Assembly: GCF_900009145.1 (NCBI RefSeq)
Contig: NZ_LN889813.1
Span: forward strand, 367,936-431,935
DNA length: 64,000 bases
Origin: Planktothrix tepida PCC 9214
GTDB lineage: Bacteria > Cyanobacteriota > Cyanobacteriia > Cyanobacteriales > Microcoleaceae
Direction: 5' to 3'
In this document: positions 1-64,000 of the stretch, piece after piece
Layout: the number at the start of each line of letters is the position of its first letter
Numbering within the stretch: position 1 is the stretch's first letter
The notes under the pieces: generated by a model
What the model was told of the DNA's origin: nothing
Seen by the model: only the letters and a program-made list of their open reading frames with translations
The model's database searches: none
Translations under genes and position numbers: made by a program

Positions 1-2
1 TC

Positions 3-212
3 TTTGTCGGGTTTCACTCTCCCCATGGTTGGGAAGTTCTATTAGAAGGCTTTTCTAGTCACTTTGGGATTGCGCCAAATCGTAGCTTTATCTTTTTGTT
101 TATCGCCACTTTCCCAGTGATTTTAGATACGATCATGAAATATTGGATCTTCCGTTACCTCAGTCGAATTTCACCTTCTGCGGTGGCAACATTAAGAAAT
201 ATGAACGAGTAA
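3..212 (+). CDS. pcxA: Proton extrusion protein PcxA (CemA/CotA family), C-terminal fragment
   Basis: Only the last 69 codons lie in the window; the gene enters from the left edge and stops with TAA at 210-212. The peptide contains [12 protein letters not shown] near its start, then a hydrophobic segment ([16 protein letters not shown]) and ends [20 protein letters not shown] plus NMNE. This is the conserved C-terminal block of the PcxA/CemA family, inner-membrane proteins needed for light-dependent proton extrusion and linked to inorganic carbon uptake in cyanobacteria. The next gene encodes a carbonic anhydrase, which fits that role. Identification rests on recognising the family signature. 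Confidence 0.85.
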
Positions 213-445
213 ATCAAACTCTATTGTCTGTTGAGGGTTGACGGTTGATTCTTCACTGTCACGGAAAACAACGCCATATCCTGATTGAGTTGATTCAACC
301 TTTACCAAAAAACTAGGCGGTATTTGTTTTTTCAGTTATGCTAAATGGGTGATACACTAAAACAGAATACAGGAAGCAGTTGTTTGTTAGCTATCAGTTA
401 GCAGCCTTTAATAGCCAGAGTTGTTCGTGATTGAGGATGTATTGT

Positions 446-1120
446 ATGCCCATTAAACGCATTATTAGCGGTTTGAATGATTTTCAAGAAAATTACTTCA
501 AGACCCATCAAGACTTGTTTGAACGCCTCTCTCATGGTCAAACCCCGGAAATTTTATTTATCACCTGTTGTGACTCTAGGATTGCTCCCAACCTGCTGAC
601 TCAAACGCAACCTGGGGAACTGTTTATTATGCGTAATTTGGGTAATATTATTCCGCCTTACAGAACCTCAAATAATAGTGAAGGAGCCGGAATTGAATAT
701 GCAGTTCAAGCTTTAAATATTAAAGAAATTGTCATCTGTGGACATACCCTGTGTGGAAGTATTAAGGGATTGCTAAAACTCCAAAGTTTATCGGATGAAA
801 TGCCTTTAGTTTACGACTGGTTGAAAGATTATGGAGAATCCATTCGCCGGATTATTCGAGATAACTATCCTGAATGTTCGGGAGAAGAATTGTTAAAAAT
901 TGCCACCCAAACCAATGTTTTAAATCAAATTGCGAACCTAGAAACCTATCCCGTGATTCGATCTCGGTTACACGCCGGAAAGCTACATCTTCATGCTTGG
1001 GTTTATGAAATCGAAACTGGAGAAATTTTAGCCTACGATGTCAGTCAAAATCAGTTTGTTCCTCTTGAACAAGAACCCTTTCCTGTTCCCGACCCGTTAA
1101 CAACGATGCACCCCGCTTAA
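446..1120 (+). CDS. Beta-class carbonic anhydrase
   Basis: The 224-residue product interconverts CO2 and bicarbonate. Zinc ligands are visible as C-x-D-S-R (CCDSR, near residue 42) and H-x-x-C (HTLC, near residue 100), the hallmark of beta carbonic anhydrases. Length and the C-terminal VYEIETGEILAYD block match cyanobacterial cytosolic or carboxysomal forms, although no long C-terminal CcaA-type extension is present. The ATG at 446 is chosen because GAGG sits nine bases upstream; TTG 431 and ATG 437 are in frame but poorly spaced. It lies 233 bp after pcxA on the same strand, suggesting a carbon-acquisition neighbourhood. Which named paralogue it is (ccaA, icfA, ecaB) cannot be decided here. 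Confidence 0.9.
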   Translation: MPIKRIISGLNDFQENYFKTHQDLFERLSHGQTPEILFITCCDSRIAPNLLTQTQPGELFIMRNLGNIIPPYRTSNNSEGAGIEYAVQALNIKEIVICGHTLCGSIKGLLKLQSLSDEMPLVYDWLKDYGESIRRIIRDNYPECSGEELLKIATQTNVLNQIANLETYPVIRSRLHAGKLHLHAWVYEIETGEILAYDVSQNQFVPLEQEPFPVPDPLTTMHPA

Positions 1121-1326
1121 GGTTAGCCAGTGGGACGCAGGGAGTCGCGCACACCTAAGCCAACGCTTCTTGTTTTCTACTGTCCTTTTCTGCTTCTCTG
1201 TTTCCCCTGATCCTCTTCTGAAACTGTCACAGGATTTAAAGGAATATTGGGACGGGTTTGTTTAAAATGGATTTGTCATTAACTTAGTTAACCGCTTGTT
1301 AGCTGAAAAGGACGATACATTAACTC

Positions 1327-2235
1327 ATGAAGATTTCTTTGATTCAACCACAATGGTTTAGAAAAAATCGGGTTTTGCTTAGTTTTTTGATGAGCTTACT
1401 CTGTGTCATTGTGTTCAGTTTTCCGGCGGTTGCTAGGACTGCTACAACAACCAGTATCAGAATTCCAATTTTTGGATTACACGATATTATTGACGAAGCT
1501 AATATTGCTCAAAGCCCTAAAAATAGGTTACAATTTGACAATGATTATTTCAAACAGGATTTATATACTTTCCTCAATTATTTAGCTCAAAATAACTATT
1601 GGTTTTTAACAACCCAAGATTTATTTATCTATTTTATTCAAAAATCACAACCTATTCCTCAAGAACGGATAGGACAAAAACCTGTCATGATTAGCTTTGA
1701 TGATGGTTATGAAGGAGTTCATCAGAATGTTTTACCGATTTTAAAAGATTTAGAAGAAAACTATAACAAGAAAGTTAAAATTGTTTGGTTTGTCAATCCA
1801 GGATTAATGGGAGTTAGATTAAAAGACTATATACCTCATGTCAGTTGTGAAGAATTGCGAGATGGCTATAAACGCGGCTATTATGATATTCAATCTCATG
1901 GTCAAAATCATGAAAAATTAACTTTAATTAAGGGTAAAAATTTAAAATTTGAACTCGAACAAGCCAAACTCGATCTCCGAACCTGTACACAAGATTTAGA
2001 TAAAAATAAATGGGTTGCTGCTCATTTTGCTTATCCCTTTGGACGAGTAAATCGCAGAGTTGAAAAATCCTTATCTCCCTATTATTTAACGGGGTATCTT
2101 TATGATGGGAATATGCTACGAATTAATCGCTATACTGATAAATATCGCCTCTCTCGAATTACAGTTAATCGCTATACTTCCCCTCGGAGTTTAATTAGAA
2201 TAGCCAAAAGAGCAACAACCTTAAGAAAGTCCTAA
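1327..2235 (+). CDS. Exported polysaccharide deacetylase (NodB-like)
   Basis: This 302-residue protein has an N-terminal hydrophobic segment (about residues 16-37) ending in FPAVARTA, consistent with a signal peptide or anchor. The NodB-fold motif SFDDGYEG (about residue 122) carries the catalytic Asp and metal-binding Asp. A later QSHGQNHEKLT (about residue 191) supplies the metal-binding H-x-x-x-H, and HFAYPFGRVN supplies the downstream loop. Such enzymes remove N-acetyl groups from GlcNAc-containing polymers in the envelope. The actual substrate (peptidoglycan, exopolysaccharide or other) is unknown. A small gene follows 24 bp downstream and may be co-transcribed. Confidence 0.85.
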   Translation: MKISLIQPQWFRKNRVLLSFLMSLLCVIVFSFPAVARTATTTSIRIPIFGLHDIIDEANIAQSPKNRLQFDNDYFKQDLYTFLNYLAQNNYWFLTTQDLFIYFIQKSQPIPQERIGQKPVMISFDDGYEGVHQNVLPILKDLEENYNKKVKIVWFVNPGLMGVRLKDYIPHVSCEELRDGYKRGYYDIQSHGQNHEKLTLIKGKNLKFELEQAKLDLRTCTQDLDKNKWVAAHFAYPFGRVNRRVEKSLSPYYLTGYLYDGNMLRINRYTDKYRLSRITVNRYTSPRSLIRIAKRATTLRKS

Positions 2236-2259
2236 ATCTTTATATCAGGAAACACAATT

Positions 2260-2691
2260 ATGAGTTTGAAGGGTGAGATCCAAGCTAATCATGATGCGCT
2301 TGAAGACTTATTTGAAGCCGTTGTGATGACTTTAGCAGGGGAGTCAAGTCAATTAGCCGTTTGGGTACTGGATGATCAGCTTAATTTTTCACAGATGAAA
2401 GCGCAGCGTATTGGGGCTTCCTCGCCATTTTCCGAAAGCAATAGTATATTAGCGGGTTCTGGTTTATTGATAAAATTAACAATGGAGAATGTTCAAAAAC
2501 TTTTACCACTTTTTAGGGAAAATGATTATCTAGGCTATCAGATTTTGCACCTGCAAATTGAATCCCAGGGATCAGTTCAATTTGCAGCTTATGATCACTT
2601 TTATGTAGTCTTTTTTGGCGATCTGATTTCCTTAGAAATGCTAGAAAGGCTCAAGCAGCGTGATATTATTCAAGATTATAGTATTCCTTGA
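2260..2691 (+). CDS. Hypothetical protein, 143 aa
   Basis: I do not recognise a family. The protein is acidic, lacks signal peptide or membrane segments, and has regular alternating hydrophobics (LGYQILHLQIESQGSVQFAAYDH has a beta-strand look), suggesting a compact alpha/beta fold. The start has AGGA (2247-2250) upstream of ATG 2260 and lies 24 bp after the deacetylase gene, so the two may form an operon. The convergent response-regulator gene downstream leaves only about 120 bp between them. Coding status is supported by length, spacing and a normal composition; function is unknown. Confidence 0.6.
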   Translation: MSLKGEIQANHDALEDLFEAVVMTLAGESSQLAVWVLDDQLNFSQMKAQRIGASSPFSESNSILAGSGLLIKLTMENVQKLLPLFRENDYLGYQILHLQIESQGSVQFAAYDHFYVVFFGDLISLEMLERLKQRDIIQDYSIP

Positions 2692-2700
2692 TCTAACTTC

Positions 2701-2817
2701 TTAAACGACTGACCAAAAGGTAGAATCTAAAGAATCTAGCAGTTGAGGAACACTATCAATAATACCATATTGAGCTAATTTTTCTGACATTTCTTGCCAA
2801 TAAGTGGCTAACCCTTC
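2701..2817 (-). pseudogene. In-frame 38-codon extension beyond the response regulator stop
   Basis: Reading past the TAG at 2818-2820 in the same frame gives a clean peptide that starts EGLATYWQEMSEKLAQYG, continues with IIDSVPQLLDSLDS and ends TFWSVV before TAA. It is amphipathic, Trp-containing and free of stops, unlike random AT-rich DNA. The simplest reading is a recent nonsense mutation in a receiver with a C-terminal helical tail. A sequencing error or true readthrough are alternatives. Confidence 0.5.
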
Positions 2818-3204
2818 CTAATTTAATTGCAGAACTTGACCCACAACTTGAGATAACCGTTGAGCATCAAAGGGTTTGGTCAGATATTCCGTTGCACCTG
2901 CCAAACGACCTTGAACCTTATCAAAAGCTCCATCCCGTGCCGTTAACATAATAATAGGCAAATTTTGAAACTGGGGAATACTGCGAACGGTGCGACAGAG
3001 TTCTAAACCATCAATTCCCGGCATTGCCACATCCAGAAGCAAAACCGAAACTCGTTCATGGTAAATCATCGATAAAGCATCGACCGCATTATCGGCCACT
3101 AGAACACGGTATTCTTTCCCTAATGCTTGTTGCACCAGCCCTTGCATGACTGTACTATCGTCAACAGCCAAAATAGTGGGTATATAATCTTGGGGTACAG
3201 ACAT
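2818..3204 (-). CDS. Single-domain response regulator (CheY-like), 128 aa
   Basis: The whole protein is a receiver domain. Acidic pocket DD (AVDDS), phosphoacceptor Asp in LLLDVAMPGIDG (near residue 58), the TAR switch position (MLTARD) and the conserved Lys in YLTKPFD are all present, so it should accept phosphate. There is no output domain. The gene ends with TAG at 2818-2820, but the same frame continues open for 38 more codons with natural-looking protein sequence to a TAA at 2701-2703. The receiver may therefore be a truncated form of a longer protein (see separate entry). The PAS/GAF kinase at 3913 is divergent from it and might be its partner; that is inference. Confidence 0.85.
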   Translation of the reverse strand: MSVPQDYIPTILAVDDSTVMQGLVQQALGKEYRVLVADNAVDALSMIYHERVSVLLLDVAMPGIDGLELCRTVRSIPQFQNLPIIMLTARDGAFDKVQGRLAGATEYLTKPFDAQRLSQVVGQVLQLN

Positions 3205-3638
3205 AGCGATTCATGTTCCTTAGTCGAGATGCCCTGCTCATTCACAGTCAAGCGGATTCAAAACAGGCTTTAGATGTGGATTCGGAATGCCAAAGTGCCA
3301 TTAGTTTAATTATAGAGTAAAAGCATTCCTTCTTTTCCCTATCCGCGATCTCGTATTTTTAAACGGGATGATGATCAAGGGACTTTGATCTGTGTTACTT
3401 TTCTATTATCATGGTAGAGGGCTTCAGTTTGTTAAATCCTGTAAGAATCTTAATTAAATTTTTGTAAAAAAAATAAATTTTTTTAACTTTTTTGGACAAA
3501 ATAGACATCAAGTTAGACCGAAAAAATGGTGCAAAATCCTTAATTTTTCGGAAAAATTAAATCAGAGTTGAATTCTAAAGACTTGAGACTCAGTTCCGCG
3601 AAGGGCTTAAACCTTTGTTAAGATTAAGGTAAATAAAT

Positions 3639-3691
3639 GTAGAGACGCGCCAATAGCCTTACGGCATGGCTTCGCCCAGGCGCGTCTGTAC
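3639..3691. repeat. Dispersed inverted repeat (GTAGAGACGCGCC type)
   Basis: The left arm GTAGAGACGCGCC (3639-3651) pairs imperfectly with GGCGCGTCTGTAC (3679-3691). The 27-base interior carries its own short AGCC/GGCT pairing. A shorter copy of the same arms occurs at 7729-7756, so this is a dispersed repeat family. Confidence 0.7.
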
Positions 3692-3751
3692 TGTGAGATC
3701 AGGACGTTTGGACAAACAATGTCATACAGCTAAGGCGAGTCAAAAAAATGT

Positions 3752-3810
3752 CAGTTGACTGTTGACTGTTAACGGTTGACCATTGACTGTTAAATCGTCA
3801 ATCATCAACC
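3752..3810. repeat. Degenerate heptamer repeat array (TTGACNG type)
   Basis: Tandem units such as TTGACTG TTGACTG TTAACGG TTGACCA TTGACTG run in 7-base phase, followed by an inverted-sense ATCATCAACC. Such heptamer arrays are common between cyanobacterial genes. Related motifs are seen here at 219-260, 10868-11020 and 14810-14825. Confidence 0.7.
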
Positions 3811-3912
3811 GTGAGTAGGGGTTTGAGAATCAAGCTCTTACTGTAAAGTCTCATCAGAGCGTCGCATACCCGCTTCCTGATAGATAGCCATTCCCCTGTA
3901 TGGTGATTATCA

Positions 3913-6900
3913 ATGAATGCAAGATTTTTAGGTCAAACCATGTTTAGCCCAGAGGGCAATACTCTTTCTCAGGTCATCCACACGGTTTCTGAAATTCCCT
4001 TTGATGATTTGACTCACTTAGCGTCTTATCTGGCTCAGGCGCCCATTGCTTTAATTACATTTCGCGATACCACCCATCAGTGGTTGAAATCTCAAGTGGG
4101 TTTAACCGGAACAATACACCCGTATTTAAACTTCTGTGAGTTTATCATGGAATTGCACACTCCACCGGAATCGAGGATGGAGGATAGGGTCGAACCGGAG
4201 AATTCAGTTCGGTTTGTAGAGACCTGTCAGAGCTTCAGGCAACCTCCGAAACTGATTATTATTCCTGATACTTGGAAGGATAAACGTTTGGCAACCCAAC
4301 CCTTAGCCACAGGGGAGCAACCCATTCGATTTTATCTCGGTATTCCTTTAATGACGACGGATCACGTCATGTTAGGAATGATTTCTATTATGGATTATCA
4401 TCCCCGTGAATTGTCCTGTGATACCCTCGACGCTTTACAATCCCTGAGTCATCAAATTATTAGCCAAATCAATTTACATCGTCAACTGATTCAAACAAAA
4501 ACCAAATTTAATCAACTCGAACATATTATTAATGAACGTAAGCAAGTTTGGGAAGTTGTTCGTCAAGAACGGGACTTTGTTTGTGCCGTTCTCGATACCG
4601 TCAGTGCCTTAGTGATTGTCCTTGATCCCGATGGTAAAATTATTCGCTTTAATCGCACCTGTGAAGAATTAACCGGATATTTAGCGGTGGAAGTCGAGGG
4701 AAAAACCTTAGATGAATTAGGATTAACCGTATTTCCCGTTACCAACCCTAGCAACTTAGCGTCAGAATCAATCATGATTGAGTTTGACGAACATCCCAAA
4801 CCTCGGAAAACTCAACCCTCTTTTCCACAAGTTGAGTCCTATTCCGACTCCACCCTGGGGGAAACCGAATGGATTCGACCCGATGGCCAACGCCATTGGA
4901 TTGCCTGGTCACATACAGCTTTGCTACAACCCAATGGTTCAATCAGCCATCTGATTATCACCGGGATTGATATCACCGAACGCAAACAGTCCCAAGAACG
5001 TCTGGGACTTTTAGAGCGGGCGATTACAGCCAGTCCCAGTGGAATTGTGATTAGTGATTTTACTCAACCGGATTGTCCGATTATTTACTGTAATCCCGCC
5101 TTTGAACGGTTAACGGGCTATGCTCAGGAAGAAGTGTTAGGACGCAATTGTCGATTCCTCCAAGGTGAGGATACTGATCCCACCGAACTAGCCCGCATTC
5201 GTCATGCCATTACCCATCAACAGGATTGTATTGTTACCCTGAAAAATTACCGCAAAGATGGTCGGTACTTTTGGAATGAACTCTCGATTTCTCCCGTGCG
5301 TGACCGAGAAGGACGTTTAACCCATTTTATTGGTATACAAACGGATATTACTCACCGCAAACAATCGGAAGATGCCTTACGAGAAAGTGAAGCTCGTTAT
5401 CGGCTTTTAGCGGATCATGCTACGGATTTAATTTCCCGACATAGCCCTGATGGGATTTATTTATATGCTTCTCCAGCCAGTCGGCAACTCTTAGGATATG
5501 AACCTGAAGAATTGATCGGACAATCGTTATATGAGTTGATTCACCCGGCCGATTTAGACGTTGTGAATCAAAAATGTCTGCTCCTGCAAAATAGCTCAGA
5601 TATTTACACGATTAGTTATCGAATTCGATGTCGAAATGGAAACTATATTTGGTTTGAAAGTACCTGTCATGGGTTACAAAATCAGGATTCAGAAACTATT
5701 GATGAAATGATTGCCGTTTCCCGCAATATTACCGAACGAAAACAAGCGGAAACCATCTTATTAGAGCGCTCACGACTTTCTCAATTAGAAGCAGAAGTGG
5801 GAACCGCCCTCGGACATGGGGGGTCAATTGCCGGGATTTTGGGCCGTTGTACAGATGCGATCACCCAATACCCCAAAATCTCAGGGGTAGGAATTTGGAC
5901 ATTGAATCTTCAAAGTAATTTGTTAGATTTGCAAGCGAGTGCGGGGTTAACGGTTTATGAAGGCCATCTAACCGAAACCGATGTTTTAAGCCATAACTTT
6001 CCCTATCCTCTCCCCGAAACAAGACACCAAACCCTTAATTTTCCTTTGGTGGTGGAAGGTCGTTTAGTGGGGTTGATGGGGATTTGTAGTGATGAAATTC
6101 TCAATGAGGAAGCACAAGGGGTATTGGGATGGGTGGCGAATGCCTTAGCCGTAGGCATTGATCGGGTGAAGGCGCGGGAAGAACTGCAAAGTCGCCGGGA
6201 AGGGTTACTGTTTCGATTAGCCAGTCAAATTCGGGATTCTTTAGATATTGATACGATTTTAGGAACGGCGGTGAATGAAATTCGAGCGTTGTTGCAAGTG
6301 GATCAATGCCATTTTCTCTGGTATTTGCCCATGCAGCCGAATCAACAACCGAGTTTTACCGTCACCCACGAAGCCCAAAATCCTAATTTATCCAATGGGT
6401 TGCAGGATTATCCCCCGGCTCAAATTCCCCTATTAGCGGAAAGAATTCGCATCGCAACGACAATTCAAATTGATAATATCGAAACAACAACAGTGTTGGA
6501 TGAATCAACCCGTCAGTTTTTCCAGCAGGCGGGAATTTTTTCCTTGTTGCTATTACCGTTAGAAACACGCTCCGGTCAACGGGGGGCGGTGGTTTGCAAT
6601 CATTATCAAGTGTTTCGACCTTGGCGGGAAAGTGAGGTGGAGCTTTTACGGGCGGTGGTGGATCAGTTAGCGATCGCCATTGACCAAGCTGAATTATACG
6701 CCCAAACCCGTGCTGCTGCCTTAGCCGCCCAAACTCAAGCGTTTCATCTGAGTGAAGCGTTACAGGATTTGAAACAAAAGGAAGCCCAGTTAATTCAAAG
6801 TGAAAAAATGTCGAGTTTAGGGCAAATGGTGGCGGGAGTTGCCCATGAAATTAATAATCCGGTTAATTTTATTTATGGGAATCTCACTTATGCTAAAGAA

Positions 6901-7650
6901 TATACTCAAGATATTTTAGAATTATTGGAATTGTATCAAGATATTTATCCCAATCCCACTCCAGAAATTCAAGAAAAATCCCAAGAAATTGAATTAGAGT
7001 TTTTAGTTGAAGATTTACCGAAAATTCTATCTTCAATGGAAATGGGGGCGGATCGGATTCGTCAAATTGTCGTGTCTTTGAGAAATTTCTCTCGATTAGA
7101 TGAAGCCGAAATGAAGCCTGTTAATATTCATGATGGGATTGATAGCACCCTTTTAATTTTACAAAATCGCTTAAAACCTAAAGGAGCTTTTCAGGGGATT
7201 GAGTTAATTAAAGATTATGGCAAATTACCGAGGGTAGAGTGTTATGCCGGACAGTTAAATCAGGTTTTTATGAATATTTTGAGTAATGCTATTGATGCCT
7301 TAGACAATCAACCTGAACCTCGAATTATTAAAATTAGTACGGATATGATTCATCCAAATTTAAGCGAGAAAAAATGTAAATTCCCGCCTTTAGATCAAGT
7401 GAGAATTATTATTCGAGATAATGGCCCTGGTATTGAAGATAAAGTTAAAAATCGACTGTTTGATCCGTTTTTTACCACAAAACCTGTCGGAAAAGGAACG
7501 GGTTTAGGGTTATCTATTAGTTATAAAATTGTTGTCGATCAGCATCGAGGAGATATTCACTGTTATCGAGATCAAGACAATTTTACCGTGTTTGAAATTT
7601 CTATTCCTATTTCTCAAAAAGAACAACCTTCAGAATTAGTTTTTGAATAA
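3913..7650 (+). CDS. Multi-sensor histidine kinase with GAF, PAS and LOV domains, 1245 aa
   Basis: Predicted cytosolic sensor kinase with no membrane segments. Domains in order: GAF-like (about 15-195), short coiled coil, PAS (225-360), LOV-type PAS (370-490), PAS (495-625), GAF (640-765), GAF (780-920), then HisKA with phosphoacceptor His978 (GVAHEINNP) and HATPase with N (NILSNAIDAL), G1 (DNGPGI) and G2 (GTGLGLS) boxes. The LOV domain has photoactive Cys413 in GRNCRFLQG plus flavin contacts Gln417, Asn445, Asn455 and Gln476. Blue-light sensing is therefore predicted. The last GAF has CNHYQ where bilin-binding relatives have a CHH-type motif, and no obvious bilin cysteine. It is divergent from the receiver gene at 2818-3204. 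Kinase activity is well supported; the target is unknown. Confidence 0.92.
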   Translation: MNARFLGQTMFSPEGNTLSQVIHTVSEIPFDDLTHLASYLAQAPIALITFRDTTHQWLKSQVGLTGTIHPYLNFCEFIMELHTPPESRMEDRVEPENSVRFVETCQSFRQPPKLIIIPDTWKDKRLATQPLATGEQPIRFYLGIPLMTTDHVMLGMISIMDYHPRELSCDTLDALQSLSHQIISQINLHRQLIQTKTKFNQLEHIINERKQVWEVVRQERDFVCAVLDTVSALVIVLDPDGKIIRFNRTCEELTGYLAVEVEGKTLDELGLTVFPVTNPSNLASESIMIEFDEHPKPRKTQPSFPQVESYSDSTLGETEWIRPDGQRHWIAWSHTALLQPNGSISHLIITGIDITERKQSQERLGLLERAITASPSGIVISDFTQPDCPIIYCNPAFERLTGYAQEEVLGRNCRFLQGEDTDPTELARIRHAITHQQDCIVTLKNYRKDGRYFWNELSISPVRDREGRLTHFIGIQTDITHRKQSEDALRESEARYRLLADHATDLISRHSPDGIYLYASPASRQLLGYEPEELIGQSLYELIHPADLDVVNQKCLLLQNSSDIYTISYRIRCRNGNYIWFESTCHGLQNQDSETIDEMIAVSRNITERKQAETILLERSRLSQLEAEVGTALGHGGSIAGILGRCTDAITQYPKISGVGIWTLNLQSNLLDLQASAGLTVYEGHLTETDVLSHNFPYPLPETRHQTLNFPLVVEGRLVGLMGICSDEILNEEAQGVLGWVANALAVGIDRVKAREELQSRREGLLFRLASQIRDSLDIDTILGTAVNEIRALLQVDQCHFLWYLPMQPNQQPSFTVTHEAQNPNLSNGLQDYPPAQIPLLAERIRIATTIQIDNIETTTVLDESTRQFFQQAGIFSLLLLPLETRSGQRGAVVCNHYQVFRPWRESEVELLRAVVDQLAIAIDQAELYAQTRAAALAAQTQAFHLSEALQDLKQKEAQLIQSEKMSSLGQMVAGVAHEINNPVNFIYGNLTYAKEYTQDILELLELYQDIYPNPTPEIQEKSQEIELEFLVEDLPKILSSMEMGADRIRQIVVSLRNFSRLDEAEMKPVNIHDGIDSTLLILQNRLKPKGAFQGIELIKDYGKLPRVECYAGQLNQVFMNILSNAIDALDNQPEPRIIKISTDMIHPNLSEKKCKFPPLDQVRIIIRDNGPGIEDKVKNRLFDPFFTTKPVGKGTGLGLSISYKIVVDQHRGDIHCYRDQDNFTVFEISIPISQKEQPSELVFE

Positions 7651-7651
7651 C

Positions 7652-7714
7652 TAGGGAATAGGGAATAGGGAATAGGGAACAGGGAACAGGGAACAGGGAA
7701 TAGGGAATAGGGAA
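7652..7714. repeat. Nine-copy tandem heptamer (T/C)AGGGAA
   Basis: Nine perfect head-to-tail 7-base units run from 7652 to 7714: four TAGGGAA, three CAGGGAA, then two TAGGGAA. The array starts right after the kinase stop codon and lies between convergent genes. Copy number is expected to vary between strains by slippage. Confidence 0.95.
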
Positions 7715-7728
7715 TGATTCAAGATTTA

Positions 7729-7756
7729 GTAGAGACGTGCCATGGCGCGTCTCTAC
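7729..7756. repeat. Short hairpin repeat, possible terminator between convergent genes
   Basis: GTAGAGACGTGCC pairs with GGCGCGTCTCTAC (one G:T pair) around a two-base AT loop. It is a compact copy of the 3639-3691 repeat family. Its place between the convergent kinase and solute-binding genes would suit a termination role, but there is no clear T tract. Confidence 0.65.
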
Positions 7757-7775
7757 AGATATAATGGGTAGAGAT

Positions 7776-8891
7776 CTAGGTTCCCAGTCTGATTTTTTCC
7801 CATAATTGTTGATACTGTTTAATAGAATTTTGGGAAAGGGGCTGGAGGAAATCACTTTTTTCCAAAATAGAAGATTGAGGAAATAAGAGCGGATTTTCTC
7901 TTAATGATTGGGGTAACTCTTCCGGGTTCATCCCTAAAATAATAGGAGATGTTGTTCCGGTTAATAATGACAGTTGAGCCGCCACTTGAGGCGACCAACA
8001 AAAATCAATCCATTGATCTCCTAAAGTCGCCGGAGGAGAGGCTTGAACCTTTGCAGGTTTCACCCATAAATCTAACCATAAAGCAGTACCCGATTTGGGA
8101 ACAACGGCGGCTAATCCATTTTGATATTGTACTTCTGGAGAAATATCCGTAGACCAACCAACGGCTAACCAAGTATCTCCTAAAATTAACGGTTTTAGAT
8201 AACTATTAGAGTCATAAAGTCTAACATTTTGATGTAGTTGACGGAGTTCGGATTCTAAGTTTTTGACTTTGCTTAAATCAGCAGTATTATAGGAATAACC
8301 TAATTTTTTTAACGTTAAACCAATGACTTCCCGTGCTTGATTCGGTAAGGAAATCCGATGACGGAGTTCCTGACGCCATAAATCACTCCAGTCTTGAGGT
8401 GTCCATCCTAAAGACTTAAACTTATCAACCCGATAAATAATAACGGTACTCCCTGAACGATAAGGCGCCGCCCAAATTTCTCCTTTAGAATCAAATTTAC
8501 CTGCGGAATTCCGTCGCACAATATTTTGCCAACGGGGGGGAAGTTGTGACCATTGCGACCATAATTTAGGATCAAGGGGTTGAATGAGTTGTTGTTGAAT
8601 GGCAGAATTTAACCAGAAATCTCCAATCATGACCAAATCAGCTTGAGGCGATGACTGAGTGGAAGATGAAGATTTCGATTTTTGTAAGACTCTAAATAAA
8701 TCGTTGAGTTGGGGTTGGGGAACAAAATCAACCCCTTTTTGCCCAGATTGTTGCCGAAACTTGCTCACCATTTGCACAGGAACAGAGCGTTTGAGAACTT
8801 CAACCCTGAGTGCCGTAGCTTCTTTACATCCGGCTACGACACTACTCAAGGTTAAGGTGCTCATTCCTTGTAGAAAAAACCTTCGCTTCAC
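7776..8891 (-). CDS. ABC-type solute-binding lipoprotein (spermidine/putrescine-like), 371 aa
   Basis: The N-terminus has an RRFFLQG twin-arginine-like start, a hydrophobic stretch and a lipobox-like SSVVAGC with the Cys near residue 22, predicting a lipid-anchored periplasmic protein. The body resembles family 1/PotD-type binding proteins: DLVMIGDFWLNSAIQQ, IWAAPYRSGSTVIIYR, a WSDLW motif, and DTWLAVGWSTDI in the hinge region. Ligand could be polyamine, iron or another small solute; sequence alone does not say. No permease or ATPase gene is adjacent, so it is an orphan component. It starts three bases after the upstream lyase gene, so the two are probably co-transcribed. Confidence 0.8.
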   Translation of the reverse strand: MKRRFFLQGMSTLTLSSVVAGCKEATALRVEVLKRSVPVQMVSKFRQQSGQKGVDFVPQPQLNDLFRVLQKSKSSSSTQSSPQADLVMIGDFWLNSAIQQQLIQPLDPKLWSQWSQLPPRWQNIVRRNSAGKFDSKGEIWAAPYRSGSTVIIYRVDKFKSLGWTPQDWSDLWRQELRHRISLPNQAREVIGLTLKKLGYSYNTADLSKVKNLESELRQLHQNVRLYDSNSYLKPLILGDTWLAVGWSTDISPEVQYQNGLAAVVPKSGTALWLDLWVKPAKVQASPPATLGDQWIDFCWSPQVAAQLSLLTGTTSPIILGMNPEELPQSLRENPLLFPQSSILEKSDFLQPLSQNSIKQYQQLWEKIRLGT

Positions 8892-8894
8892 AGA

Positions 8895-9434
8895 TTACTC
8901 AATCCGTTTTTCTAAATATTGGCCAATCATAGTTTGTTCCCCAGCGCGTGAAATAATCGTTTGTCGGGTACGGTATCGCTGACCAACCAGTTTAAGTTCT
9001 TCTTCAAATACAGAACCATTGTACTCGGTTCGGAGGCATAATGTATTGGCATCGAGCATATAATATTGGGCAACAACGGGTTTTGAGGTCATAAAGGCTT
9101 GATCTCGATAAAGTAGGGTTTGGGAGACTCCAAACACCGTTGACCCCTCAGCCATTTTTTTCCCTGAAACGGAATTAGAACTTTTCCAGTTGATCTTTGA
9201 CCCGCAGGTAATAATAGTCGGATCATCTAATTGGTGTAATTGAGCAATATTAATCAGTTCAGGGCTACCTTGTTCTAAAAACTCTACGGTAATCTCGCTG
9301 GCGACTTCTTGAGTCTCCCCCTCTGGAAGGGTGTAGTAACGCCGTTCTGAATACCACTTCCCAATACTGCGTTGGAAATAGTCCGCCACTTGGGAGGCGA
9401 TATCAGAAGGGTTTTGTTGGATCAGGGCTTTCAT
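8895..9434 (-). CDS. Phycobiliprotein chromophore lyase, CpcS/CpeS family
   Basis: The 179-residue protein matches the lipocalin-like CpcS/CpeS family, which attaches phycobilins to cysteines of phycobiliproteins. Visible family blocks are DYFQRSIGKWYSERRYYTLP near residue 17, ITCGSKINWKSSN near residue 75, and the TEYNGSVFEEELKLVGQRYRTR region near residue 137 with the paired RxR. Length fits the family. The exact subtype (CpcS, CpcU, CpcV, CpeS) is not clear; sequence around residues 90-135 is divergent. It is first in a two-gene minus-strand unit with the solute-binding lipoprotein, an unexpected pairing. Confidence 0.85.
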   Translation of the reverse strand: MKALIQQNPSDIASQVADYFQRSIGKWYSERRYYTLPEGETQEVASEITVEFLEQGSPELINIAQLHQLDDPTIITCGSKINWKSSNSVSGKKMAEGSTVFGVSQTLLYRDQAFMTSKPVVAQYYMLDANTLCLRTEYNGSVFEEELKLVGQRYRTRQTIISRAGEQTMIGQYLEKRIE

Positions 9435-10452
9435 TCTGGCTGCTCCTAAACACGAGATTAACGGATGAATTCCCTCACAGGAGAGGCAAAAGTCAAAAGT
9501 TTGTTACAATTCTTAATATAATCACAACAACCTTAAACTCGCAATTATTTTCTGCTGATAGGCTGGAAAAATCTACACAAAGTAGAATCAGTCAGTTTGT
9601 AACATCTACCTGAAGGTAGAATTAGGTTAGGAATACACTAACTGTCTCTATTTTTCAAGACCTCTGTGATAAAAAATCAACGTTTCATGACAAAATTTGG
9701 AAATTTAATGAGTTTGGGCAGTTTTAGAAAAGCAGGACAACAGCACTATTTTTGAGAAATGAAGCTTTTTGTCCCAGAGGTAGGGAATTTTAAGTTAAGT
9801 GTTGAATGGGAGTTCTCTGGAAATACTGATCAACAATATTAATAAAATTTATATGAATTGATTTGAAGAACGTTTGATCCGACGGAAATCTATACAAGAT
9901 TGAACAAACTATTTTTCGAGGATCTTTTTTGGATTTTGGCGGATTAAAATTTTGGAGTTAATTATGAAAACAATAATTAAACTGTTTTTATCTATTATTT
10001 ATAATTGTTAATTTTTAAGCTTTATCCTATTTAATTAGTAGCTCTAAATTTTAAAAGAAAATTAGCAATTGAGTTAAGTTTCCCTAAATCTTATCCCTAC
10101 TCCTAACCCAGAAAGCTTGAACACAACGAAACAAGCTCATAACCCTGACAAGCAACAAGTATAAATATCCATCCGATTCAATTTCTCAGAGGAGTAAGGG
10201 AACAATACAGAACAAAGGTTAACAAAAATAACTCCGGTACTTCCTACGATAAAAAAGAATAGACCCACCCGCCGAAGATGTGGAGTTTTAGGATCGATCA
10301 TCAGCAGGAAAATGTGACTTTCTTTCAGTATGCAAAGATGCGTAACAGAAGACTTCAGCAAAAGGTTAAATAATTTAGTAAATAATGGGATATTGTCTTT
10401 TTGCTGTCTAGGATTAACTTAAGAGATTTTTGAGTTAAACAGGAGTATTTTT
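9435..10452. other. Long AT-rich intergenic region with no confident gene
   Basis: About one kilobase without a convincing gene. A perfect small hairpin, TCTACCTGAAGGTAGA, lies near 9605-9620. A 15-codon ORF at 9964-10011 (MKTIIKLFLSIIYNC) has GGAG six bases upstream of its ATG, and a minus-strand ORF (about 10137-10361) has one hydrophobic segment (VGLFFFIVGSTGVIFVNL); both are only possibilities. The 3' end must hold the promoter for the gene at 10453. A small RNA cannot be excluded. Confidence 0.5.
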
Positions 10453-10836
10453 ATGGATGGGCTAACCAAACAAGTTGTCGCGTTGACGAATAAAGTAGAT
10501 GCGTTATACGAAATGATTAAGCAGCTTACTGATCAAGTCTCTGAGCATTTATCCCAGGAAGAATCTACCGAAACCACCTCAGCAGTTCCTAACCTTCTGG
10601 AGTATGGTTTTTCAGCTTCCTCCTCAAATTCCTCAGAGACAAGGCAAAGTTCATCCGTACAGGAACACAAAGATGTCCTTATGGATGACGACTATATAGA
10701 AAGCAATTACTACAGTCGGGAACCCACCCTGACCGCAGATATTCAAATTCAGCGCCTCACTGCACAGCTAACGGCCGCTTATAACCGAATTGCAGCGTTA
10801 GAAGAACAATTATTATCGAAAAGAATCCATTTTTAG
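10453..10836 (+). CDS. Small hypothetical protein with two coiled coils, 127 aa
   Basis: I do not recognise a family. The N-terminal 40 residues form a heptad-patterned helix (LTKQVVALTNKVDALYEMIK), the middle is Ser/Glu-rich and probably disordered, and the C-terminal 35 residues form a second helix (IQRLTAQLTAAYNRIAALEE). A good AGGAG lies nine bases upstream of ATG 10453. There are no membrane segments. Such architecture suggests an oligomerising or scaffold-like small protein. The isolated position between a long spacer and convergent carB gives no functional clue. Confidence 0.65.
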   Translation: MDGLTKQVVALTNKVDALYEMIKQLTDQVSEHLSQEESTETTSAVPNLLEYGFSASSSNSSETRQSSSVQEHKDVLMDDDYIESNYYSREPTLTADIQIQRLTAQLTAAYNRIAALEEQLLSKRIHF

Positions 10837-11029
10837 GGAAACCTGCGGCAGACAAGGCGTTTTGGCTGTTGGTCAACGGTCAACACTTCGGCAAGACTTC
10901 GGCGTGAGACTTCGACGTGAGCGAGCGTCGAACGCAGTAGTTGAGCAGTTCGACAAACTCACTGTAATACCTGTCGAAACTCAGTGCAAAGCCGTCTAGG
11001 GTCAACCGTCAACACCCAACACTATATTA
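10837..11029. repeat. Repeat-rich spacer downstream of carB
   Basis: The spacer between two convergent genes is bracketed by GGTCAACGGTCAACAC (about 10870) and GGGTCAACCGTCAACACCC (about 10999). Inside are ACTTCGGC/ACTTCGAC direct repeats and an imperfect pair around GTTCGACAAACTCACTGT and CTGTCGAAACTCAGTG. It looks like a dispersed repeat cassette; no coding sequence is seen. Confidence 0.55.
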
Positions 11030-14000
11030 TTAGAGATAATAATCTTGAAGAGCTTTCACCTCAATCGGAGTAGACTTCAAGGAACGAATGGCAGCCACCG
11101 TTGCTTTAGCCCCGGCAATTGTTGTGATAATGGGGATTTTGTACGCTAAAGCCGAACGACGGATCAAAATTCCATCGCTGCGGGACTCTTCCCCAGACGG
11201 GGTAATAATTGCCAACTGCACCGCCTGATTTTTAATCGCATCCAAAATATTCGGTCGTCCTTCGTGCAGTTTCAATTCCATATCGACTTTTACGCCATTT
11301 TCCCAGAGCACTTTGCGAGTGTTAATGGTAGCACTGACTTTAAACCCTAACGCCAAGAAATCCTCAACCACGGGTACAATTGCCTGTTTATCCCGATCAT
11401 TCATTGAGATAAACACTGTTCCTGATAAAGGTAACACTTGTCCGGCGGCGAGTTCTGCCTTCGCAAAAGCTTTGCCGAAGTCGGTATCAATACCCATCAC
11501 TTCCCCGGTAGACCGCATTTCCGGCCCTAGTAGCACATCGGTTCCCGGGAATTTAGCAAAGGGTAACACCGCTTCTTTTACAGAAACGTAGGTGGGGAGT
11601 TTTTCTTCAGTTAAGCCTAATTCCGTTAAGGATTTACCCGACATCACCCGTGATGCAATTTTGGCTAAGGGAACGCCAATGGCTTTAGAAACAAAGGGAA
11701 CCGTTCGAGACGCACGGGGATTCGCTTCTAAAATATAGACTTTTTCCCCTTGGACGGCAAATTGAATATTCATCAACCCCACCACATTTAACGCTTTGGC
11801 GAGTTCAATGGTTTGGCGACGAATGGTGGCGAGGGCGGTTTCTGATAAGGTTTGGAACGGAATTGAACAAGCCGAGTCCCCAGAGTGAATTCCGGCTTGT
11901 TCAATATGTTCCATAATGCCACCGATGACGACATTTCCGCTTTGATCCGCGATCGCATCGACATCCACTTCAATAGCATTTTGTAAGAACTGATCGACTA
12001 AAATTGGGTGATCCGGTTCTACTTGCACCGCAAACAGCATATATCGTTCTAATTCTTCATCAGAATAAACGATTTCCATCGCCCGTCCTCCTAAGACATA
12101 AGACGGACGCACGACCACGGGATATCCGATGCGTTGTGCCACTTTTAACGCTTCTTTGAAACTGCGAGCCATGCCATTTTCGGCTTGTAAAATATTCAAT
12201 TCCCGCAGAATTTTTTCAAACCGTTCTCGGTCTTCAGCAATATCAATGGAGTCAGGAGAGGTTCCCCAAATCTTCGTTTTTAGGGGCAGTTTTTCTAACG
12301 CTCGTTGCAGGGGTAACGCTAATTTCAAAGGCGTTTGACCGCCGAATTGAATAATAATTCCTTCCGGTTCTTCCGCTTCAATAATATTCAGAACATCTTC
12401 TTTGGTTAGGGGTTCAAAATATAAGCGATCGCTGGTATCATAATCCGTTGAAACCGTTTCTGGGTTAGAGTTAACCATGATGGTTTCATAGCCTTCTGCG
12501 CGTAACGAATAGGAGGCATGACAACAACAATAATCAAACTCAATCCCCTGTCCAATGCGGTTGGGGCCACCGCCTAAAATCATCACCTTGGGTTTAGTTG
12601 AGGGTAAAATTTCGTCTTCTTCCCAATAGGTTGAATAATAATAAGGGGTCATGGATTCAAATTCTGCCGCACAGGTATCGACCATTTTATAAACAGGTTT
12701 AATCCCTAATTCTTGGCGATAGGTGCGGACTTCATCTTCAGTGGTTTTTGTAGCAAAGGCAATTTGGCGATCGCTAAATCCTTTACGTTTTACCGCTAAC
12801 AGTTGATCTGCGTTTAACTGTTTTAAGGTTGTGCGTTTGAGAAATTTTTCCGTTTCTAATAATTCCTGCATTTTATCTAAGAACCAAGGATCAATTCCCG
12901 TGAGTTCATAGATTTCTTCAACCGTCATTCCCAAGATCATCGCGTTACGAACGGTTAAAATCCGTTCTGGGTTAGGGGTGCGTAAACCGGAACGAATATG
13001 ATCCAGACTAGAGAGTTTTTCTGAGCGATCGCAACCCCAACCTGCTAACCCCGTTTCTAAAGATCGTAAAGCTTTTTGGAAGGATTCACAGAAAGTTCCA
13101 CCAATTGCCATTGCTTCCCCAACGGACTTCATTTGTGTGGTTAAAACAGGCTCAGAACCGGGGAATTTTTCAAAGGCAAATCGGGGAATTTTTGTCACCA
13201 CATAATCAATAGTCGGTTCAAAGGAAGCCGGGGTTTTCTTGGTAATATCGTTCTTAATTTCATCTAAGGTATATCCCACCGATAATTTCGCTGCAAATTT
13301 AGCGATGGGGAACCCAGTGGCTTTTGAAGCTAAGGCGGAAGACCGACTGACACGGGGATTCATCTCAATCACAATTACATCTCCCGTCATGGGATTAACC
13401 GCAAATTGAATATTAGAACCTCCGGTTTCTACCCCAATTTCTCGGATAATTTTAATCGACGCATCCCGCAGTCGTTGATATTCTTTATCGGTTAAGGTTT
13501 GGGCGGGAGCAACGGTAATTGAATCCCCCGTATGGATACCCATGGGATCGAGGTTTTCAATCGAACAAATAATCACCACATTATCAGCGAGATCCCGCAT
13601 CACTTCTAATTCGTATTCTTTCCAACCGATGAGGGATTGTTCGATTAAAATTTGAGACACCGGAGACGCATCTAAACCGGATTGAGAAATTTCTTCAAAT
13701 TCCTCTTGGTTATAGGCAATCCCGCCTCCGGTTCCTCCCATGGTAAAGGCGGGACGAATAATTAATGGATAAGTTCCAATTTGACGCCCTACATCTCGCG
13801 CTTCATTCATGGTATTGGCAATTCCCGAAGGGCAACAAGCGACGCCAATTCGTTCCATTGCTTCTTTGAATAGTTGCCGATCTTCGGCTTTTTCAATGGC
13901 TTCTAATTTAGCACCAATTAGTTCGACTCCATATTTTTCTAAGATGCCATTTTTTGATAAGGCAACGGCTAAATTAAGGGCGGTTTGACCTCCCATTGTA

Positions 14001-14263
14001 GGCAATAAAGCATCAGGACGTTCTTTTTCAATCACCTTGGCGACGACTTCAGGCACCAGAGGTTCAATATAGGTGCGTTCGGCTGTTTCTGGGTCAGTCA
14101 TAATTGTTGCGGGGTTAGAGTTGACTAACACCACCTCATAACCTTCTTCCCGCAGGGCTTTACACGCTTGAGTTCCTGAATAGTCAAACTCACAGGCTTG
14201 TCCAATTACAATCGGCCCAGACCCTAAAAGCAAAATTTTCTGTATGTCGGTACGTTTCGGCAT
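11030..14263 (-). CDS. carB: Carbamoyl-phosphate synthase large subunit
   Basis: Full-length 1077-residue protein that makes carbamoyl phosphate from bicarbonate, ammonia (supplied by CarA from glutamine) and two ATP for arginine and pyrimidine synthesis. The opening [20 protein letters not shown] and its internal duplicate [20 protein letters not shown] mark the two homologous ATP-grasp halves. [20 protein letters not shown] and [20 protein letters not shown] are the paired metal/ATP sites. The C-terminal domain (from about 940) has the MGS-fold allosteric region ending in [15 protein letters not shown]. carA is not nearby, which is common in cyanobacteria. The gene is convergent with the small coiled-coil gene. 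Confidence 0.98.
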
Positions 14264-14284
14264 TATGAATTCCAGTATATGAGT

Positions 14285-14307
14285 TGTGGAACAGGCATCT
14301 TGCCTGT
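14285..14307. repeat. Dispersed 23-bp hairpin repeat, copy 1
   Basis: The palindromic core ACAGGCATCTTGCCTGT forms a stem ACAGGCA/TGCCTGT with a 3-base loop. The same 23 bases recur exactly at 38399-38421 behind psbN. Confidence 0.9.
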
Positions 14308-14634
14308 GCGTGATTGAGTATATAGCTTACTCGTAAATCTGTTGAACATTTTAAGGGTATCGGTTTAGATTCGTGTGAACTGTTTGATTAAACCTTGACA
14401 GATTTCTTAAAAAGCGCAAGCCCACCGCATGACGGCATGGGAGTGTCAAAAAAGTACGGAGTTAGACAGATTAAAGGGATTCACACAGATTAGATTCGGT
14501 GAATATCAACTCCCTCATCGCTGTAATCTATAAGAATCTATTCTAAAAATCATTTAATTCTGTTGTTTTTTTAGAAAAATTTTCAATTTTTGAGGTTGCT
14601 TAAAAGTTGGGGCTGTGTTAAGATATTGATAGTT

Positions 14635-14687
14635 AATATAATGGGATATTAGCAAAAATTTTAAAAATGCAAGCATCCCATTATATT
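14635..14687. promoter_or_regulatory. Perfect 13-bp inverted repeat with 27-base spacer
   Basis: AATATAATGGGAT (14635-14647) and ATCCCATTATATT (14675-14687) are exact reverse complements. The spacer is A/T-rich. It lies 180 bases before the ATG of the small conserved gene at 14867 and about 370 bases upstream of carB. It could be a looped operator, an RNA stem-loop or the remnant of a small element; the sequence does not decide. Confidence 0.45.
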
Positions 14688-14866
14688 ATAAATAGTTTCC
14701 CATGAATCCCCGGTTTTGTCAACGGCATAACCCCTCTTTTTTTGTCAATTTTTGTAAAGATTGTGTCCATCATTGGAGTAGACTTTATCGCCAATTAATG
14801 AGACACTAATCATCAACGGTTGACGTCTTATTAGGTTAACCAACCCGTTTTTAGCCGCGAGTCATT

Positions 14867-15154
14867 ATGCCCAGAACGCCTGATGAATATGTCGTACACC
14901 TCATGATTGAGGGGGGTCATCGAGAAGAAATCAAGTTTTCCACAATGCAAGAGTTTCAAGTGTGGTACAACAAAGTTTTACTGCCCAAGTTTGATAGTAG
15001 TGAATTTGTCAATGTTCCGATTAAACACCGGGCAGAAGATACCACGTCTAAAGAATATATGGTTGTTCGTCCCAGTGCCATTAAAGCCATTCGGGTCGAA
15101 CCTGTTTTCAATTCTAGTATTGACCGCCGCATGGTTGATGAACCCGATATTTAA
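14867..15154 (+). CDS. Conserved-looking hypothetical protein, 95 aa
   Basis: A small soluble protein beginning MPRTPDEYVVHLMIEGGHRE. It has no signal peptide or membrane segment. Alternating hydrophobic strands (EYVVHLMIEG, EYMVVRPSAIKAIRVEPV) with one amphipathic helix suggest a small alpha/beta fold. I do not recognise a named family, though it has the look of a well-conserved cyanobacterial gene: balanced codon use and clear protein-like pattern. A second overlapping frame is a shadow. It is followed by a repeat pair and the ROK kinase on the same strand. Confidence 0.7.
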   Translation: MPRTPDEYVVHLMIEGGHREEIKFSTMQEFQVWYNKVLLPKFDSSEFVNVPIKHRAEDTTSKEYMVVRPSAIKAIRVEPVFNSSIDRRMVDEPDI

Positions 15155-15172
15155 GTAGTAAGCCCTTCAGGG

Positions 15173-15279
15173 CTTCTTAACTCTTTCGTTCTTTTGGATC
15201 AAGCCCTAAAGGGCTTACTAAAAACTACTTCTTAACTCTTTCGTTCTTTTGGATCAAGCCCTAAAGGGCTTACTAAAAA
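15173..15279. repeat. Two 52-bp direct repeats, each with a terminator-like stem
   Basis: An identical 52-base unit occurs at 15173-15224 and 15228-15279, separated by three bases. Each contains AAGCCCTAAAGGGCTT, a GC-topped hairpin followed by ACTAAAAA. A third related stem, AAGCCCTTCAGGGCTT, precedes them at 15160-15175. They may insulate the upstream gene from the kinase whose GTG start begins three bases after the second unit. Confidence 0.92.
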
Positions 15280-15281
15280 TA

Positions 15282-16208
15282 GTGAATAGCGAACAGTCAG
15301 TACAAGTTATTGGAATTGATTTAGGGGGGACAGCGATTAAATTGGGACGTTTCGCCGCCGATGGGACTTGTTATGAATCCTTAACCGTTCCCACACCCCA
15401 ACTCGCGACACCAGAAGCCGTTTTAGCAACATTGGTTGAGGCTATAGCACAAATTAGAGAAAATGTCAATAGTATTCGGGCGATTGGTTTAGGAACACCG
15501 GGCCCTGTGGATGGGACGGGAAAAATTGCCAAAGTGGCGATTAATTTAGCGGGATGGCGGGATGTTCCGTTAGGTTTGAGGTTAGAAGAAAAAACGGGTT
15601 TACCTGTAATTTTAGCCAATGATGCCAACTGTGCGGGGTTAGGAGAAGCGTGGTTAGGGGCGGGGCGACGGTTTCAAAATTTAATTTTATTAACATTAGG
15701 AACAGGTGTGGGTGGGGCGATTATTTTAAATGGGGAATTATTCGTCGGACATCAAGGAGCGGCGGGGGAGTTAGGATTAATTAGTATTAATTTTGATGGC
15801 CCGGTTTGTAATAGTGGAAATCGAGGTTCTTTAGAACAATATACTTCTGTACAAGCCATTCGTCGAGATACGGGATTAGAACCCGCAGAATTAGCAGAAA
15901 AAGCTTTAGCTGGGGATGAAAATGCGATCGCTTATTGGCAACAATACGGCAAATTATTAGGAATAGGATTAGCGAGTTTAATTTATGTCTTAACCCCACA
16001 AGCCGTTATTTTAGGCGGGGGAATTAGTGCGGGGGCAGATTTATTTTTACCTTCTTTAAAAGCGGAATTAGAACAACGGGTTTTATTGATTTGTAGAGAG
16101 GGGTTAGAAATATTAATTGCGGAATTAGGAAATCAGGCGGGAATGATAGGGGCAGCAAAATTAGCCTTTCAGAAGTTTGTTAAGCTTGAGAATCAAATTG
16201 ATTCATAA
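15282..16208 (+). CDS. ROK-family sugar kinase (glucokinase-like)
   Basis: The 308-residue protein starts at GTG 15282 because upstream in-frame codons fall inside the repeat. VIGIDLGGTAIKLGRF is the phosphate-1/ATP loop, GLGTPGPVDG the second conserved block, ILANDANCAGLGEAWLGAGR the sugar-binding block with catalytic Asp, and LTLGTGVGGAIILNGEL the ROK adenosine/sugar loop. The usual ROK zinc cluster C-x-C-G-x-x-G-C-x-E is degenerate: GPVCNSGNRGSLEQY keeps only the first cysteine and the Glu. Glucose or another hexose is the likely substrate. No sugar transporter or repressor lies nearby, so it probably serves glycogen or sucrose-derived hexose recycling. Confidence 0.88.
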   Translation: MNSEQSVQVIGIDLGGTAIKLGRFAADGTCYESLTVPTPQLATPEAVLATLVEAIAQIRENVNSIRAIGLGTPGPVDGTGKIAKVAINLAGWRDVPLGLRLEEKTGLPVILANDANCAGLGEAWLGAGRRFQNLILLTLGTGVGGAIILNGELFVGHQGAAGELGLISINFDGPVCNSGNRGSLEQYTSVQAIRRDTGLEPAELAEKALAGDENAIAYWQQYGKLLGIGLASLIYVLTPQAVILGGGISAGADLFLPSLKAELEQRVLLICREGLEILIAELGNQAGMIGAAKLAFQKFVKLENQIDS

Positions 16209-16274
16209 CAAAAGGTGGCAAGGGTTTCTACTTTTTCAAATACCTGTATTGAGTCATCTATAATATAACAAAAA

Positions 16275-16482
16275 TTGTAGGGGCGAGGCGCGCCCATCAG
16301 TGTCAACAATCGCGCCAAAAGCCTTGAAATAAATTTCAGGCTAAAAGCTCAAACCCGTTAAAACGGGTTAAGAAAGACCAGTCTTGAGTCATCTTTAGAT
16401 GCCGATCGCTTTTAGCCCGAACTTGAGTTCAGGGCATTAATCATTTAAGTTGACACCAATGGGGCGCGCCTCGCCCCTACAA
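16275..16482. mobile_element. MITE-like element with long imperfect terminal inverted repeats
   Basis: A left arm starting TTGTAGGGGCGAGGCGCGCC (16275-16307) and a right arm (16449-16482) are near-complementary over about 33 bases, including GTGTCAAC at the inner edge. The 140-base interior contains AACCCGTTAAAACGGGTT and GGCTAAAAGC/GCTTTTAGCC pairings, so the whole can fold into a nested hairpin. No ORF lies inside. A related TTGTAGGGGCGAGG end is seen at 23420-23434. Non-autonomous transposon is an inference. Confidence 0.6.
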
Positions 16483-16489
16483 AATTACA

Positions 16490-16963
16490 CTATGGAATTA
16501 ATCGCCATTCAATAAACATCTTAGTAATTACCCATAACCCCTGTTCAGGACGAATTTCACAGCGAATAGGCGTAGAATCATAATTTGTCAGGGGAATTCC
16601 TAAAAACGATGTCTTTGATTGAGTATCAATAATTGCAGAAACTACATCGTTACGATTTTCGATAATACTATAAACATTAATCGATAAGCAAGGAGATAAT
16701 AAAGGTAAACTATCAAAAACTCGTTTTAGGCTACTAAGGTATTCTTGCTTAGTAGAAACTCCATTTAAATCTCCTTGGTAATGATCTGAGATAGTAAAAC
16801 TGAGTTTGATAAGATTTTTTGTATCATAAGCCTCTTTAAATCGCTTAAATAGCATGAGCGCATTATCTGGAAGATGGGGTGGATTAGTTTGTTTTTCATG
16901 CCACATCCGAATCCAGTTATAACCTTGAATTGCGGTTGGAATTAAACCAATAGGATCTATCAT
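16490..16963 (-). CDS. Hypothetical protein, 157 aa
   Basis: Not recognised. The N-terminus (DPIGLIPTAIQGYNWIRMWH) is mildly hydrophobic but not a clear signal. From about residue 40 (FKRFKEAYDTKNLIKLSFTI) to the end, helix then long beta strands ending in the Trp-rich GLWVITKMFIEWRLIP resemble the overall pattern of an NTF2/SnoaL-like fold, a weak guess. The gene ends next to the MITE-like repeat and is divergent from the SagB-type gene. Confidence 0.6.
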   Translation of the reverse strand: MIDPIGLIPTAIQGYNWIRMWHEKQTNPPHLPDNALMLFKRFKEAYDTKNLIKLSFTISDHYQGDLNGVSTKQEYLSSLKRVFDSLPLLSPCLSINVYSIIENRNDVVSAIIDTQSKTSFLGIPLTNYDSTPIRCEIRPEQGLWVITKMFIEWRLIP

Positions 16964-17258
16964 TTGAAATCTTTTACTCCCCTTAGCTTAAGCTCACTTC
17001 AATTATATCATCTTGTTTTTGCTGGAAAATAGACTAGCACAGCGATTTTTTTGATCACTGCAACTCTATTATCCAAAATGTAATGAAAAAGTTACAAATT
17101 AAACGCGATAATCAGAATTGGCGTTGGGTGTCAGGTATTGGGGATGAGACACCTGAATATTCCCCTCATGTAAAAACCCACTTTAGGAAATAGGAAGAAA
17201 CGGAAAAGAAAAGTCTACACTAAGAAAAAGCGTTATTGTTCTGCATCGGGTTAATCTT

Positions 17259-18791
17259 ATGTCAGAATCTCAAAAATCCATTGCCCAACACTACCATGAA
17301 CGCACGAAATATGACCCAGAAACCCTCGCCTTAAAAAGCCAAACCTTGGACTGGGAAAAACAGCCCATTCCCTTTAAAGAGTATAAAATCGGTAAAGTCT
17401 TTGACCTCAAACCTTACTTGAAGAGTGTGGAGGAAGCCACCTCTAGTGACCCTAAAACCCGACTTTGGCAACGTTTATCCCATTTACTGCTGCATAGTTA
17501 TGGTTTAACAGCAAAACTCCCGACCATGGGGGGTGTCCATTATCTTAGGGCTGCTCCCTCGGCGGGTGGGTTATATCCAGCCGAAATTTATTTAATTTCT
17601 AGGGGAACTGCAATTTTAGCTCCGGGTTTATATCATTATCAACCTCAAACCCATGCTTTAGTTCAATTTTGGGAAGATCAAGTTTGGCACGATTTACGCG
17701 ACGCTTGTTTTTGGCATCCTGTATTAGAAAATACCCATTTAGCCCTGGTAACAACGGCGGTTTTTTATCGTTCTTTCTGGCGTTATCAAGATCGGGCTTA
17801 TCGGCGGATTTGTTTAGATACGGGTCATTTATTAGGCAATCTTGAATTAATGGCAGCGATGAATGATTATCGACCCCATTTAATTGGAGGATTTGCGGAT
17901 GATACTTTGAACCAATTGTTATATTTAGATACTGAAGTAGAAGGAGCAACCGCAGTTTTAGCATTGGCAAATCTCCTGGAAATTGACGAAAATTTACCCC
18001 GTTTAAGAACAGCTTTACCGTCGGAAACTCAAACAGATTACCCTAATCTTACCGATGGAGAACTATTAGCTTATTTGCATCAAGCGACTAAATTAAAAAC
18101 GGATTCTTCTGGAAGTCAAGGTTGGAAACTGCTTGAGATAGATGGAATTTTAGAAGATAAATATAATTTTCCATTTTGTACCAAGGTAGCAACGGTAACG
18201 AGTTCTATTGATTGGGGGAAAAATTTATCCGGCTTAGAAAAAATAATGGTAAAACGACGATCTACACGGGCTTATAATGGATCGGAATTGATGTTAAATG
18301 AACTCTTAGCCCTTTTAGATTTTACCTATCAACCTCACCATTATATTCATCAAGGGTTAGATGGTTCTCCCGATTATTTTGATCTCAGTTTAATTGAAAC
18401 ATTTATTGCCGTTTCTGGAGTTAATGGTTTGGAGGATGGATGTTATTATTATGCTCCTAAAGCCCAAGAGTTAAGGCAAATTCGGTTTAAAAATTTTCGT
18501 CGGGAGTTGTACTATTTGTGTTTACAACAAGATTTGGGACGAGATGCAGCAGCCGTTTTATTTCATACGGCGGATTTGAAAAAAGCGATCGCGAACTACG
18601 GAGATCGAGTGTATCGTTATTTACATTTAGATGCAGGTCATCTGGGACAACGTTTAAACTTGGCTGCCATTTATTTACGTTTGGGTGTCAGTGGAATTGG
18701 TGGATTTTTCGATGATCAAGTTAATGAAGTTCTCGGTATTCCTACGGATGAAGCTGTGCTTTATATTACAACATTAGGAAGACCCAGGTAG
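17259..18791 (+). CDS. SagB/ThcOx-type nitroreductase-like dehydrogenase, internally duplicated
   Basis: This 510-residue protein has two nitroreductase-fold halves. The first (about 60-250) has LRAAPSAGGLYPAEIYLISR and RICLDTGHLLGNLELMA. The second (about 320-510) has MVKRRSTRAYNG, YRYLHLDAGHLGQRLNLAAI and IGGFFDDQVNEVLGI. The repeated D-(T/A)-GHL and GGF-x-DD motifs show the duplication. In thiazole/oxazole-modified peptide pathways SagB oxidises azolines with FMN, but no YcaO cyclodehydratase or precursor peptide is adjacent. Cyanobacteria often carry this protein alone, so its real substrate is open. No membrane segments. Confidence 0.85.
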   Translation: MSESQKSIAQHYHERTKYDPETLALKSQTLDWEKQPIPFKEYKIGKVFDLKPYLKSVEEATSSDPKTRLWQRLSHLLLHSYGLTAKLPTMGGVHYLRAAPSAGGLYPAEIYLISRGTAILAPGLYHYQPQTHALVQFWEDQVWHDLRDACFWHPVLENTHLALVTTAVFYRSFWRYQDRAYRRICLDTGHLLGNLELMAAMNDYRPHLIGGFADDTLNQLLYLDTEVEGATAVLALANLLEIDENLPRLRTALPSETQTDYPNLTDGELLAYLHQATKLKTDSSGSQGWKLLEIDGILEDKYNFPFCTKVATVTSSIDWGKNLSGLEKIMVKRRSTRAYNGSELMLNELLALLDFTYQPHHYIHQGLDGSPDYFDLSLIETFIAVSGVNGLEDGCYYYAPKAQELRQIRFKNFRRELYYLCLQQDLGRDAAAVLFHTADLKKAIANYGDRVYRYLHLDAGHLGQRLNLAAIYLRLGVSGIGGFFDDQVNEVLGIPTDEAVLYITTLGRPR

Positions 18792-18854
18792 ATGGAAGAG
18801 GGGTGTTAACGGTTGAGTGTTAGCTCCCCCCATCTCCTCCTCTGTTAACTCCTG

Positions 18855-19256
18855 CTATACTTCTTGCTGAGTCAGAGCGCAGCGATCGCAAAGTCCGAAA
18901 AACTCTAGGGTATGGTAATAAATTTTAAACTTGTGGGATTGTTGAAGTTGAGTTTCTAAGTGGTGAACCGGACATTCATCGAGGGGGATAGAACGTCCAC
19001 ACTCAACACAGGTGAGATGATGTTCATCTTGCTGCATACAACTGTAAACCGCCTCTCCTGTAGTTAAGGTGCGGACATTAATTAACCCTTCCCGTTTTAA
19101 CGCATCCAAAGATCGATAAACCGTTGCTAACCCCATCGTTTGGTTTGTTTTACGCAACTCTAAATAAAGCTCTTGAGCAGAAACGGCGCGCTTTAGGGTT
19201 TTGAGTTCGGTGAGAATTCGGTCTTGACTGCGGGTGCGACGAGGTTTCATTATCAC
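18855..19256 (-). CDS. zur: Fur-family zinc regulator Zur (FurB)
   Basis: The 133-residue protein is a Fur-type metalloregulator. The winged-helix part reads SAQELYLELRKTNQTMGLAT then VYRSLDALKREGLINV. The dimerisation part carries the regulatory metal site HHLTCVECGRSIPLDECPVH and the structural C-x-x-C at CDRC near the C-terminus. Sequence details (SIPLDECPVH, YYHTLEFFGLCDRC) fit cyanobacterial FurB/Zur better than FurA or PerR. Zur represses zinc uptake and storage genes when zinc is plentiful. It is a single gene, convergent with the SagB-like gene; no zinc transporter is adjacent. The subgroup assignment is by recognition. Confidence 0.85.
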   Translation of the reverse strand: MIMKPRRTRSQDRILTELKTLKRAVSAQELYLELRKTNQTMGLATVYRSLDALKREGLINVRTLTTGEAVYSCMQQDEHHLTCVECGRSIPLDECPVHHLETQLQQSHKFKIYYHTLEFFGLCDRCALTQQEV

Positions 19257-19396
19257 TGAATACAGGGAACAGGGGATAGGAAAAAGTGATTAGCCACCCG
19301 ATCAATTATTTGTAGCTAACATTTAAGGATAGAATATCAGCTTGCTCTGGGCTATTATATTAGGATACAACACTACAACCCGCGTACAATCAAGGG

Positions 19397-19411
19397 TGTA
19401 CACTCTGTACA
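19397..19411. promoter_or_regulatory. Palindromic operator-like site TGTACA-N3-TGTACA
   Basis: A perfect 15-base inverted repeat lies 140 bases upstream of the zur start on the other strand. Spacing does not match NtcA (GTA-N8-TAC) or the cyanobacterial LexA box. It may be an unassigned operator or simply part of the decayed tRNA region that follows. Confidence 0.3.
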
Positions 19412-19418
19412 TAACACC

Positions 19419-19482
19419 TGGCAATTAGTGCAGTGGTAGCACGCTTGCTTTGGGATAGGAGTTAGCAGGTCTATGATCAAAT
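19419..19482 (+). pseudogene. Decayed tRNA-Pro-like 5' portion
   Basis: TAGTGCAGTGGTAGCAC resembles a tRNA D arm, and GCTTGCTTTGGGA resembles the tRNA-Pro anticodon region with TGG. The 3' side of the anticodon stem (ATAGGAG) and the T arm (GCAGGTCTATGATCAAATC) no longer pair, and no matching acceptor stem exists. I read it as a broken tRNA-Pro-like gene. Confidence 0.4.
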
Positions 19483-19510
19483 CGGGATGACAGGATTTGA
19501 ACCTGCGACC
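19483..19510 (-). pseudogene. tRNA 3' fragment (T arm plus acceptor strand)
   Basis: On the minus strand GTCGCAGGTTCAAATCCTG is a perfect T arm and loop, followed by TCATCCCG, an acceptor 3' strand of tRNA-Pro type. The 5' two-thirds of the molecule is absent; sequence on that side instead runs into GGGGG and the IS region. It is head-to-tail inverted with the 5'-like fragment on the other strand. Confidence 0.5.
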
Positions 19511-19558
19511 CCCTCGTCGCCGCCCAGGGGGTTTTCAAAGTCAGGGGTAAAAAGGAAA

Positions 19559-19609
19559 ATAAAAGTGATCTTTTTTTGATAAAATTAAAAAGAGATCACT
19601 TTTATTTGG
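19559..19609. terminator. Long A/T-flanked stem ahead of the ISAs1-like gene
   Basis: AATAAAAGTGATCTTTTTT pairs with the AAAAAGAGATCACTTTTATT segment across a short AT loop, 14 bases before the transposase ATG. Stems at IS ends commonly block outside transcription from entering the transposase gene. Confidence 0.5.
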
Positions 19610-19622
19610 TTTTAAAAAAATC

Positions 19623-19973
19623 ATGTTAAACAGTATAATTGAACAACTGAAGTTAGTCAAGGATTTTCGGAAAAATCGGGGTAAAAGACATGAATTATGG
19701 GTAGTGTTGACTATCATTATTTTGGCCCTGCTAACTGGCAATGTGACTTATAAGCAAATAGATAATTTTAGAAAAAACGAAGAACATAAACTCATTAAAT
19801 TATTAAAAGTTACCGCTAAAAAATTGCCATCTTATAGTACCATTAGACGAGTAATGATCGGGATAAATCTAATAGAGATTCAGTTAATTTTTCAGTCAAC
19901 AGTTGAGAAATATTATTGGCAAAAAGAAGGCGTTGATTGGATTGCGATCGATGGAAAATCTTGGTTCTTCTAG
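19623..19973 (+). pseudogene. ISAs1-like transposase, N-terminal fragment
   Basis: The first 113 codons match the N-terminal region of ISAs1-family transposases: LVKDFRKNRGKRHELWVVLT, LLTGNVTYKQIDNF, LPSYSTIRRVM, and the first catalytic Asp in WIAIDGKS. Homology stops at 19962, exactly where the inverted repeat of an ISL3-like element begins; the last residues (WFF) and stop come from that element. The C-terminal two-thirds of the transposase is not found beyond the ISL3 element, so the gene is dead. Confidence 0.85.
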
Positions 19974-21177
19974 GCTAGTTATGATAAATTAATAATAAAC
20001 AAAAAATAAAAAGGGGAAGAAGTTTTAAAGTTGAATTGGGTAAAACGGATGATGGGAGATTGACATAGACAGTATTTTATGGTATTAAATATTGACTAAA
20101 TCACTAAGAAAAATGACTTTTTTATAAAAATGCCATCTAACTCCCTACTTTATTTTATTACTCAAATCATTAACTTTCCCGGTTTTAAAGCAACAAATTA
20201 TCATTTTATTACGGAGAATGAACTTCTGATTGAATTAGAAAATAAACAGACTAACGTGACTTGCCCTAATTGTGGGAAGAGCAGAAGTAAAGTACATCAA
20301 TCACATCGACATAGAGTGCGAGATATTCCTGTGAGTAGTTTTGATGTCTTTCTGAATGTAAATCGCCGTCAATTTAGATGCCCTAACTGCCAGAAAGTAT
20401 TTTCCGAAGAATTAAGTTTTGTGAAGAAAAGAAGAACATATACAAAAAGACTAGCCCAAAAAGTGGTTGAAGAAGTGTTAGCAACAGATGTGGTGAATAC
20501 CGGAAAAAGAAATCGAATGAGTCCGGCAGAAATTGAAACGATATTAAAAGAAATGGAAGCGGTCAGTATAGACTTGTGGGTTCCCTATAAAAGTGTAGTG
20601 GAAGAACTGATGCCGAATGCACAAGTAGTTGCGGATAGATTTCACGTCATGAAACAAGTCAATGAAGAGTTAGACTATCGGAGAAAAACCGAGAAAAAAC
20701 AGGCAGAAAAAATCAAAAATAAAACGGAAAGAGAACGTCAAATCTCAGGAATAAAAGAGAGTAAATATCCTTTGCTGAAAAAGAAAGAAGATTTGAACGA
20801 GACGGAAAAATCAAAATTGTCAGTTCTCAAAGAAGTCATGCCAGAATTAATGGATATGTATGATAGAAAAGAGAAATTTAGAGATATATTTGAAAGTCAA
20901 ATAACGGGAGATGAGGCATTTTGGCAACTGGTAGAATGGACTGAATCATCTTATAAAGACTTCCCAAAAAGCTGCCAAACAATCAAAAGGTGGATTGCCG
21001 AAATTCTCGCCTATTTCGACAATCGAACTACCCAAGGAGCCGTCGAAGGAATCAATCAGAAAATTAAGTTAATTAAGAGAAGAGCGTATGGCTTAAATAA
21101 TTTTGCTAACTTTAGAAGAAGAGTTCTCTTAAATTGGCATTTTTCTCCTAATTTATCATAGTTACCCTAGAAGAGCC
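19963..21177 (+). mobile_element. ISL3-like insertion sequence with paired ends, probably defective
   Basis: The left end GGTTCTTCTAGGCTAGTTAT (19963) and the reverse complement of the right end GGCTCTTCTAGGGTAACTAT (21177) are imperfect inverted repeats; both continue GATAAATT. The element is 1215 bp. No direct target duplication is visible (AAAATCTT outside left, CTAACTAT outside right), suggesting deletion or rearrangement after insertion. It split the ISAs1-like transposase and now abuts recJ. Confidence 0.85.
20130..21161 (+). pseudogene. ISL3-family transposase with probable internal in-frame deletion
   Basis: The 343-residue product has the N-terminal zinc-binding part (CPNCGKSRSKVHQSH and CPNCQK), the second catalytic Asp region (VSIDLWVPYK, VVADRFHVMKQVNEELDYRR) and the third acidic block (GAVEGINQKIKLIKRRAYG). 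The family block that normally holds the first catalytic Asp (a G-x-D-E type motif after the helix-turn-helix) is missing: sequence passes directly from EIETILKEM to EAVSIDLW. The family normally runs about 400 residues or more. The open frame is intact, but loss of that block predicts no transposition activity. Confidence 0.75.
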
Positions 21178-21201
21178 CTAACTATTACTAAGATTATAAG
21201 C

Positions 21202-23301
21202 TTACCCTAACGCTTTAATAGCCGATTGAATTAAATCGTAAAAAACAGGTTGAGAAACATCAACGGTTTCAGCATCTTGACGACTTGTTCCTAACAGTCC
21301 AAAGCGTTGACCTTTTTGGATGGCTAATACTTCCCCTTTCTGATTCTTAATTCTTAATTCTTGGGTTTCACCAATAGAAGATAAACTGCAATAATATTGT
21401 TTATTATTATAATAAAATTCTGCGCTTTTTGTTAATTGAGGTTGATCATTTTCGGGAGATTCTGGTAATCTAGCTCCGACTAATTCTAATTCAATATTGG
21501 TTTGACCATTCCAACTATTTTCTTTTAAATGATAGGCAATATCCAAACATTGGGGAAGGGGGAAATAGTCCGCCCAACGCCACGCCATTGCATTAATTGT
21601 AGGTAAGGCTGTGAGTTGAGTATGGGAAAATTTATCTTGGGTTAAGGTGAGTTTAATATGTCCTTTTCCGACCACTCGTTGTTGAATAATTCTAACATTT
21701 TGAGTCCAAAAGGTCGGGGCGTTATTTTCAATACCACAGGGATGTAATTGATCAAGTTGATCATAGAGATTAAAATTAATTTCACTTAAATTCGCTTGAG
21801 CATCAATTTTAATTAAGGGTTTGAGATGTTCTAATTCTAAACATTGATGGGCAAATTCCTTTAACCGCAGTCGAAATAGTTCTAAATTTTCTGCTAATAA
21901 AGAAAATCCTCCAGCGGCTTTATGTCCTCCAAATTTATGCAGTAAATCGTGAGAATATTCTAAGGCTTTAAACACATCAAATTCAAAAATTCCCCTAGCT
22001 GAACCTCGAATCATTTGGGGAGATTCTGTTGTATTTTCTTCCTGTTCATAGGTTCCAATAAACACCGGAACCCCATATCGTTCAACTAAGCGAGATGCAA
22101 CAATTCCAATCACGCCATGATGCCATTGAGGTTGTACTACTACTAACACCCGTTCTTGTTTAAAATCTATTTGTTGTTCTTCTACCCAAGCGATCGCTTC
22201 TTGTTCTATTTCTTCACATAACTGTTGACGTTTTTGATTAATTTGTTCACACTGCATTGCCCGTTCTAAGGCAATTCCCATATTTTCAGTTGTTAATAAT
22301 TCTATCACAATTTGCGGATCAGCTAACCGTCCAATGGCATTAATTCTCGGCCCTAACCGAAAGCCAATATCATCGGGTTTTAGAGTTTTAGAAGCCGGAG
22401 GAATGATAGGATTTTCGGGCTGTTGTTCTGATTTAACTTGATATCCACTAGAAACTCCCGCCACTTGAATTAACGCTTGAACTCCGGTGATTTGAGAATA
22501 AGGTAATAACTTTAAACCCCGTTTTACCCACCGTCGGTTAACGCCATTTAAGGGGGCTAAATCCGCAATCGTTCCTAATGTAAATAATTCCAACAAAGGA
22601 TTAACTAAACCGTTAATTTTTCCTAATTTTTGAGCTAAACAAATCGCTAAAATATAAGCCACTCCCACCCCTGCTAATCCTCGATAGGGAGAGAATACAG
22701 GTAATAATTTAGGATTAAGAATAGCATCGGCTGGGGGTAATTTTTCTGGCAAATCATGGTGATCCGTAATAATCACCGTTAAGTCTAATTCCTTAGCTCT
22801 AACAATAGGTTGATAGGCAGCAATTCCATTATCAACAGTAAGAATAATTTTAACATCTTCCTGATGAAATTCTTCAACAATTCGGGTATTAATCCCATAG
22901 CCTTCTGTCATGCGGCTAGGGATGGCATAATTAACATTAGCTCCTAATAAAGAAAGCGATCGCATTAATAAAGCGGTACTCGTCATTCCATCGGCATCAT
23001 AATCGCCACAAATCGCTATTTTATCTCCTTGATTAATAGCAGTTTCTAACAATTCTACACTTTTTAATAAATCCTTAAATTCTTCTAAAGGAGAGGGTAA
23101 AACTTGAGATTCTGGGGTGATAAATGCTTCCACCTGTTCCGGGGTTTCAATTCCTCGATTAATTAAGACTTGAGTGACTAAAGGGATAATTCCCATTACA
23201 TCCGATAATTTTTGAGCGAGGTCGGGTTGTTGTGGAAAAATATACCACCGTTGATTCGGAAGTTGGGGAGAATTAAAAGACTCTGGAGGAGAAGGTTGCA
23301 C
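21202..23301 (-). CDS. recJ: Single-stranded-DNA-specific exonuclease RecJ
   Basis: The 699-residue enzyme degrades single-stranded DNA 5' to 3' in recombination and mismatch repair. DHH-phosphoesterase motifs are present: ICGDYDADGMTSTALLMRSL (near residue 97), ILTVDNGI, IITDHHDLP with the DHH triad, and LAGVGVAYIL. The DHHA1 half carries RLGPRINAIGRLADPQIVIE and the GGHKAAGGFSL nucleic-acid loop (near residue 455). An OB-like region follows, then a C-terminal extension of about 130 residues typical of cyanobacterial RecJ. It is convergent with the ISL3 relic, whose right end lies 24 bp from the stop codon. Confidence 0.95.
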   Translation of the reverse strand: MQPSPPESFNSPQLPNQRWYIFPQQPDLAQKLSDVMGIIPLVTQVLINRGIETPEQVEAFITPESQVLPSPLEEFKDLLKSVELLETAINQGDKIAICGDYDADGMTSTALLMRSLSLLGANVNYAIPSRMTEGYGINTRIVEEFHQEDVKIILTVDNGIAAYQPIVRAKELDLTVIITDHHDLPEKLPPADAILNPKLLPVFSPYRGLAGVGVAYILAICLAQKLGKINGLVNPLLELFTLGTIADLAPLNGVNRRWVKRGLKLLPYSQITGVQALIQVAGVSSGYQVKSEQQPENPIIPPASKTLKPDDIGFRLGPRINAIGRLADPQIVIELLTTENMGIALERAMQCEQINQKRQQLCEEIEQEAIAWVEEQQIDFKQERVLVVVQPQWHHGVIGIVASRLVERYGVPVFIGTYEQEENTTESPQMIRGSARGIFEFDVFKALEYSHDLLHKFGGHKAAGGFSLLAENLELFRLRLKEFAHQCLELEHLKPLIKIDAQANLSEINFNLYDQLDQLHPCGIENNAPTFWTQNVRIIQQRVVGKGHIKLTLTQDKFSHTQLTALPTINAMAWRWADYFPLPQCLDIAYHLKENSWNGQTNIELELVGARLPESPENDQPQLTKSAEFYYNNKQYYCSLSSIGETQELRIKNQKGEVLAIQKGQRFGLLGTSRQDAETVDVSQPVFYDLIQSAIKALG

Positions 23302-23409
23302 AGTAAATTAGGATTAATCGATAATAGTTTAATTGTACTCAAAAGTGGAAGATTTTTATCAAAATTATTATTAATAAATCCTACAGCCGTAAATTAATTT
23401 TGAGCGTCA

Positions 23410-23434
23410 GGGCGAGATGACCTCGCCCCTACAA
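23410..23434. repeat. GGGCGAG hairpin repeat
   Basis: GGGCGAGATGACCTCGCCC forms a 7-bp stem with a 5-base loop. Its flank CGCCCCTACAA is shared with the end of the MITE-like element at 16275-16482, so both belong to a dispersed family. It sits between recJ and the DUF427 gene. Confidence 0.7.
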
Positions 23435-23483
23435 GTTATCTTTGGTTATGTTAATTTCGGTTCATCAATCAACATGAAACCCC

Positions 23484-23768
23484 TTAAACCTCAACCTTAA
23501 CCCCTTTCCAAAATCCAATATAACCTTCAATATTTTTGGCAGCAGATTTTGTTTCAGGATAATACCAAGCGGCATCCTTATTCACTTGACCATCAACAAC
23601 GATATCATAATAACTCGCCACCCCTTTCCAACCACAGATAGTATGGGTATTACTTTCTTGGAAATAGTCACGATTGATGGAGTCCGGGGGAAAATATTGA
23701 TTCCCCTCAACAACAACGCATTGGTCAGTTTCTGCCAAAACTGCACCATTCCAAACGGCTTTCGGCAT
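23484..23768 (-). CDS. DUF427 domain protein, 94 aa
   Basis: A small soluble single-domain protein of the DUF427 family: KAVWNGAVLAETDQCVVVEG at the start, YFP near residue 25, HTICGWKGVASYYDIVVDG in the middle and AAWYYPETKSAAKNIEGYI towards the end. These Trp/Tyr-rich blocks are diagnostic. Cellular role of the family is not established. Start ATG 23768 has AGGAG (rc of 23774-23778) five bases upstream. It stands alone between recJ and divergent recQ. Confidence 0.88.
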   Translation of the reverse strand: MPKAVWNGAVLAETDQCVVVEGNQYFPPDSINRDYFQESNTHTICGWKGVASYYDIVVDGQVNKDAAWYYPETKSAAKNIEGYIGFWKGVKVEV

Positions 23769-23930
23769 AAAGCTCCTCTAAAATTGACAACTTTGTATTA
23801 AAATTTAACATCTTTGAGGCATTCAGTGTCTAGTCTTTGTTATCCCGGACAAAATTTTATCGAGATTTCGCAGCCATTTACCCAGTTTTAATCATAAAAT
23901 AAAAAAGACGTTTTATCTAAATCACGAGCA

Positions 23931-26117
23931 ATGTCAGGGCTAATTTCTACTCCCTTTGCCCAACCCCAATCCCTAGAACAGTCCCTTAAACATTTCTTTG
24001 GCTATGATTCTTTTCGACCCGGGCAGCGCGAAATTATTGAACAGGCACTACAAAGGCGAGATTCATTAATTATTATGCCCACCGGAGGGGGAAAATCTTT
24101 GTGTTTTCAACTTCCGGCTTTATTAAAACCTGGATTAATGATAGTCGTGTCTCCTTTAATTGCCTTAATGCAAGATCAAGTGGAGGCATTACAAGATAAT
24201 GGAGTTGGGGCGACATTTCTCAATAGTACCTTAACGGTTGCGGAGGGAAAAAACCGTGAAGCTGCGATTTTAAATGGTGAAATTAAACTGCTTTATGTTG
24301 CACCCGAACGATTATTATCCGAAAAGTTTTTATTATTTTTAGATCTGATAGAAGCTCAATTAGGAATTTCAGCTTTTGCCATTGATGAAGCGCACTGTGT
24401 TTCGGAATGGGGGCATGATTTTCGCCCCGAATATCGCCAATTAAAACAACTGCGAAAGCGTTATCCTAAAATTCCCGTTTTAGCCTTAACGGCAACAGCA
24501 ACTCAACGGGTTAGACAGGATATTATTCAACAGTTAGAGTTAAGAAATCCCTATATTCATGTTGCTAGTTTTAATCGTCCTAATTTATATTATGAAGTTA
24601 TCCCTAAGAAAAAACAAAATTTTACCCAGTTATTAAAAATAATTCAGGATGTCGGAGGTTCAGGAATTATTTATTGTTTAAGCCGAAAAAATGTAGAAGA
24701 TCTAGCGTTTAGGCTACAAAGTCATGGAATTTCAGCTTTACCCTACCATGCCGGAATGGAAGATACTTTACGCGCTGAAAATCAAACCCGATTTATTCGG
24801 GATGATGTGCAGATTATGGTAGCAACGATTGCCTTTGGTATGGGCATTAATAAACCCGATGTTCGCTTTGTGATTCATTATAATTTACCGCGAACCTTAG
24901 AAAGTTACTATCAAGAATCTGGACGGGCAGGACGAGATGGAGAATCAGCGAGATGTACGTTATTTTTTAGTTATGGTGATATTAAAACCATTGAATATTT
25001 AATTGATCAAAAACCCGACCCCGATGAGCAACGCATTGCCCGTCAACAGTTACGGCAAATGTTAGATTATGCTGAAGCATCGGAATGTCGGCGCACAGTT
25101 CAATTGAGTTATTTTGGTGAATTTTTCTCAGAAAATTGTGCAAAATGTGATAATTGCCGAACACAAAATCCCGTTGAAGATTGGACAATTGAAGCGATGA
25201 AATTTTTATCTTGTGTTGCCCGATGTCACGAAAGATTTGGGATGACTTATATTATTGATGTATTGAGAGGATCGAAAAGTCAAAAAATTATAGAGCGACA
25301 TCATGATCAACTGTCTACCTATGGCATTGGAAAAGATAAAACAGCAGAAGAATGGAAGAATTTAGGGCGATCGCTTTTACGTCAAGGACTACTCGATCAA
25401 ACCACCGATGGTTATGCAATTTTAAAGTTAAATTCCCGTAGTTGGGAAGTGATGAAACGGGAAAGAAAAGTTGAAATTACAGTCATTAAAGAACAAAATC
25501 TGGAAAAATCAACCCGATCTTTGGCGGTGGAAGTAGAAATGCTATTTGAACAGTTACGCCAACTCCGAAAAAAATTAGCCGATGAACAATCTATCCCTCC
25601 CTATATGGTTTTTTCCGATTCTACCTTAAGATTAATGGCCCAACAACGACCCCAAACTTTAGAAGAATTAAGTGAAATTTCTGGGGTCGGAAGTTATAAA
25701 CTAGAACGGTATGGTAAACAATTTACTGAAGCCATTTCTACCTATTTTCAAGATCAAACGGGTTCAAATTATAAACCTAAATCATCAGAAGTTAAGCGTC
25801 TAACTCTGGAGGATTTATCTGATAGTTTAATCATGACTCTCAAGTTATGTCAACAGGGATTAAGTTTAAATGCGATCGCCAATGAACGAGGGTTAAAAAC
25901 CAGCACCATTGCTGACCATTTAACCCAATTAATTGCAGCTAATCAGGATATAAATCTTGATCAATTCGTTGAACCAGAGCGTCAAAAGAAAATTATCCAA
26001 GCAGTAGAAAAAGTCGGAGATACCAGCTTAAAAATTCTTTACGAACATCTAGGAGAACAGTATAATTATGAAGAAATTAAATTAGTTCGAGAATGGTGGC
26101 GACAAAATCCTTATTAG
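23931..26117 (+). CDS. recQ: ATP-dependent DNA helicase RecQ
   Basis: The 728-residue helicase unwinds DNA 3' to 5' in recombination and replication repair. Visible motifs: FGYDSFRPGQREII (motif 0), MPTGGGKSLCFQLPA (Walker A), DEAHC (Walker B), LALTATAT, QESGRAGRDG (motif VI). The RecQ zinc site is C-(R)...C-x-x-C-x-x-C at about residues 385-412 (AKCDNC). A winged-helix RQC part follows, then HRDC at about 550-625 (LRLMAQQRPQTLEELSEISG) and a C-terminal HTH-like segment from about 640. With recJ close by, the pair resembles a RecQ-RecJ end-processing neighbourhood. Confidence 0.96.
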   Translation: MSGLISTPFAQPQSLEQSLKHFFGYDSFRPGQREIIEQALQRRDSLIIMPTGGGKSLCFQLPALLKPGLMIVVSPLIALMQDQVEALQDNGVGATFLNSTLTVAEGKNREAAILNGEIKLLYVAPERLLSEKFLLFLDLIEAQLGISAFAIDEAHCVSEWGHDFRPEYRQLKQLRKRYPKIPVLALTATATQRVRQDIIQQLELRNPYIHVASFNRPNLYYEVIPKKKQNFTQLLKIIQDVGGSGIIYCLSRKNVEDLAFRLQSHGISALPYHAGMEDTLRAENQTRFIRDDVQIMVATIAFGMGINKPDVRFVIHYNLPRTLESYYQESGRAGRDGESARCTLFFSYGDIKTIEYLIDQKPDPDEQRIARQQLRQMLDYAEASECRRTVQLSYFGEFFSENCAKCDNCRTQNPVEDWTIEAMKFLSCVARCHERFGMTYIIDVLRGSKSQKIIERHHDQLSTYGIGKDKTAEEWKNLGRSLLRQGLLDQTTDGYAILKLNSRSWEVMKRERKVEITVIKEQNLEKSTRSLAVEVEMLFEQLRQLRKKLADEQSIPPYMVFSDSTLRLMAQQRPQTLEELSEISGVGSYKLERYGKQFTEAISTYFQDQTGSNYKPKSSEVKRLTLEDLSDSLIMTLKLCQQGLSLNAIANERGLKTSTIADHLTQLIAANQDINLDQFVEPERQKKIIQAVEKVGDTSLKILYEHLGEQYNYEEIKLVREWWRQNPY

Positions 26118-26175
26118 TTGACTGATAACTGATAACTGATGATGCGGATACTTGATAACTGATAACTGATAACTA
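26117..26175. repeat. TGATAAC heptamer array between recQ and mtnX
   Basis: Units of CTGATAA/TTGATAA repeat in 7-base phase, interrupted once by GATGATGCGGATA. The array fills the whole spacer and directly precedes the ATG of the next gene, leaving no canonical ribosome binding site. Confidence 0.8.
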
Positions 26176-26814
26176 ATGATGAATTCTATTATTTTTTGTG
26201 ACTTTGACGGAACAATTACGGCAGAAGAAACTTTTGTAGGAATGTTAAAAGAATTTGCTCCAGAAATGGCGGCTGAAATTATGCCATTATTGTATGGTCG
26301 GGAAATGACCTTACGAGAAGGAGTTAGAAAAATGTTAGAGTCAATTCCTTCGCGTTGCTATCCTGAAATTATTGAATTTTCAAGAACAAAGAAAATACGC
26401 TCAGGGTTTGTGGAATTTTTAGATTTTCTCAAAACTCAAGGCGTTCCCTTTGTTTTAGTTTCAGGAGGTGTTCGGGTGATGGTAGAAACAGTTTTAGGAG
26501 ATTTAAGTTCAAAAATTGATCAGATTTATGCTGTTGATTTAGAGACTTCAGGGGCGTATTTTAAAGTTCATTCTGAATTTGAAGCCGATACCGAATTAGT
26601 AGCTAAAGTCAAAGTGATGGAATCTTATCCTAATACTGAACCTATTGCAATTGGAGACTCCGTTACAGACTTAAATATGGCATTAGCTGCCCCTATTGTT
26701 TTTGCGCGTGATCGTTTGGCACAATATTTAGATGAATATCAAAAACCTTATATCCATTGGAATGACTTTTGTGATATTCAAGCGTATTTATCAGAACATT
26801 GGAATCTTTCCTAA
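26176..26814 (+). CDS. mtnX: MtnX-like HAD phosphatase
   Basis: The 212-residue HAD-superfamily protein resembles 2-hydroxy-3-keto-5-methylthiopentenyl-1-phosphate phosphatase of the methionine salvage pathway. The nucleophile motif CDFDGTITAEET is at residue 8, motif II VLVSGGVRVM near residue 96, and motif III/IV IAIGDSVTDLNMA near residue 156. The early block PLLYGREMTLREGVRKML is typical of MtnX rather than serine phosphatase. Other methionine-salvage genes are not in the window. ATG 26176 and ATG 26179 are both possible starts; no Shine-Dalgarno is seen because repeats fill the leader. Confidence 0.8.
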   Translation: MMNSIIFCDFDGTITAEETFVGMLKEFAPEMAAEIMPLLYGREMTLREGVRKMLESIPSRCYPEIIEFSRTKKIRSGFVEFLDFLKTQGVPFVLVSGGVRVMVETVLGDLSSKIDQIYAVDLETSGAYFKVHSEFEADTELVAKVKVMESYPNTEPIAIGDSVTDLNMALAAPIVFARDRLAQYLDEYQKPYIHWNDFCDIQAYLSEHWNLS

Positions 26815-26853
26815 ACTGATCAGTGTCTTTCTACATGGAGGTTATCGTAAAAA

Positions 26854-27894
26854 ATGTCACAATTTACTCGCATTCTTTCTCTTGATGGTGGGGGGCTACG
26901 AGCAATCATGTCCGCCGAAGTATTAAAGTATGTTGAACAGAAATTACAGGATTTTACTGGAAATTCCGATGCTAGAATTGCGGATTATTTTGATTTAATT
27001 GCGGGAACCAGTGCCGGAGGAATTTTAACTGCTCTTTATCTTTGTCCTGATGCTGAAAATCCCCTCAGACCTCGGTGTTCGGCCCAAGAAGTTTATGATT
27101 TTTTTCGATATCAATCCAGCCAAATATTTTATCCTTTTTTTAATGATTCTTTGCAAACAGTAGGAGGATTATTTAATGAAAAATACTCCTATCAAAAGTT
27201 TAATCAGGTGATGGGGGATTTTTTTAAAGATCTTAAATTGAGCGAACTGCTTAAACCTTGCTTGATTACTTCCTATGAAATAGAAAGACGAGAAGCCCAC
27301 TTTTTTACCCAACATGATGCTAAATTAAACCCAAAAGATGATTATTTAATTCGAGATGTTCTCCGGGCTACCTCTGCCGCCCCAACGTTTTTTGAAGTCG
27401 CTCAAATTCACGCTCTCAACCAGGAGGTTTATACTTGTATTGATGGGGGAGTCTTTGCCAATAATCCGGCTCTCTGTGCCTACGCAGAAGCCCGTCATAA
27501 ATTTAATCAAGACTCTAATCTTGATAATCGCTATGAAACAGGCCCAACGGCTAAAGAAATGGTGATTTTATCATTAGGAACAGGGGAGGTTAAAAAGAAA
27601 TATCCTTATGCGGAAGCGAAAGATTGGGGGAAATTAAAATGGCTTGATCCTCTATTTGATATTATTATGACTGGGGTGGCAGAAACCGTTGACTATCAAA
27701 TGAAACAAATCTTTGATACGACGGGTAAACCTGAACGTTATTTACGAATTAATACGGTTTTGACGGATCGCAAAACTTTACCGATGGATGATCCTTCCGA
27801 AGCCAATCTCAAGGCAATTAGTCAATTAGGGCAACAATTAACAGAACAATATCGTCAACCGTTAGATCAGTGGATTCAACTGCTTTTAGTCTAA
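26854..27894 (+). CDS. Patatin-like phospholipase
   Basis: This 346-residue lipolytic acyl hydrolase has the oxyanion motif LSLDGGGLRAI (residue 9), nucleophile elbow GTSAGG (near residue 50) and the catalytic Asp in IDGGVFANNPA (near residue 199), the Ser-Asp dyad of patatins. It has no signal peptide, so it likely acts on membrane lipids from the cytosol. ATG 26854 follows a strong GGAGG by 14 bases. Its stop at 27894 lies 20 bases before the next start, suggesting an operon with the membrane protein that follows. Confidence 0.9.
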   Translation: MSQFTRILSLDGGGLRAIMSAEVLKYVEQKLQDFTGNSDARIADYFDLIAGTSAGGILTALYLCPDAENPLRPRCSAQEVYDFFRYQSSQIFYPFFNDSLQTVGGLFNEKYSYQKFNQVMGDFFKDLKLSELLKPCLITSYEIERREAHFFTQHDAKLNPKDDYLIRDVLRATSAAPTFFEVAQIHALNQEVYTCIDGGVFANNPALCAYAEARHKFNQDSNLDNRYETGPTAKEMVILSLGTGEVKKKYPYAEAKDWGKLKWLDPLFDIIMTGVAETVDYQMKQIFDTTGKPERYLRINTVLTDRKTLPMDDPSEANLKAISQLGQQLTEQYRQPLDQWIQLLLV

Positions 27895-27914
27895 GCTCAT
27901 TTAAGGATGAACTC

Positions 27915-28766
27915 ATGTTTAAAGATGCTCGGAACGCTCAAATTCTATTTTTGTTGTTGTTTTTACTTCTAGGAATTGGAACGAGAGATTGGACATTAAG
28001 ACCTAATTTCATGCTGGTAATTGGGTGTAGTTGTTTATTGACTCAATGGTTTTTCTCTTGCCTTTCCTCCTTCTATATTAACAAAAAAATTACACTTTTA
28101 CCCCCAGAATTTTTAGCGTCTTGGCGCAGTGCCTTAATTACCGCATTAGGGTTGTGTTTACTCCTAAGAGCTAACCATTGGACAACCGTAGCCTTAGCCG
28201 GATGTTGTGCGATCGCCAGTAAATTTATCTTTCAATCTCAAGGAAAACATTTTTTTAATCCCGGTAATTTTGGGATTATTATCGCCTTAAGTTTAACAGC
28301 CGATGCTTGGGTTTCCCCTGGACAATGGGGAACGGATTCTTGGTATTTCCTTCTATTTTTAGTAACGGGAGGAATTATTCTTAAAAAAGTGGGTCGCTGG
28401 GATACTTCCCTTGCCTTTTTAATCACCTATACGGGATTAGAAGCTTGGAGAAATTTCAGTTTAGGATGGAGTTGGGATGTTTATAGTCATCAACTGATGA
28501 GTGGCAGTTTATTATTGTTTGCCTTTTTTATGATTACCGATCCACGTTCTATTCCCAATGCCACCTTAAGCCGAATTTTATGGGCTGTATTAATCGCTGG
28601 ATTAACCTTTATTTTACAACATCAATTTTTTATCTCAACGGCTCTATTCTGGTCATTGTTTGCCCTATCTCCCCTAACTATTATTTTTGATCAATTTTTT
28701 AAAGCATCTCGCTTTTCTTGGTCAGAACAACATCTCAAATCTTTGCCTTCATCTCCTGTTTTTTAG
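27915..28766 (+). CDS. RnfD/NqrB-like membrane protein, orphan
   Basis: The 283-residue protein has about eight to ten hydrophobic helices. FFNPGNFGIIIAL (near residue 127) and MITDPRSIP (near residue 220) are characteristic of the RnfD/NqrB family, subunits that carry covalent FMN in sodium or proton redox pumps. The flavin-attachment threonine motif (S-G-A-T type) is not evident; SGSLLLFAF stands near that place. No other Rnf/Nqr subunit is nearby. ATG 27915 is preferred over an earlier TTG because AAGGA lies seven bases upstream and the TTG would overlap the patatin gene. A DUF2330 gene follows 43 bp downstream. Confidence 0.75.
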   Translation: MFKDARNAQILFLLLFLLLGIGTRDWTLRPNFMLVIGCSCLLTQWFFSCLSSFYINKKITLLPPEFLASWRSALITALGLCLLLRANHWTTVALAGCCAIASKFIFQSQGKHFFNPGNFGIIIALSLTADAWVSPGQWGTDSWYFLLFLVTGGIILKKVGRWDTSLAFLITYTGLEAWRNFSLGWSWDVYSHQLMSGSLLLFAFFMITDPRSIPNATLSRILWAVLIAGLTFILQHQFFISTALFWSLFALSPLTIIFDQFFKASRFSWSEQHLKSLPSSPVF

Positions 28767-28809
28767 TTAATATTTCCCATTCATAATAGTGTTTAAATAG
28801 GAGTCATTG

Positions 28810-30132
28810 ATGAAAGTTTTAAACTGGGTTATTCTTGTTGTAGTTATTGTTTTATTCAGTGTTGGTTTTGCTTCTCCAGCCTGGGCATTTTGTGGATTTT
28901 ATGTTTCTCAAGCCGATGCGAGTTTATATAATCAAGCTTCTCAAGTCATCATTGCCAGAGATGGAAACCGCACGATTTTAACAATGGCAAATGATTATCA
29001 AGGATCGGTGAAAGATTTTGCATTAGTTGTTCCGGTTCCTGTTATTTTAAAAGCCGAACAAGTCAAGGTTGGAGAACCCAAAATTATTCAACGATTAGAT
29101 GCGTTTAGTGCGCCTCGACTGGTGGAATATTTTGATCCTGATCCTTGTAATCCTCAGCCTGAATATGATCAATTACCAGCACCAGCAACCAGAGGAGTTC
29201 AAGCATTACAGGAAAAACCTCGAGAATCTGACTCCAGTTTAGGAGTAACAATTGAAGCTCGGTTTACTGTTGGTGAATATGATATTTTGATTTTAAGTGC
29301 AAAAGAATCCGATGGATTAGAAACCTGGTTAACGCAAAATAATTATCGAATTCCTGAAGGAGCGAGTGCTTTATTAAAACCTTATATTCAACAAGGATTA
29401 AAATTTTTCGTTGCTAAAGTCAATTTAACAAAATTTGATCAAAGTGGGTTTCAAAATTTGCGTCCTTTAATGATGGCTTATGAATCTCCTCGGTTTATGT
29501 TACCGATTCGTTTAGGAATGATTAATGGCACAGGAGAACAGGATTTAATTGTTTATTTACTTTCTCCTAAAGGTCAAATGGAATTAACCAATTATCGCAC
29601 CGTTAAGATTCCTTCCGATCAAGACATTCCTGAATTTGTGAAAGAAGTGTTTCCTGGTTTTTATAAATCCTTATTCACCAAAGCCTATGAACGAGAACAG
29701 AAAAAAGTTGCCTTTTTAGAATATGCTTGGAATATGGGCGGATGTGATCCTTGTTCTGCCGATCCTTTAAACTCTGAAGAATTAAAACAAGCGGGGGTAT
29801 TTTGGTTAGATTCAGGAGCCTCGAATTCAGCGTTTATTACTCGCTTACATATTCGCTACACCCGGAATAATTTCCCCGAAGATTTAAACTTTCAACCCAC
29901 AGCCAATCAAGAAAGTTTTCAAGGTCGATATATTATTAATCGTCCCTATCGAGGCCAGATGCAGTGTTCACAAGCCCTGCAATATCGGCAGTCTGTTCGC
30001 CAACGACAGGAACAAGAAGCGCAAAACTTAGCCACATTAACAAACTGGAAAATTGAGGATATTCGTCGTCGAATTAACTGGTTACAATTTAATCGAGATT
30101 CTTGGTGGAATCCATTCAAAAATAACAATTAA
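28810..30132 (+). CDS. DUF2330 exported protein
   Basis: The 440-residue protein starts with a clear signal peptide (VILVVVIVLFSVGFASPAWA, cleavage after AWA) and then CGFYVSQADASLYNQASQVI, the DUF2330 opening. Further family blocks are LTMANDYQGSVKDFALVVPV and VAKVNL (near 200). A C-P-type segment GGCDPCSADPLN (near residue 315) supplies a C-x-x-C. A charged C-terminus (about 400-440) follows. Location is probably periplasmic or outer surface. Function is unknown. Clustering with the RnfD-like gene suggests an envelope redox role, which is inference. AGGAG lies seven bases before ATG 28810. Confidence 0.85.
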   Translation: MKVLNWVILVVVIVLFSVGFASPAWAFCGFYVSQADASLYNQASQVIIARDGNRTILTMANDYQGSVKDFALVVPVPVILKAEQVKVGEPKIIQRLDAFSAPRLVEYFDPDPCNPQPEYDQLPAPATRGVQALQEKPRESDSSLGVTIEARFTVGEYDILILSAKESDGLETWLTQNNYRIPEGASALLKPYIQQGLKFFVAKVNLTKFDQSGFQNLRPLMMAYESPRFMLPIRLGMINGTGEQDLIVYLLSPKGQMELTNYRTVKIPSDQDIPEFVKEVFPGFYKSLFTKAYEREQKKVAFLEYAWNMGGCDPCSADPLNSEELKQAGVFWLDSGASNSAFITRLHIRYTRNNFPEDLNFQPTANQESFQGRYIINRPYRGQMQCSQALQYRQSVRQRQEQEAQNLATLTNWKIEDIRRRINWLQFNRDSWWNPFKNNN

Positions 30133-30327
30133 TCTCATTGTCGGGTGCATCAACATCGCACATAAACCGTCTAATCTTGAACTAACATCCCCTAATAGGG
30201 GTTATACCAATTACCACAACAGGTCAATTTTGTGTCATGCTATTACCCGAAACAAAACTGCTCGCACAGGGTTTCAGAATGCTATGGCTGAAATCACCTG
30301 GATGTTTAACCTTGAATAAATAACACT

Positions 30328-32241
30328 ATGGGTACTAAGCGAACATACCAAGGTTTACCCTTGTATTGGCATCAAGACACCGTTGAAAATGACTATCGTT
30401 GGTTAGAGTCGATTGTTCGTAACACGGCGCCGTTTTCTGATGCTTGGACAAAAGCTCGCATTGTCCAACTCGCTTATTCTATCCCCAAGGGGGTCAAGAG
30501 TCAATCCCTTTATAATTTGCCTATCTATGGCTCTTATAGCTCTGAATTAGCGATCGCAGAAGCATTACGTTCCACCTGTAATTTAGAAGAATACCCAGAT
30601 TTTGAGACTCAAGTGAATGAAGATTATGTCATTCGCGCCTTAAATAGTTGGCATAATAAACAATTTGCTAAAGCGGTCAGTCGCAACTTTGAAGTTTATG
30701 TAGATCGTCAATATTCTAATTGTTTTTTAGTTGTTAGTACAGCCCGCACTTCATTAAATGTAGATCGAGAATTACCTCCTTTAGAACGATTTCGTCCCTT
30801 ATTTAATATTGCTGAAATGGGGCAATTAATGCGGCGGGAAAACTTTCGCTATCTGACATTAAGAACTCATGGTTATGCAAATCCGGCTCATAAATTTTAT
30901 CAAGAATTTATGGCAGAAATCGAGTCTTTATCCCAAAAGGGGCCGATTAATCAGATTGGGACATTAGAAAATCGGAGTGTTTATATTGGTTATACTTGGC
31001 CCAGTGAAATGCCCTTAATTCATCCGGGATTATGGAGTGATATGGGTGAACAAAAGGGCATTTCGTTGAAATTTTTATTTATTTTAGCCCTTATAGCTTG
31101 GATTGTGGGAACCGGATTTTATATTCTATTAACCTTAATTGGAGTTCCCTTCTTAAATTTATTCGGGATGGAAACGCCTTTATCTCCCCTGTGGTATTGG
31201 TTTGATTTAACTCAAATTTCTAATTTATTTGCTCAATGGAATTGGGTCGCCCTAACAGTTTTTGCCCTGTGGCTGCTATTAATGCAAATCTTACGAATTT
31301 CGGTTTATCAACGCGATCGCTATCGAGCCATTCACTACGGCGCACCCGATTTAGCAGAATTTTTTTGGAGATTAGATAAGGTTTTGGGTGAAAATCCTTA
31401 TACCTCTATGCCTTTTTATGAACCTCAAAAAGAAATAGCTATTGCTAATTATTATAACCAAAACTTCCCCCCGATGAGTGTTAATTTAATTGGCCATAGT
31501 ATGGGGGCGTTAGTGGTTGTTAATGTGCTCCGAATTCTGTCAGATCGATTTGGTAAAGAAGATCGTCTGGAATATGAAAAAAATAATATGGGGGATTATT
31601 TACAATTAAATCGATTAATTTTAACGGCTCCTGATATTCCGTTAGAATTTCTCCGTGAAGGTCGAAATAATTATGTCCGCTCTGCTATTTTGCGATGCAA
31701 TGAAATTTATTTATTTTGCAGTGATCGAGATTTAATTCTTCGCTATATGTCTATTCTCGGAAACTGGTTTAGTGAACCCAGCGTAGAAATGTCTGGATTG
31801 CGATTAGGAAATGTTTATTTAAAACCCGTCAAAAATTCCATTAACTATCAACCTTATATTCGGGTGATGATGAGTTCTCAATCGGCGGTTAAACCCACTT
31901 CAGCTTATGATTTATTTGAAAAATTCAACTATATTGATTGTTCAGAAATGCCGGGAGTTAATGCTATCTCTCTCCCTTTAAATATTTGGACAAGCCTAAT
32001 TATTGATGTGATGAATACTATCTTTTTTATTGCGGGTAAAGTAGATGTTCATGGGGGTTATTACTTCACGAACACCACCAGTTTTGATATTTTAAAACTT
32101 TTAATCACGAGAGATGGATTATCTCGCCCAGAAACCTTAACTGAAATTAACCGCCTCATTGCTGGAAAACCCGTTTTAGTTTTACCCTCCTATGAACCTG
32201 TACAAGACAGCAGCGACGAAGACGTTTATCATCAATCTTAA
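30328..32241 (+). CDS. Membrane-anchored alpha/beta hydrolase, 637 aa
   Basis: The serine-hydrolase nucleophile elbow is at LIGHSMGALVVVNVL (near residue 391). Two or three hydrophobic helices lie before it: FLFILALIAWIVGTGFYILL (near 248) and WNWVALTVFALWLLLMQIL (near 305). The soluble N-terminal 240 residues are of unknown fold with YIGYTWPSEMP, as in DUF900-type hydrolases. Lipase, esterase or acyl transfer activity is plausible. The protein is much longer than ordinary esterases. It lies 195 bp after the DUF2330 gene on the same strand; a CCCCTAATAGGGG hairpin at about 30188-30200 lies between. Confidence 0.75.
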   Translation: MGTKRTYQGLPLYWHQDTVENDYRWLESIVRNTAPFSDAWTKARIVQLAYSIPKGVKSQSLYNLPIYGSYSSELAIAEALRSTCNLEEYPDFETQVNEDYVIRALNSWHNKQFAKAVSRNFEVYVDRQYSNCFLVVSTARTSLNVDRELPPLERFRPLFNIAEMGQLMRRENFRYLTLRTHGYANPAHKFYQEFMAEIESLSQKGPINQIGTLENRSVYIGYTWPSEMPLIHPGLWSDMGEQKGISLKFLFILALIAWIVGTGFYILLTLIGVPFLNLFGMETPLSPLWYWFDLTQISNLFAQWNWVALTVFALWLLLMQILRISVYQRDRYRAIHYGAPDLAEFFWRLDKVLGENPYTSMPFYEPQKEIAIANYYNQNFPPMSVNLIGHSMGALVVVNVLRILSDRFGKEDRLEYEKNNMGDYLQLNRLILTAPDIPLEFLREGRNNYVRSAILRCNEIYLFCSDRDLILRYMSILGNWFSEPSVEMSGLRLGNVYLKPVKNSINYQPYIRVMMSSQSAVKPTSAYDLFEKFNYIDCSEMPGVNAISLPLNIWTSLIIDVMNTIFFIAGKVDVHGGYYFTNTTSFDILKLLITRDGLSRPETLTEINRLIAGKPVLVLPSYEPVQDSSDEDVYHQS

Positions 32242-32343
32242 AAGTTTACCCGGCGGGAAATGTCAGAGAAGTTTAACCGAGACTGAACCTGAATTTAACC
32301 TCAAACCCTTAAGGTAGGGGTAAGTATTCAAAGGACTTCCTGT

Positions 32344-32907
32344 GTGACTATTCCAACCCTTGTTAGTCTTCCGTTAACGTCAAAATCCCGTACTTTTAAT
32401 CCCCGTGAACAAATTCCACTTTGGTCTGATGCGCTGTGGAAAATTGAACGAGGGGTGGTGCGTACCCTCACCTGGACAGAAGAGGGAACCTTAATTATAT
32501 TAGGATATTGGGGACAAAACGATGTGGTGGGAAAACCTTTATCCCAATTGCAACCTTATCAAATTGAATGTGTCACCTCCGTTGAAGTCAGTCTGATTGC
32601 TTCATCCCATTGGTCAAATTATACGGATGCGATTTTAACCCATCTCCGCCAAACGGAAGAACTACAAAGCATTCTCCACACCCAAGGTACAGAACAACGT
32701 TTATTGAATTGCTTAAAATGGCTGGGGAAAAAATTTGGTCGGTTGACACCGGAAGGATTATTAATTGATTTGCGTCTGACCCATGCTGATATTGCTGATG
32801 TTATTGCGACAACACGGGTTAGTGTCACTCGCATGATGATTAAGCTTGAACAGGACGGATTTATTCAACGTCCCCGTCGTCATTTTATTGTTTTAAATCA
32901 GCTTTGA
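32344..32907 (+). CDS. Crp/Fnr-family transcription regulator
   Basis: The 187-residue protein starts at GTG 32344. A shortened cyclic-nucleotide-type sensor barrel occupies about residues 20-90 (IERGVVRTLTWTEEGTLIIL, GYWGQNDVVG). The C-terminal winged helix reads LTHADIADVIATTRVSVTRM, the Crp recognition helix, then MIKLEQDGFIQRPRRHFIVL. Residues that bind cAMP in true Crp (R-S/T pair) are not apparent, so its ligand may differ or be absent. It is related in layout to NtcA but shorter at the N-terminus. Target genes are unknown. Confidence 0.88.
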   Translation: MTIPTLVSLPLTSKSRTFNPREQIPLWSDALWKIERGVVRTLTWTEEGTLIILGYWGQNDVVGKPLSQLQPYQIECVTSVEVSLIASSHWSNYTDAILTHLRQTEELQSILHTQGTEQRLLNCLKWLGKKFGRLTPEGLLIDLRLTHADIADVIATTRVSVTRMMIKLEQDGFIQRPRRHFIVLNQL

Positions 32908-33002
32908 TAGCCATTAAATTAAGAATGAACCGATCAATGGTTCTAGCTATTGTAAAAGGCTTTTGATTTCGGCTATTTTTCTTTCGTAACCATTATCAGA
33001 GG

Positions 33003-33887
33003 TTAAGAAAGTAGATTAAATATATTAAGCTGCAAATTTAACTCATCAATTCTATCTTGAGCCATCATTTGATACTTTTCTACTAATTCAATACCAATAA
33101 ATTTTCGGAATAATTTACAAGCCACCACTCCGGTTGTTCCAGAACCCGTAAAGGGATCAAGAACAAAATCTTGTTCCCTTGTAGATGCAAGTAGGCATAT
33201 TTCCACTAGCTTTTCAGGGTAAACTGCAAAATGAACATCTCGGAATTTACTCAAGGGTATTTCCCATACAGTTCTTTTATTTCTGCCTTTTGGATGGAAC
33301 GCTTGATCCCATCTTCCATCATGTAGGTTTTGATTTCCTGAGTTTTTACCAATTTCTGGTGTTCCATTGCTCTTTCCAAAATGATTTCGGCCACCTTTCA
33401 TTTTTGATTTTTCTGTAAAAGTTATATGAGGTTCTCTAATCGCATCCGCGTTATAATAATATTCTGGAGTTTTAGCAAACAGAAAAATATATTCGTGATC
33501 GGTTGTCGGACGATCTTTTATAGATGAAGGCATGGCATTTGGTTTATGCCAAATAATATCACTTCTCAGAATCCAACCATCATCTTGTAAAGATAATGCG
33601 ACTCGCCAAGGAATGCCGAGCAATGATTTGTTTCGATAAGTATCTCCCAAATTTAACCACAACAAACCATCAGGTTTTAGTTTCTTTCTGAGTTCTCTAA
33701 ATAAAGCAACTAAGTTTGAGATGTAAATTTCCATATCACTTTCTTGACCTATTTCCTGTTGACTTTTCCCCTCAGAATACCTCCTGTGACCAAAATAAGG
33801 TGGGCTGGTTACAATGGCTTGAAAAAAATCATCTGGAAGTGTCGGCGCAATTTCTCTAGCATCACCAAGAATTACCTGATTTTCCAT
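33003..33887 (-). CDS. Type II DNA methyltransferase (beta class, m4C or m6A)
   Basis: The 294-residue enzyme has the catalytic motif IV first (TSPPYFGHRRYSEG, near residue 28) and the AdoMet motif I last (LDPFTGSGTTGVVACKLFRK, near residue 242), the order of beta-class amino-methyltransferases. TSPPY favours N4-cytosine or N6-adenine. GLLWLNLGDTY and SDIIWHKPNAMPSS are further family blocks. The gene starts one base after the stop of the companion endonuclease-like gene. Together they form a compact restriction-modification unit. Recognition sequence cannot be read from the protein. Confidence 0.9.
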   Translation of the reverse strand: MENQVILGDAREIAPTLPDDFFQAIVTSPPYFGHRRYSEGKSQQEIGQESDMEIYISNLVALFRELRKKLKPDGLLWLNLGDTYRNKSLLGIPWRVALSLQDDGWILRSDIIWHKPNAMPSSIKDRPTTDHEYIFLFAKTPEYYYNADAIREPHITFTEKSKMKGGRNHFGKSNGTPEIGKNSGNQNLHDGRWDQAFHPKGRNKRTVWEIPLSKFRDVHFAVYPEKLVEICLLASTREQDFVLDPFTGSGTTGVVACKLFRKFIGIELVEKYQMMAQDRIDELNLQLNIFNLLS

Positions 33888-33888
33888 T

Positions 33889-34866
33889 TTACTTTTGCTC
33901 TCCTTCTAAGATTTTTTCCAGATATTTATTAAATTTGACTTGTGATTTTTCATCAAATCCTACAAATTTGTTGGGATTCATGTTGAAATGAAAAATTATG
34001 TCAATCTGATTCGTAATAGTTACTATTTCTGATGCAGACCAATTTTCTGCAATAATGATAACAACAATACGGGAGTTCGTGTTTGCGTTTTTAAGCTCGC
34101 TAATTGCAGTAATGAGGTCACGAGTAAACAGATGAGAATGACCGCCCCCTTCTGTTTCTCTTGTTTTTACTGGAATCAATAAACTTACATTATGAGTGCC
34201 ATCTTTCGGCGTTAACTCAGCAGAAACATCAATCGTATGTTTTCCTAGTTTTATTTGCTTGTCAGCAATTTCAATATTCTTAAATTTCCCATAGTTTCCA
34301 TAAATAGAATAATAATACTGAATCGCAGTGATGAGACTTGTTCTTATATTAGCCTCAAGACGATGACCACTGATACTGCGACGAGACCCTTCTAAACGAT
34401 CAATTACAACCTCCCGTACTGCTGACCACTCAAAACTCTTTACAATCGTCCGATACTCAAATATTAGTTCGACCAAAGAATCAGTTTCAGCTATAATTTT
34501 TGTTAATTCATTATCGGCTTTTTGCATCCGAGAAATTAAAGGAGATAGCCTTTGTTGAGGGGCATCTCTGATCATCCATGCAAAAAAGTAAAAACACGCT
34601 TTGCTATGTGGATAAACACGACCAATCCCATCAAATAACAAAGGCTTTTCGTCATTTCCAGCTTGATAACAAGGCTTGATTATTTTTTCTATTTCCAACT
34701 TAGAACAAGATAACAGTATTTCATTTAAACACCGATTAGAACCTGTGATACGTTTAGCTTGTTTTTCAACCCAATCATAAAACGGTTTGGCTTGGTCTGC
34801 AAGTTTGGTAAGCTCTATTAATCGATCATGAGCAATGTTAATTGTATGAACAATCAGATCATTCAT
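33889..34866 (-). CDS. Probable type II restriction endonuclease
   Basis: The 325-residue protein precedes and is coupled to the methyltransferase (one base apart), the normal layout of a restriction partner. A likely nuclease core is HTIDVSAELTPKDG followed by SLLIPVKTRETEGGGHSHLF (about residues 207-245), which gives an acidic residue, then K and E around a strand as in PD-(D/E)xK folds. The N-terminal half is helical and probably binds DNA. Confidence rests mainly on context; the active-site reading is tentative. It ends 66 bases from an IS1634-like relic, consistent with a mobile island. Confidence 0.7.
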   Translation of the reverse strand: MNDLIVHTINIAHDRLIELTKLADQAKPFYDWVEKQAKRITGSNRCLNEILLSCSKLEIEKIIKPCYQAGNDEKPLLFDGIGRVYPHSKACFYFFAWMIRDAPQQRLSPLISRMQKADNELTKIIAETDSLVELIFEYRTIVKSFEWSAVREVVIDRLEGSRRSISGHRLEANIRTSLITAIQYYYSIYGNYGKFKNIEIADKQIKLGKHTIDVSAELTPKDGTHNVSLLIPVKTRETEGGGHSHLFTRDLITAISELKNANTNSRIVVIIIAENWSASEIVTITNQIDIIFHFNMNPNKFVGFDEKSQVKFNKYLEKILEGEQK

Positions 34867-35208
34867 TTGAGTTAAATATTCTCCCTATAGGTCTCTAAAC
34901 TGCCTTGCTTCCGTTATATCCTGACTTAAAACCCACATTCCGCAGATGGGCATCGAATTTTCCACTAATTCTAAAAAATTGAAAACCCTTACAGTTCTTC
35001 GTTGAACTTCCGAGGCTTTACTATCAGATTTTATAGCGTATTTACCGGTTTTTAACTAAACATAAATAATTGCTATTTTTTCATAGAAATAGAATCCTCT
35101 TTTTTTAACACATTTGTATTTTATAACCAAGTTCGTTCCAGCCAAGAGTTCTCATCTTGACTCATAACTTAGATTTGTTTTTAACTATTTTCCCCTTTCT
35201 CTCAATCT

Positions 35209-36280
35209 TTATCCCCCAGAAATCATTAAATAGTATTCACAGCAAGATTTCCCTAGATGCTGCAATATTTCTTGACGTTCTTGGGTTAAGTTACTCACTT
35301 GTTTCTCCCCATTTATCCTGACTAAATGTACCGCTTGGAACATTTGAAATATCCACCGCATTGTCGGTTTATTCGTTAATTTTTTGACCTGATTTCTCAC
35401 CCCTTCTTGGGCTGCTTCTAATTGTTTTCTCAATTTTCTTTGCGCTAGGTTATACACTAACAAGCACAATCCCATTATCATCGCTATTACTTCCACTCTC
35501 TCTGGTTTTTTCACGAATACACTCGCTGTAAAAAATAAATGGCACTCTCGTTATCCATTTCATTCCTGTCATTGCTCCTATATTCTCTGCTGTGTATAAC
35601 GCACTGTCTGCTACACATATTCCTTCAAATGTCCATTGATGAGTAAATTCTTTTAGTCTTTCTACAAATACACTTTTATCATCGGCATTTCCATCATCTA
35701 TTTTTAGATATAATGGCACATCTCCATCTCCACTTACCACCATATCTATTATAAATTGTTTCAGATCTGGTCTTTTATCTCTTGAGTATCCATGCACTAT
35801 TTTTATCGCTTTCATTTCTTCTTCTTCTTCCTGATTTTCTTCTTCCTTACTTTTGTATTCTCCCTCTACTGATATCGAACTACTATCTAGGTGTACGTTC
35901 TCCCTTTCTACTTGAAATTTTTGAGCAGCTTTTAGGGCTATTGCTGTGAATAACTTTGTTGTTCCTACTTCATAATATTTATCTAATGCTCTTCCAATTC
36001 GGTCATCATTTAGTTGCTCTGCTGTTACTCCTTCCCCTATTAAATGCTCTGTTGCCTTCCCGATGAAAAAGTTCTCGAATAGGTACAACGGCGCGCTCAA
36101 AAACCCTAATCCATTCAAAATCATTGCTTTCATTACCTGTCCTGGGCTTACTGCTTCTTTTGCTCTTAATCCCACTTTTTTATTCACTTCTTCTACTAAT
36201 TCCATCTCATCTATTATCCCTGCCACTATTCCTAAATGGTCTAAATTTACGATTTCCATCGCTTCTAGGGGGTTTTTCAT
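35209..36280 (-). pseudogene. IS1634-family transposase, internally deleted and frameshifted
   Basis: The first 255 codons (36280 downward) match the DUF4277/IS1634 transposase N-terminus: IVNLDHLGIVAGIIDEM, VMKAMILNGLGFLSAPLYLF, LHLDSSSISVEGEY-like VHLDSSSISVEGEY and ICVADSALYTAENI with catalytic Asp residues. After WITRVPF the frame jumps to an unrelated tail, while the genuine C-terminal part (ERVEVIAMIMGLCLLVYNLA, RWIFQMFQAVHL) continues in another frame from about 35514 to 35209. A stretch that normally links them is missing. The gene is therefore inactive. Confidence 0.85.
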
Positions 36281-36323
36281 CTTTTTATTTGTTCAGTTAC
36301 TCCAATTATTATTCTATATTAAA

Positions 36324-36366
36324 AATAGCCCAAATCATTACATGGCAATCATTTGGGCTTTTATTT
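36324..36366. terminator. Bidirectional stem-loop inside the IS end
   Basis: AGCCCAAATCATT pairs with AATCATTTGGGCT (one mismatch) around a short loop, with A tract on the left and T-rich TTTTATTT on the right. Such a terminator would keep pth-side transcripts from running into the transposase. Confidence 0.75.
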
Positions 36367-36417
36367 AGAACAATTTAATTGAAAATCCAATTGGCTTAAA
36401 TATCTGCGGAATGTGGG

Positions 36418-36684
36418 TTAAAATTGAGCACGAATGGTAAAAGAATAATCGCCACCGGGTTCTAATTGATAATCGCACTTTTCTAAAAATCGTCCCAAGG
36501 GTTCTTGAATTAAAGCTCGACCTTGGGACGGTTGAATCATGAGTCTTTTTGTGTGTCGAAATCGCCATTGAAATCGCCACTCATAATCCCCAGCACTGAC
36601 TTCTCCTTCAAGAAGACCGAGTTGCCAAGATTGTCGCGTAATCCGAACATACGCGGTGGTTTCGGGTAAACGTTGAGAACTCAC
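36418..36684 (-). CDS. DUF3146 family protein, 88 aa
   Basis: A small soluble protein reading RLPETTAYVRITRQSWQLGL, then GEVSAGDYEWRFQWRF and a C-terminal LEPGGDYSFTIRAQF. These blocks match the cyanobacterial DUF3146 family as I recall it; function is not known. Its ATG overlaps the stop of pth by four bases (ATGA), so it is translationally coupled. Its stop codon coincides with the target site of the IS1634-like element, yet the reading frame is complete. Confidence 0.8.
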   Translation of the reverse strand: MSSQRLPETTAYVRITRQSWQLGLLEGEVSAGDYEWRFQWRFRHTKRLMIQPSQGRALIQEPLGRFLEKCDYQLEPGGDYSFTIRAQF

Positions 36685-37322
36685 TCTGTACTATTAACGC
36701 TACGACTATTGTATAGACTCATCGCTTTTTCGACACCTTGACGCACACTTAAATCAATAGCTTCTCCAACCCATTGCAAGACTTGTTCCATGACCTGCAT
36801 TTCTGTTGACGAAAATTTTCCCAGAACGTAGGAAACGGTTTCCCGTTCAGGAGTTCCAGAGATTGAATTGGGTTTACCAATTCCAATTCTTAACCGAGGA
36901 AAATGTTGTGTTCCTAAATGGGAAATTGTAGATTTCATCCCATTATGACCTCCTGCTGAACCGGACAATCGCAGCCGTAACCGTCCCAAGGGTAAATCCA
37001 TATCATCATAAATCACTAATACGGATTCTGGGGGAAGTTTATACCAATCAACAACAGCCCGAATTGCCTGTCCTGACAAATTCATATAGGTCAGTGGCTT
37101 TAATAATCGGATTTTTTCTCCAGAGGACGTTACCCCTTCGCCGAATTTCCCTTTAAACTTGCGCTGTTCTGAAATAGAAATTCGCCAAGCGGTTGCTAAA
37201 GCATCAATCGCCTCAAAACCAATATTGTGTCGGGTTTTATCATATCGGGATTCAGGATTTCCTAAACCTACAATTAATTGAGGAACAATTAATGTTTTAG
37301 CAGGTGTTACCTCCATTGTCAT
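36681..37322 (-). CDS. pth: Peptidyl-tRNA hydrolase
   Basis: The enzyme releases tRNA from stalled peptidyl-tRNAs. Family signatures: LIVGLGNPESRYDKTRHNIG (near the start) with the catalytic His in KTRHNIGF, LLKPLTYMNLSGQAI, VLVIYDDMDLPLGRLRLRLS with the partner Asp, and GSAGGHNGMKSTISHLG. ATG 37322 gives 213 residues; ATG 37316 and a GTG at 37337 are alternatives, since no clear Shine-Dalgarno is present. The following gene overlaps by four bases, and tatA lies upstream on the same strand, making tatA-pth-DUF3146 a likely unit. Confidence 0.95.
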   Translation of the reverse strand: MTMEVTPAKTLIVPQLIVGLGNPESRYDKTRHNIGFEAIDALATAWRISISEQRKFKGKFGEGVTSSGEKIRLLKPLTYMNLSGQAIRAVVDWYKLPPESVLVIYDDMDLPLGRLRLRLSGSAGGHNGMKSTISHLGTQHFPRLRIGIGKPNSISGTPERETVSYVLGKFSSTEMQVMEQVLQWVGEAIDLSVRQGVEKAMSLYNSRSVNSTE

Positions 37323-37384
37323 AATCGTTAATATCACACAATAATATTCATCTTGAAGTATAACCTGTTGGTTTAGGTTAAACT

Positions 37385-37645
37385 TTAATCAATAGAGTTA
37401 ACTTGCTCCTCCTTTGGGCGAGTCGCGATTGTTGAGTTAGTTTCTGGCTTGATTTTAGCCGTTTCTTCTATTTGTTGAGCTTCCCGTTTAAATTCATTTT
37501 CAAATTCTTTGGAAGCTTGTTGAAACCCTTTGAGAGCTTTCCCTAAACTGCTGCCAATTTCAGGTAATTTTTTGGGGCCGAAAATTAATAGAGCCAGTAC
37601 CAGAATCACCGCCATTTCTGGCAACCCAATTCCAAATATATTCAC
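37385..37645 (-). CDS. tatA: Twin-arginine translocase subunit TatA/TatE
   Basis: The 86-residue protein has the family layout: short N-terminal membrane helix (PEMAVILVLALLIF), the FGPKKLPEIG hinge, an amphipathic helix (SLGKALKGFQQASKEFENEF) and a polar unstructured tail. TatA forms the protein-conducting pore for folded proteins with twin-arginine signals in the thylakoid or plasma membrane. TatC is not in the window. It lies just upstream of pth on the same strand. Confidence 0.93.
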   Translation of the reverse strand: MNIFGIGLPEMAVILVLALLIFGPKKLPEIGSSLGKALKGFQQASKEFENEFKREAQQIEETAKIKPETNSTIATRPKEEQVNSID

Positions 37646-37822
37646 AACAATAGTCTCCTATCTTCTTACCAATAATCATTATAAATAGAAAACCGTGAAC
37701 TGTGTTTAACTTTCACGAAGTCCAGAGGAATAATGTACGGAGAGGATTCTCAATTCTTATACTTTAAACCGCTCTCCTAAATTACCCCTCACAGTTCACG
37801 ATTGACCGGATTTGAAACTTGA

Positions 37823-38026
37823 TTAGCGGGTTAAATTAGCCCAGTTCACATCCACATTTTCAAGGAGGAGGGAGGAGTTATAAATCTGTAAAATAATTAA
37901 CAGAAACACGAAAAACAGTCCCATAAACACTGCCATTACAGGAGTTGTACCCCAACCTGGAGCAACTTTACCATACTCAGAATTTAAAGGTCTTAGTAAA
38001 TCTCCTAACCAAGTCCGTTGTGCCAT
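37823..38026 (-). CDS. psbH: Photosystem II 10 kDa phosphoprotein homologue PsbH
   Basis: The 67-residue thylakoid protein begins [20 protein letters not shown] and has a single membrane helix ([20 protein letters not shown]) followed by the lumenal [14 protein letters not shown]. PsbH binds CP47 and supports the acceptor side and repair of photosystem II. AGGTGA lies upstream of the ATG. It is divergent from psbN, the conserved cyanobacterial arrangement. Confidence 0.98.
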
Positions 38027-38257
38027 AGTTCACCTAAATTTTTTACGTCAACAAAATTTTATCTGGATTTTGGACACTCTCACCCCCTCCGGTTAGAGAA
38101 GGAATGGGAGGCTTAGGCTAATGTTACCCGATTTAGGGTATCCCCATTTCCGGTTCAACACGATATCCCGGCTCCAGCACCGAAATAATTGTTAAATTGT
38201 CTTAATTTTTATGAGTATTTTATTATAGAAGGACACGAATCACAAGGGATGAATCTC

Positions 38258-38389
38258 ATGGAACCTGCAATAGCTCTTAACATAGGCATCGCTGCGGTTG
38301 TTATCGCCCTGACGGGATATGCGATCTATACAGCTTTTGGCCCTGCTTCTAATGATCTGCGCGACCCTTTTGAAGAACACGAAGATTAA
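38258..38389 (+). CDS. psbN: Photosystem II assembly protein PsbN
   Basis: A 43-residue protein, MEPAIALNIGIAAVVIALTG followed by YAIYTAFGPASNDLRDPFEE and HED. One membrane helix is followed by the invariant FGPxSxxLRDPFEEHED tail. It aids photosystem II assembly rather than being a core subunit. ATG 38258 is used because the conserved protein starts there; the open frame extends upstream without homology. It pairs divergently with psbH across a 231-bp shared promoter region. Confidence 0.97.
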   Translation: MEPAIALNIGIAAVVIALTGYAIYTAFGPASNDLRDPFEEHED

Positions 38390-38398
38390 AATCTGGTC

Positions 38399-38421
38399 TG
38401 TGGAACAGGCATCTTGCCTGT
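38399..38421. repeat. Dispersed 23-bp hairpin repeat, copy 2
   Basis: Identical to 14285-14307. Core AACAGGCATCTTGCCTGTT forms an eight-pair stem here. It lies ten bases behind the psbN stop and might act as a weak terminator or mRNA 3' stabiliser. Confidence 0.9.
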
Positions 38422-38485
38422 TCATTCAATCGTCATTGTGTTTCTAAGGTAAAATATAGAGTTTGGCAAAATAAATACGACCATT

Positions 38486-39586
38486 ATGGGCAACACATTT
38501 GGGCATTTGTTTCGGATTACGACCTTTGGGGAATCTCACGGTGGGGCGGTGGGAGTTGTTATTGATGGTTGCCCTCCCCGATTAAAAATTGATATTAGCG
38601 ATATTCAGGCGGAACTCGATCGCCGTCGCCCCGGACAAAGTAAAATTACCACTCCTCGCAAAGAAACCGATACCTGTGACATTCTCAGCGGCGTGTTTGA
38701 GGGGCAAACCTTGGGAACACCGATTATGATTATGGTGCGAAACCAAGATACTCGCCCCCAAGATTATAGTGATATGGCTATCAAATATCGCCCTTCCCAT
38801 GCGGATGCTACTTATGATGCTAAATACGGGATTCGCAATTGGCAAGGCGGTGGACGCTCTTCAGCACGAGAAACCATTGGTCGGGTAGCGGCAGGGGCGA
38901 TCGCTAAAAAAATTCTCAAACAATTCGCTGGGGTAGAAATTGTTGGCTATGTTAAACGGATTCAAAATTTAGAAGCAATTATTGATCCCAATACCGTTAC
39001 GTTAGAACAAGTTGAAAGCAATATTGTCCGTTGTCCCGATGGCGATTGTGCCGAGAAAATGATAGAACGGATTGAACAAGTTCGGGATCAAGGAGATTCC
39101 ATTGGTGGCGTAGTGGAATGTGTTGCCAGAAACGTACCGACAGGGCTTGGATCTCCGGTATTTGATAAACTAGAAGCAGATCTCGCTAAAGGAGTCCTGT
39201 CTTTACCCGCCAGTAAAGGATTTGAAATTGGCTCCGGCTTTGCAGGAACGCTCCTGACTGGGAGTGAGCATAATGATGAATTTTATCGTGATCCGACAGG
39301 GACTATCCGAACAGTAACTAATCGTTCTGGTGGTATTCAGGGTGGCATTTCCAATGGAGAAAACATTATTATCCGAGTAGCTTTTAAGCCAACTGCTACA
39401 ATTCGGAAAGAGCAGCGTACCGTCACCCACGAGGGAGAAGAAACGCTGTTAGCAGCGAAAGGACGGCATGATCCTTGTGTTTTACCCAGGGCAGTGCCAA
39501 TGGTAGAAGCGATGGTTGCCTTAGTCCTGTGTGATCATTTGCTGCGTCATCATGGTCAGTGTGGAACTTTGAAACCTGAAGAATAA
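38486..39586 (+). CDS. aroC: Chorismate synthase
   Basis: The 366-residue enzyme makes chorismate from EPSP with reduced FMN, last step of the shikimate pathway. Signatures: [20 protein letters not shown] at the start, [16 protein letters not shown] near residue 47, [20 protein letters not shown] near residue 111, GFEIGSGF near residue 243, [20 protein letters not shown] near residue 279, and [20 protein letters not shown] near the end. Length is normal. The MBL-fold gene begins three bases after its stop, so they are co-transcribed. Confidence 0.98.
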
Positions 39587-39589
39587 CAA

Positions 39590-40501
39590 ATGGAAACCAG
39601 CCTATCGTCTGTTGGGCTCAGCCCTCAAAATTATCCTAACGTCTTTGATTCCTCCAAGAACCCTGAAGATTTTGTGATCCAGTTTTGGGGGGTTCGCGGT
39701 AGTATTCCCACCCCTGGAAAAGAAACCATTCGGTATGGAGGCAATACATCCTGTTTAGAAATGCGAGTCGCAGGTAAACGCTTAATTTTTGATGGCGGAA
39801 CTGGCTTACGAGTTTTAGGGGATGAGTTAATGCGAGAAATCCCTGTAGAAGCGTATATGTTTTTTACCCATTATCATTGGGATCATATCCAAGGATTTCC
39901 TCTATTTACTCCGGCATTTATGCAGGGAAACTGTTTTCATATTTATGGGGCTATTCCACCGGATGGGGACTCGATGAAACAACATTTCATTGAACGGATT
40001 TTACATCCTAATTCTCCGGTTCCCCTCAAAGGCATTCAAGCTGACTTAAGATTTTATACCCTGAAGCCGGGGGATTCGATGATGTTGGATGATATTTTAA
40101 TTGAAACGGGACAATTGAATCATCCTAATACCGCAATGGGTTATCGCATCACCTGGAATGGACGCACGGCGGTTTATTGTTCCGATACTGAACACCTCCC
40201 CGATGGTTTGGATGAAAATGTGTTAAATCTGTCTCAGGATGCTGATGTTTTGATCTACGATGCCATGTATAGCGATGAGGAGTATCATAATCCTAAATCT
40301 CCGAAAATCGGTTGGGGTCATTCCACTTGGCAAGAAGCTGTAAAAATGGCACAAGCGGCTGGGGTGAAGCGAGTCGTGATTTTCCATCATGATCCCTCCC
40401 ACACCGATGACTTTCTCGATCAAATCGAACAGGAAGTCCAAGCTGTATTTCCCAAAGCCATTATGGCACGGGAAGGGTTAGTTGTTCCCGTTGGGTTTTA
40501 G
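39590..40501 (+). CDS. Metallo-beta-lactamase fold hydrolase
   Basis: The 303-residue protein carries the MBL metal-binding set: FFTHYHWDHIQGFPLF (H-x-H-x-D-H, near residue 95), later ETGQLNHPNTAMGYRI with the fourth-ligand His, CSDTEH (Asp bridging ligand) and IFHHDPSHTDDF. The opening IQFWGVRGSIPTPG and GGNTSCLEMR are typical of a cyanobacterial and proteobacterial group related to phosphodiesterases such as PhnP/RNase Z-like enzymes. Substrate is not predictable. It is linked to aroC by a 3-bp gap. Confidence 0.88.
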   Translation: METSLSSVGLSPQNYPNVFDSSKNPEDFVIQFWGVRGSIPTPGKETIRYGGNTSCLEMRVAGKRLIFDGGTGLRVLGDELMREIPVEAYMFFTHYHWDHIQGFPLFTPAFMQGNCFHIYGAIPPDGDSMKQHFIERILHPNSPVPLKGIQADLRFYTLKPGDSMMLDDILIETGQLNHPNTAMGYRITWNGRTAVYCSDTEHLPDGLDENVLNLSQDADVLIYDAMYSDEEYHNPKSPKIGWGHSTWQEAVKMAQAAGVKRVVIFHHDPSHTDDFLDQIEQEVQAVFPKAIMAREGLVVPVGF

Positions 40502-40583
40502 AGAACCCTAACAGGTCTAGGGACAATAACCAGAGTATTATCAGTAGGTAAATTTAGAACCCATTGGACGGTGCAGATTATAG

Positions 40584-41132
40584 ATGAAATTAGCACTGAA
40601 GCGAGCGCTTATAGCATTGATGATTGGGATATCCACTCTGAGTCTTCCCTTAAATGCGATCGCTGTAGAATTTGACCAGAAGGAAGTTGATCAGGAACGA
40701 TTTGTGGCAATTGCTGTCCCTCGTGCCTTTGGACATACCTTAGTGGTTGTCGAACAAGTCTCAGATAGTCGCCCTTGTTGGAGTGAAAGTGGCTCTCAGC
40801 CTATTATTGTTGATCCGTTACTGCTCAATTTTGATTTTACAGGCATTTGTGGACGCGCAACGGATAGCAATGGTTATTCAGTCAGAATGGCGGGAAAAGA
40901 TTTAGCTTTATCCCACGCCCTGAGTGTTCAAAGTACACCCAATGATATTTTGTTAGTTGCTCAGTCCCGTGCAGATGTATACGCCCCACCGATTATTATT
41001 GGTAGAACCTATGGATTTACGAATGGTTTTGCCAAAATTATTTTAGAACCGGGTTGGCGCTTAACCAAACGAGTTTATCAAGGAAAAACTTTAGGTCATA
41101 TTTATTTTACAAACGATTCTCCGGCTTTTTAA
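40584..41132 (+). CDS. DUF3747 exported protein, 182 aa
   Basis: A signal peptide (ALIALMIGISTLSLPLNAIA) is followed by VEFDQKEVDQERFVAIAVPR, then LVVVEQVSDSRPCW and VDPLLLNFDFTGICGRATDS. These blocks match DUF3747, a cyanobacterial secreted family with two conserved cysteines that may pair. The C-terminal part is beta-rich. Function is unknown; location is probably periplasm or outer surface. It lies downstream of the MBL gene with 82 bp between. Confidence 0.85.
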   Translation: MKLALKRALIALMIGISTLSLPLNAIAVEFDQKEVDQERFVAIAVPRAFGHTLVVVEQVSDSRPCWSESGSQPIIVDPLLLNFDFTGICGRATDSNGYSVRMAGKDLALSHALSVQSTPNDILLVAQSRADVYAPPIIIGRTYGFTNGFAKIILEPGWRLTKRVYQGKTLGHIYFTNDSPAF

Positions 41133-41176
41133 AGCGTGCATTAAACTTAAATCATGTTAACACTCTCGTTAAAATT

Positions 41177-41920
41177 ATGGTGACAACTCAGGAACAAATT
41201 ATTACTCCTATTATTACTTGGGAAAAGTTACCCGATGATTTTATATTAGAAGAAGAACCTGTGGAAAATACGGCTCAACCTTTAATTGCGGGTGCGTTGC
41301 GCGAAAGTTTAGAATTAGCAGGGTTAATTCAACCGGAAATGCTAATTGCTTCTAATTTTGGGTTATGTGCAACAATGAATGGGGAATTAGTAATTAAAGC
41401 CCCAGATTGGGTGTATATAAAACAAGTAAAATCCATTGAACCGGAAACAACACGAAAAAGTTATACGCCGAATTTGCAAGGGGATATTCCCAGTATTGTT
41501 ATTGAATTTTTATCGGAAACTGAAGGGGGAGAATATTCGGTTAAACGTAGTTATCCGCCGGGGAAATGGTATTTTTATGAACAAATTTTGCAAGTTCCGA
41601 TTTATGCTATTTTTGAACCGATAACGGGACAATTAGAAGTTCATTCTTTACAAAATAGCCGTTATGAATTGGATAAAATCAATGAGAATAACTGTTATTG
41701 GATTGAAGATTTAAAGCTATTTTTAGGGGTTTGGCAAGGGGAAAAAGAGCAACGGAATGGGTATTGGTTGCGCTGGTGGGATGAAGCAGGAAATATACTT
41801 CCTTGGGGGGTAGAAAAGGTTGAACAAGAACGTCAACGAGCGGAACAGGAGCGTCAACGGGCAGAAAAATTAGCTGAATTTTTGCGATCGCAGGGAATTA
41901 ATCCTGATGAAATTTGTTAA
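41177..41920 (+). CDS. Uma2-family (DUF820) PD-(D/E)xK endonuclease-like protein
   Basis: The 247-residue protein belongs to the Uma2 family, greatly expanded in cyanobacteria. Core residues appear as PDWVYIKQV (Asp), IPSIVIEFLSETEGGEYSVK (E-x-L in place of E-x-K) and YPPGKWYFYEQILQVPIYAI. The C-terminus has a charged coiled segment (EQERQRAEQERQRAEKLAEF) ending in a GINPDEI tail typical for the family. Nuclease activity is inferred from the fold only. ATG 41177 begins the homologous region. It is convergent with nadA across a strong terminator. Confidence 0.9.
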   Translation: MVTTQEQIITPIITWEKLPDDFILEEEPVENTAQPLIAGALRESLELAGLIQPEMLIASNFGLCATMNGELVIKAPDWVYIKQVKSIEPETTRKSYTPNLQGDIPSIVIEFLSETEGGEYSVKRSYPPGKWYFYEQILQVPIYAIFEPITGQLEVHSLQNSRYELDKINENNCYWIEDLKLFLGVWQGEKEQRNGYWLRWWDEAGNILPWGVEKVEQERQRAEQERQRAEKLAEFLRSQGINPDEIC

Positions 41921-41926
41921 GGAATC

Positions 41927-41959
41927 AAAAACCCGGTTTCTTGAAGAAACCGGGTTTTT
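41927..41959. terminator. Strong bidirectional rho-independent terminator
   Basis: AAAAACCCGGTTTC and GAAACCGGGTTTTT form a perfect 14-bp stem around a five-base loop. A and T tracts on the two sides serve the convergent Uma2 and nadA genes. Confidence 0.93.
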
Positions 41960-41968
41960 GGGAAACAA

Positions 41969-42943
41969 CTATTTACTCATTTCTAACATTCGTTGAATCG
42001 GACGTAAAGCTGCAATGCGAATCTCTTCAGGAAGGGTAATTTCTGGGGAACGATTTTTCATGGATAAATACAATTTTTCCAACGTATTTAACCTCATGTG
42101 GGGGCATTCATTACAGGCACAACTATTCATTGGAGGGGCTGGAATAAAGGATTTACCTGGGGTTTCCTTCTCCATTTGATGAATAATTCCCGGTTCAGTA
42201 ACAACAATAAAACTCAACTTAGGACTTTTCTGAGCATAGTTTAATAATGCCGTTGTTGAGCCAATATAATCCGCATGACGCAAAATCGGCGGTTCACATT
42301 CAGGATGAGCAATAATTTCCGCTTCAGGATGTTCTATTTTCAATTGAACTAACTTCTTCTCAGAGAAGTTTTCATGCACCAAACAAGCCCCTTGCCATAA
42401 TACCAAATCCCGTCCCGTTTCTGCCATTACATATCGCCCTAAATTACGATCTGGAGCAAAAATAATCGGTTGATCTTCGGGAATTTGCCGCACAATATTC
42501 ACCGCATTAGAACTGGTGCAAATAATATCACTCATGGCTTTAATTTCAGCCGTGCAGTTAATATAAGACACCACAATATGATCAGGATATTGAGCTTTAA
42601 ATTTAGCAAAGGCATCCGGTAGACAACTTTCAGCTAAAGAACAGCCCGCATTTAAGTCGGGTAACAACACTAATTTATCAGGATTCAAAATTTTGGCGGT
42701 TTCTGCCATAAAATGAACCCCTGCAAACACAATCACATCTGCATTAGTTTGAGCCGCTTGACGAGATAAGCCCAAAGAATCTCCAATATAATCAGCAATA
42801 TCTTGAATATCAGGATCTTGATAATAATGCGCTAAAATAACGGCATTCAACTCTTTTTTGAGGGATTGAATCGCTGCAAATAAATCAGTCGGTAAATCTG
42901 CAACCGTCGAACCATTTTGTCGGGGAAGTGTGGATGTAAACAC
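41969..42943 (-). CDS. nadA: Quinolinate synthase A
   Basis: The 324-residue enzyme condenses iminoaspartate with dihydroxyacetone phosphate to quinolinate for NAD synthesis and carries a 4Fe-4S cluster. Visible blocks: [81 protein letters not shown] and the cysteine-rich [20 protein letters not shown] near the end. Three cysteines for the cluster are in place. Length is normal for the cyanobacterial enzyme. No nadB or nadC nearby. Confidence 0.97.
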
Positions 42944-43080
42944 AGTGCAAACCTTCTAGGAACCGTGAACCATTTTGAATTGTAGCTCCTAATTATAGTT
43001 GAATTCACCAAAAATGGGGATTCACGGTGAGCAAATAATTGCTTATCCTAGATCAGAGAACCTTTGAAACCATAAGCGTT

Positions 43081-44004
43081 GTGAATACCAAACCCATTAA
43101 AATTGCTGTTGTCGGGGATGTTCATGATCAGTGGGAAAACGATGATGCCCTGGCTTTGAAGTCTTTAGAGGTTGATTTAGTGCTATTGGTTGGGGATTTT
43201 GGCAATGAAGCGGTGGAGCTTGTCAGAACCATCGCTGAGTTAGATATTCCCAAAGCGGCGGTCTTTGGCAACCATGACGCCTGGTATACCGCAACGGAAT
43301 GGGGTCGGAAAAAATGCCCCTATAATCGTCAAACGGAAGATTGGGTGCAAGAACAACTGGATATTATGGGGGAAGATCATGTCGGTTACGGAAAACGGGA
43401 CTTTCCCCAGTTGCAGTTAACCGTTGTGGGTGGTCGTCCCTTTAGTTGGGGTGGCCCGGAATGGAAATATAGTGATTTTTACGAAGAACGATTTGGGGTG
43501 AATAATTTTGCAACCTCTGCCCAGCGCATGATTAAAGCGGTACAATCGGCTCGTTTTGAGCGGATTCTGTTTTTAGGTCACAACGGCCCTACAGGTCTAG
43601 GAGAGGCAGCAGAAGCCCCCTGTGGCAAAGATTGGAACCCCCTAGGAGGAGATTATGGTGATCCTGATTTTGCCGAGGCGATCGCTCAAGCCCGAACATT
43701 CGGTAAAACCATTCCCCTGGTTGCTTTTGGTCATATGCACCATACCCTCCGTCATACCAAGACCCGTCTCCGTCAACGGTTAGTGACTAGCTCTGAAGGA
43801 ACAGTTTATCTCAATGCAGCTTGCGTGAGTCGGATTCGAGAAACACCCCAAGGACAACAACGGAATTTTTCCCTTGTGACCTTAGACTCCGAACAAGTCT
43901 CGGAAGTATCCTTAGTTTGGGTCGGTGAGGATTTTCAGGTGGTTGAGACGGAATTACTTTATTCTTCTACTGCACTCTTGGCACAATCTGCGTTTATGCT
44001 ATAA
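43081..44004 (+). CDS. Calcineurin-like metallophosphoesterase (TIGR04168-type)
   Basis: Metal-binding motifs of the calcineurin superfamily are in order: VVGDVHDQWENDDALA (D-x-H), LLVGDFGNEAVEL (G-D), AAVFGNHDAWYTATEW (G-N-H-D), RILFLGHNGPTGLG and LVAFGHMHHTLR (G-H-x-H). The GDVHDQWE opening is typical of a cyanobacterial and plant-plastid group. GTG 43081 starts just before the conserved region and gives 307 residues; a TTG at 43039 is possible, and neither has a clear Shine-Dalgarno. Substrate unknown. Its stop codon overlaps the -10 element of the tRNA-Ser promoter. Confidence 0.87.
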   Translation: MNTKPIKIAVVGDVHDQWENDDALALKSLEVDLVLLVGDFGNEAVELVRTIAELDIPKAAVFGNHDAWYTATEWGRKKCPYNRQTEDWVQEQLDIMGEDHVGYGKRDFPQLQLTVVGGRPFSWGGPEWKYSDFYEERFGVNNFATSAQRMIKAVQSARFERILFLGHNGPTGLGEAAEAPCGKDWNPLGGDYGDPDFAEAIAQARTFGKTIPLVAFGHMHHTLRHTKTRLRQRLVTSSEGTVYLNAACVSRIRETPQGQQRNFSLVTLDSEQVSEVSLVWVGEDFQVVETELLYSSTALLAQSAFML

Positions 44005-44005
44005 T
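43978..44005 (+). promoter_or_regulatory. Sigma-70-type promoter of tRNA-Ser, inside the upstream gene end
   Basis: TTGGCA (43978-43983), 16 bases, then TGC-TATAAT (43997-44005), an extended -10. Transcription would start close to position 44012, about 20 bases before the tRNA. The -10 covers the TAA stop of the phosphoesterase gene. Confidence 0.7.
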
Positions 44006-44032
44006 TCCTATTTAGCTCATGAATGAGCAATT

Positions 44033-44117
44033 GGAGAGGTGGCAGAGTGGTCGATCGCGCCTGACTTGAAATCAGGTGAACTGAAAGGTTCCGTGGGTTC
44101 AAATCCCACCCTCTCCG
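44033..44117 (+). tRNA. tRNA-Ser (UGA anticodon)
   Basis: Acceptor GGAGAGG pairs with CCTCTCC, discriminator G at 44117. The D arm region, an anticodon stem CCTGA/TCAGG with loop CTTGAAA (anticodon TGA at 44067-44069), a long class II variable arm and a T arm GTGGGTTCAAATCCCAC are all present. CCA is not encoded. The long variable arm and anticodon identify serine. Confidence 0.97.
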
Positions 44118-44251
44118 TTATTTTAGAGTGCTTTCGGGCAGGTTTTTCACTCCACATAACCTTTCAGTTACCCTGATCATCACTCAACTCTTCACCGCGT
44201 AAGTCCTGTTCTTTTTAGAACAAACCCCTATAAAATCCGTTTCATTGCCCA

Positions 44252-44740
44252 TTACATCCCCGGCATCCCTGAATGTCCGCCTAATAGGGAAGGACTGAGC
44301 ATTCCAAAAATCATGGCAATATGGGCAACAACCAGAAAAACAGCAACAAAGGTGGCGTGAAGTTTGAGTTTGGATTCTTCACTTTTATGTTTACCAATTA
44401 AGTCTAATTCTAAAAGACTAATTCCTAATAAAGGCACAACTCCTAATAAATAAAATCCTACGGCAATCACATCAATAATGGTTCTCCATTGTCCCGCCAT
44501 TGTGATGGGAATAACCGCTTTAAAAAATAGATGTAAAAAGATGATTAAAAAGTAAAATCCTGCTAAAATACCGGCGAATTTATTAATTATTCTGACTGTT
44601 CCTTTTAAATTCCGAGTAAATAAAATATACAGTTCAGATACTGCAATTGTTTCTGCTAAAATCACAGGCACAGCCATAAAAATCAACAAATTCCAAGGCT
44701 GGTTAGTGGCGAGAAGCTCCATATAATGAGTCATATCCAT
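44252..44740 (-). CDS. Four-helix membrane protein, 162 aa (DUF6803-like)
   Basis: Four hydrophobic segments: LLIFMAVPVILAETIAVSEL, FAGILAGFYFLIIFLHLFF, TIIDVIAVGFYLLGVVPLLG and ATFVAVFLVVAHIAMIFGML. The tail GGHSGMPGM is Met/His/Gly-rich, which can bind soft metals. Three histidines lie within or near helices. I believe it belongs to a small uncharacterised membrane family (DUF6803), but this is not certain. The intergenic region upstream is long, so it is probably transcribed alone. Confidence 0.7.
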   Translation of the reverse strand: MDMTHYMELLATNQPWNLLIFMAVPVILAETIAVSELYILFTRNLKGTVRIINKFAGILAGFYFLIIFLHLFFKAVIPITMAGQWRTIIDVIAVGFYLLGVVPLLGISLLELDLIGKHKSEESKLKLHATFVAVFLVVAHIAMIFGMLSPSLLGGHSGMPGM

Positions 44741-45176
44741 GGGACTTTTCCTCTGTTTTTATAATTAATAATAGTCAATTTTTTGTGATCTTAGCATTAA
44801 AAAAATATTAACTCTGCCTCTGCGCTCAGATTCAAGCAAGTCAGGAGAATACTGGCTTTACAGCACTTTCTTCCTGAGACATCTTGATGCTACGACCTCA
44901 AAGATAAGTTAAGGATTAACGAAATACAGGGCGGAGTTTGTAGAAGTTATTCAGGTTATGATTACTTTTATTTATCGTTTTAACAATTAAGAATATTTGC
45001 TTTTATTATTCCATCAACGTACATTAAAAGTCATCAGTTTAAACCCAACTTACAAAGAACTCTTGCGAGGTACAACATGAATTCTACTTCATTCACAGCA
45101 TCACTCTTCCGAAATTAAACAAATGAGTTAAGTCTCACAATTAAAAACTCAAAGTTTATAAGCGTAAGTAAAAAAG
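44741..45176. other. Intergenic region, no gene seen
   Basis: A 436-base AT-rich spacer between divergent genes. Near 45077-45117 a short ATG frame (MNSTSFTASLFRN) opens but stops quickly. No repeats or stems stand out. Promoters for both flanking genes must lie here. Confidence 0.5.
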
Positions 45177-45506
45177 ATGAAAGTTTTCCCGATGCCTCTT
45201 GTTGTCTTATTAATCGGAATCAACTTGATTATTTCTTTCCCTGCTTTAGCAGAAGATTCCCCCTCTGTCATCGGTAGTTCTGAGGCTTTGGAAGTCGGTC
45301 AAAAAGTAATTTGGCTATACAAAGTTCGTGCAGATTCTACTGACATTCATAAAATTCCGGCTGAAGTTGTCAAGTTAGGCTCCAAGCAAGTCCAAATTAA
45401 GTTTCGTAAAAATAGCAACAAATTTATCAATCGCTGGGTGAATCGAAATCGGATTGAGAGTTTCCCTTCTGTTCAAAATCCAGACCCTGACAAAAATACG
45501 GATTAG
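45177..45506 (+). CDS. Small exported protein, 109 aa
   Basis: A signal peptide (PLVVLLIGINLIISFPALAE, cleavage after ALA) is followed by an 80-residue mature part. VGQKVIWLYKVRADSTD then PAEVVKLGSKQVQIKFRKNS looks like a small beta-barrel of SH3 or Tudor type. The C-terminus is acidic and Asp/Asn-rich. No family is recognised. The next exported gene follows 101 bp downstream, so both may be envelope proteins expressed together. Confidence 0.65.
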   Translation: MKVFPMPLVVLLIGINLIISFPALAEDSPSVIGSSEALEVGQKVIWLYKVRADSTDIHKIPAEVVKLGSKQVQIKFRKNSNKFINRWVNRNRIESFPSVQNPDPDKNTD

Positions 45507-45607
45507 GAAAAATCCTCCCCTTTCATCAATTAAATTGATTAAAACAACAAACAAAACTATTTGCTTTTATTGAAGCACTTTGTTTAAAGTAAAGTTCGAG
45601 GAAACAA

Positions 45608-46252
45608 ATGTCAAAGCAGGAAAATAATATGCGGTTTCTCAAAATTGTCTTTGTCGGTCTTTTATTATGCGTGAACCTTGTTATAGCTCAACCCTCTTGG
45701 GCTAACAAAGATTTTACGAAAGGTGCTGATTATACTGAAGTCACTCAAGCCCTCAATCAACTTCTACAAGTCAAGAATACACCGGAGGAAGCGGGCTATA
45801 CCCCTGAACAATTTCAGCACCGACTCGCCCAATTACAGTCTCAAAAAACGATTCTGGAAACTGCAAAAAAACGGGCGCAGTGTCGCAATGAAACTGGAAA
45901 AACCATCGGGGTTTATGCCAGTGATGGTGGAAAAACCCCTAGCGAACTTTATTTTCTAGCAACGGGTCAAATTACGGATGATGATTGGGATTGTGATGGT
46001 TTCTACTTACCCGCAGGTTCTCAAGTAGTTCTCAGTCCAAATACTCCAGTCCAAGAGTTAACTGAACCCATTACAGTTAAGTTTGTTGACGGTACCCAAT
46101 CTATAGCAAAAACCAACCCAACAACGGGTGTGATTGAATTGAATATTGAACCTGCCCATATTTTAAAAGCAGGTGAAAGTAACGGGTTAATTCCCACATT
46201 ATCTCAAGCAGATATTGATACCCAAATTCCGAATCCAGAGTTAATTGACTAA
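45608..46252 (+). CDS. Exported hypothetical protein, 214 aa
   Basis: A signal peptide (FLKIVFVGLLLCVNLVIAQP, cleavage after SWA) precedes a helical segment (YTEVTQALNQLLQVKNTPEE to KRAQC) and a beta-rich C-terminal half. The mature protein has two cysteines (AQCRNETG and DWDCDGFYLP). No family is recognised. ATG 45608 has GAGGAA five bases upstream; ATG 45629 has AGGAA and is also possible, both giving the same mature protein. Confidence 0.65.
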   Translation: MSKQENNMRFLKIVFVGLLLCVNLVIAQPSWANKDFTKGADYTEVTQALNQLLQVKNTPEEAGYTPEQFQHRLAQLQSQKTILETAKKRAQCRNETGKTIGVYASDGGKTPSELYFLATGQITDDDWDCDGFYLPAGSQVVLSPNTPVQELTEPITVKFVDGTQSIAKTNPTTGVIELNIEPAHILKAGESNGLIPTLSQADIDTQIPNPELID

Positions 46253-46286
46253 TCACTGAATTTGGCTTCAGGGAAATCAATGCGTT

Positions 46287-48377
46287 TTAATTTATTCCCT
46301 GAGCTTGAATTGCCGTAATCGCAACGGTATTGACAATATCAGGAATCGTACAGCCTCGACTTAAATCATTCACGGGTTTATTTAACCCTTGTAAAACCGG
46401 GCCAATGGCAATCGCATCCGCCGACCGTTGTACAGCTTTGTAAGTATTATTTCCCGTGTTTAAATCAGGGAAAATAAACACCGTTGCGTGTCCGGCTACT
46501 TCACTTCCAGGGAGTTTTGTTTTAGCCACATCTTCATCAACCGCCGCATCATATTGAATCGGGCCTTCTATTTTTAAATCGGGGCGTAATTGACGGGCAA
46601 GAATGGTGGCTTCTCGAACTTTATCGACATCTTCTCCTTGACCGGATTCTCCCGTAGAATAGGATAACATAGCCACTAAGGGTTCCACCCCAAATTGTTG
46701 AGCGGTTAAGGCAGAACTAATGGCAATATCTGCTAATTGTTGAGGATTAGGATTAGGATTAACCGCACAATCTCCATAGACTAAAACCCGGTCTTCTAAA
46801 CACATTAAAAACACACTGGAAACAATGGAACATCCGGGTTGAGTTCTAATAAATTCTAAGGCGGGACGAATTGTATGTCCGGTGGTATGAACGGCCCCGG
46901 ATACCATGCCATCTGCCATGCCTTTATAAACCATCATTGTACCAAAATAGCTAACATCGTGCATCACATCTCGCGCACAATCTTCGGTAATACCTTTATG
47001 TTTTCGGAGTTGATAATAGGTTTGAGCATAGTCTTGATACCATTCGGAAGTCATGGGATTAACAAGATTAACGCCATCGAGTTTTAAGCCAAAGGAAGTT
47101 GCTTTTTCTCGAATTTCATCGGGATTTCCTAATAAAGTAATTTCGGCGACACCCCGCCTTAATAAAATTTCACTGGCTTTTAAAATCCGTTCTTCTGTAC
47201 CTTCGGGTAAGACAATATGTTGACGTTGTTTTTTAGCTCGTGCAATTAATTCATACTCGAACATAATTGGCGTAATGCGCGAAGGACGAGATAAGGAAAT
47301 CCGTTTTTCGATTTTAGACGTATCAATATAGGTTTCAAATCCTCCTAACGCAGATGCGATTTTTCGCTCGTTATCTGGCGTAATTTTTGAATGCACATGG
47401 TTAATTTTAGTGGCGGTATTGTAGGTATCGGTTTCCACCGCCAATAGGGGAACTGTCCATTTTTTAAAGCCTTTAATCAGTTTATGGAGGGAGGGCGCAA
47501 GTTCTAAGCCTCCGGTTAAAATAATTCCGGCAATATTGGGATAATTTTCTGAAAAAGTGGAAGCTAAACACGCTAAAATAATATCAGCGCGATCCCCTGG
47601 GGTAATGATTAAACTGCCTTCTCGAATATGATATAAGAAATTCGGAACGTGCATTGCCGCCACTTTAAACGATATCACTTCTTGTTTTAATTGTTCTGGA
47701 TCACCATGAACCAATCGAGCTTGAACGGCGGTGGCAATTTCTCCAACGGTTGGTTTCCCTAAGTCTTCGATTTCGGGTAAGAAAAACACCGGATCATCAT
47801 AAGACCAAATATGTTCCAGTTGATCAGCAACGGATTGAAATTGTTCTAAGGGAATGCGATTAACCATCGTTGCTACTAAGCTACACCCTTGTTCTATAAA
47901 GGCTTCTCGTTCACTTTTGACACTGCTAATCAGTTCTTTTATCGTTTTCCCTTGACCATTAGCAACTAATAAAATAGGGGCGGATAATTGATTGGCAATT
48001 TCTGCATTTAGGTTAAACTCAAAGGCGGAAATAACATCAGTAAAATCCGTTCCTTCACAGATAATAAAATCACATTTAGCTTCTAAAATTTTATATTTTT
48101 CAATAATGCGTTTGAGAATTTCTTCAAGTTGTCCTTCTGCAACTAACGTCCGGGTTTCTTCATGGGTGACTCCATAATAAGTTTCATAGGAAAACTCTAA
48201 ATGATAGCGACTGGAAATCAGTTCAATATCATTATCTGGTTGGGTTCCCGCATGAATCATAGGACGGAAAAATCCTAACCGTCGAATGCGTTTGGAGAGT
48301 AATTCCATGATGCCTAACAGAATCAAGGATTTACCACTATTGGGTTCAATGGCACTAATATATAAATTGTTAATCAT
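46287..48377 (-). CDS. pta: Phosphate acetyltransferase with BioD-like and DRTGG domains
   Basis: The 696-residue enzyme interconverts acetyl-CoA and acetyl phosphate. Domains: N-terminal P-loop BioD-like (ISAIEPNSGKSLILLGIMEL, residues 1-210), DRTGG (about 215-330) and catalytic PTA_PTB (about 370-696) with HIVLPEGTEERILKASEILL, VLVYGDCAVNPNPNPQQLAD, VAMLSYSTGESGQGEDVDKV and LKIEGPIQYDAAVDEDVAKT. This long three-domain type is standard in cyanobacteria. No ackA is adjacent. It is convergent with the exported hypothetical gene. Confidence 0.96.
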   Translation of the reverse strand: MINNLYISAIEPNSGKSLILLGIMELLSKRIRRLGFFRPMIHAGTQPDNDIELISSRYHLEFSYETYYGVTHEETRTLVAEGQLEEILKRIIEKYKILEAKCDFIICEGTDFTDVISAFEFNLNAEIANQLSAPILLVANGQGKTIKELISSVKSEREAFIEQGCSLVATMVNRIPLEQFQSVADQLEHIWSYDDPVFFLPEIEDLGKPTVGEIATAVQARLVHGDPEQLKQEVISFKVAAMHVPNFLYHIREGSLIITPGDRADIILACLASTFSENYPNIAGIILTGGLELAPSLHKLIKGFKKWTVPLLAVETDTYNTATKINHVHSKITPDNERKIASALGGFETYIDTSKIEKRISLSRPSRITPIMFEYELIARAKKQRQHIVLPEGTEERILKASEILLRRGVAEITLLGNPDEIREKATSFGLKLDGVNLVNPMTSEWYQDYAQTYYQLRKHKGITEDCARDVMHDVSYFGTMMVYKGMADGMVSGAVHTTGHTIRPALEFIRTQPGCSIVSSVFLMCLEDRVLVYGDCAVNPNPNPQQLADIAISSALTAQQFGVEPLVAMLSYSTGESGQGEDVDKVREATILARQLRPDLKIEGPIQYDAAVDEDVAKTKLPGSEVAGHATVFIFPDLNTGNNTYKAVQRSADAIAIGPVLQGLNKPVNDLSRGCTIPDIVNTVAITAIQAQGIN

Positions 48378-48568
48378 AAGTTAAAAATCGGTTAACGTCA
48401 GATTTATTCCCTCTCTTTAATTCTAGGCTGATTTTTCAGATCGGTTGTGACTCTTGGCAAAGTTCGGCTTTTTTTTAAGATTGTTACATTTATTAACAAT
48501 TGGGGAAGATTCACAACTCACCACAATGGGATAATAAGTGATTGGTCTTTAGTAAAATTTTTTATTGA

Positions 48569-49582
<1,014 letters not shown>

Positions 49583-49990
49583 GAAAGATTAAAATAAGGC
49601 GGGTTTTACATCTTCACCCGCCTCCACCGTAAACTATCAACGGGGAAAACCGGAGACTCGGAAAAAATATAAAGATTATTAATAGATATTTAGATTTTAT
49701 TTTAATATTTAAAACAATTCTCTTAAAAGTCAATTTTTTATTGAGAATAATTAGCAAAAAGTTGACGGATTCATAGGGGTTCTGGTATAGTAAGAAAAAG
49801 GGTATTCAAGGGCTTATTGTGTCTATGGGTAAAAATTCAGTCTATAACCCCCTTGCTGTCGTCAATACTGTATAAAAAATTACCCAGATTTCGTTTAGCG
49901 ATGCACGGATTTTTGGAAGAGAATATTAAGTCGAGGCTAGGTATCTTGACAAAATTCTTATTTTGTGCATTGACGTTTCTTTTCCCTATT
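49583..49990. other. Intergenic region after hemB, stem-loop then no clear gene
   Basis: AGGCGGGT (49597-49604) and ACCCGCCT (49616-49623) form an eight-pair stem behind hemB, a possible terminator without a T tract. The remainder is AT-rich. A plus-strand ORF near 49817-50071 overlaps the antisense end of the kinase gene and is probably a shadow. Confidence 0.5.
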
Positions 49991-51058
49991 TTAGATTACG
50001 ACAGTAAAAATAGACCCTTGAGGAGCGTTATTTTCAATAGAAATTGTCCCTCCGTGAGCTTCAACGGCTAATTTACAAAACGCTAAACCTAATCCAATTT
50101 GAGGAATTCCTTTGCGAAAAGTTCCGATATCGTATTTCTCAAAAATCCGTTGTCGGCTTTCTTCACTAATCCCAGAACCGCAATCGATTACCTGAATTTT
50201 CACCATTGCGTCCGGGGGATAACTGATTCGAAAAGTAACTTGACTTCCTACGGGAGAAAATTTAATAGCATTCGATAATAAATTATCAATCACTCGATGC
50301 AAAATCACCGGATCAACAAATATTTGTCTCCCGGCTTCGGGAAACTCATACAATAATTTGATCTGACGATAAGCCACAATTGCTTCAAAATCCGTCACCA
50401 CTGTATGACCCATTTCAGATAGATCAACCTGCTCATACTCCAAAACGAATTCATCCGTTTGAACTTTAGCTATAATTAATAAACTATTGACTAAGGAAAC
50501 CATGCGTTTGCTGAGTCGTAAAATATCCTCAACCTTTTGAAGTTGTTTGGGTTGTAATGGGGAAAGTTTGAGAAGTTCACAACTAAATAAAACCCCAGCT
50601 AAAGGATTATTCAAATCATGAATAATCATATTCGATAAATCCTCTCTCGCTTGAAGTAACGCTTGTAATTCATCATATTGCTGCTTCATTCTTAACATAG
50701 AGCGAATTCGGGCACGCAATTCAATCCCATTCACCGGCTTACTAATAAAATCATCCGCACCTGCATCTAAACAAAGTGCTAAATCTTCTTTAGCCGTTAA
50801 AACGGTGACCATAATAATCGGAAGATGACACCAAAGGGGATTTTTTTTGATCTGATGACAAAGTGCAATTCCATCGAACTGTGGCATCATCATATCTAAT
50901 AAAATCACATCTGGTGATTTGACCGATAAATAGTCCAAGGCTTCAGTGCTGCTCCTGGCAAAACTCAGATCATACCCTTCTTGATATAAAAGAAATTCGA
51001 TGACATGAAAATTGTCTGGCTCATCATCCACTATCAGCACGGAAGGAGGTAAAGCCAT
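49991..51058 (-). CDS. Response regulator-histidine kinase fusion
   Basis: The 355-residue protein has a receiver domain (1-125) with VDDEP, phosphoacceptor Asp55 in LLDMMMPQFDG and Lys107 in ISKPVN, then HisKA with phosphoacceptor His147 (MIIHDLNNPLAG) and HATPase with N box (NLLSNAIKFS), DCGSGI and GLGLAFCK. The start is ATG 51058, six bases after AAGGAG. The C-terminus ends GSIFTVVI. Receiver-first kinases commonly take phosphate from another kinase; the upstream phytochrome is a candidate. It lies at the end of the minus-strand phytochrome unit, 12 bp after a decayed receiver remnant. Confidence 0.92.
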   Translation of the reverse strand: MALPPSVLIVDDEPDNFHVIEFLLYQEGYDLSFARSSTEALDYLSVKSPDVILLDMMMPQFDGIALCHQIKKNPLWCHLPIIMVTVLTAKEDLALCLDAGADDFISKPVNGIELRARIRSMLRMKQQYDELQALLQAREDLSNMIIHDLNNPLAGVLFSCELLKLSPLQPKQLQKVEDILRLSKRMVSLVNSLLIIAKVQTDEFVLEYEQVDLSEMGHTVVTDFEAIVAYRQIKLLYEFPEAGRQIFVDPVILHRVIDNLLSNAIKFSPVGSQVTFRISYPPDAMVKIQVIDCGSGISEESRQRIFEKYDIGTFRKGIPQIGLGLAFCKLAVEAHGGTISIENNAPQGSIFTVVI

Positions 51059-51069
51059 TCTTAACTCCT

Positions 51070-51460
51070 TTAACAAGATTTTGAGAAGAAAGTTTGTATC
51101 GTTTCTAATAATTGTACAAGACGAATGGGTTTCGTTAAATAGACATTTACATTCATTGCTAAATACCGTTCTTGATCTTCCGGCATAGCCAAAGCCGTTA
51201 ATGCAATAATTGGAATTTGATAAATTGATGAATTTGCTCTAATTTGGCGCATGGCTGTTAATCCATCTATTGGAGGCCTGGAAATATCCATTAAAATCAA
51301 GGGCGGTCATTGCTCTTGTGTTATTTTAAGCACGTCTCAACTATTTTTAGCAAGCACAACTTGATAACCTTTGCCATCCCCATACTCCAACTTCAAGTAG
51401 TGCTATATCTTTCTTTAAGTAACGACGATAGACGGTTCGATGTTCTGGAGAATCGTCTTG
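51070..51460 (-). pseudogene. Decayed receiver domain remnant of a hybrid kinase
   Basis: The last 77 codons (51300-51070) read as the C-terminal two-thirds of a receiver: LILMDISRPPIDGLTAMRQI, IPIIALTALAMPEDQERYLA, VYLTKPIRLVQLLETIQ. Upstream in the same frame GKGYQVVLAKNS continues, but two TGA stops (at 51337-51339 and 51307-51309) break it. Further upstream, in another frame, DDSPEHRTVYRRYLKKD resembles the start of a receiver-like module. The phosphoacceptor Asp is kept, but acidic-pocket residues are missing. I read this as the eroded tail of a deleted hybrid kinase. Confidence 0.8.
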
Positions 51461-51473
51461 TTGAATTCAAGTT

Positions 51474-51908
51474 TCAGCGCAGCAGAGAAACTTCTAGCCA
51501 ATAATGAAGAAAATGCTTGATTTTCTGTTTGAATTCATCTATTCCTATAGGTTTTAAAAGATAACTGTTAGCTCCGTATAGATAGCAGGTTTCTATATCT
51601 TTAGGGTTGGAAGATGAGGTTAAGACAATAATCGGGATACTTTTTAGCATTATATCTTGTTTTACCTGGTAAATAACCTCCCGACCATCCGTTCCCGGTA
51701 AGTTCAGATCCAGAAGAATTAAATCTGGAACAGGTGCGATATCGGGATTAGAATAATGATCTTGATGATACAAATAAGCTAACGCATCGTCTCCATCCAT
51801 AACCCTATAAATCCGATTAGAATAGGATAACTGTCGCATCACCCGTTTGAATGCGGTGAAGTCTTCATCACTATCCTCAACCACTAATATCGTTCTTTGA
51901 TATTGCAT
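51474..51908 (-). CDS. Rcp-type response regulator paired with phytochrome
   Basis: A 144-residue receiver-only protein of the Rcp1 family: LVVEDSDEDFTAFKRVMRQL, Asp in LILLDLNLPGTDGREVIYQV, IIVLTSSSNPKDIETCYLYG and ANSYLLKPIGIDEFKQKI. The extra residues around the beta3-alpha3 loop (YHQDHYSNPDIAPVPD) are typical of Rcp partners of phytochromes. It starts 28 bp after the phytochrome stop, on the same strand, so it is the likely phosphoacceptor of that kinase. Confidence 0.92.
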   Translation of the reverse strand: MQYQRTILVVEDSDEDFTAFKRVMRQLSYSNRIYRVMDGDDALAYLYHQDHYSNPDIAPVPDLILLDLNLPGTDGREVIYQVKQDIMLKSIPIIVLTSSSNPKDIETCYLYGANSYLLKPIGIDEFKQKIKHFLHYWLEVSLLR

Positions 51909-51936
51909 TCACTTTCCTCAGCCTCTTTCTAATAAT

Positions 51937-54246
51937 TTATCCTAAAAAATAAGGAAGTGTAAAATAAAAGGTTGTCCCTTCATGGGGAATAGAATTGAGC
52001 CAAATTGTTCCCCCATGTCGTTCAATAATTTTTTTAACAATTGTTAATCCCGCTCCCGTTCCACCTCCATATTGAGTTCGTGCATGAAGGCGTTTAAAAA
52101 TTCTGAAAATAGTGTCATGATGCTTGAGCGGAATTCCAATACCATTATCCCGAATATACAACGTTAAAAACGGTTGAGTTTCTTCTGTGATCAGGAGTTC
52201 TGGATCTAAATATCCAATTTCGACAGATTTGATTAACTGCTCATTATATTTTAATCCATTACTAATTAAATTTGTCAAGACTTCTTGAATTAAAATTTTA
52301 TCCCCTCGAATCAAGGGTAAAGTTCGAGGAATCACAATATTGATTGTATCGGCTGCATAACTCATTTGAAACAATTCAATAATCCGAGAGATTAACTGAT
52401 TCAAATCTAACGGATTCAGCTTCAATTCCTGTCGCCCCAGGCGAGAAAAATGTAATAGAGAATTGATTAAATCCTCCATCCGTTTCGTCAAATCAACTAA
52501 GGTTTGCAGTTTATAAACTCCATCCTCATCGAGAACTTGACCATAATCTTCCAATAAAAAGGTAGAATAATTATGAATTCCGCGCAAGGGTTCTTTTAAA
52601 TCATGGGAAGCAATATAAACAAAGGCATCTAACTCGCTATTGGTGCGTTGTAAATCTAAATTTATTGCGGCCAGTTCGTCAGCTTTCTGTAAAATAATAC
52701 TAACTAAGGCACTTCTGACTTCTAGGGCGGCTTCAATTTCAAAAGGTTGCCAAGGTAAGGACTTTCCCTGAACCGTTTCTTGCCACAGAGCAAAGGATTT
52801 ACGCGGAAAAATTGTTAAACTGCCATCTTCTTCAATTCGTTTTGGTTTATCAGGATTTCCCGCCCAATTCACATATTGTAATTGTTCAGGACGAAACCAT
52901 AAAATAAAATTTCGTTTAATTTTGGTAATGGAAATTGCCAGTAAACCACTAGCAACCGCCTGAAAATTTGCCGCTGGAGGGTACACCGTTGAGAGGGAAT
53001 CGGTAACAAATGTATGATTTTTAAATTGATCAGATAACCACAGAATTAAGGGTTCTAATTCTGAACTTGAAGGGGTTTTTCCTATAAGAATTAAATGCTC
53101 ATCTTGAACAAAAACCGCCCCTTCTGCCGCCATTAATTTCAGGAGATCTTCTTGATTTTGCAGTAAAGCATCCATGATCGTTTCTGCCTGAACCATAATA
53201 TCTGTAAATTTTGCTTGCAGAGATTTTAGGGATAGTTTGTAATCTAAATTTTCATGTTCTACCTTAGTCGGTAACTCTAAAGACATCGCTTGTCCCAGAA
53301 ATTCACACACCGTTCTGAGACTATAGGAAAGAAATTTAGGGCTGTAATGATGACAGGCAATTAATCCCCAAAGTTGATTATTGTTAACAATTGAAATTGA
53401 GAGGGATGCTGCGACCCCCATATTTTTTAAATATTCTCGATGAATGGGAGAGACACTCCTCAACACACTAAAGCTTAAATCAAGGGGTTCTGTTGCTGTA
53501 TCCGATGGCATAGAAATAATAGGAACAGGTTGATAATTAATATCAGGAATTAATCGCAATCCATTGAGAATATAGAGTTGTTTTGCTTGTTTAGGAATAT
53601 CAGAATCAGGATAATGTAATCCCAGATAAGGTTCTAAATCCTCTCGCTTTTCCTCGGCAATGACCGTTCCTGAACCATCGGAAAAAAACCGATAAATCAT
53701 GACTCGATCAAACTTCGTAATTTTTTGGATTTCTTGGATTAAAACTTCACACATTTGAGCAAGGGTTGTTGTTTTTTGCAGTTTTAAAAATACCTTTTTA
53801 GTTAATTCATAAAAATTTAAAAAATTAGGCGATTCTTTTTCTGCTGTTGGTTCTAATTCTAAAATAAAATAATTTTGAGGAGAACGGTGAATAATCCCTT
53901 GGAATACTTTGATATCTTGATTAATTTGTACCTGAAGTTGTACTGGATTAACCTGATCAAACGTTCCTTCTAAACACTCTTGCAGGGCCAAAAGTTGCTC
54001 TGAGGCAAATAGAAAAGATAGGGGGTGTCCTAAACATTGTTCGGGTGGGATCCCTAAATAAACCTCTGTATTATTACTAACTTGAAGAATATTCAGGTCA
54101 GGATTGGACAACACAAACAAAATTCCATGAGATTGAATTGTGCCCGGAAGATGGATAAGTTCTCGATCACAGTTATTTAAACTTAAAGGTTCAGGGAAAA
54201 GTTCAAATTGTGTCGTCGATGGTAAGTTAAAGTTATGGGAATTCAA
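51937..54246 (-). CDS. Phytochrome histidine kinase, biliverdin-type (BphP/CphB-like)
   Basis: The 769-residue protein has PAS (about 20-135), GAF (145-320), PHY (335-510), HisKA and HATPase. Cys26 in NNCDRELIHLPGTIQSHG is the N-terminal biliverdin-binding cysteine of bacteriophytochromes. In the GAF domain the bilin cysteine of Cph1-type proteins is replaced by Ile268 (RSVSPIHREYLKNMGV). DSDIPKQA and the PHY tongue PRKSFALW are present. Phosphoacceptor His548 lies in ASHDLKEPLRG, and the ATP site has DNGIGIP and GGGTGAGLTIVKK. It should be a biliverdin-binding red/far-red photoreceptor kinase. Downstream genes are an Rcp regulator and a receiver-kinase. No heme oxygenase gene is adjacent. 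Confidence 0.95.
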   Translation of the reverse strand: MNSHNFNLPSTTQFELFPEPLSLNNCDRELIHLPGTIQSHGILFVLSNPDLNILQVSNNTEVYLGIPPEQCLGHPLSFLFASEQLLALQECLEGTFDQVNPVQLQVQINQDIKVFQGIIHRSPQNYFILELEPTAEKESPNFLNFYELTKKVFLKLQKTTTLAQMCEVLIQEIQKITKFDRVMIYRFFSDGSGTVIAEEKREDLEPYLGLHYPDSDIPKQAKQLYILNGLRLIPDINYQPVPIISMPSDTATEPLDLSFSVLRSVSPIHREYLKNMGVAASLSISIVNNNQLWGLIACHHYSPKFLSYSLRTVCEFLGQAMSLELPTKVEHENLDYKLSLKSLQAKFTDIMVQAETIMDALLQNQEDLLKLMAAEGAVFVQDEHLILIGKTPSSSELEPLILWLSDQFKNHTFVTDSLSTVYPPAANFQAVASGLLAISITKIKRNFILWFRPEQLQYVNWAGNPDKPKRIEEDGSLTIFPRKSFALWQETVQGKSLPWQPFEIEAALEVRSALVSIILQKADELAAINLDLQRTNSELDAFVYIASHDLKEPLRGIHNYSTFLLEDYGQVLDEDGVYKLQTLVDLTKRMEDLINSLLHFSRLGRQELKLNPLDLNQLISRIIELFQMSYAADTINIVIPRTLPLIRGDKILIQEVLTNLISNGLKYNEQLIKSVEIGYLDPELLITEETQPFLTLYIRDNGIGIPLKHHDTIFRIFKRLHARTQYGGGTGAGLTIVKKIIERHGGTIWLNSIPHEGTTFYFTLPYFLG

Positions 54247-54677
54247 GGAATAGGCCTCCTCAAGTTGTAGTATTATCAGTAATTATACAGTTAATTAAAA
54301 CCGAACTCTTCATTAAAGGTCTATTTTAGATATCGGTACTGATTAAGATATGTTAAATCTAATTCTCAATCAAGGGTTGATAAACAGGTTAGTGATGCAG
54401 CGCAACGTGCTATAATCAGACTGGAGATTTTTCAGGATACCCAACAATTCATTTTGAAAGCCCAAGCTTAAGAAATTGGAATTCCTGAAACCAAAAAAAA
54501 TATTTAACAAATTTTATTGCAGTTCAAATGCAGGAAATATTTCCGGTACTGGACTCAGTTGATCAAGGGTTAAACCTTTTTCAAAGCTCATCGGGGCAGT
54601 ATTTTGATCGAAACCATCCTCGGAGCAAAAACACAATTTACCATCAAATTATCGCTGGAGGGAAATGAATAAATTTT
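54247..54677. other. Divergent promoter region of the signalling island
   Basis: A 431-base spacer between the phytochrome unit (minus) and the receiver cluster (plus). An extended -10, TGCTATAAT, lies at 54408-54416 pointing right, 260 bases before the first plus-strand gene, without a clear -35. No ORF is convincing. GGAG precedes the 54678 start by about 14 bases. Confidence 0.45.
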
Positions 54678-55409
54678 ATGAATAAAGTTTTGATTATTGA
54701 AGATGAAGATACCATTCGAGAAAATATAATGGAGTTACTTTTATCCGAAGAATTCCAAGTTTTAGATGCGGCTCAAGGTCAATTAGGGATTAAGTTAGCT
54801 TCAGAGTATCAACCCAACTTAATTCTCTGTGATATTATAATGCCAGATATTGATGGGTATACTGTTCTCACCGAGATGCAAAAACAACCCCTTCTTGCCA
54901 ATATTCCGTTTATTTTTATGACCGCTAAAGCTGAACGCAGGGATTTGCGGTTAGGAATGGAATTAGGGGCGGATGACTACATCACAAAACCCTTTACACC
55001 GATAGAACTCTTGAGTACCATTCGCGCCCGATTAAAAAAACAACAACAGTATTTATTTCAATATGCGGAGGAACGAGAACGTGCAAATCAACTTAAACAG
55101 AAAGTTGCTGAACTTGAGCAACTCAGCAAAACCCAGGAAGAACTGTTACTGCGGCTATCAGAAGAACTGAGTAACCCGATGTCTAATATTAGTTTAGCGG
55201 TTCAAATGTTAAACTTATTATCAACCAACGCCAATGAAGTACCTCATTTAGCTTTAAAACAACAACGTTACTTAAAAATCCTCCAAGAAGAGTGTGCGCG
55301 GGAAGTGAGTATTCTCAATCAGATTTCAGACTTACAAACGCTATTAACCCCAGAAAATATTAAATTCATTCGCAAACTCAATGTATTACAGAGAAACAAC
55401 TATGACTAA
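54678..55409 (+). CDS. Response regulator with histidine-less DHp-like helix, 243 aa
   Basis: A complete receiver domain (1-120: IEDED, Asp52 in LILCDIIMPDIDG, MTAKAE, YITKPFTP) is followed by a coiled coil and a segment shaped like a kinase dimerisation helix: LLRLSEELSNPMSNISLAVQ. Where real kinases have S-H-E-L-R-T-P-L, this has S-E-E-L-S-N-P-M, so the phosphoacceptor His is Glu162. No ATPase domain follows. It may work as a dimeric adaptor or a decoy within the cluster. Its last eight bases overlap the start of the next gene, implying translational coupling. Confidence 0.88.
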   Translation: MNKVLIIEDEDTIRENIMELLLSEEFQVLDAAQGQLGIKLASEYQPNLILCDIIMPDIDGYTVLTEMQKQPLLANIPFIFMTAKAERRDLRLGMELGADDYITKPFTPIELLSTIRARLKKQQQYLFQYAEERERANQLKQKVAELEQLSKTQEELLLRLSEELSNPMSNISLAVQMLNLLSTNANEVPHLALKQQRYLKILQEECAREVSILNQISDLQTLLTPENIKFIRKLNVLQRNNYD

Positions 55410-57168
55410 AATTCTTGTGATTGAAGATGAAGATTTAATTCGAGATAATATTGTAGAACTTCTCGAATCTGAAGACTTTGAAGTTTTCAATGCCGAGGAC
55501 GGTAAAATTGGGGTGCAACTGGCTAGTCAACATCAACCGGATTTAATTTTGTGTGATGTGATGATGCCAGAACTCGACGGTTATGGGGTTCTCCTCAAGT
55601 TACAAGAAAACTCCCTGACAGCGACCATTCCCTTCATTTTCTTAACAGCAAAAGCTGATTTAGGAGACCTGCGGAAAGGAATGCAGCTTGGGGCTGATGA
55701 TTATTTGACTAAACCCTGTACCGCCACAGAATTACTCAAAGCGATTGTGATTCGTTTAGAAAAACACACGATCTTAAAAGATCGTTATAGTAGCGAATTA
55801 AAAGTAGCTGAAGCTAAACTCAATCAATTAATTTATCAAAATAGCACCACAAGCTTACCCAACCGTTTATCTTTGTTGGAATATTTTCAACAAATGCTGC
55901 ATCAATTAGCATCCTTATCGGGGATAGATGAAAATTGGAATTACCAAGGCATGATTCCCGTTCTCTGTTTAGGGGTAGATCGATTTAGCCGAATTAATGA
56001 TCTTTTTGACTATGAAAGCGGAGATTTACTCTTAAAAGAGGTAGGAGAACGGCTCAGAAAAAATTTATCTGCTGAAAATATTATTACCCATATCAATGCC
56101 GATCAATTTGCAATTTTACTATCCCCAATTTTAGATAAAAAACAGCTGAAAACCACCTTAGAAGGATTACAACAAATCATTTCTAAACCCTTTGTTTTAA
56201 TGAACCGGGAAGTCTTGATCACCATTAGCATTGGAATTGCACTCTATCCCCAAGACGGTCGGGAGATTCAACAACTTCTGCGGGCGGCAAAACAAGCCAT
56301 GAATGAAGTCAAGCAACAAGGAGGAAATCACTATACTTTTTATACCCCCACCTGTGATCATGAACTCTCAGAACGGATTGATTTAGAAGTCGCCCTGCGC
56401 TATGCTTTAGAAAGGGAAGAGTTTCAACTTTACTATCAACCGCAAGTCAGTTTAAAAACAGGAAACATTGTCGGGGCAGAAGCGTTACTGCGCTGGAAAC
56501 ATCCCCAACAAGGAATGATTTCCCCGATGAAATTTATTCCGATTGCGGAAGAAACGGGTTTAATTGAACCGATTGGAGAATGGGTTTTATATCAAGCTTG
56601 TAAAGATAGTAAAGCATGGCGCTCTCAAGGGTTAGGTTGTTTACGGGTAGCCGTTAACTTATCGGGTCGTCAATTCCGAACTGCTAACTTGCGCCAAAAA
56701 TTAGTGCAAGTTTTACTCACCACCGGCTGCGAACCGGATTATTTAGAATTAGAATTAACCGAAAGTTTGTTGATTCGAGATGCGGAATTATCCATCCAAC
56801 AATTGCAAGCCTTAAAAGCCCTGGGTTTAAAAATAGCCATTGATGATTTTGGGACAGGATATTCTTCTCTCAACTATCTGCAAAAATTTCCGTTTGATGT
56901 GCTGAAAATCGATCAATGCTTCGTTCGGAATCTCCATAATAATAAAATCAATGCGGCTATTACCCAATCTTTAATTTCGATGGCGCATCTTTTAAATCTA
57001 AAAGTAATTGCTGAAGGAGTTGAAACCCAAGAAGAGTTAGACCTCTTGAATGAGTTTAATTGTAATGAAATTCAGGGATATTTATTCAGTCGTCCTCTCA
57101 ATTTAGAAGAGTTTCAAGCCTTAGTTAAAAGCGGACGAAAATTAAAAGTTTCTCAACCGAATCCCTAA
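55402..57168 (+). CDS. Receiver-GGDEF-EAL protein, probable cyclic-di-GMP phosphodiesterase
   Basis: The 588-residue protein joins a receiver domain (Asp in LILCDVMMPELDG), a GGDEF domain (about 150-310) and an EAL domain (about 325-575). The GGDEF signature is degenerate: N232-A-D-Q-F236 in HINADQFAILL, so cyclase activity is unlikely. The EAL domain keeps E360-A-L, DDFGTGYSSL, FDVLKIDQCFV and VIAEGVETQEE, all metal and catalytic residues, so cyclic-di-GMP hydrolysis is likely. The start MTKILVIEDED (ATG 55402) overlaps the previous gene by eight bases. Phosphorylation of the receiver would tune the output. Confidence 0.93.
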   Translation: MTKILVIEDEDLIRDNIVELLESEDFEVFNAEDGKIGVQLASQHQPDLILCDVMMPELDGYGVLLKLQENSLTATIPFIFLTAKADLGDLRKGMQLGADDYLTKPCTATELLKAIVIRLEKHTILKDRYSSELKVAEAKLNQLIYQNSTTSLPNRLSLLEYFQQMLHQLASLSGIDENWNYQGMIPVLCLGVDRFSRINDLFDYESGDLLLKEVGERLRKNLSAENIITHINADQFAILLSPILDKKQLKTTLEGLQQIISKPFVLMNREVLITISIGIALYPQDGREIQQLLRAAKQAMNEVKQQGGNHYTFYTPTCDHELSERIDLEVALRYALEREEFQLYYQPQVSLKTGNIVGAEALLRWKHPQQGMISPMKFIPIAEETGLIEPIGEWVLYQACKDSKAWRSQGLGCLRVAVNLSGRQFRTANLRQKLVQVLLTTGCEPDYLELELTESLLIRDAELSIQQLQALKALGLKIAIDDFGTGYSSLNYLQKFPFDVLKIDQCFVRNLHNNKINAAITQSLISMAHLLNLKVIAEGVETQEELDLLNEFNCNEIQGYLFSRPLNLEEFQALVKSGRKLKVSQPNP

Positions 57169-57197
57169 CATGAATTAGAATCATTGAGGACATTCAA

Positions 57198-58298
57198 ATG
57201 ACCAAAATATTAGTAATTGAAAATGAAGAATCCATTCGAGAAAATATCGTAGAACTTTTAGAAATTGAAGAGTTTGAAACTTTATCCGCCGAGAATGGAA
57301 AAATCGGTTTATCAATTGCCCAAAGCACTCATCCCGATTTAATCTTATGTGATGTGATGATGCCCGAACTCGATGGCTATGGGGTAATAGAAGCATTGCG
57401 GAAAGAACCCGAAACCATGATGATTCCGTTTATTTTCCTAACCGCAAAAGCTGATAAATTGGATTTAAGGAAAGGGATGGAATTAGGGGCTGATGATTAT
57501 TTAACTAAACCTTTTACCCCCTCTGAATTGTTAAAAGCAATTTCGACTCGACTCGAAAAACAAGCGGTTGTTCAAAAAGCATCTCAACAACAATTACAGG
57601 AACTTCGCAGCAATATTACCCATTCTCTTCCCCATGAATTAAGAACCCCTCTGAATGGAATTCTCGCTTCAACGGAATTGCTACTCCATGAATTAGACTT
57701 TATGGATGCCCAGGAAATTCGGGAAATGGTCGAGCAGATTTCTTTATCCGGTCAACGCTTATATCGGTTGATCATGAATTTTCTCCTCTATGCTGAATTA
57801 GAACTGATTGCTACCGAACCCAAACGCATTGCTGCCTTACGTCAGTATAAAACAGCATCTTCCAAAGACGCGATTACTGAACAAGTCATGACTCAGGTTC
57901 AAGAAGCACAACGGATGGCAGATTTATCTCTGAATTTGCAAGATGTTCCCATCGCCATGGCAGAGATGAGGTTGAAAAAACTGGTGGAAGAATTAGTTGA
58001 TAATGCTCTAAAGTTTTCCAATCCAGGAGAACCAATTGAAATTAATGGATGTGTTAAAGACCGTCAATTTGTTTTATCGGTTAAAAATACTGGACGAGAA
58101 ATGAATCCTCAACAAATTGCTCAAATTGGCGCCCATATGCAGTTTGAACGCAAACTCTATGAACAACAAGGCTCTGGCTTAGGATTAGCCATCGTCCAAA
58201 AACTCATCGAACTCCACGAAGGTCAACTGCTCATAGAAACTCCCACCCCCAACCAAACCCTCGTGACTCTTTATTTACCCCTAATGACTGACGCCTGA
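57198..58298 (+). CDS. Response regulator-histidine kinase fusion
   Basis: The 366-residue protein starts with a receiver nearly identical in layout to its two upstream neighbours (MTKILVIENEESIRENIVEL, LILCDVMMPELDG, YLTKPFTP), then HisKA with His146 in SLPHELRTPLNGI and HATPase with VEELVDNALKFS, a variant G1 box (VKNTGREM) and GSGLGLAIVQK. It lies 29 bp after the EAL protein. Strong similarity of the three receivers suggests tandem duplication. It could relay phosphate from an upstream sensor to the neighbouring receivers. Confidence 0.92.
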   Translation: MTKILVIENEESIRENIVELLEIEEFETLSAENGKIGLSIAQSTHPDLILCDVMMPELDGYGVIEALRKEPETMMIPFIFLTAKADKLDLRKGMELGADDYLTKPFTPSELLKAISTRLEKQAVVQKASQQQLQELRSNITHSLPHELRTPLNGILASTELLLHELDFMDAQEIREMVEQISLSGQRLYRLIMNFLLYAELELIATEPKRIAALRQYKTASSKDAITEQVMTQVQEAQRMADLSLNLQDVPIAMAEMRLKKLVEELVDNALKFSNPGEPIEINGCVKDRQFVLSVKNTGREMNPQQIAQIGAHMQFERKLYEQQGSGLGLAIVQKLIELHEGQLLIETPTPNQTLVTLYLPLMTDA

Positions 58299-58391
58299 CC
58301 CCTAACTTCCCCCCTCCCCATCTCCCCGTCCCCTAGTCCCCTAGTCCCCCCATCCCCCTTACCCCGTCCCTCTCCCCCTCATGGCTCTGAA
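58299..58391. repeat. C-rich polypyrimidine tract between signalling genes
   Basis: About 85 bases of CCCCT/CCCC-type sequence, including two copies of CCCCTAGT, fill the gap between the kinase stop and the next ATG. It is markedly different in composition from its AT-rich surroundings and lacks a ribosome binding site near the next start. Confidence 0.8.
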
Positions 58392-61300
58392 ATGGAACTT
58401 AATAGTTTACCGTCTTACATCCCAACGCTGAATCAACTTTTGGATAGAGATCCTCTGAGTGTCAGTCCTGAAATGCCTGTGTTAGAGGTACTCAGACAGA
58501 TGAATGAGAACCCCTACTATCCGGCCAGTTATGTTGTGGTGCAACAAGAGAATCAGTTAGTCGGGATATTTACTGAACGGGATGTCATCCACTTGATCAG
58601 TTCTAGCCAATCCTTGGCCGGGATCAAGATGCAAGAGGTGATGACAACGGAAGTTATAATTTTAAAACAAGCAGACTATCGAGATATTTATCATACTATT
58701 TCCCTATTGCGGGAACATCAAATTCGCCATCTACCGGTTGTTGATGACCAAGGACAATTGCAAGGGGTGATTACCGGAGAAACCCTACGCCAAATGTTGC
58801 AACCGATTAATGTGTTGCGGTTGCGTTCCGTTGCTGAAGTGATGACAACTCCAGTGATTCAGGTTTTTCCCTCCACCCCGGTGTTAGACATAGCCAAACT
58901 TTTAGCTCAACATCAGATTAGTTGTCTGGTTGTTGTTGAAGAGCGTCCTCCTCAGTTTCCCCTCAACAGCAGTCCGAGCACAATTCCAGTCGGTTTAATT
59001 ACAGAACGGGATTTGCTGCGGTTTCAAAGCCAAAACCAAGATATTTCCGGTTTAACCGCCCTTGAAATGATGAATCAACCCGTGTTGACGATTCATCAAC
59101 ATGATAATTTATGGCGGGCAAATCAGCAAATGCAAAAACATCGGGTGCGTCGCTTAGTGGTGATAGGAAATCAAGGAGAATTATTAGGAATCATTACCCA
59201 GAGCAATTTATTGCGTTTATTTGACCCGGCAGAATTGAATGAAATTGTCACATTTTTAGAACAAAAAGTTCAAGATTTAGAAGTCGAAAAACAACAACTC
59301 CTCGACGAACAAGAGCAGATCGTTGAACAACGGGTACAACAACGGCTGCGAGAACTTCAACACCTCCCAGAAACTCAAAAACAAACAGAAGCCGAATTAC
59401 AAAAAGCCCACCAACAGTTAACTTTTCATGTCGAAAATTCTCCTTTAGCCGTGATTGAATGGGATGAACAATTTCGCCTCAAACGCTGGTCGCCCCAAGC
59501 TGAAAAAATCTTTGGTTGGAAGGCTGAAGAAATCCTACATCGCCATTGGAATCAGTGGGAATTTGTACATCCAGAAGATTTAGAACAGGTCACTGCGATC
59601 GCGTCCCACTTACTCAACGGTGAGGAAAGTCGGAATATCTGTTGTAATCGAAACTATACCAAAGACGGTACTTTGGTGTACTGTGAATGGTATAACTCTG
59701 CTTTCAAAAACGAATCTGGACAAGTTGTCTCTCTTTTATCACTGGTACAGAATGTCACTGTCCGGCAAACATCCCAAGGAGAACTTAAACGTCGCGCCCG
59801 ACAACAACAGGTAATTGCAGAATTAGGTCAATATGCTCTTTGTCAAACCAACTTAGATACTTTATTACAAAAGGTTGTGATCCTCGTTGGACAGACTTTA
59901 GGGATTAAATATGTTCAAATTTGGGAATTACTCGCTAACGACAGTACCTTTTTGTTAACCGCAGGATTAGGATGGCGTTCGGGTTCTGTGGGGCGAATCA
60001 CCGTTGGTCAGGGTCGCAAGTCCCAACCCGGTTATACCTTATTATTAAAAGAACCGATTATTGTTGAGGATTTACGAGTCGAAAGTCGCTTTAGTGGTTG
60101 TGCCTTTTTTTATAATCATAATATTGTCAGTGGCGTTACCGTTCTCATTTCGGGGAAAGAAAAGCCCTTTGGGGTCTTAGGAATTCATACTGAGGAAGAA
60201 CGTCGGTTTACTTCAGATGAAATTAATTTTTTACAAGCGATTGCTAATATTATTGCGTCTTGCGTCGAACGACAACAAGCTGAAGAAGAATTAAATCGCT
60301 TTTTTAATCTTTCCTTAGACATTTTTTGTATTGGCACAACCCAAGGATTTTTTCAACGAGTTAATCCTCGAATGTTGAGTTTATTAGGATATACAGAAAC
60401 TGAACTTTTAGGACAATCGTTTTTAGGTTTAATTCATCCTGATGATTGGGCAAATACCCTATTACAATTAGAGAATTTATCATTAGGAATTCCCAGCCAT
60501 AATTTTGAGAATCGATATCAATGTAAAAATGGTTCTTATCGGTGGTTATCCTGGACAGCGATGCCCTTTGATGAAACCCAATATTATGCGGTGGCACGAG
60601 ATGTTAGCGAAAACAAACGCACTGAAGCCGCGTTACGCAAGAGTGAAAAACGCTATGCCACCTTAGCAGAAGTATCTCCGGTGGGAATTTTTCACTGCGA
60701 TATTGATGGGAATTGTTTGTATGTTAATCAACGTTGGTGTGAAATTGCTGGACTGACCCCGAAAGAAGCATTAGGACAGGGTTGGACGCAGGCCATTCAC
60801 CCAGAAGATCAAGCCCATGTGAAGGAAGAATGGCAGCGACTACGGACAGATTCGGGTCAAATCCGAGAGACATCTTTACAAAAAATTCAGTTTTGTTGTG
60901 AATATCGGCTTCAGCGTCAAGATGGTCAAATAACGTGGGTTTTTGGTCAAGTCGTGGAAGAATTAAATGATCAAGGTGAAATCATTGGTTATGTAGGAAC
61001 GATTACAGATATTAGCGCTCGAAAACAAGCCGAAGCCGAGTTAAAAACCCTCAATGAAGAGTTAGAAGATCGAGTCGCTGACCGCACCACAGAACTCAGT
61101 TTCATGAATGAAAAATTACATCGCCAAGTTGTAGAATTACAGGAAATAGAATCACAATTAGAAGATAAAGCTTATCAACAAGCGATCATTGCTGAATTAG
61201 GTCAAAAAGCTCTTTCAGAAATGAATTTAGTGTCCCTGATTAATGAAATTGTAGTTCAAATTGCCCAAGATTTAAACGTTGAATATTGCAAAATTTTAGA

Positions 61301-64000
61301 ATACAATTTAGAAGGAGTATTTCTCACCTTAGCGGTTTGGGACGAGCCCACTCAACATTATACCCTTCTCAGTCATGAACCCCTGGTTTTCAAACCCCCG
61401 ATGATTCATCACATCCCCAATGTTCAGGACGATCTAAAATTTAATTTCTCCCAATCCCAGCTTGATTTAGAGGAAAAGGATCTAAATCATGACAACTTTA
61501 CACTTTTAAATAAAGGCATCTGTATTCCGATTATGGGGCAAAATTATCATCATTTGGGACAGGTAGAAATTTATGGGAAAAAACTACAACTGTTTAGTGA
61601 AGATGATGTTAATTTCTTGCAAAGTGTAGCCAATATTCTAGCAACGGCAATTGAACGAAAACAAGCTGAAGAAGTGATTCGCCAGAGTGAACAACTCTAT
61701 CGTTTAATGGCTGATCATTCAACGGATTTAATTAGTCGCCATACCCCCCAAGGTGTTTATCTTTATGCGTCCCCCGCCTCTCGTTCTTTGTTGGGTTATG
61801 AACCAGAAGAGTTAGTCGGACGTTCAGCTTATGAATTATTCCATCCTGAAGATTTAGCCAAAATCAATCGCCCTCATCAAAGTTCTATTGAAACAGCCGA
61901 TATTAATACTATCGTTTATCGAATTTTGCGGAAAGATCAAGAGTATGTGTGGTTTGAAACCACTCAAAAAAAGGTACGAGATCAAACAGGAAACATTCAA
62001 GAAATTGTTGCCATATCCCGTGATATCACGGATCGTAAACAAACGGAAGAAGCGTTACGGTTTAGTGAAGAACGATTTAAAATAACGCTCAAAAATTCCC
62101 CCATTGTTGTATTTAATCAAGATTTAGAGTTACGCTACACTTGGATTTATAATCCGGCGGGTGGATATGTACCCGAAGCCGTGATTGGTCGATTAGATAG
62201 TGATATTTTTCCTCCAGAAAATGCCGTTAAGCTGATCCAACTTAAACAACAAGTTTTAAATACAAAAGTGGGGTTGAGAGAAGAGGTAATTACGAATCTT
62301 CATAATCAAGATATTCAATGCTATGATTTAACCATTGATCCGCTCTTAGATTTAGAAGGAAATATTATTGGAATTACCGGAGCAGCTTTAGATATTACTG
62401 ATCGCAAAAAAGCCGAATTAGAATTGCAAGAAAGTCAACGGTTTATTCAACGGATTACGGATGCTAGTCCTAATATTTTATATATTTATGATTTGCTTGA
62501 AAAGCACACTATTTATGTCAATCATGAAATTACTAAAGTCTTAGGATATACGCGAGAAGAAATTTTAGAAATGGGTTCAACTGTACTCTCGGATCTAGTT
62601 CATTCCGAGGATTATGCTCAACTAGAAATCTATCATCAAAAATTGGCAACGGCGACTAAAGATGAGATTTTTGAGTTTGAATACCGGATGAAAGATATTC
62701 AGGGAAATTGGCATTGGTTAGTCAGCCGAGATACCATTTTTGCTCGAACCTCCGATGGAAAACCGAAACACATCCTAGGCGCCGCAACGGATATTACAGA
62801 ACGAAAACGGGTGGAAGAAAAATTACGACTCAGTGAACGAGCGATCGCCTATAGTAGTAATGGCATTGTGATTGCGGATGCTCGACAACAGGATTATCCG
62901 ATTGTTTTTGTTAACCCAGCTTTTGAAAAAGTGACGGGATATTCGGCTCAAGAAGCGATTGGTAAAAATAGCCGTTTTCTCCAAGGTAAGGATCGTCGCC
63001 AATCGGAGTTAAAGCAAATTAAAAAAGCGTTAGAACAGAAAAAAAATTGTAATGTTGTTTTGAAAAATTACCGTAAAGATGGCTCTTTATTTTGGAATGA
63101 ATTGAATATTTCTCCCATTTATGATGAGGCGGGAAATCTTACCCATTATTTAGAAATTCAGAATGATATTACTGAAAGTAAATTAGCCGAGGAACGTTTA
63201 GGTCAACAAGTCATCCGAGAACGATTAATTGCCACCATTACTCAACGGATTCGAGAATCTTTAGATCTTAAATCTATTTTATCAACAATGGTAACGGAAG
63301 TTAAACAGTTTCTGAAAGCGGATCGAGTTTTAGTATATCGAATTTATCCCGACAGTACAGGAAGTGTAATTGCGGAAGATGTTAATCCAGAGTGGAGTTC
63401 CCTTTTAGAACAAACTTTTTCTGAAGAAATCTTTCCCTCAGAATGTCATCCAAGTTATATTAACGGGAAAATTGCCTCCATTGCTAATATTAAAGAAAAT
63501 CAGATTTTACCGTGTTTAGTTGAATTTTTAGAGCAATTTCAAGTTCAAGCTAAAGTTGCCGTTCCCATTATTGAAAATGAAACTCTATGGGGTTTATTAA
63601 TTGCCCATCAATGCAGTCAACCTCGACAATGGGAAGAATGGGAAATTTCCCTTCTGCAACAAATTACCAGTCAACTTGCCATTGCGATTCAACAATCGGA
63701 ATTATATGAACAATTACAAACAGAATTAAAAGAACGTTCTCTGGCGCAACAAGCTTTATTAGTCAGTCAAGAACGATTACAATATTTATTATCTTCTAGC
63801 CCCGGAATTATTTATAGTGCCAAAGCGAATGGAGACTATGAAGCTACCTTTATTAGTGATAATATTAAAACCCTTTTAGGATACAATGTCTCGGAATTTA
63901 CTCAACCCAGCTTTTGGTTAAACCATATTCATCCAGAAGATATTGAGAAACTGAAAAATCAAGAAATATCTACCTTATTTCAGCAAGAATATGCAACTTA
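58392..64000 (+). CDS. Giant CBS-PAS-GAF sensor protein with LOV-like domain, 3'-truncated by window end
   Basis: Open for at least 1869 codons without a stop. Order: two CBS pairs (about 15-135 and 145-300; FTERDV, LITERDLLRF), a coiled coil, PAS, GAF, two PAS, coiled coil, GAF, three PAS, a LOV-like PAS (1483-1595), GAF (1605-1770) and one more PAS at the edge. In the LOV-like domain IGKNSRFLQG has Ser1527 where photoactive LOV has Cys, while Gln1531, Asn1559, Asn1569 and Gln1590 remain. The last GAF resembles phytochrome-type GAFs (RADRVLVYR-like KADRVLVYRIYP, WGLLIAHQC) without a bilin cysteine at the usual place. A kinase or cyclase output is expected beyond the window. CBS domains suggest adenylate sensing. 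Confidence 0.93.
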   Translation, partial: MELNSLPSYIPTLNQLLDRDPLSVSPEMPVLEVLRQMNENPYYPASYVVVQQENQLVGIFTERDVIHLISSSQSLAGIKMQEVMTTEVIILKQADYRDIYHTISLLREHQIRHLPVVDDQGQLQGVITGETLRQMLQPINVLRLRSVAEVMTTPVIQVFPSTPVLDIAKLLAQHQISCLVVVEERPPQFPLNSSPSTIPVGLITERDLLRFQSQNQDISGLTALEMMNQPVLTIHQHDNLWRANQQMQKHRVRRLVVIGNQGELLGIITQSNLLRLFDPAELNEIVTFLEQKVQDLEVEKQQLLDEQEQIVEQRVQQRLRELQHLPETQKQTEAELQKAHQQLTFHVENSPLAVIEWDEQFRLKRWSPQAEKIFGWKAEEILHRHWNQWEFVHPEDLEQVTAIASHLLNGEESRNICCNRNYTKDGTLVYCEWYNSAFKNESGQVVSLLSLVQNVTVRQTSQGELKRRARQQQVIAELGQYALCQTNLDTLLQKVVILVGQTLGIKYVQIWELLANDSTFLLTAGLGWRSGSVGRITVGQGRKSQPGYTLLLKEPIIVEDLRVESRFSGCAFFYNHNIVSGVTVLISGKEKPFGVLGIHTEEERRFTSDEINFLQAIANIIASCVERQQAEEELNRFFNLSLDIFCIGTTQGFFQRVNPRMLSLLGYTETELLGQSFLGLIHPDDWANTLLQLENLSLGIPSHNFENRYQCKNGSYRWLSWTAMPFDETQYYAVARDVSENKRTEAALRKSEKRYATLAEVSPVGIFHCDIDGNCLYVNQRWCEIAGLTPKEALGQGWTQAIHPEDQAHVKEEWQRLRTDSGQIRETSLQKIQFCCEYRLQRQDGQITWVFGQVVEELNDQGEIIGYVGTITDISARKQAEAELKTLNEELEDRVADRTTELSFMNEKLHRQVVELQEIESQLEDKAYQQAIIAELGQKALSEMNLVSLINEIVVQIAQDLNVEYCKILEYNLEGVFLTLAVWDEPTQHYTLLSHEPLVFKPPMIHHIPNVQDDLKFNFSQSQLDLEEKDLNHDNFTLLNKGICIPIMGQNYHHLGQVEIYGKKLQLFSEDDVNFLQSVANILATAIERKQAEEVIRQSEQLYRLMADHSTDLISRHTPQGVYLYASPASRSLLGYEPEELVGRSAYELFHPEDLAKINRPHQSSIETADINTIVYRILRKDQEYVWFETTQKKVRDQTGNIQEIVAISRDITDRKQTEEALRFSEERFKITLKNSPIVVFNQDLELRYTWIYNPAGGYVPEAVIGRLDSDIFPPENAVKLIQLKQQVLNTKVGLREEVITNLHNQDIQCYDLTIDPLLDLEGNIIGITGAALDITDRKKAELELQESQRFIQRITDASPNILYIYDLLEKHTIYVNHEITKVLGYTREEILEMGSTVLSDLVHSEDYAQLEIYHQKLATATKDEIFEFEYRMKDIQGNWHWLVSRDTIFARTSDGKPKHILGAATDITERKRVEEKLRLSERAIAYSSNGIVIADARQQDYPIVFVNPAFEKVTGYSAQEAIGKNSRFLQGKDRRQSELKQIKKALEQKKNCNVVLKNYRKDGSLFWNELNISPIYDEAGNLTHYLEIQNDITESKLAEERLGQQVIRERLIATITQRIRESLDLKSILSTMVTEVKQFLKADRVLVYRIYPDSTGSVIAEDVNPEWSSLLEQTFSEEIFPSECHPSYINGKIASIANIKENQILPCLVEFLEQFQVQAKVAVPIIENETLWGLLIAHQCSQPRQWEEWEISLLQQITSQLAIAIQQSELYEQLQTELKERSLAQQALLVSQERLQYLLSSSPGIIYSAKANGDYEATFISDNIKTLLGYNVSEFTQPSFWLNHIHPEDIEKLKNQEISTLFQQEYAT

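Follow-up and report, generated by a model that had tools for sequence, protein, structure and literature searches.

Two neighbouring two-component modules, each probably bereft of a sensor kinase, in a signalling island of Planktothrix tepida

We find that the signalling island at positions 49,991 to 64,000 of the window, the 64,000-nucleotide stretch of Planktothrix tepida PCC 9214 DNA analysed here (on contig C57 of the 6.78 Mb genome G000), is probably made up of two adjacent two-component modules, each of which has lost a sensor kinase. An ORF list and a domain search placed seven signalling genes and one remnant in this interval. All eight signalling loci claimed in an initial annotation are present, the ORFs and domains agree with its first list, and its domain assignments for the phytochrome, Rcp, the receiver-kinases, the GGDEF-EAL protein and the giant sensor held. 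Module A, on the minus strand, comprises a biliverdin (BV)-type CphB-like phytochrome, Rcp and the receiver-kinase RHK1; module B, on the plus strand, comprises P4, P5, P6 and the giant, and its receiver module is found across many cyanobacteria. The P4 and P5 ORFs overlap by 8 bases (with the chosen start codon) and the later plus-strand gaps are 29 and 93 bases, so P4, P5, P6 and the giant likely form an operon. Because each module has lost sensor kinases, A and B probably do not work as a single circuit, and two neighbouring systems, with B partly orphaned, fit better than the single branched relay originally proposed.

Module A begins with a 769-aa phytochrome histidine kinase (51,937–54,246, minus strand; PAS-GAF-PHY-HisKA-HATPase; H548, D549, E552). 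Its N-terminal Cys26 is present and Ile268 occupies the canonical GAF Cys position, a pattern that bears out the earlier BV-type assignment and from which we predict a biliverdin-binding protein of the red/far-red type. CphB itself we take to be of this biliverdin type, with the N-terminal Cys and without the canonical one. The island pair resembles CphB-RcpB of Calothrix PCC 7601, as described in PMC3264485, in joining a phytochrome kinase to an Rcp receiver, and differs from that description in being followed by a hybrid-kinase scar and a receiver-kinase and in standing divergent to module B. Another phytochrome operon in the same genome (L239:9059-13146, plus strand, contig C12), with Rcp and a kinase, is of the canonical-Cys type, and its phytochrome shows the opposite Cys pattern. 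ORF and domain calls place the island's Rcp-type single-domain receiver (144 aa) at 51,474–51,908, and the last gene of the module is RHK1, a 361-aa receiver-HisKA-HATPase kinase (49,991–51,076), both on the minus strand. Counterparts of RHK1 in the Planktothrix genomes G002, G005 and G008 are 96, 76 and 75% identical.

Between Rcp and RHK1 lies the first scar (51,082–51,457, minus strand), found by tblastn against the kinase of intact relatives. This locus had been noted as a dead receiver remnant, and it is indeed a remnant, now identified as that of a hybrid sensor kinase (REC-PAS-GAF-HisKA-HATPase-REC). Of the other three Planktothrix genomes with the island, two keep this kinase intact between Rcp and RHK1, G005 (1048 aa) and G008 (1231 aa), and pieces of both its ends remain in the window, a C-terminal receiver piece (51,082–51,387; 67% over 102 aa) and a 17-aa N-terminal piece (51,407–51,457; 65% identity); the "dead receiver" is therefore a deletion scar. 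The deletion is more advanced in the sister genome G002, where nearly all of the hybrid kinase is gone and the Rcp and RHK1 frames overlap. Elsewhere in the P. tepida genome the hybrid kinase has only six matches at E ≤ 1e-80, of 37–54% identity. A genome of another genus (G011, locus L219) retains the order phytochrome, Rcp, hybrid kinase, RHK1-like kinase. In module A as it now stands, the phytochrome would signal to its own Rcp, with the hybrid kinase between Rcp and RHK1 deleted.

The second scar, absent from the initial annotation, lies on the plus strand between the phytochrome and P4 (approximately 54,329–54,665), where blastn and tblastn revealed the decayed C-terminal HATPase part of a PAS-HisKA kinase with an HEF-type H-box. 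It matches the G005 kinase at 70% over 429 bp by blastn, reaching into the start of P4, and with a tblastn E value of 8e-10, and it has stop codons in all three forward frames. The intact kinase of G005 is a 516-aa PAS-HisKA protein whose gene stops 6 bp short of P4; in G008 a 117-aa HATPase fragment of the PAS kinase remains (76% over 91 aa) and P4 is gone. A search for this kinase elsewhere in the P. tepida genome gave as its best-scoring match a kinase 38% identical, on contig C47, overlapping a P6 paralogue, and two others at 42–43% over the kinase half only. Loss of the kinase has left the receivers of P4, P5 and P6 without their usual kind of upstream partner.

P4 (54,678–55,409, plus strand; 243 aa) joins a receiver to a DHp-like half with Glu162 at the phospho-acceptor position and Asn166 at H+4. 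That this DHp lacks its histidine was seen at the outset, and the absence proved general: none of the 55 P4-type proteins with a residue in the phospho-acceptor column has His there (Q 26, E 20, I 3, R 2, V 2, S 1, A 1 and one gap; n=56, the window's protein included). The profile used to collect these proteins was itself derived from His-less members, and only lengths of 170–320 aa were accepted, so short His-bearing relatives could be under-sampled. In contrast, P6-type proteins retain His in 55 of 59. The receiver active site of the P4 type is kept (Asp 55/56, Thr/Ser 56/56, Lys 55/56), and H+4 is Asn in 32 and Asp in 10 of the 56. Two other readings of the missing histidine were rejected: recent pseudogene status of the DHp half, where dN/dS is 0.157 compared with 0.131 in the receiver, and a shifted phospho-acceptor, as the top columns have His in 14–15 of 56 and the window's protein has Gln there.

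The C-terminal half of P4 scores 25.7 bits against Pfam HisKA, below the cut-off of 26.9, and 20 of 22 relatives match HisKA at E ≤ 1 (best 1.4e-9). AlphaFold models of the whole protein show the receiver, a long helix (108–182) and a hairpin partner (189–222; pLDDT 81, pTM 0.55), and the C-terminal half modelled alone again forms a helix-turn-helix (pLDDT 77, pTM 0.42). With this half as the Foldseek query, the first 11 rows were all histidine kinases, among them CpxA, a bacteriophytochrome and a LOV kinase, though weakly matched (best E 0.37, none ≤ 0.001). Among the 50 matches listed for whole P4 there were receiver proteins and no kinase DHp; two were EutV, aligned over 208 columns at an rmsd of 19. 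A profile of the P4 pseudo-DHp found one further match in the genome at E ≤ 1e-8, the DHp of an 802-aa kinase (L192:1117-3525, plus strand, contig C45), whose H-box region reads SHELRTPLANMKMAIHML with His present; full kinases such as this one are the likely origin of the P4 pseudo-DHp.

P4 genes mostly stand among signalling genes. Fifty P4 loci offered more than 9 kb of sequence, and their neighbours were labelled by BLAST to island proteins and not by Pfam. A signalling-like ORF lies within three ORFs in 44 of these loci, a kinase-like ORF directly upstream in 29, and a P5-, P6- or RHK1-like ORF directly downstream in 24; the six P4 genes without a signalling-like neighbour count against the two-module explanation. 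Word searches of the open-access literature found no description of a His-less receiver-DHp family.

We suggest that P4 may act by docking or as a phosphatase, gated by its receiver. In its most specific form this proposal, which we advance tentatively and would not be surprised to see fail, is that phosphorylation of the receiver in P4-family proteins uncovers a docking face without His, through which the protein removes phosphate from, or sequesters, the sibling receivers served by the same kinase. P4 would act by docking because its DHp-like bundle is not phosphorylatable at the usual place. There is precedent in PMC3510030, according to which the H371A variant of CrdS remains able to remove phosphate from its receiver (half-life 2.6 min, compared with 53.5 min for the receiver alone), an activity that requires N375 and is not significant in N375D, and the DHp of EnvZ or NtrB alone suffices as a phosphatase, with the ATPase domain greatly raising activity. 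The likeness is that a DHp without His or without an ATPase domain dephosphorylates a receiver; the difference is that the proteins described there are laboratory variants or kinase fragments, and P4 is natural and receiver-gated. On the CrdS precedent as given there, a phosphatase role across the whole P4 family is ruled out, because of the members with Asp at H+4. The phosphatase activity of DrBphP is described as ATP-dependent and as needing Glu at H+4, with Asn substitution abolishing it (PMC8292422); P4, unlike DrBphP, has no ATPase domain.

An alternative that we consider possible, if doubtful, is that the C-terminal half of P4 is a mere handle for dimerisation and takes no part in catalysis or docking. 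The long helix and hairpin predicted in the models would suit such a handle, and archaeal receivers with HisKA and without HATPase have been proposed to dimerise, in a class reported in the same source as never studied experimentally (PMC5847659). One of these, A. fulgidus AF_1472, resembles P4 in joining REC to a DHp, or in P4 a DHp-like half, with the ATPase domain absent; by comparison with its description there, P4 has no PAS or GAF, lacks His in all members examined, is cyanobacterial and is often kinase-linked. Against a mere handle, the H-box surface of the P4 type is conserved (Pro at H+5 in 49/56, Ser at H+7 in 48/56), probably beyond what a coiled coil would need.

The two genes that follow P4 encode more familiar outputs. 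P5 (55,402–57,168, plus strand, overlapping the end of P4) is a receiver-GGDEF-EAL protein in which the GGDEF motif reads NADQF, so that the diguanylate cyclase signature is missing, and all EAL catalytic residues tested are present; P5 is thus a predicted c-di-GMP phosphodiesterase, as the initial annotation had it when naming c-di-GMP hydrolysis as one output. Among 37 P5-type proteins the EAL set is intact in 30 and a [GSAN]GDEF motif occurs in 7; at a Nostoc locus (L121) the counterpart is receiver-EAL only. In Anabaena PCC 7120 a large PAS/GAF kinase gene, cdgK, is cotranscribed with one for a receiver-type c-di-GMP enzyme, CdgS (PMC9927289), a likeness to module B; CdgS as described there is a diguanylate cyclase, whereas P5 would break c-di-GMP down and has sibling receivers alongside. 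Contig C46 of the same genome carries a second receiver-GGDEF-EAL protein (L041:6600-8348, minus strand), its GGDEF degenerate-looking by eye, and, about 4 kb beyond, a second CBS-PAS-GAF giant (L041:12645-14999, plus strand) with a GAF that is CBCR-like by eye. P6 (57,198–58,298, plus strand) is a 366-aa receiver-HisKA-HATPase kinase with His146 and the G1 box NTGREM.

The last gene of module B encodes the giant sensor kinase of 2,380 aa (plus strand, from 58,392 to the end of the window at 64,000 and about 1.5 kb past it), in which domain searches found four CBS domains, a PAS/GAF array with a CBCR-type GAF, a LOV-like PAS and, beyond the window, a HisKA_2-HATPase end. The GAF at residues 1625–1766 matches cyanobacteriochromes (8k9o, E 4e-45; RcaE, 7ckv), a type not named in the initial annotation. 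Its Cys, at what we take to be the bilin-binding chromophore position, is present in seven of eight giants, and the eighth is without that stretch. CH is the usual motif in cyanobacteriochrome GAF domains; the giant reads CL, with no His beside the Cys, and so does 8k9o, for which a literature word search found nothing. On homology and the position of the Cys, we predict a GAF of the cyanobacteriochrome type. The Cys of the motif NCRFLQ binds flavin in LOV domains. In the LOV-like PAS this motif reads NSRFLQ, with Ser for Cys, in seven of the eight giants, and it was not found in the eighth; blue-light sensing by this domain is thus unsupported. A 1245-aa PAS/GAF kinase with an intact LOV-type GRNCRFLQG (by eye) is encoded about 46 kb from the island, at window positions 3,913–7,650 (plus strand). 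The CBS part of the giant is present in G000 and G002, and the G008 giant begins at residue 294, overlapping P6; the giant is complete here and has probably gained its CBS N-terminus in this lineage.

The close paralogy of the three plus-strand receivers was confirmed: they are mutual nearest relatives within the genome (P5-P6 71%, P4-P5 60% and P4-P6 58% identity; next best 52–56%). In a receiver tree each of the three is nearest to same-type genes of other genomes, and clean P4, P5 and P6 clades were not recovered. Given the 71% identity in this genome, P5 and P6 may have exchanged receivers, and we therefore assigned types by whole proteins and gene order. All three genes are under purifying selection (dN/dS 0.145–0.156 against G005, with P4 at 0.145, and 0.11–0.15 between G000 and G002). 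The alpha-1 helices of the three receivers closely resemble one another and differ from the ones in Rcp and RHK1, which suggests one phosphodonor for the trio.

The usual upstream partner of such receivers points to what that donor was. Directly upstream of P4-, P5- or P6-type genes at loci over 5 kb we counted 67 ORFs, 51 with HisKA, 3 with HisKA_2 and 13 without a recognised H-box. Across all loci, and counting only proteins whose HisKA H-box could be recognised, the box reads HEF in 52 of 59 kinases directly upstream and in 46 of 177 others (Fisher p 1.4e-17; rows not independent). The loci for this count were chosen for their similarity to either P4 or the phytochrome, and close relatives supplied several of them. 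In the reverse direction the link is weaker: with one HEF kinase taken from each of 30 genomes, 6 were followed by a trio-type receiver, 17 were not and 7 could not be judged, so HEF kinases serve other partners too. Among the 10 Planktothrix genomes only G005 has an HEF site inside the island. The island's own H-boxes are HDLKEP in the phytochrome, HDLNNP in RHK1, HELRTP in P6 and a HisKA_2 motif in the giant. Because the upstream kinase is of the HisKA_2 type at three loci (L044, L045 and L159), the giant is a reasonable candidate for the donor. The P. tepida genome has four HEF-pattern sites, none within the island, and two of them resemble, by eye, the subtype found upstream of trio genes. 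On contig C47 a PAS kinase with an HEF H-box overlaps a P6 paralogue (L040:7861-10790, minus strand) and is a candidate donor in trans. Before its loss, the HEF-type PAS kinase was probably the donor of module B, and the present one is probably either the HisKA_2 kinase of the giant or the paralogous HEF kinase on C47 acting in trans. An ORF of 463–467 aa directly upstream of P5 in five Planktothrix genomes (L055:9918-11309, L057:10886-12289, L056, L059 and L060) was considered as a sensor and rejected, the one copy tested, that of L055, being an ACT-malic enzyme.

Conserved synteny, a check put forward in the initial annotation, was found for the plus-strand module in relatives both within and beyond Planktothrix. 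The phytochrome adjoins module B in 4 of the 10 Planktothrix genomes (G000, G002, G005 and G008), and full P4 is found in G000, G002 and G005. Five others (G001, G003, G006, G007 and G009) have P5, P6 and the giant without an adjoining phytochrome, and all five lack P4; the P4 query had no match in G004, which is 73% complete. Genomes of other genera also carry genes of the P4, P5 and P6 types, in many cases accompanied by large sensor kinases. The juxtaposition of phytochrome and module B is thus limited to part of the genus, as sampled.

This distribution bears on the reading originally proposed, a branched relay in which the phytochrome (and the giant) feed phosphate to all receivers and light controls c-di-GMP hydrolysis. 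Besides the proximity in four Planktothrix genomes, it draws on P6-type kinases near phytochrome operons (a full one at two of 28 other phytochrome loci, L224 and L230, and one at L110) and on the Cys-bearing CBCR-type GAF of the giants. At L141, moreover, where neighbours were labelled by BLAST to island proteins, an RHK1-hybrid-kinase pair is divergent from sensor-P5-P6, and in view of these four layouts some lineages may couple A to B. We nevertheless find the branched relay unlikely. Module B stands without an adjoining phytochrome in the five Planktothrix genomes and in other genera, and no full P6-type kinase was found at 26 of the 28 non-island phytochrome loci (4 of them under 12 kb), 24 of the 28 having an adjacent Rcp-like gene on the same strand. 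The H-box of the phytochrome and the receiver face of Rcp differ from those of the trio and of its usual, mostly HEF, upstream kinases. RHK1 was also tried as an anchor for the island: RHK1-like kinases occur in 35 of 79 genomes at E ≤ 1e-60, and, from lists compared by hand, only G055 and G053 beyond the four island genomes have one within 10 kb of a trio match, so the association of RHK1 with the trio is weak. A response of the island to light is something we infer. A still less probable reading, that module B is orphaned and decaying, its HEF kinase gone and the trio heading for loss, would account for the second scar and for G008, where only a fragment of this kinase survives and P4 is missing, but P4, P5 and P6 are open and show the low dN/dS given above, and the giant is complete and has probably gained a CBS N-terminus.

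With two neighbouring modules, then, one phosphodonor would serve the three paralogous receivers of module B, which would drive different outputs. P5 would hydrolyse c-di-GMP, P6 would be a receiver-controlled kinase relaying to a further partner, and P4 would act as a receiver-gated competitor or phosphatase of its sibling receivers. If so, P4 would be a built-in brake within a one-kinase, three-receiver module. The window's lineage, without the kinase that its relative retains, is a natural rewiring experiment. We regard the P4 family as the most interesting part of the island and as deserving specialist attention: a family that pairs an intact receiver with a dead DHp turns up repeatedly in cyanobacteria, mostly near kinases and c-di-GMP enzymes, and it raises the testable question of whether a DHp without histidine or ATPase can serve as a signalling output.
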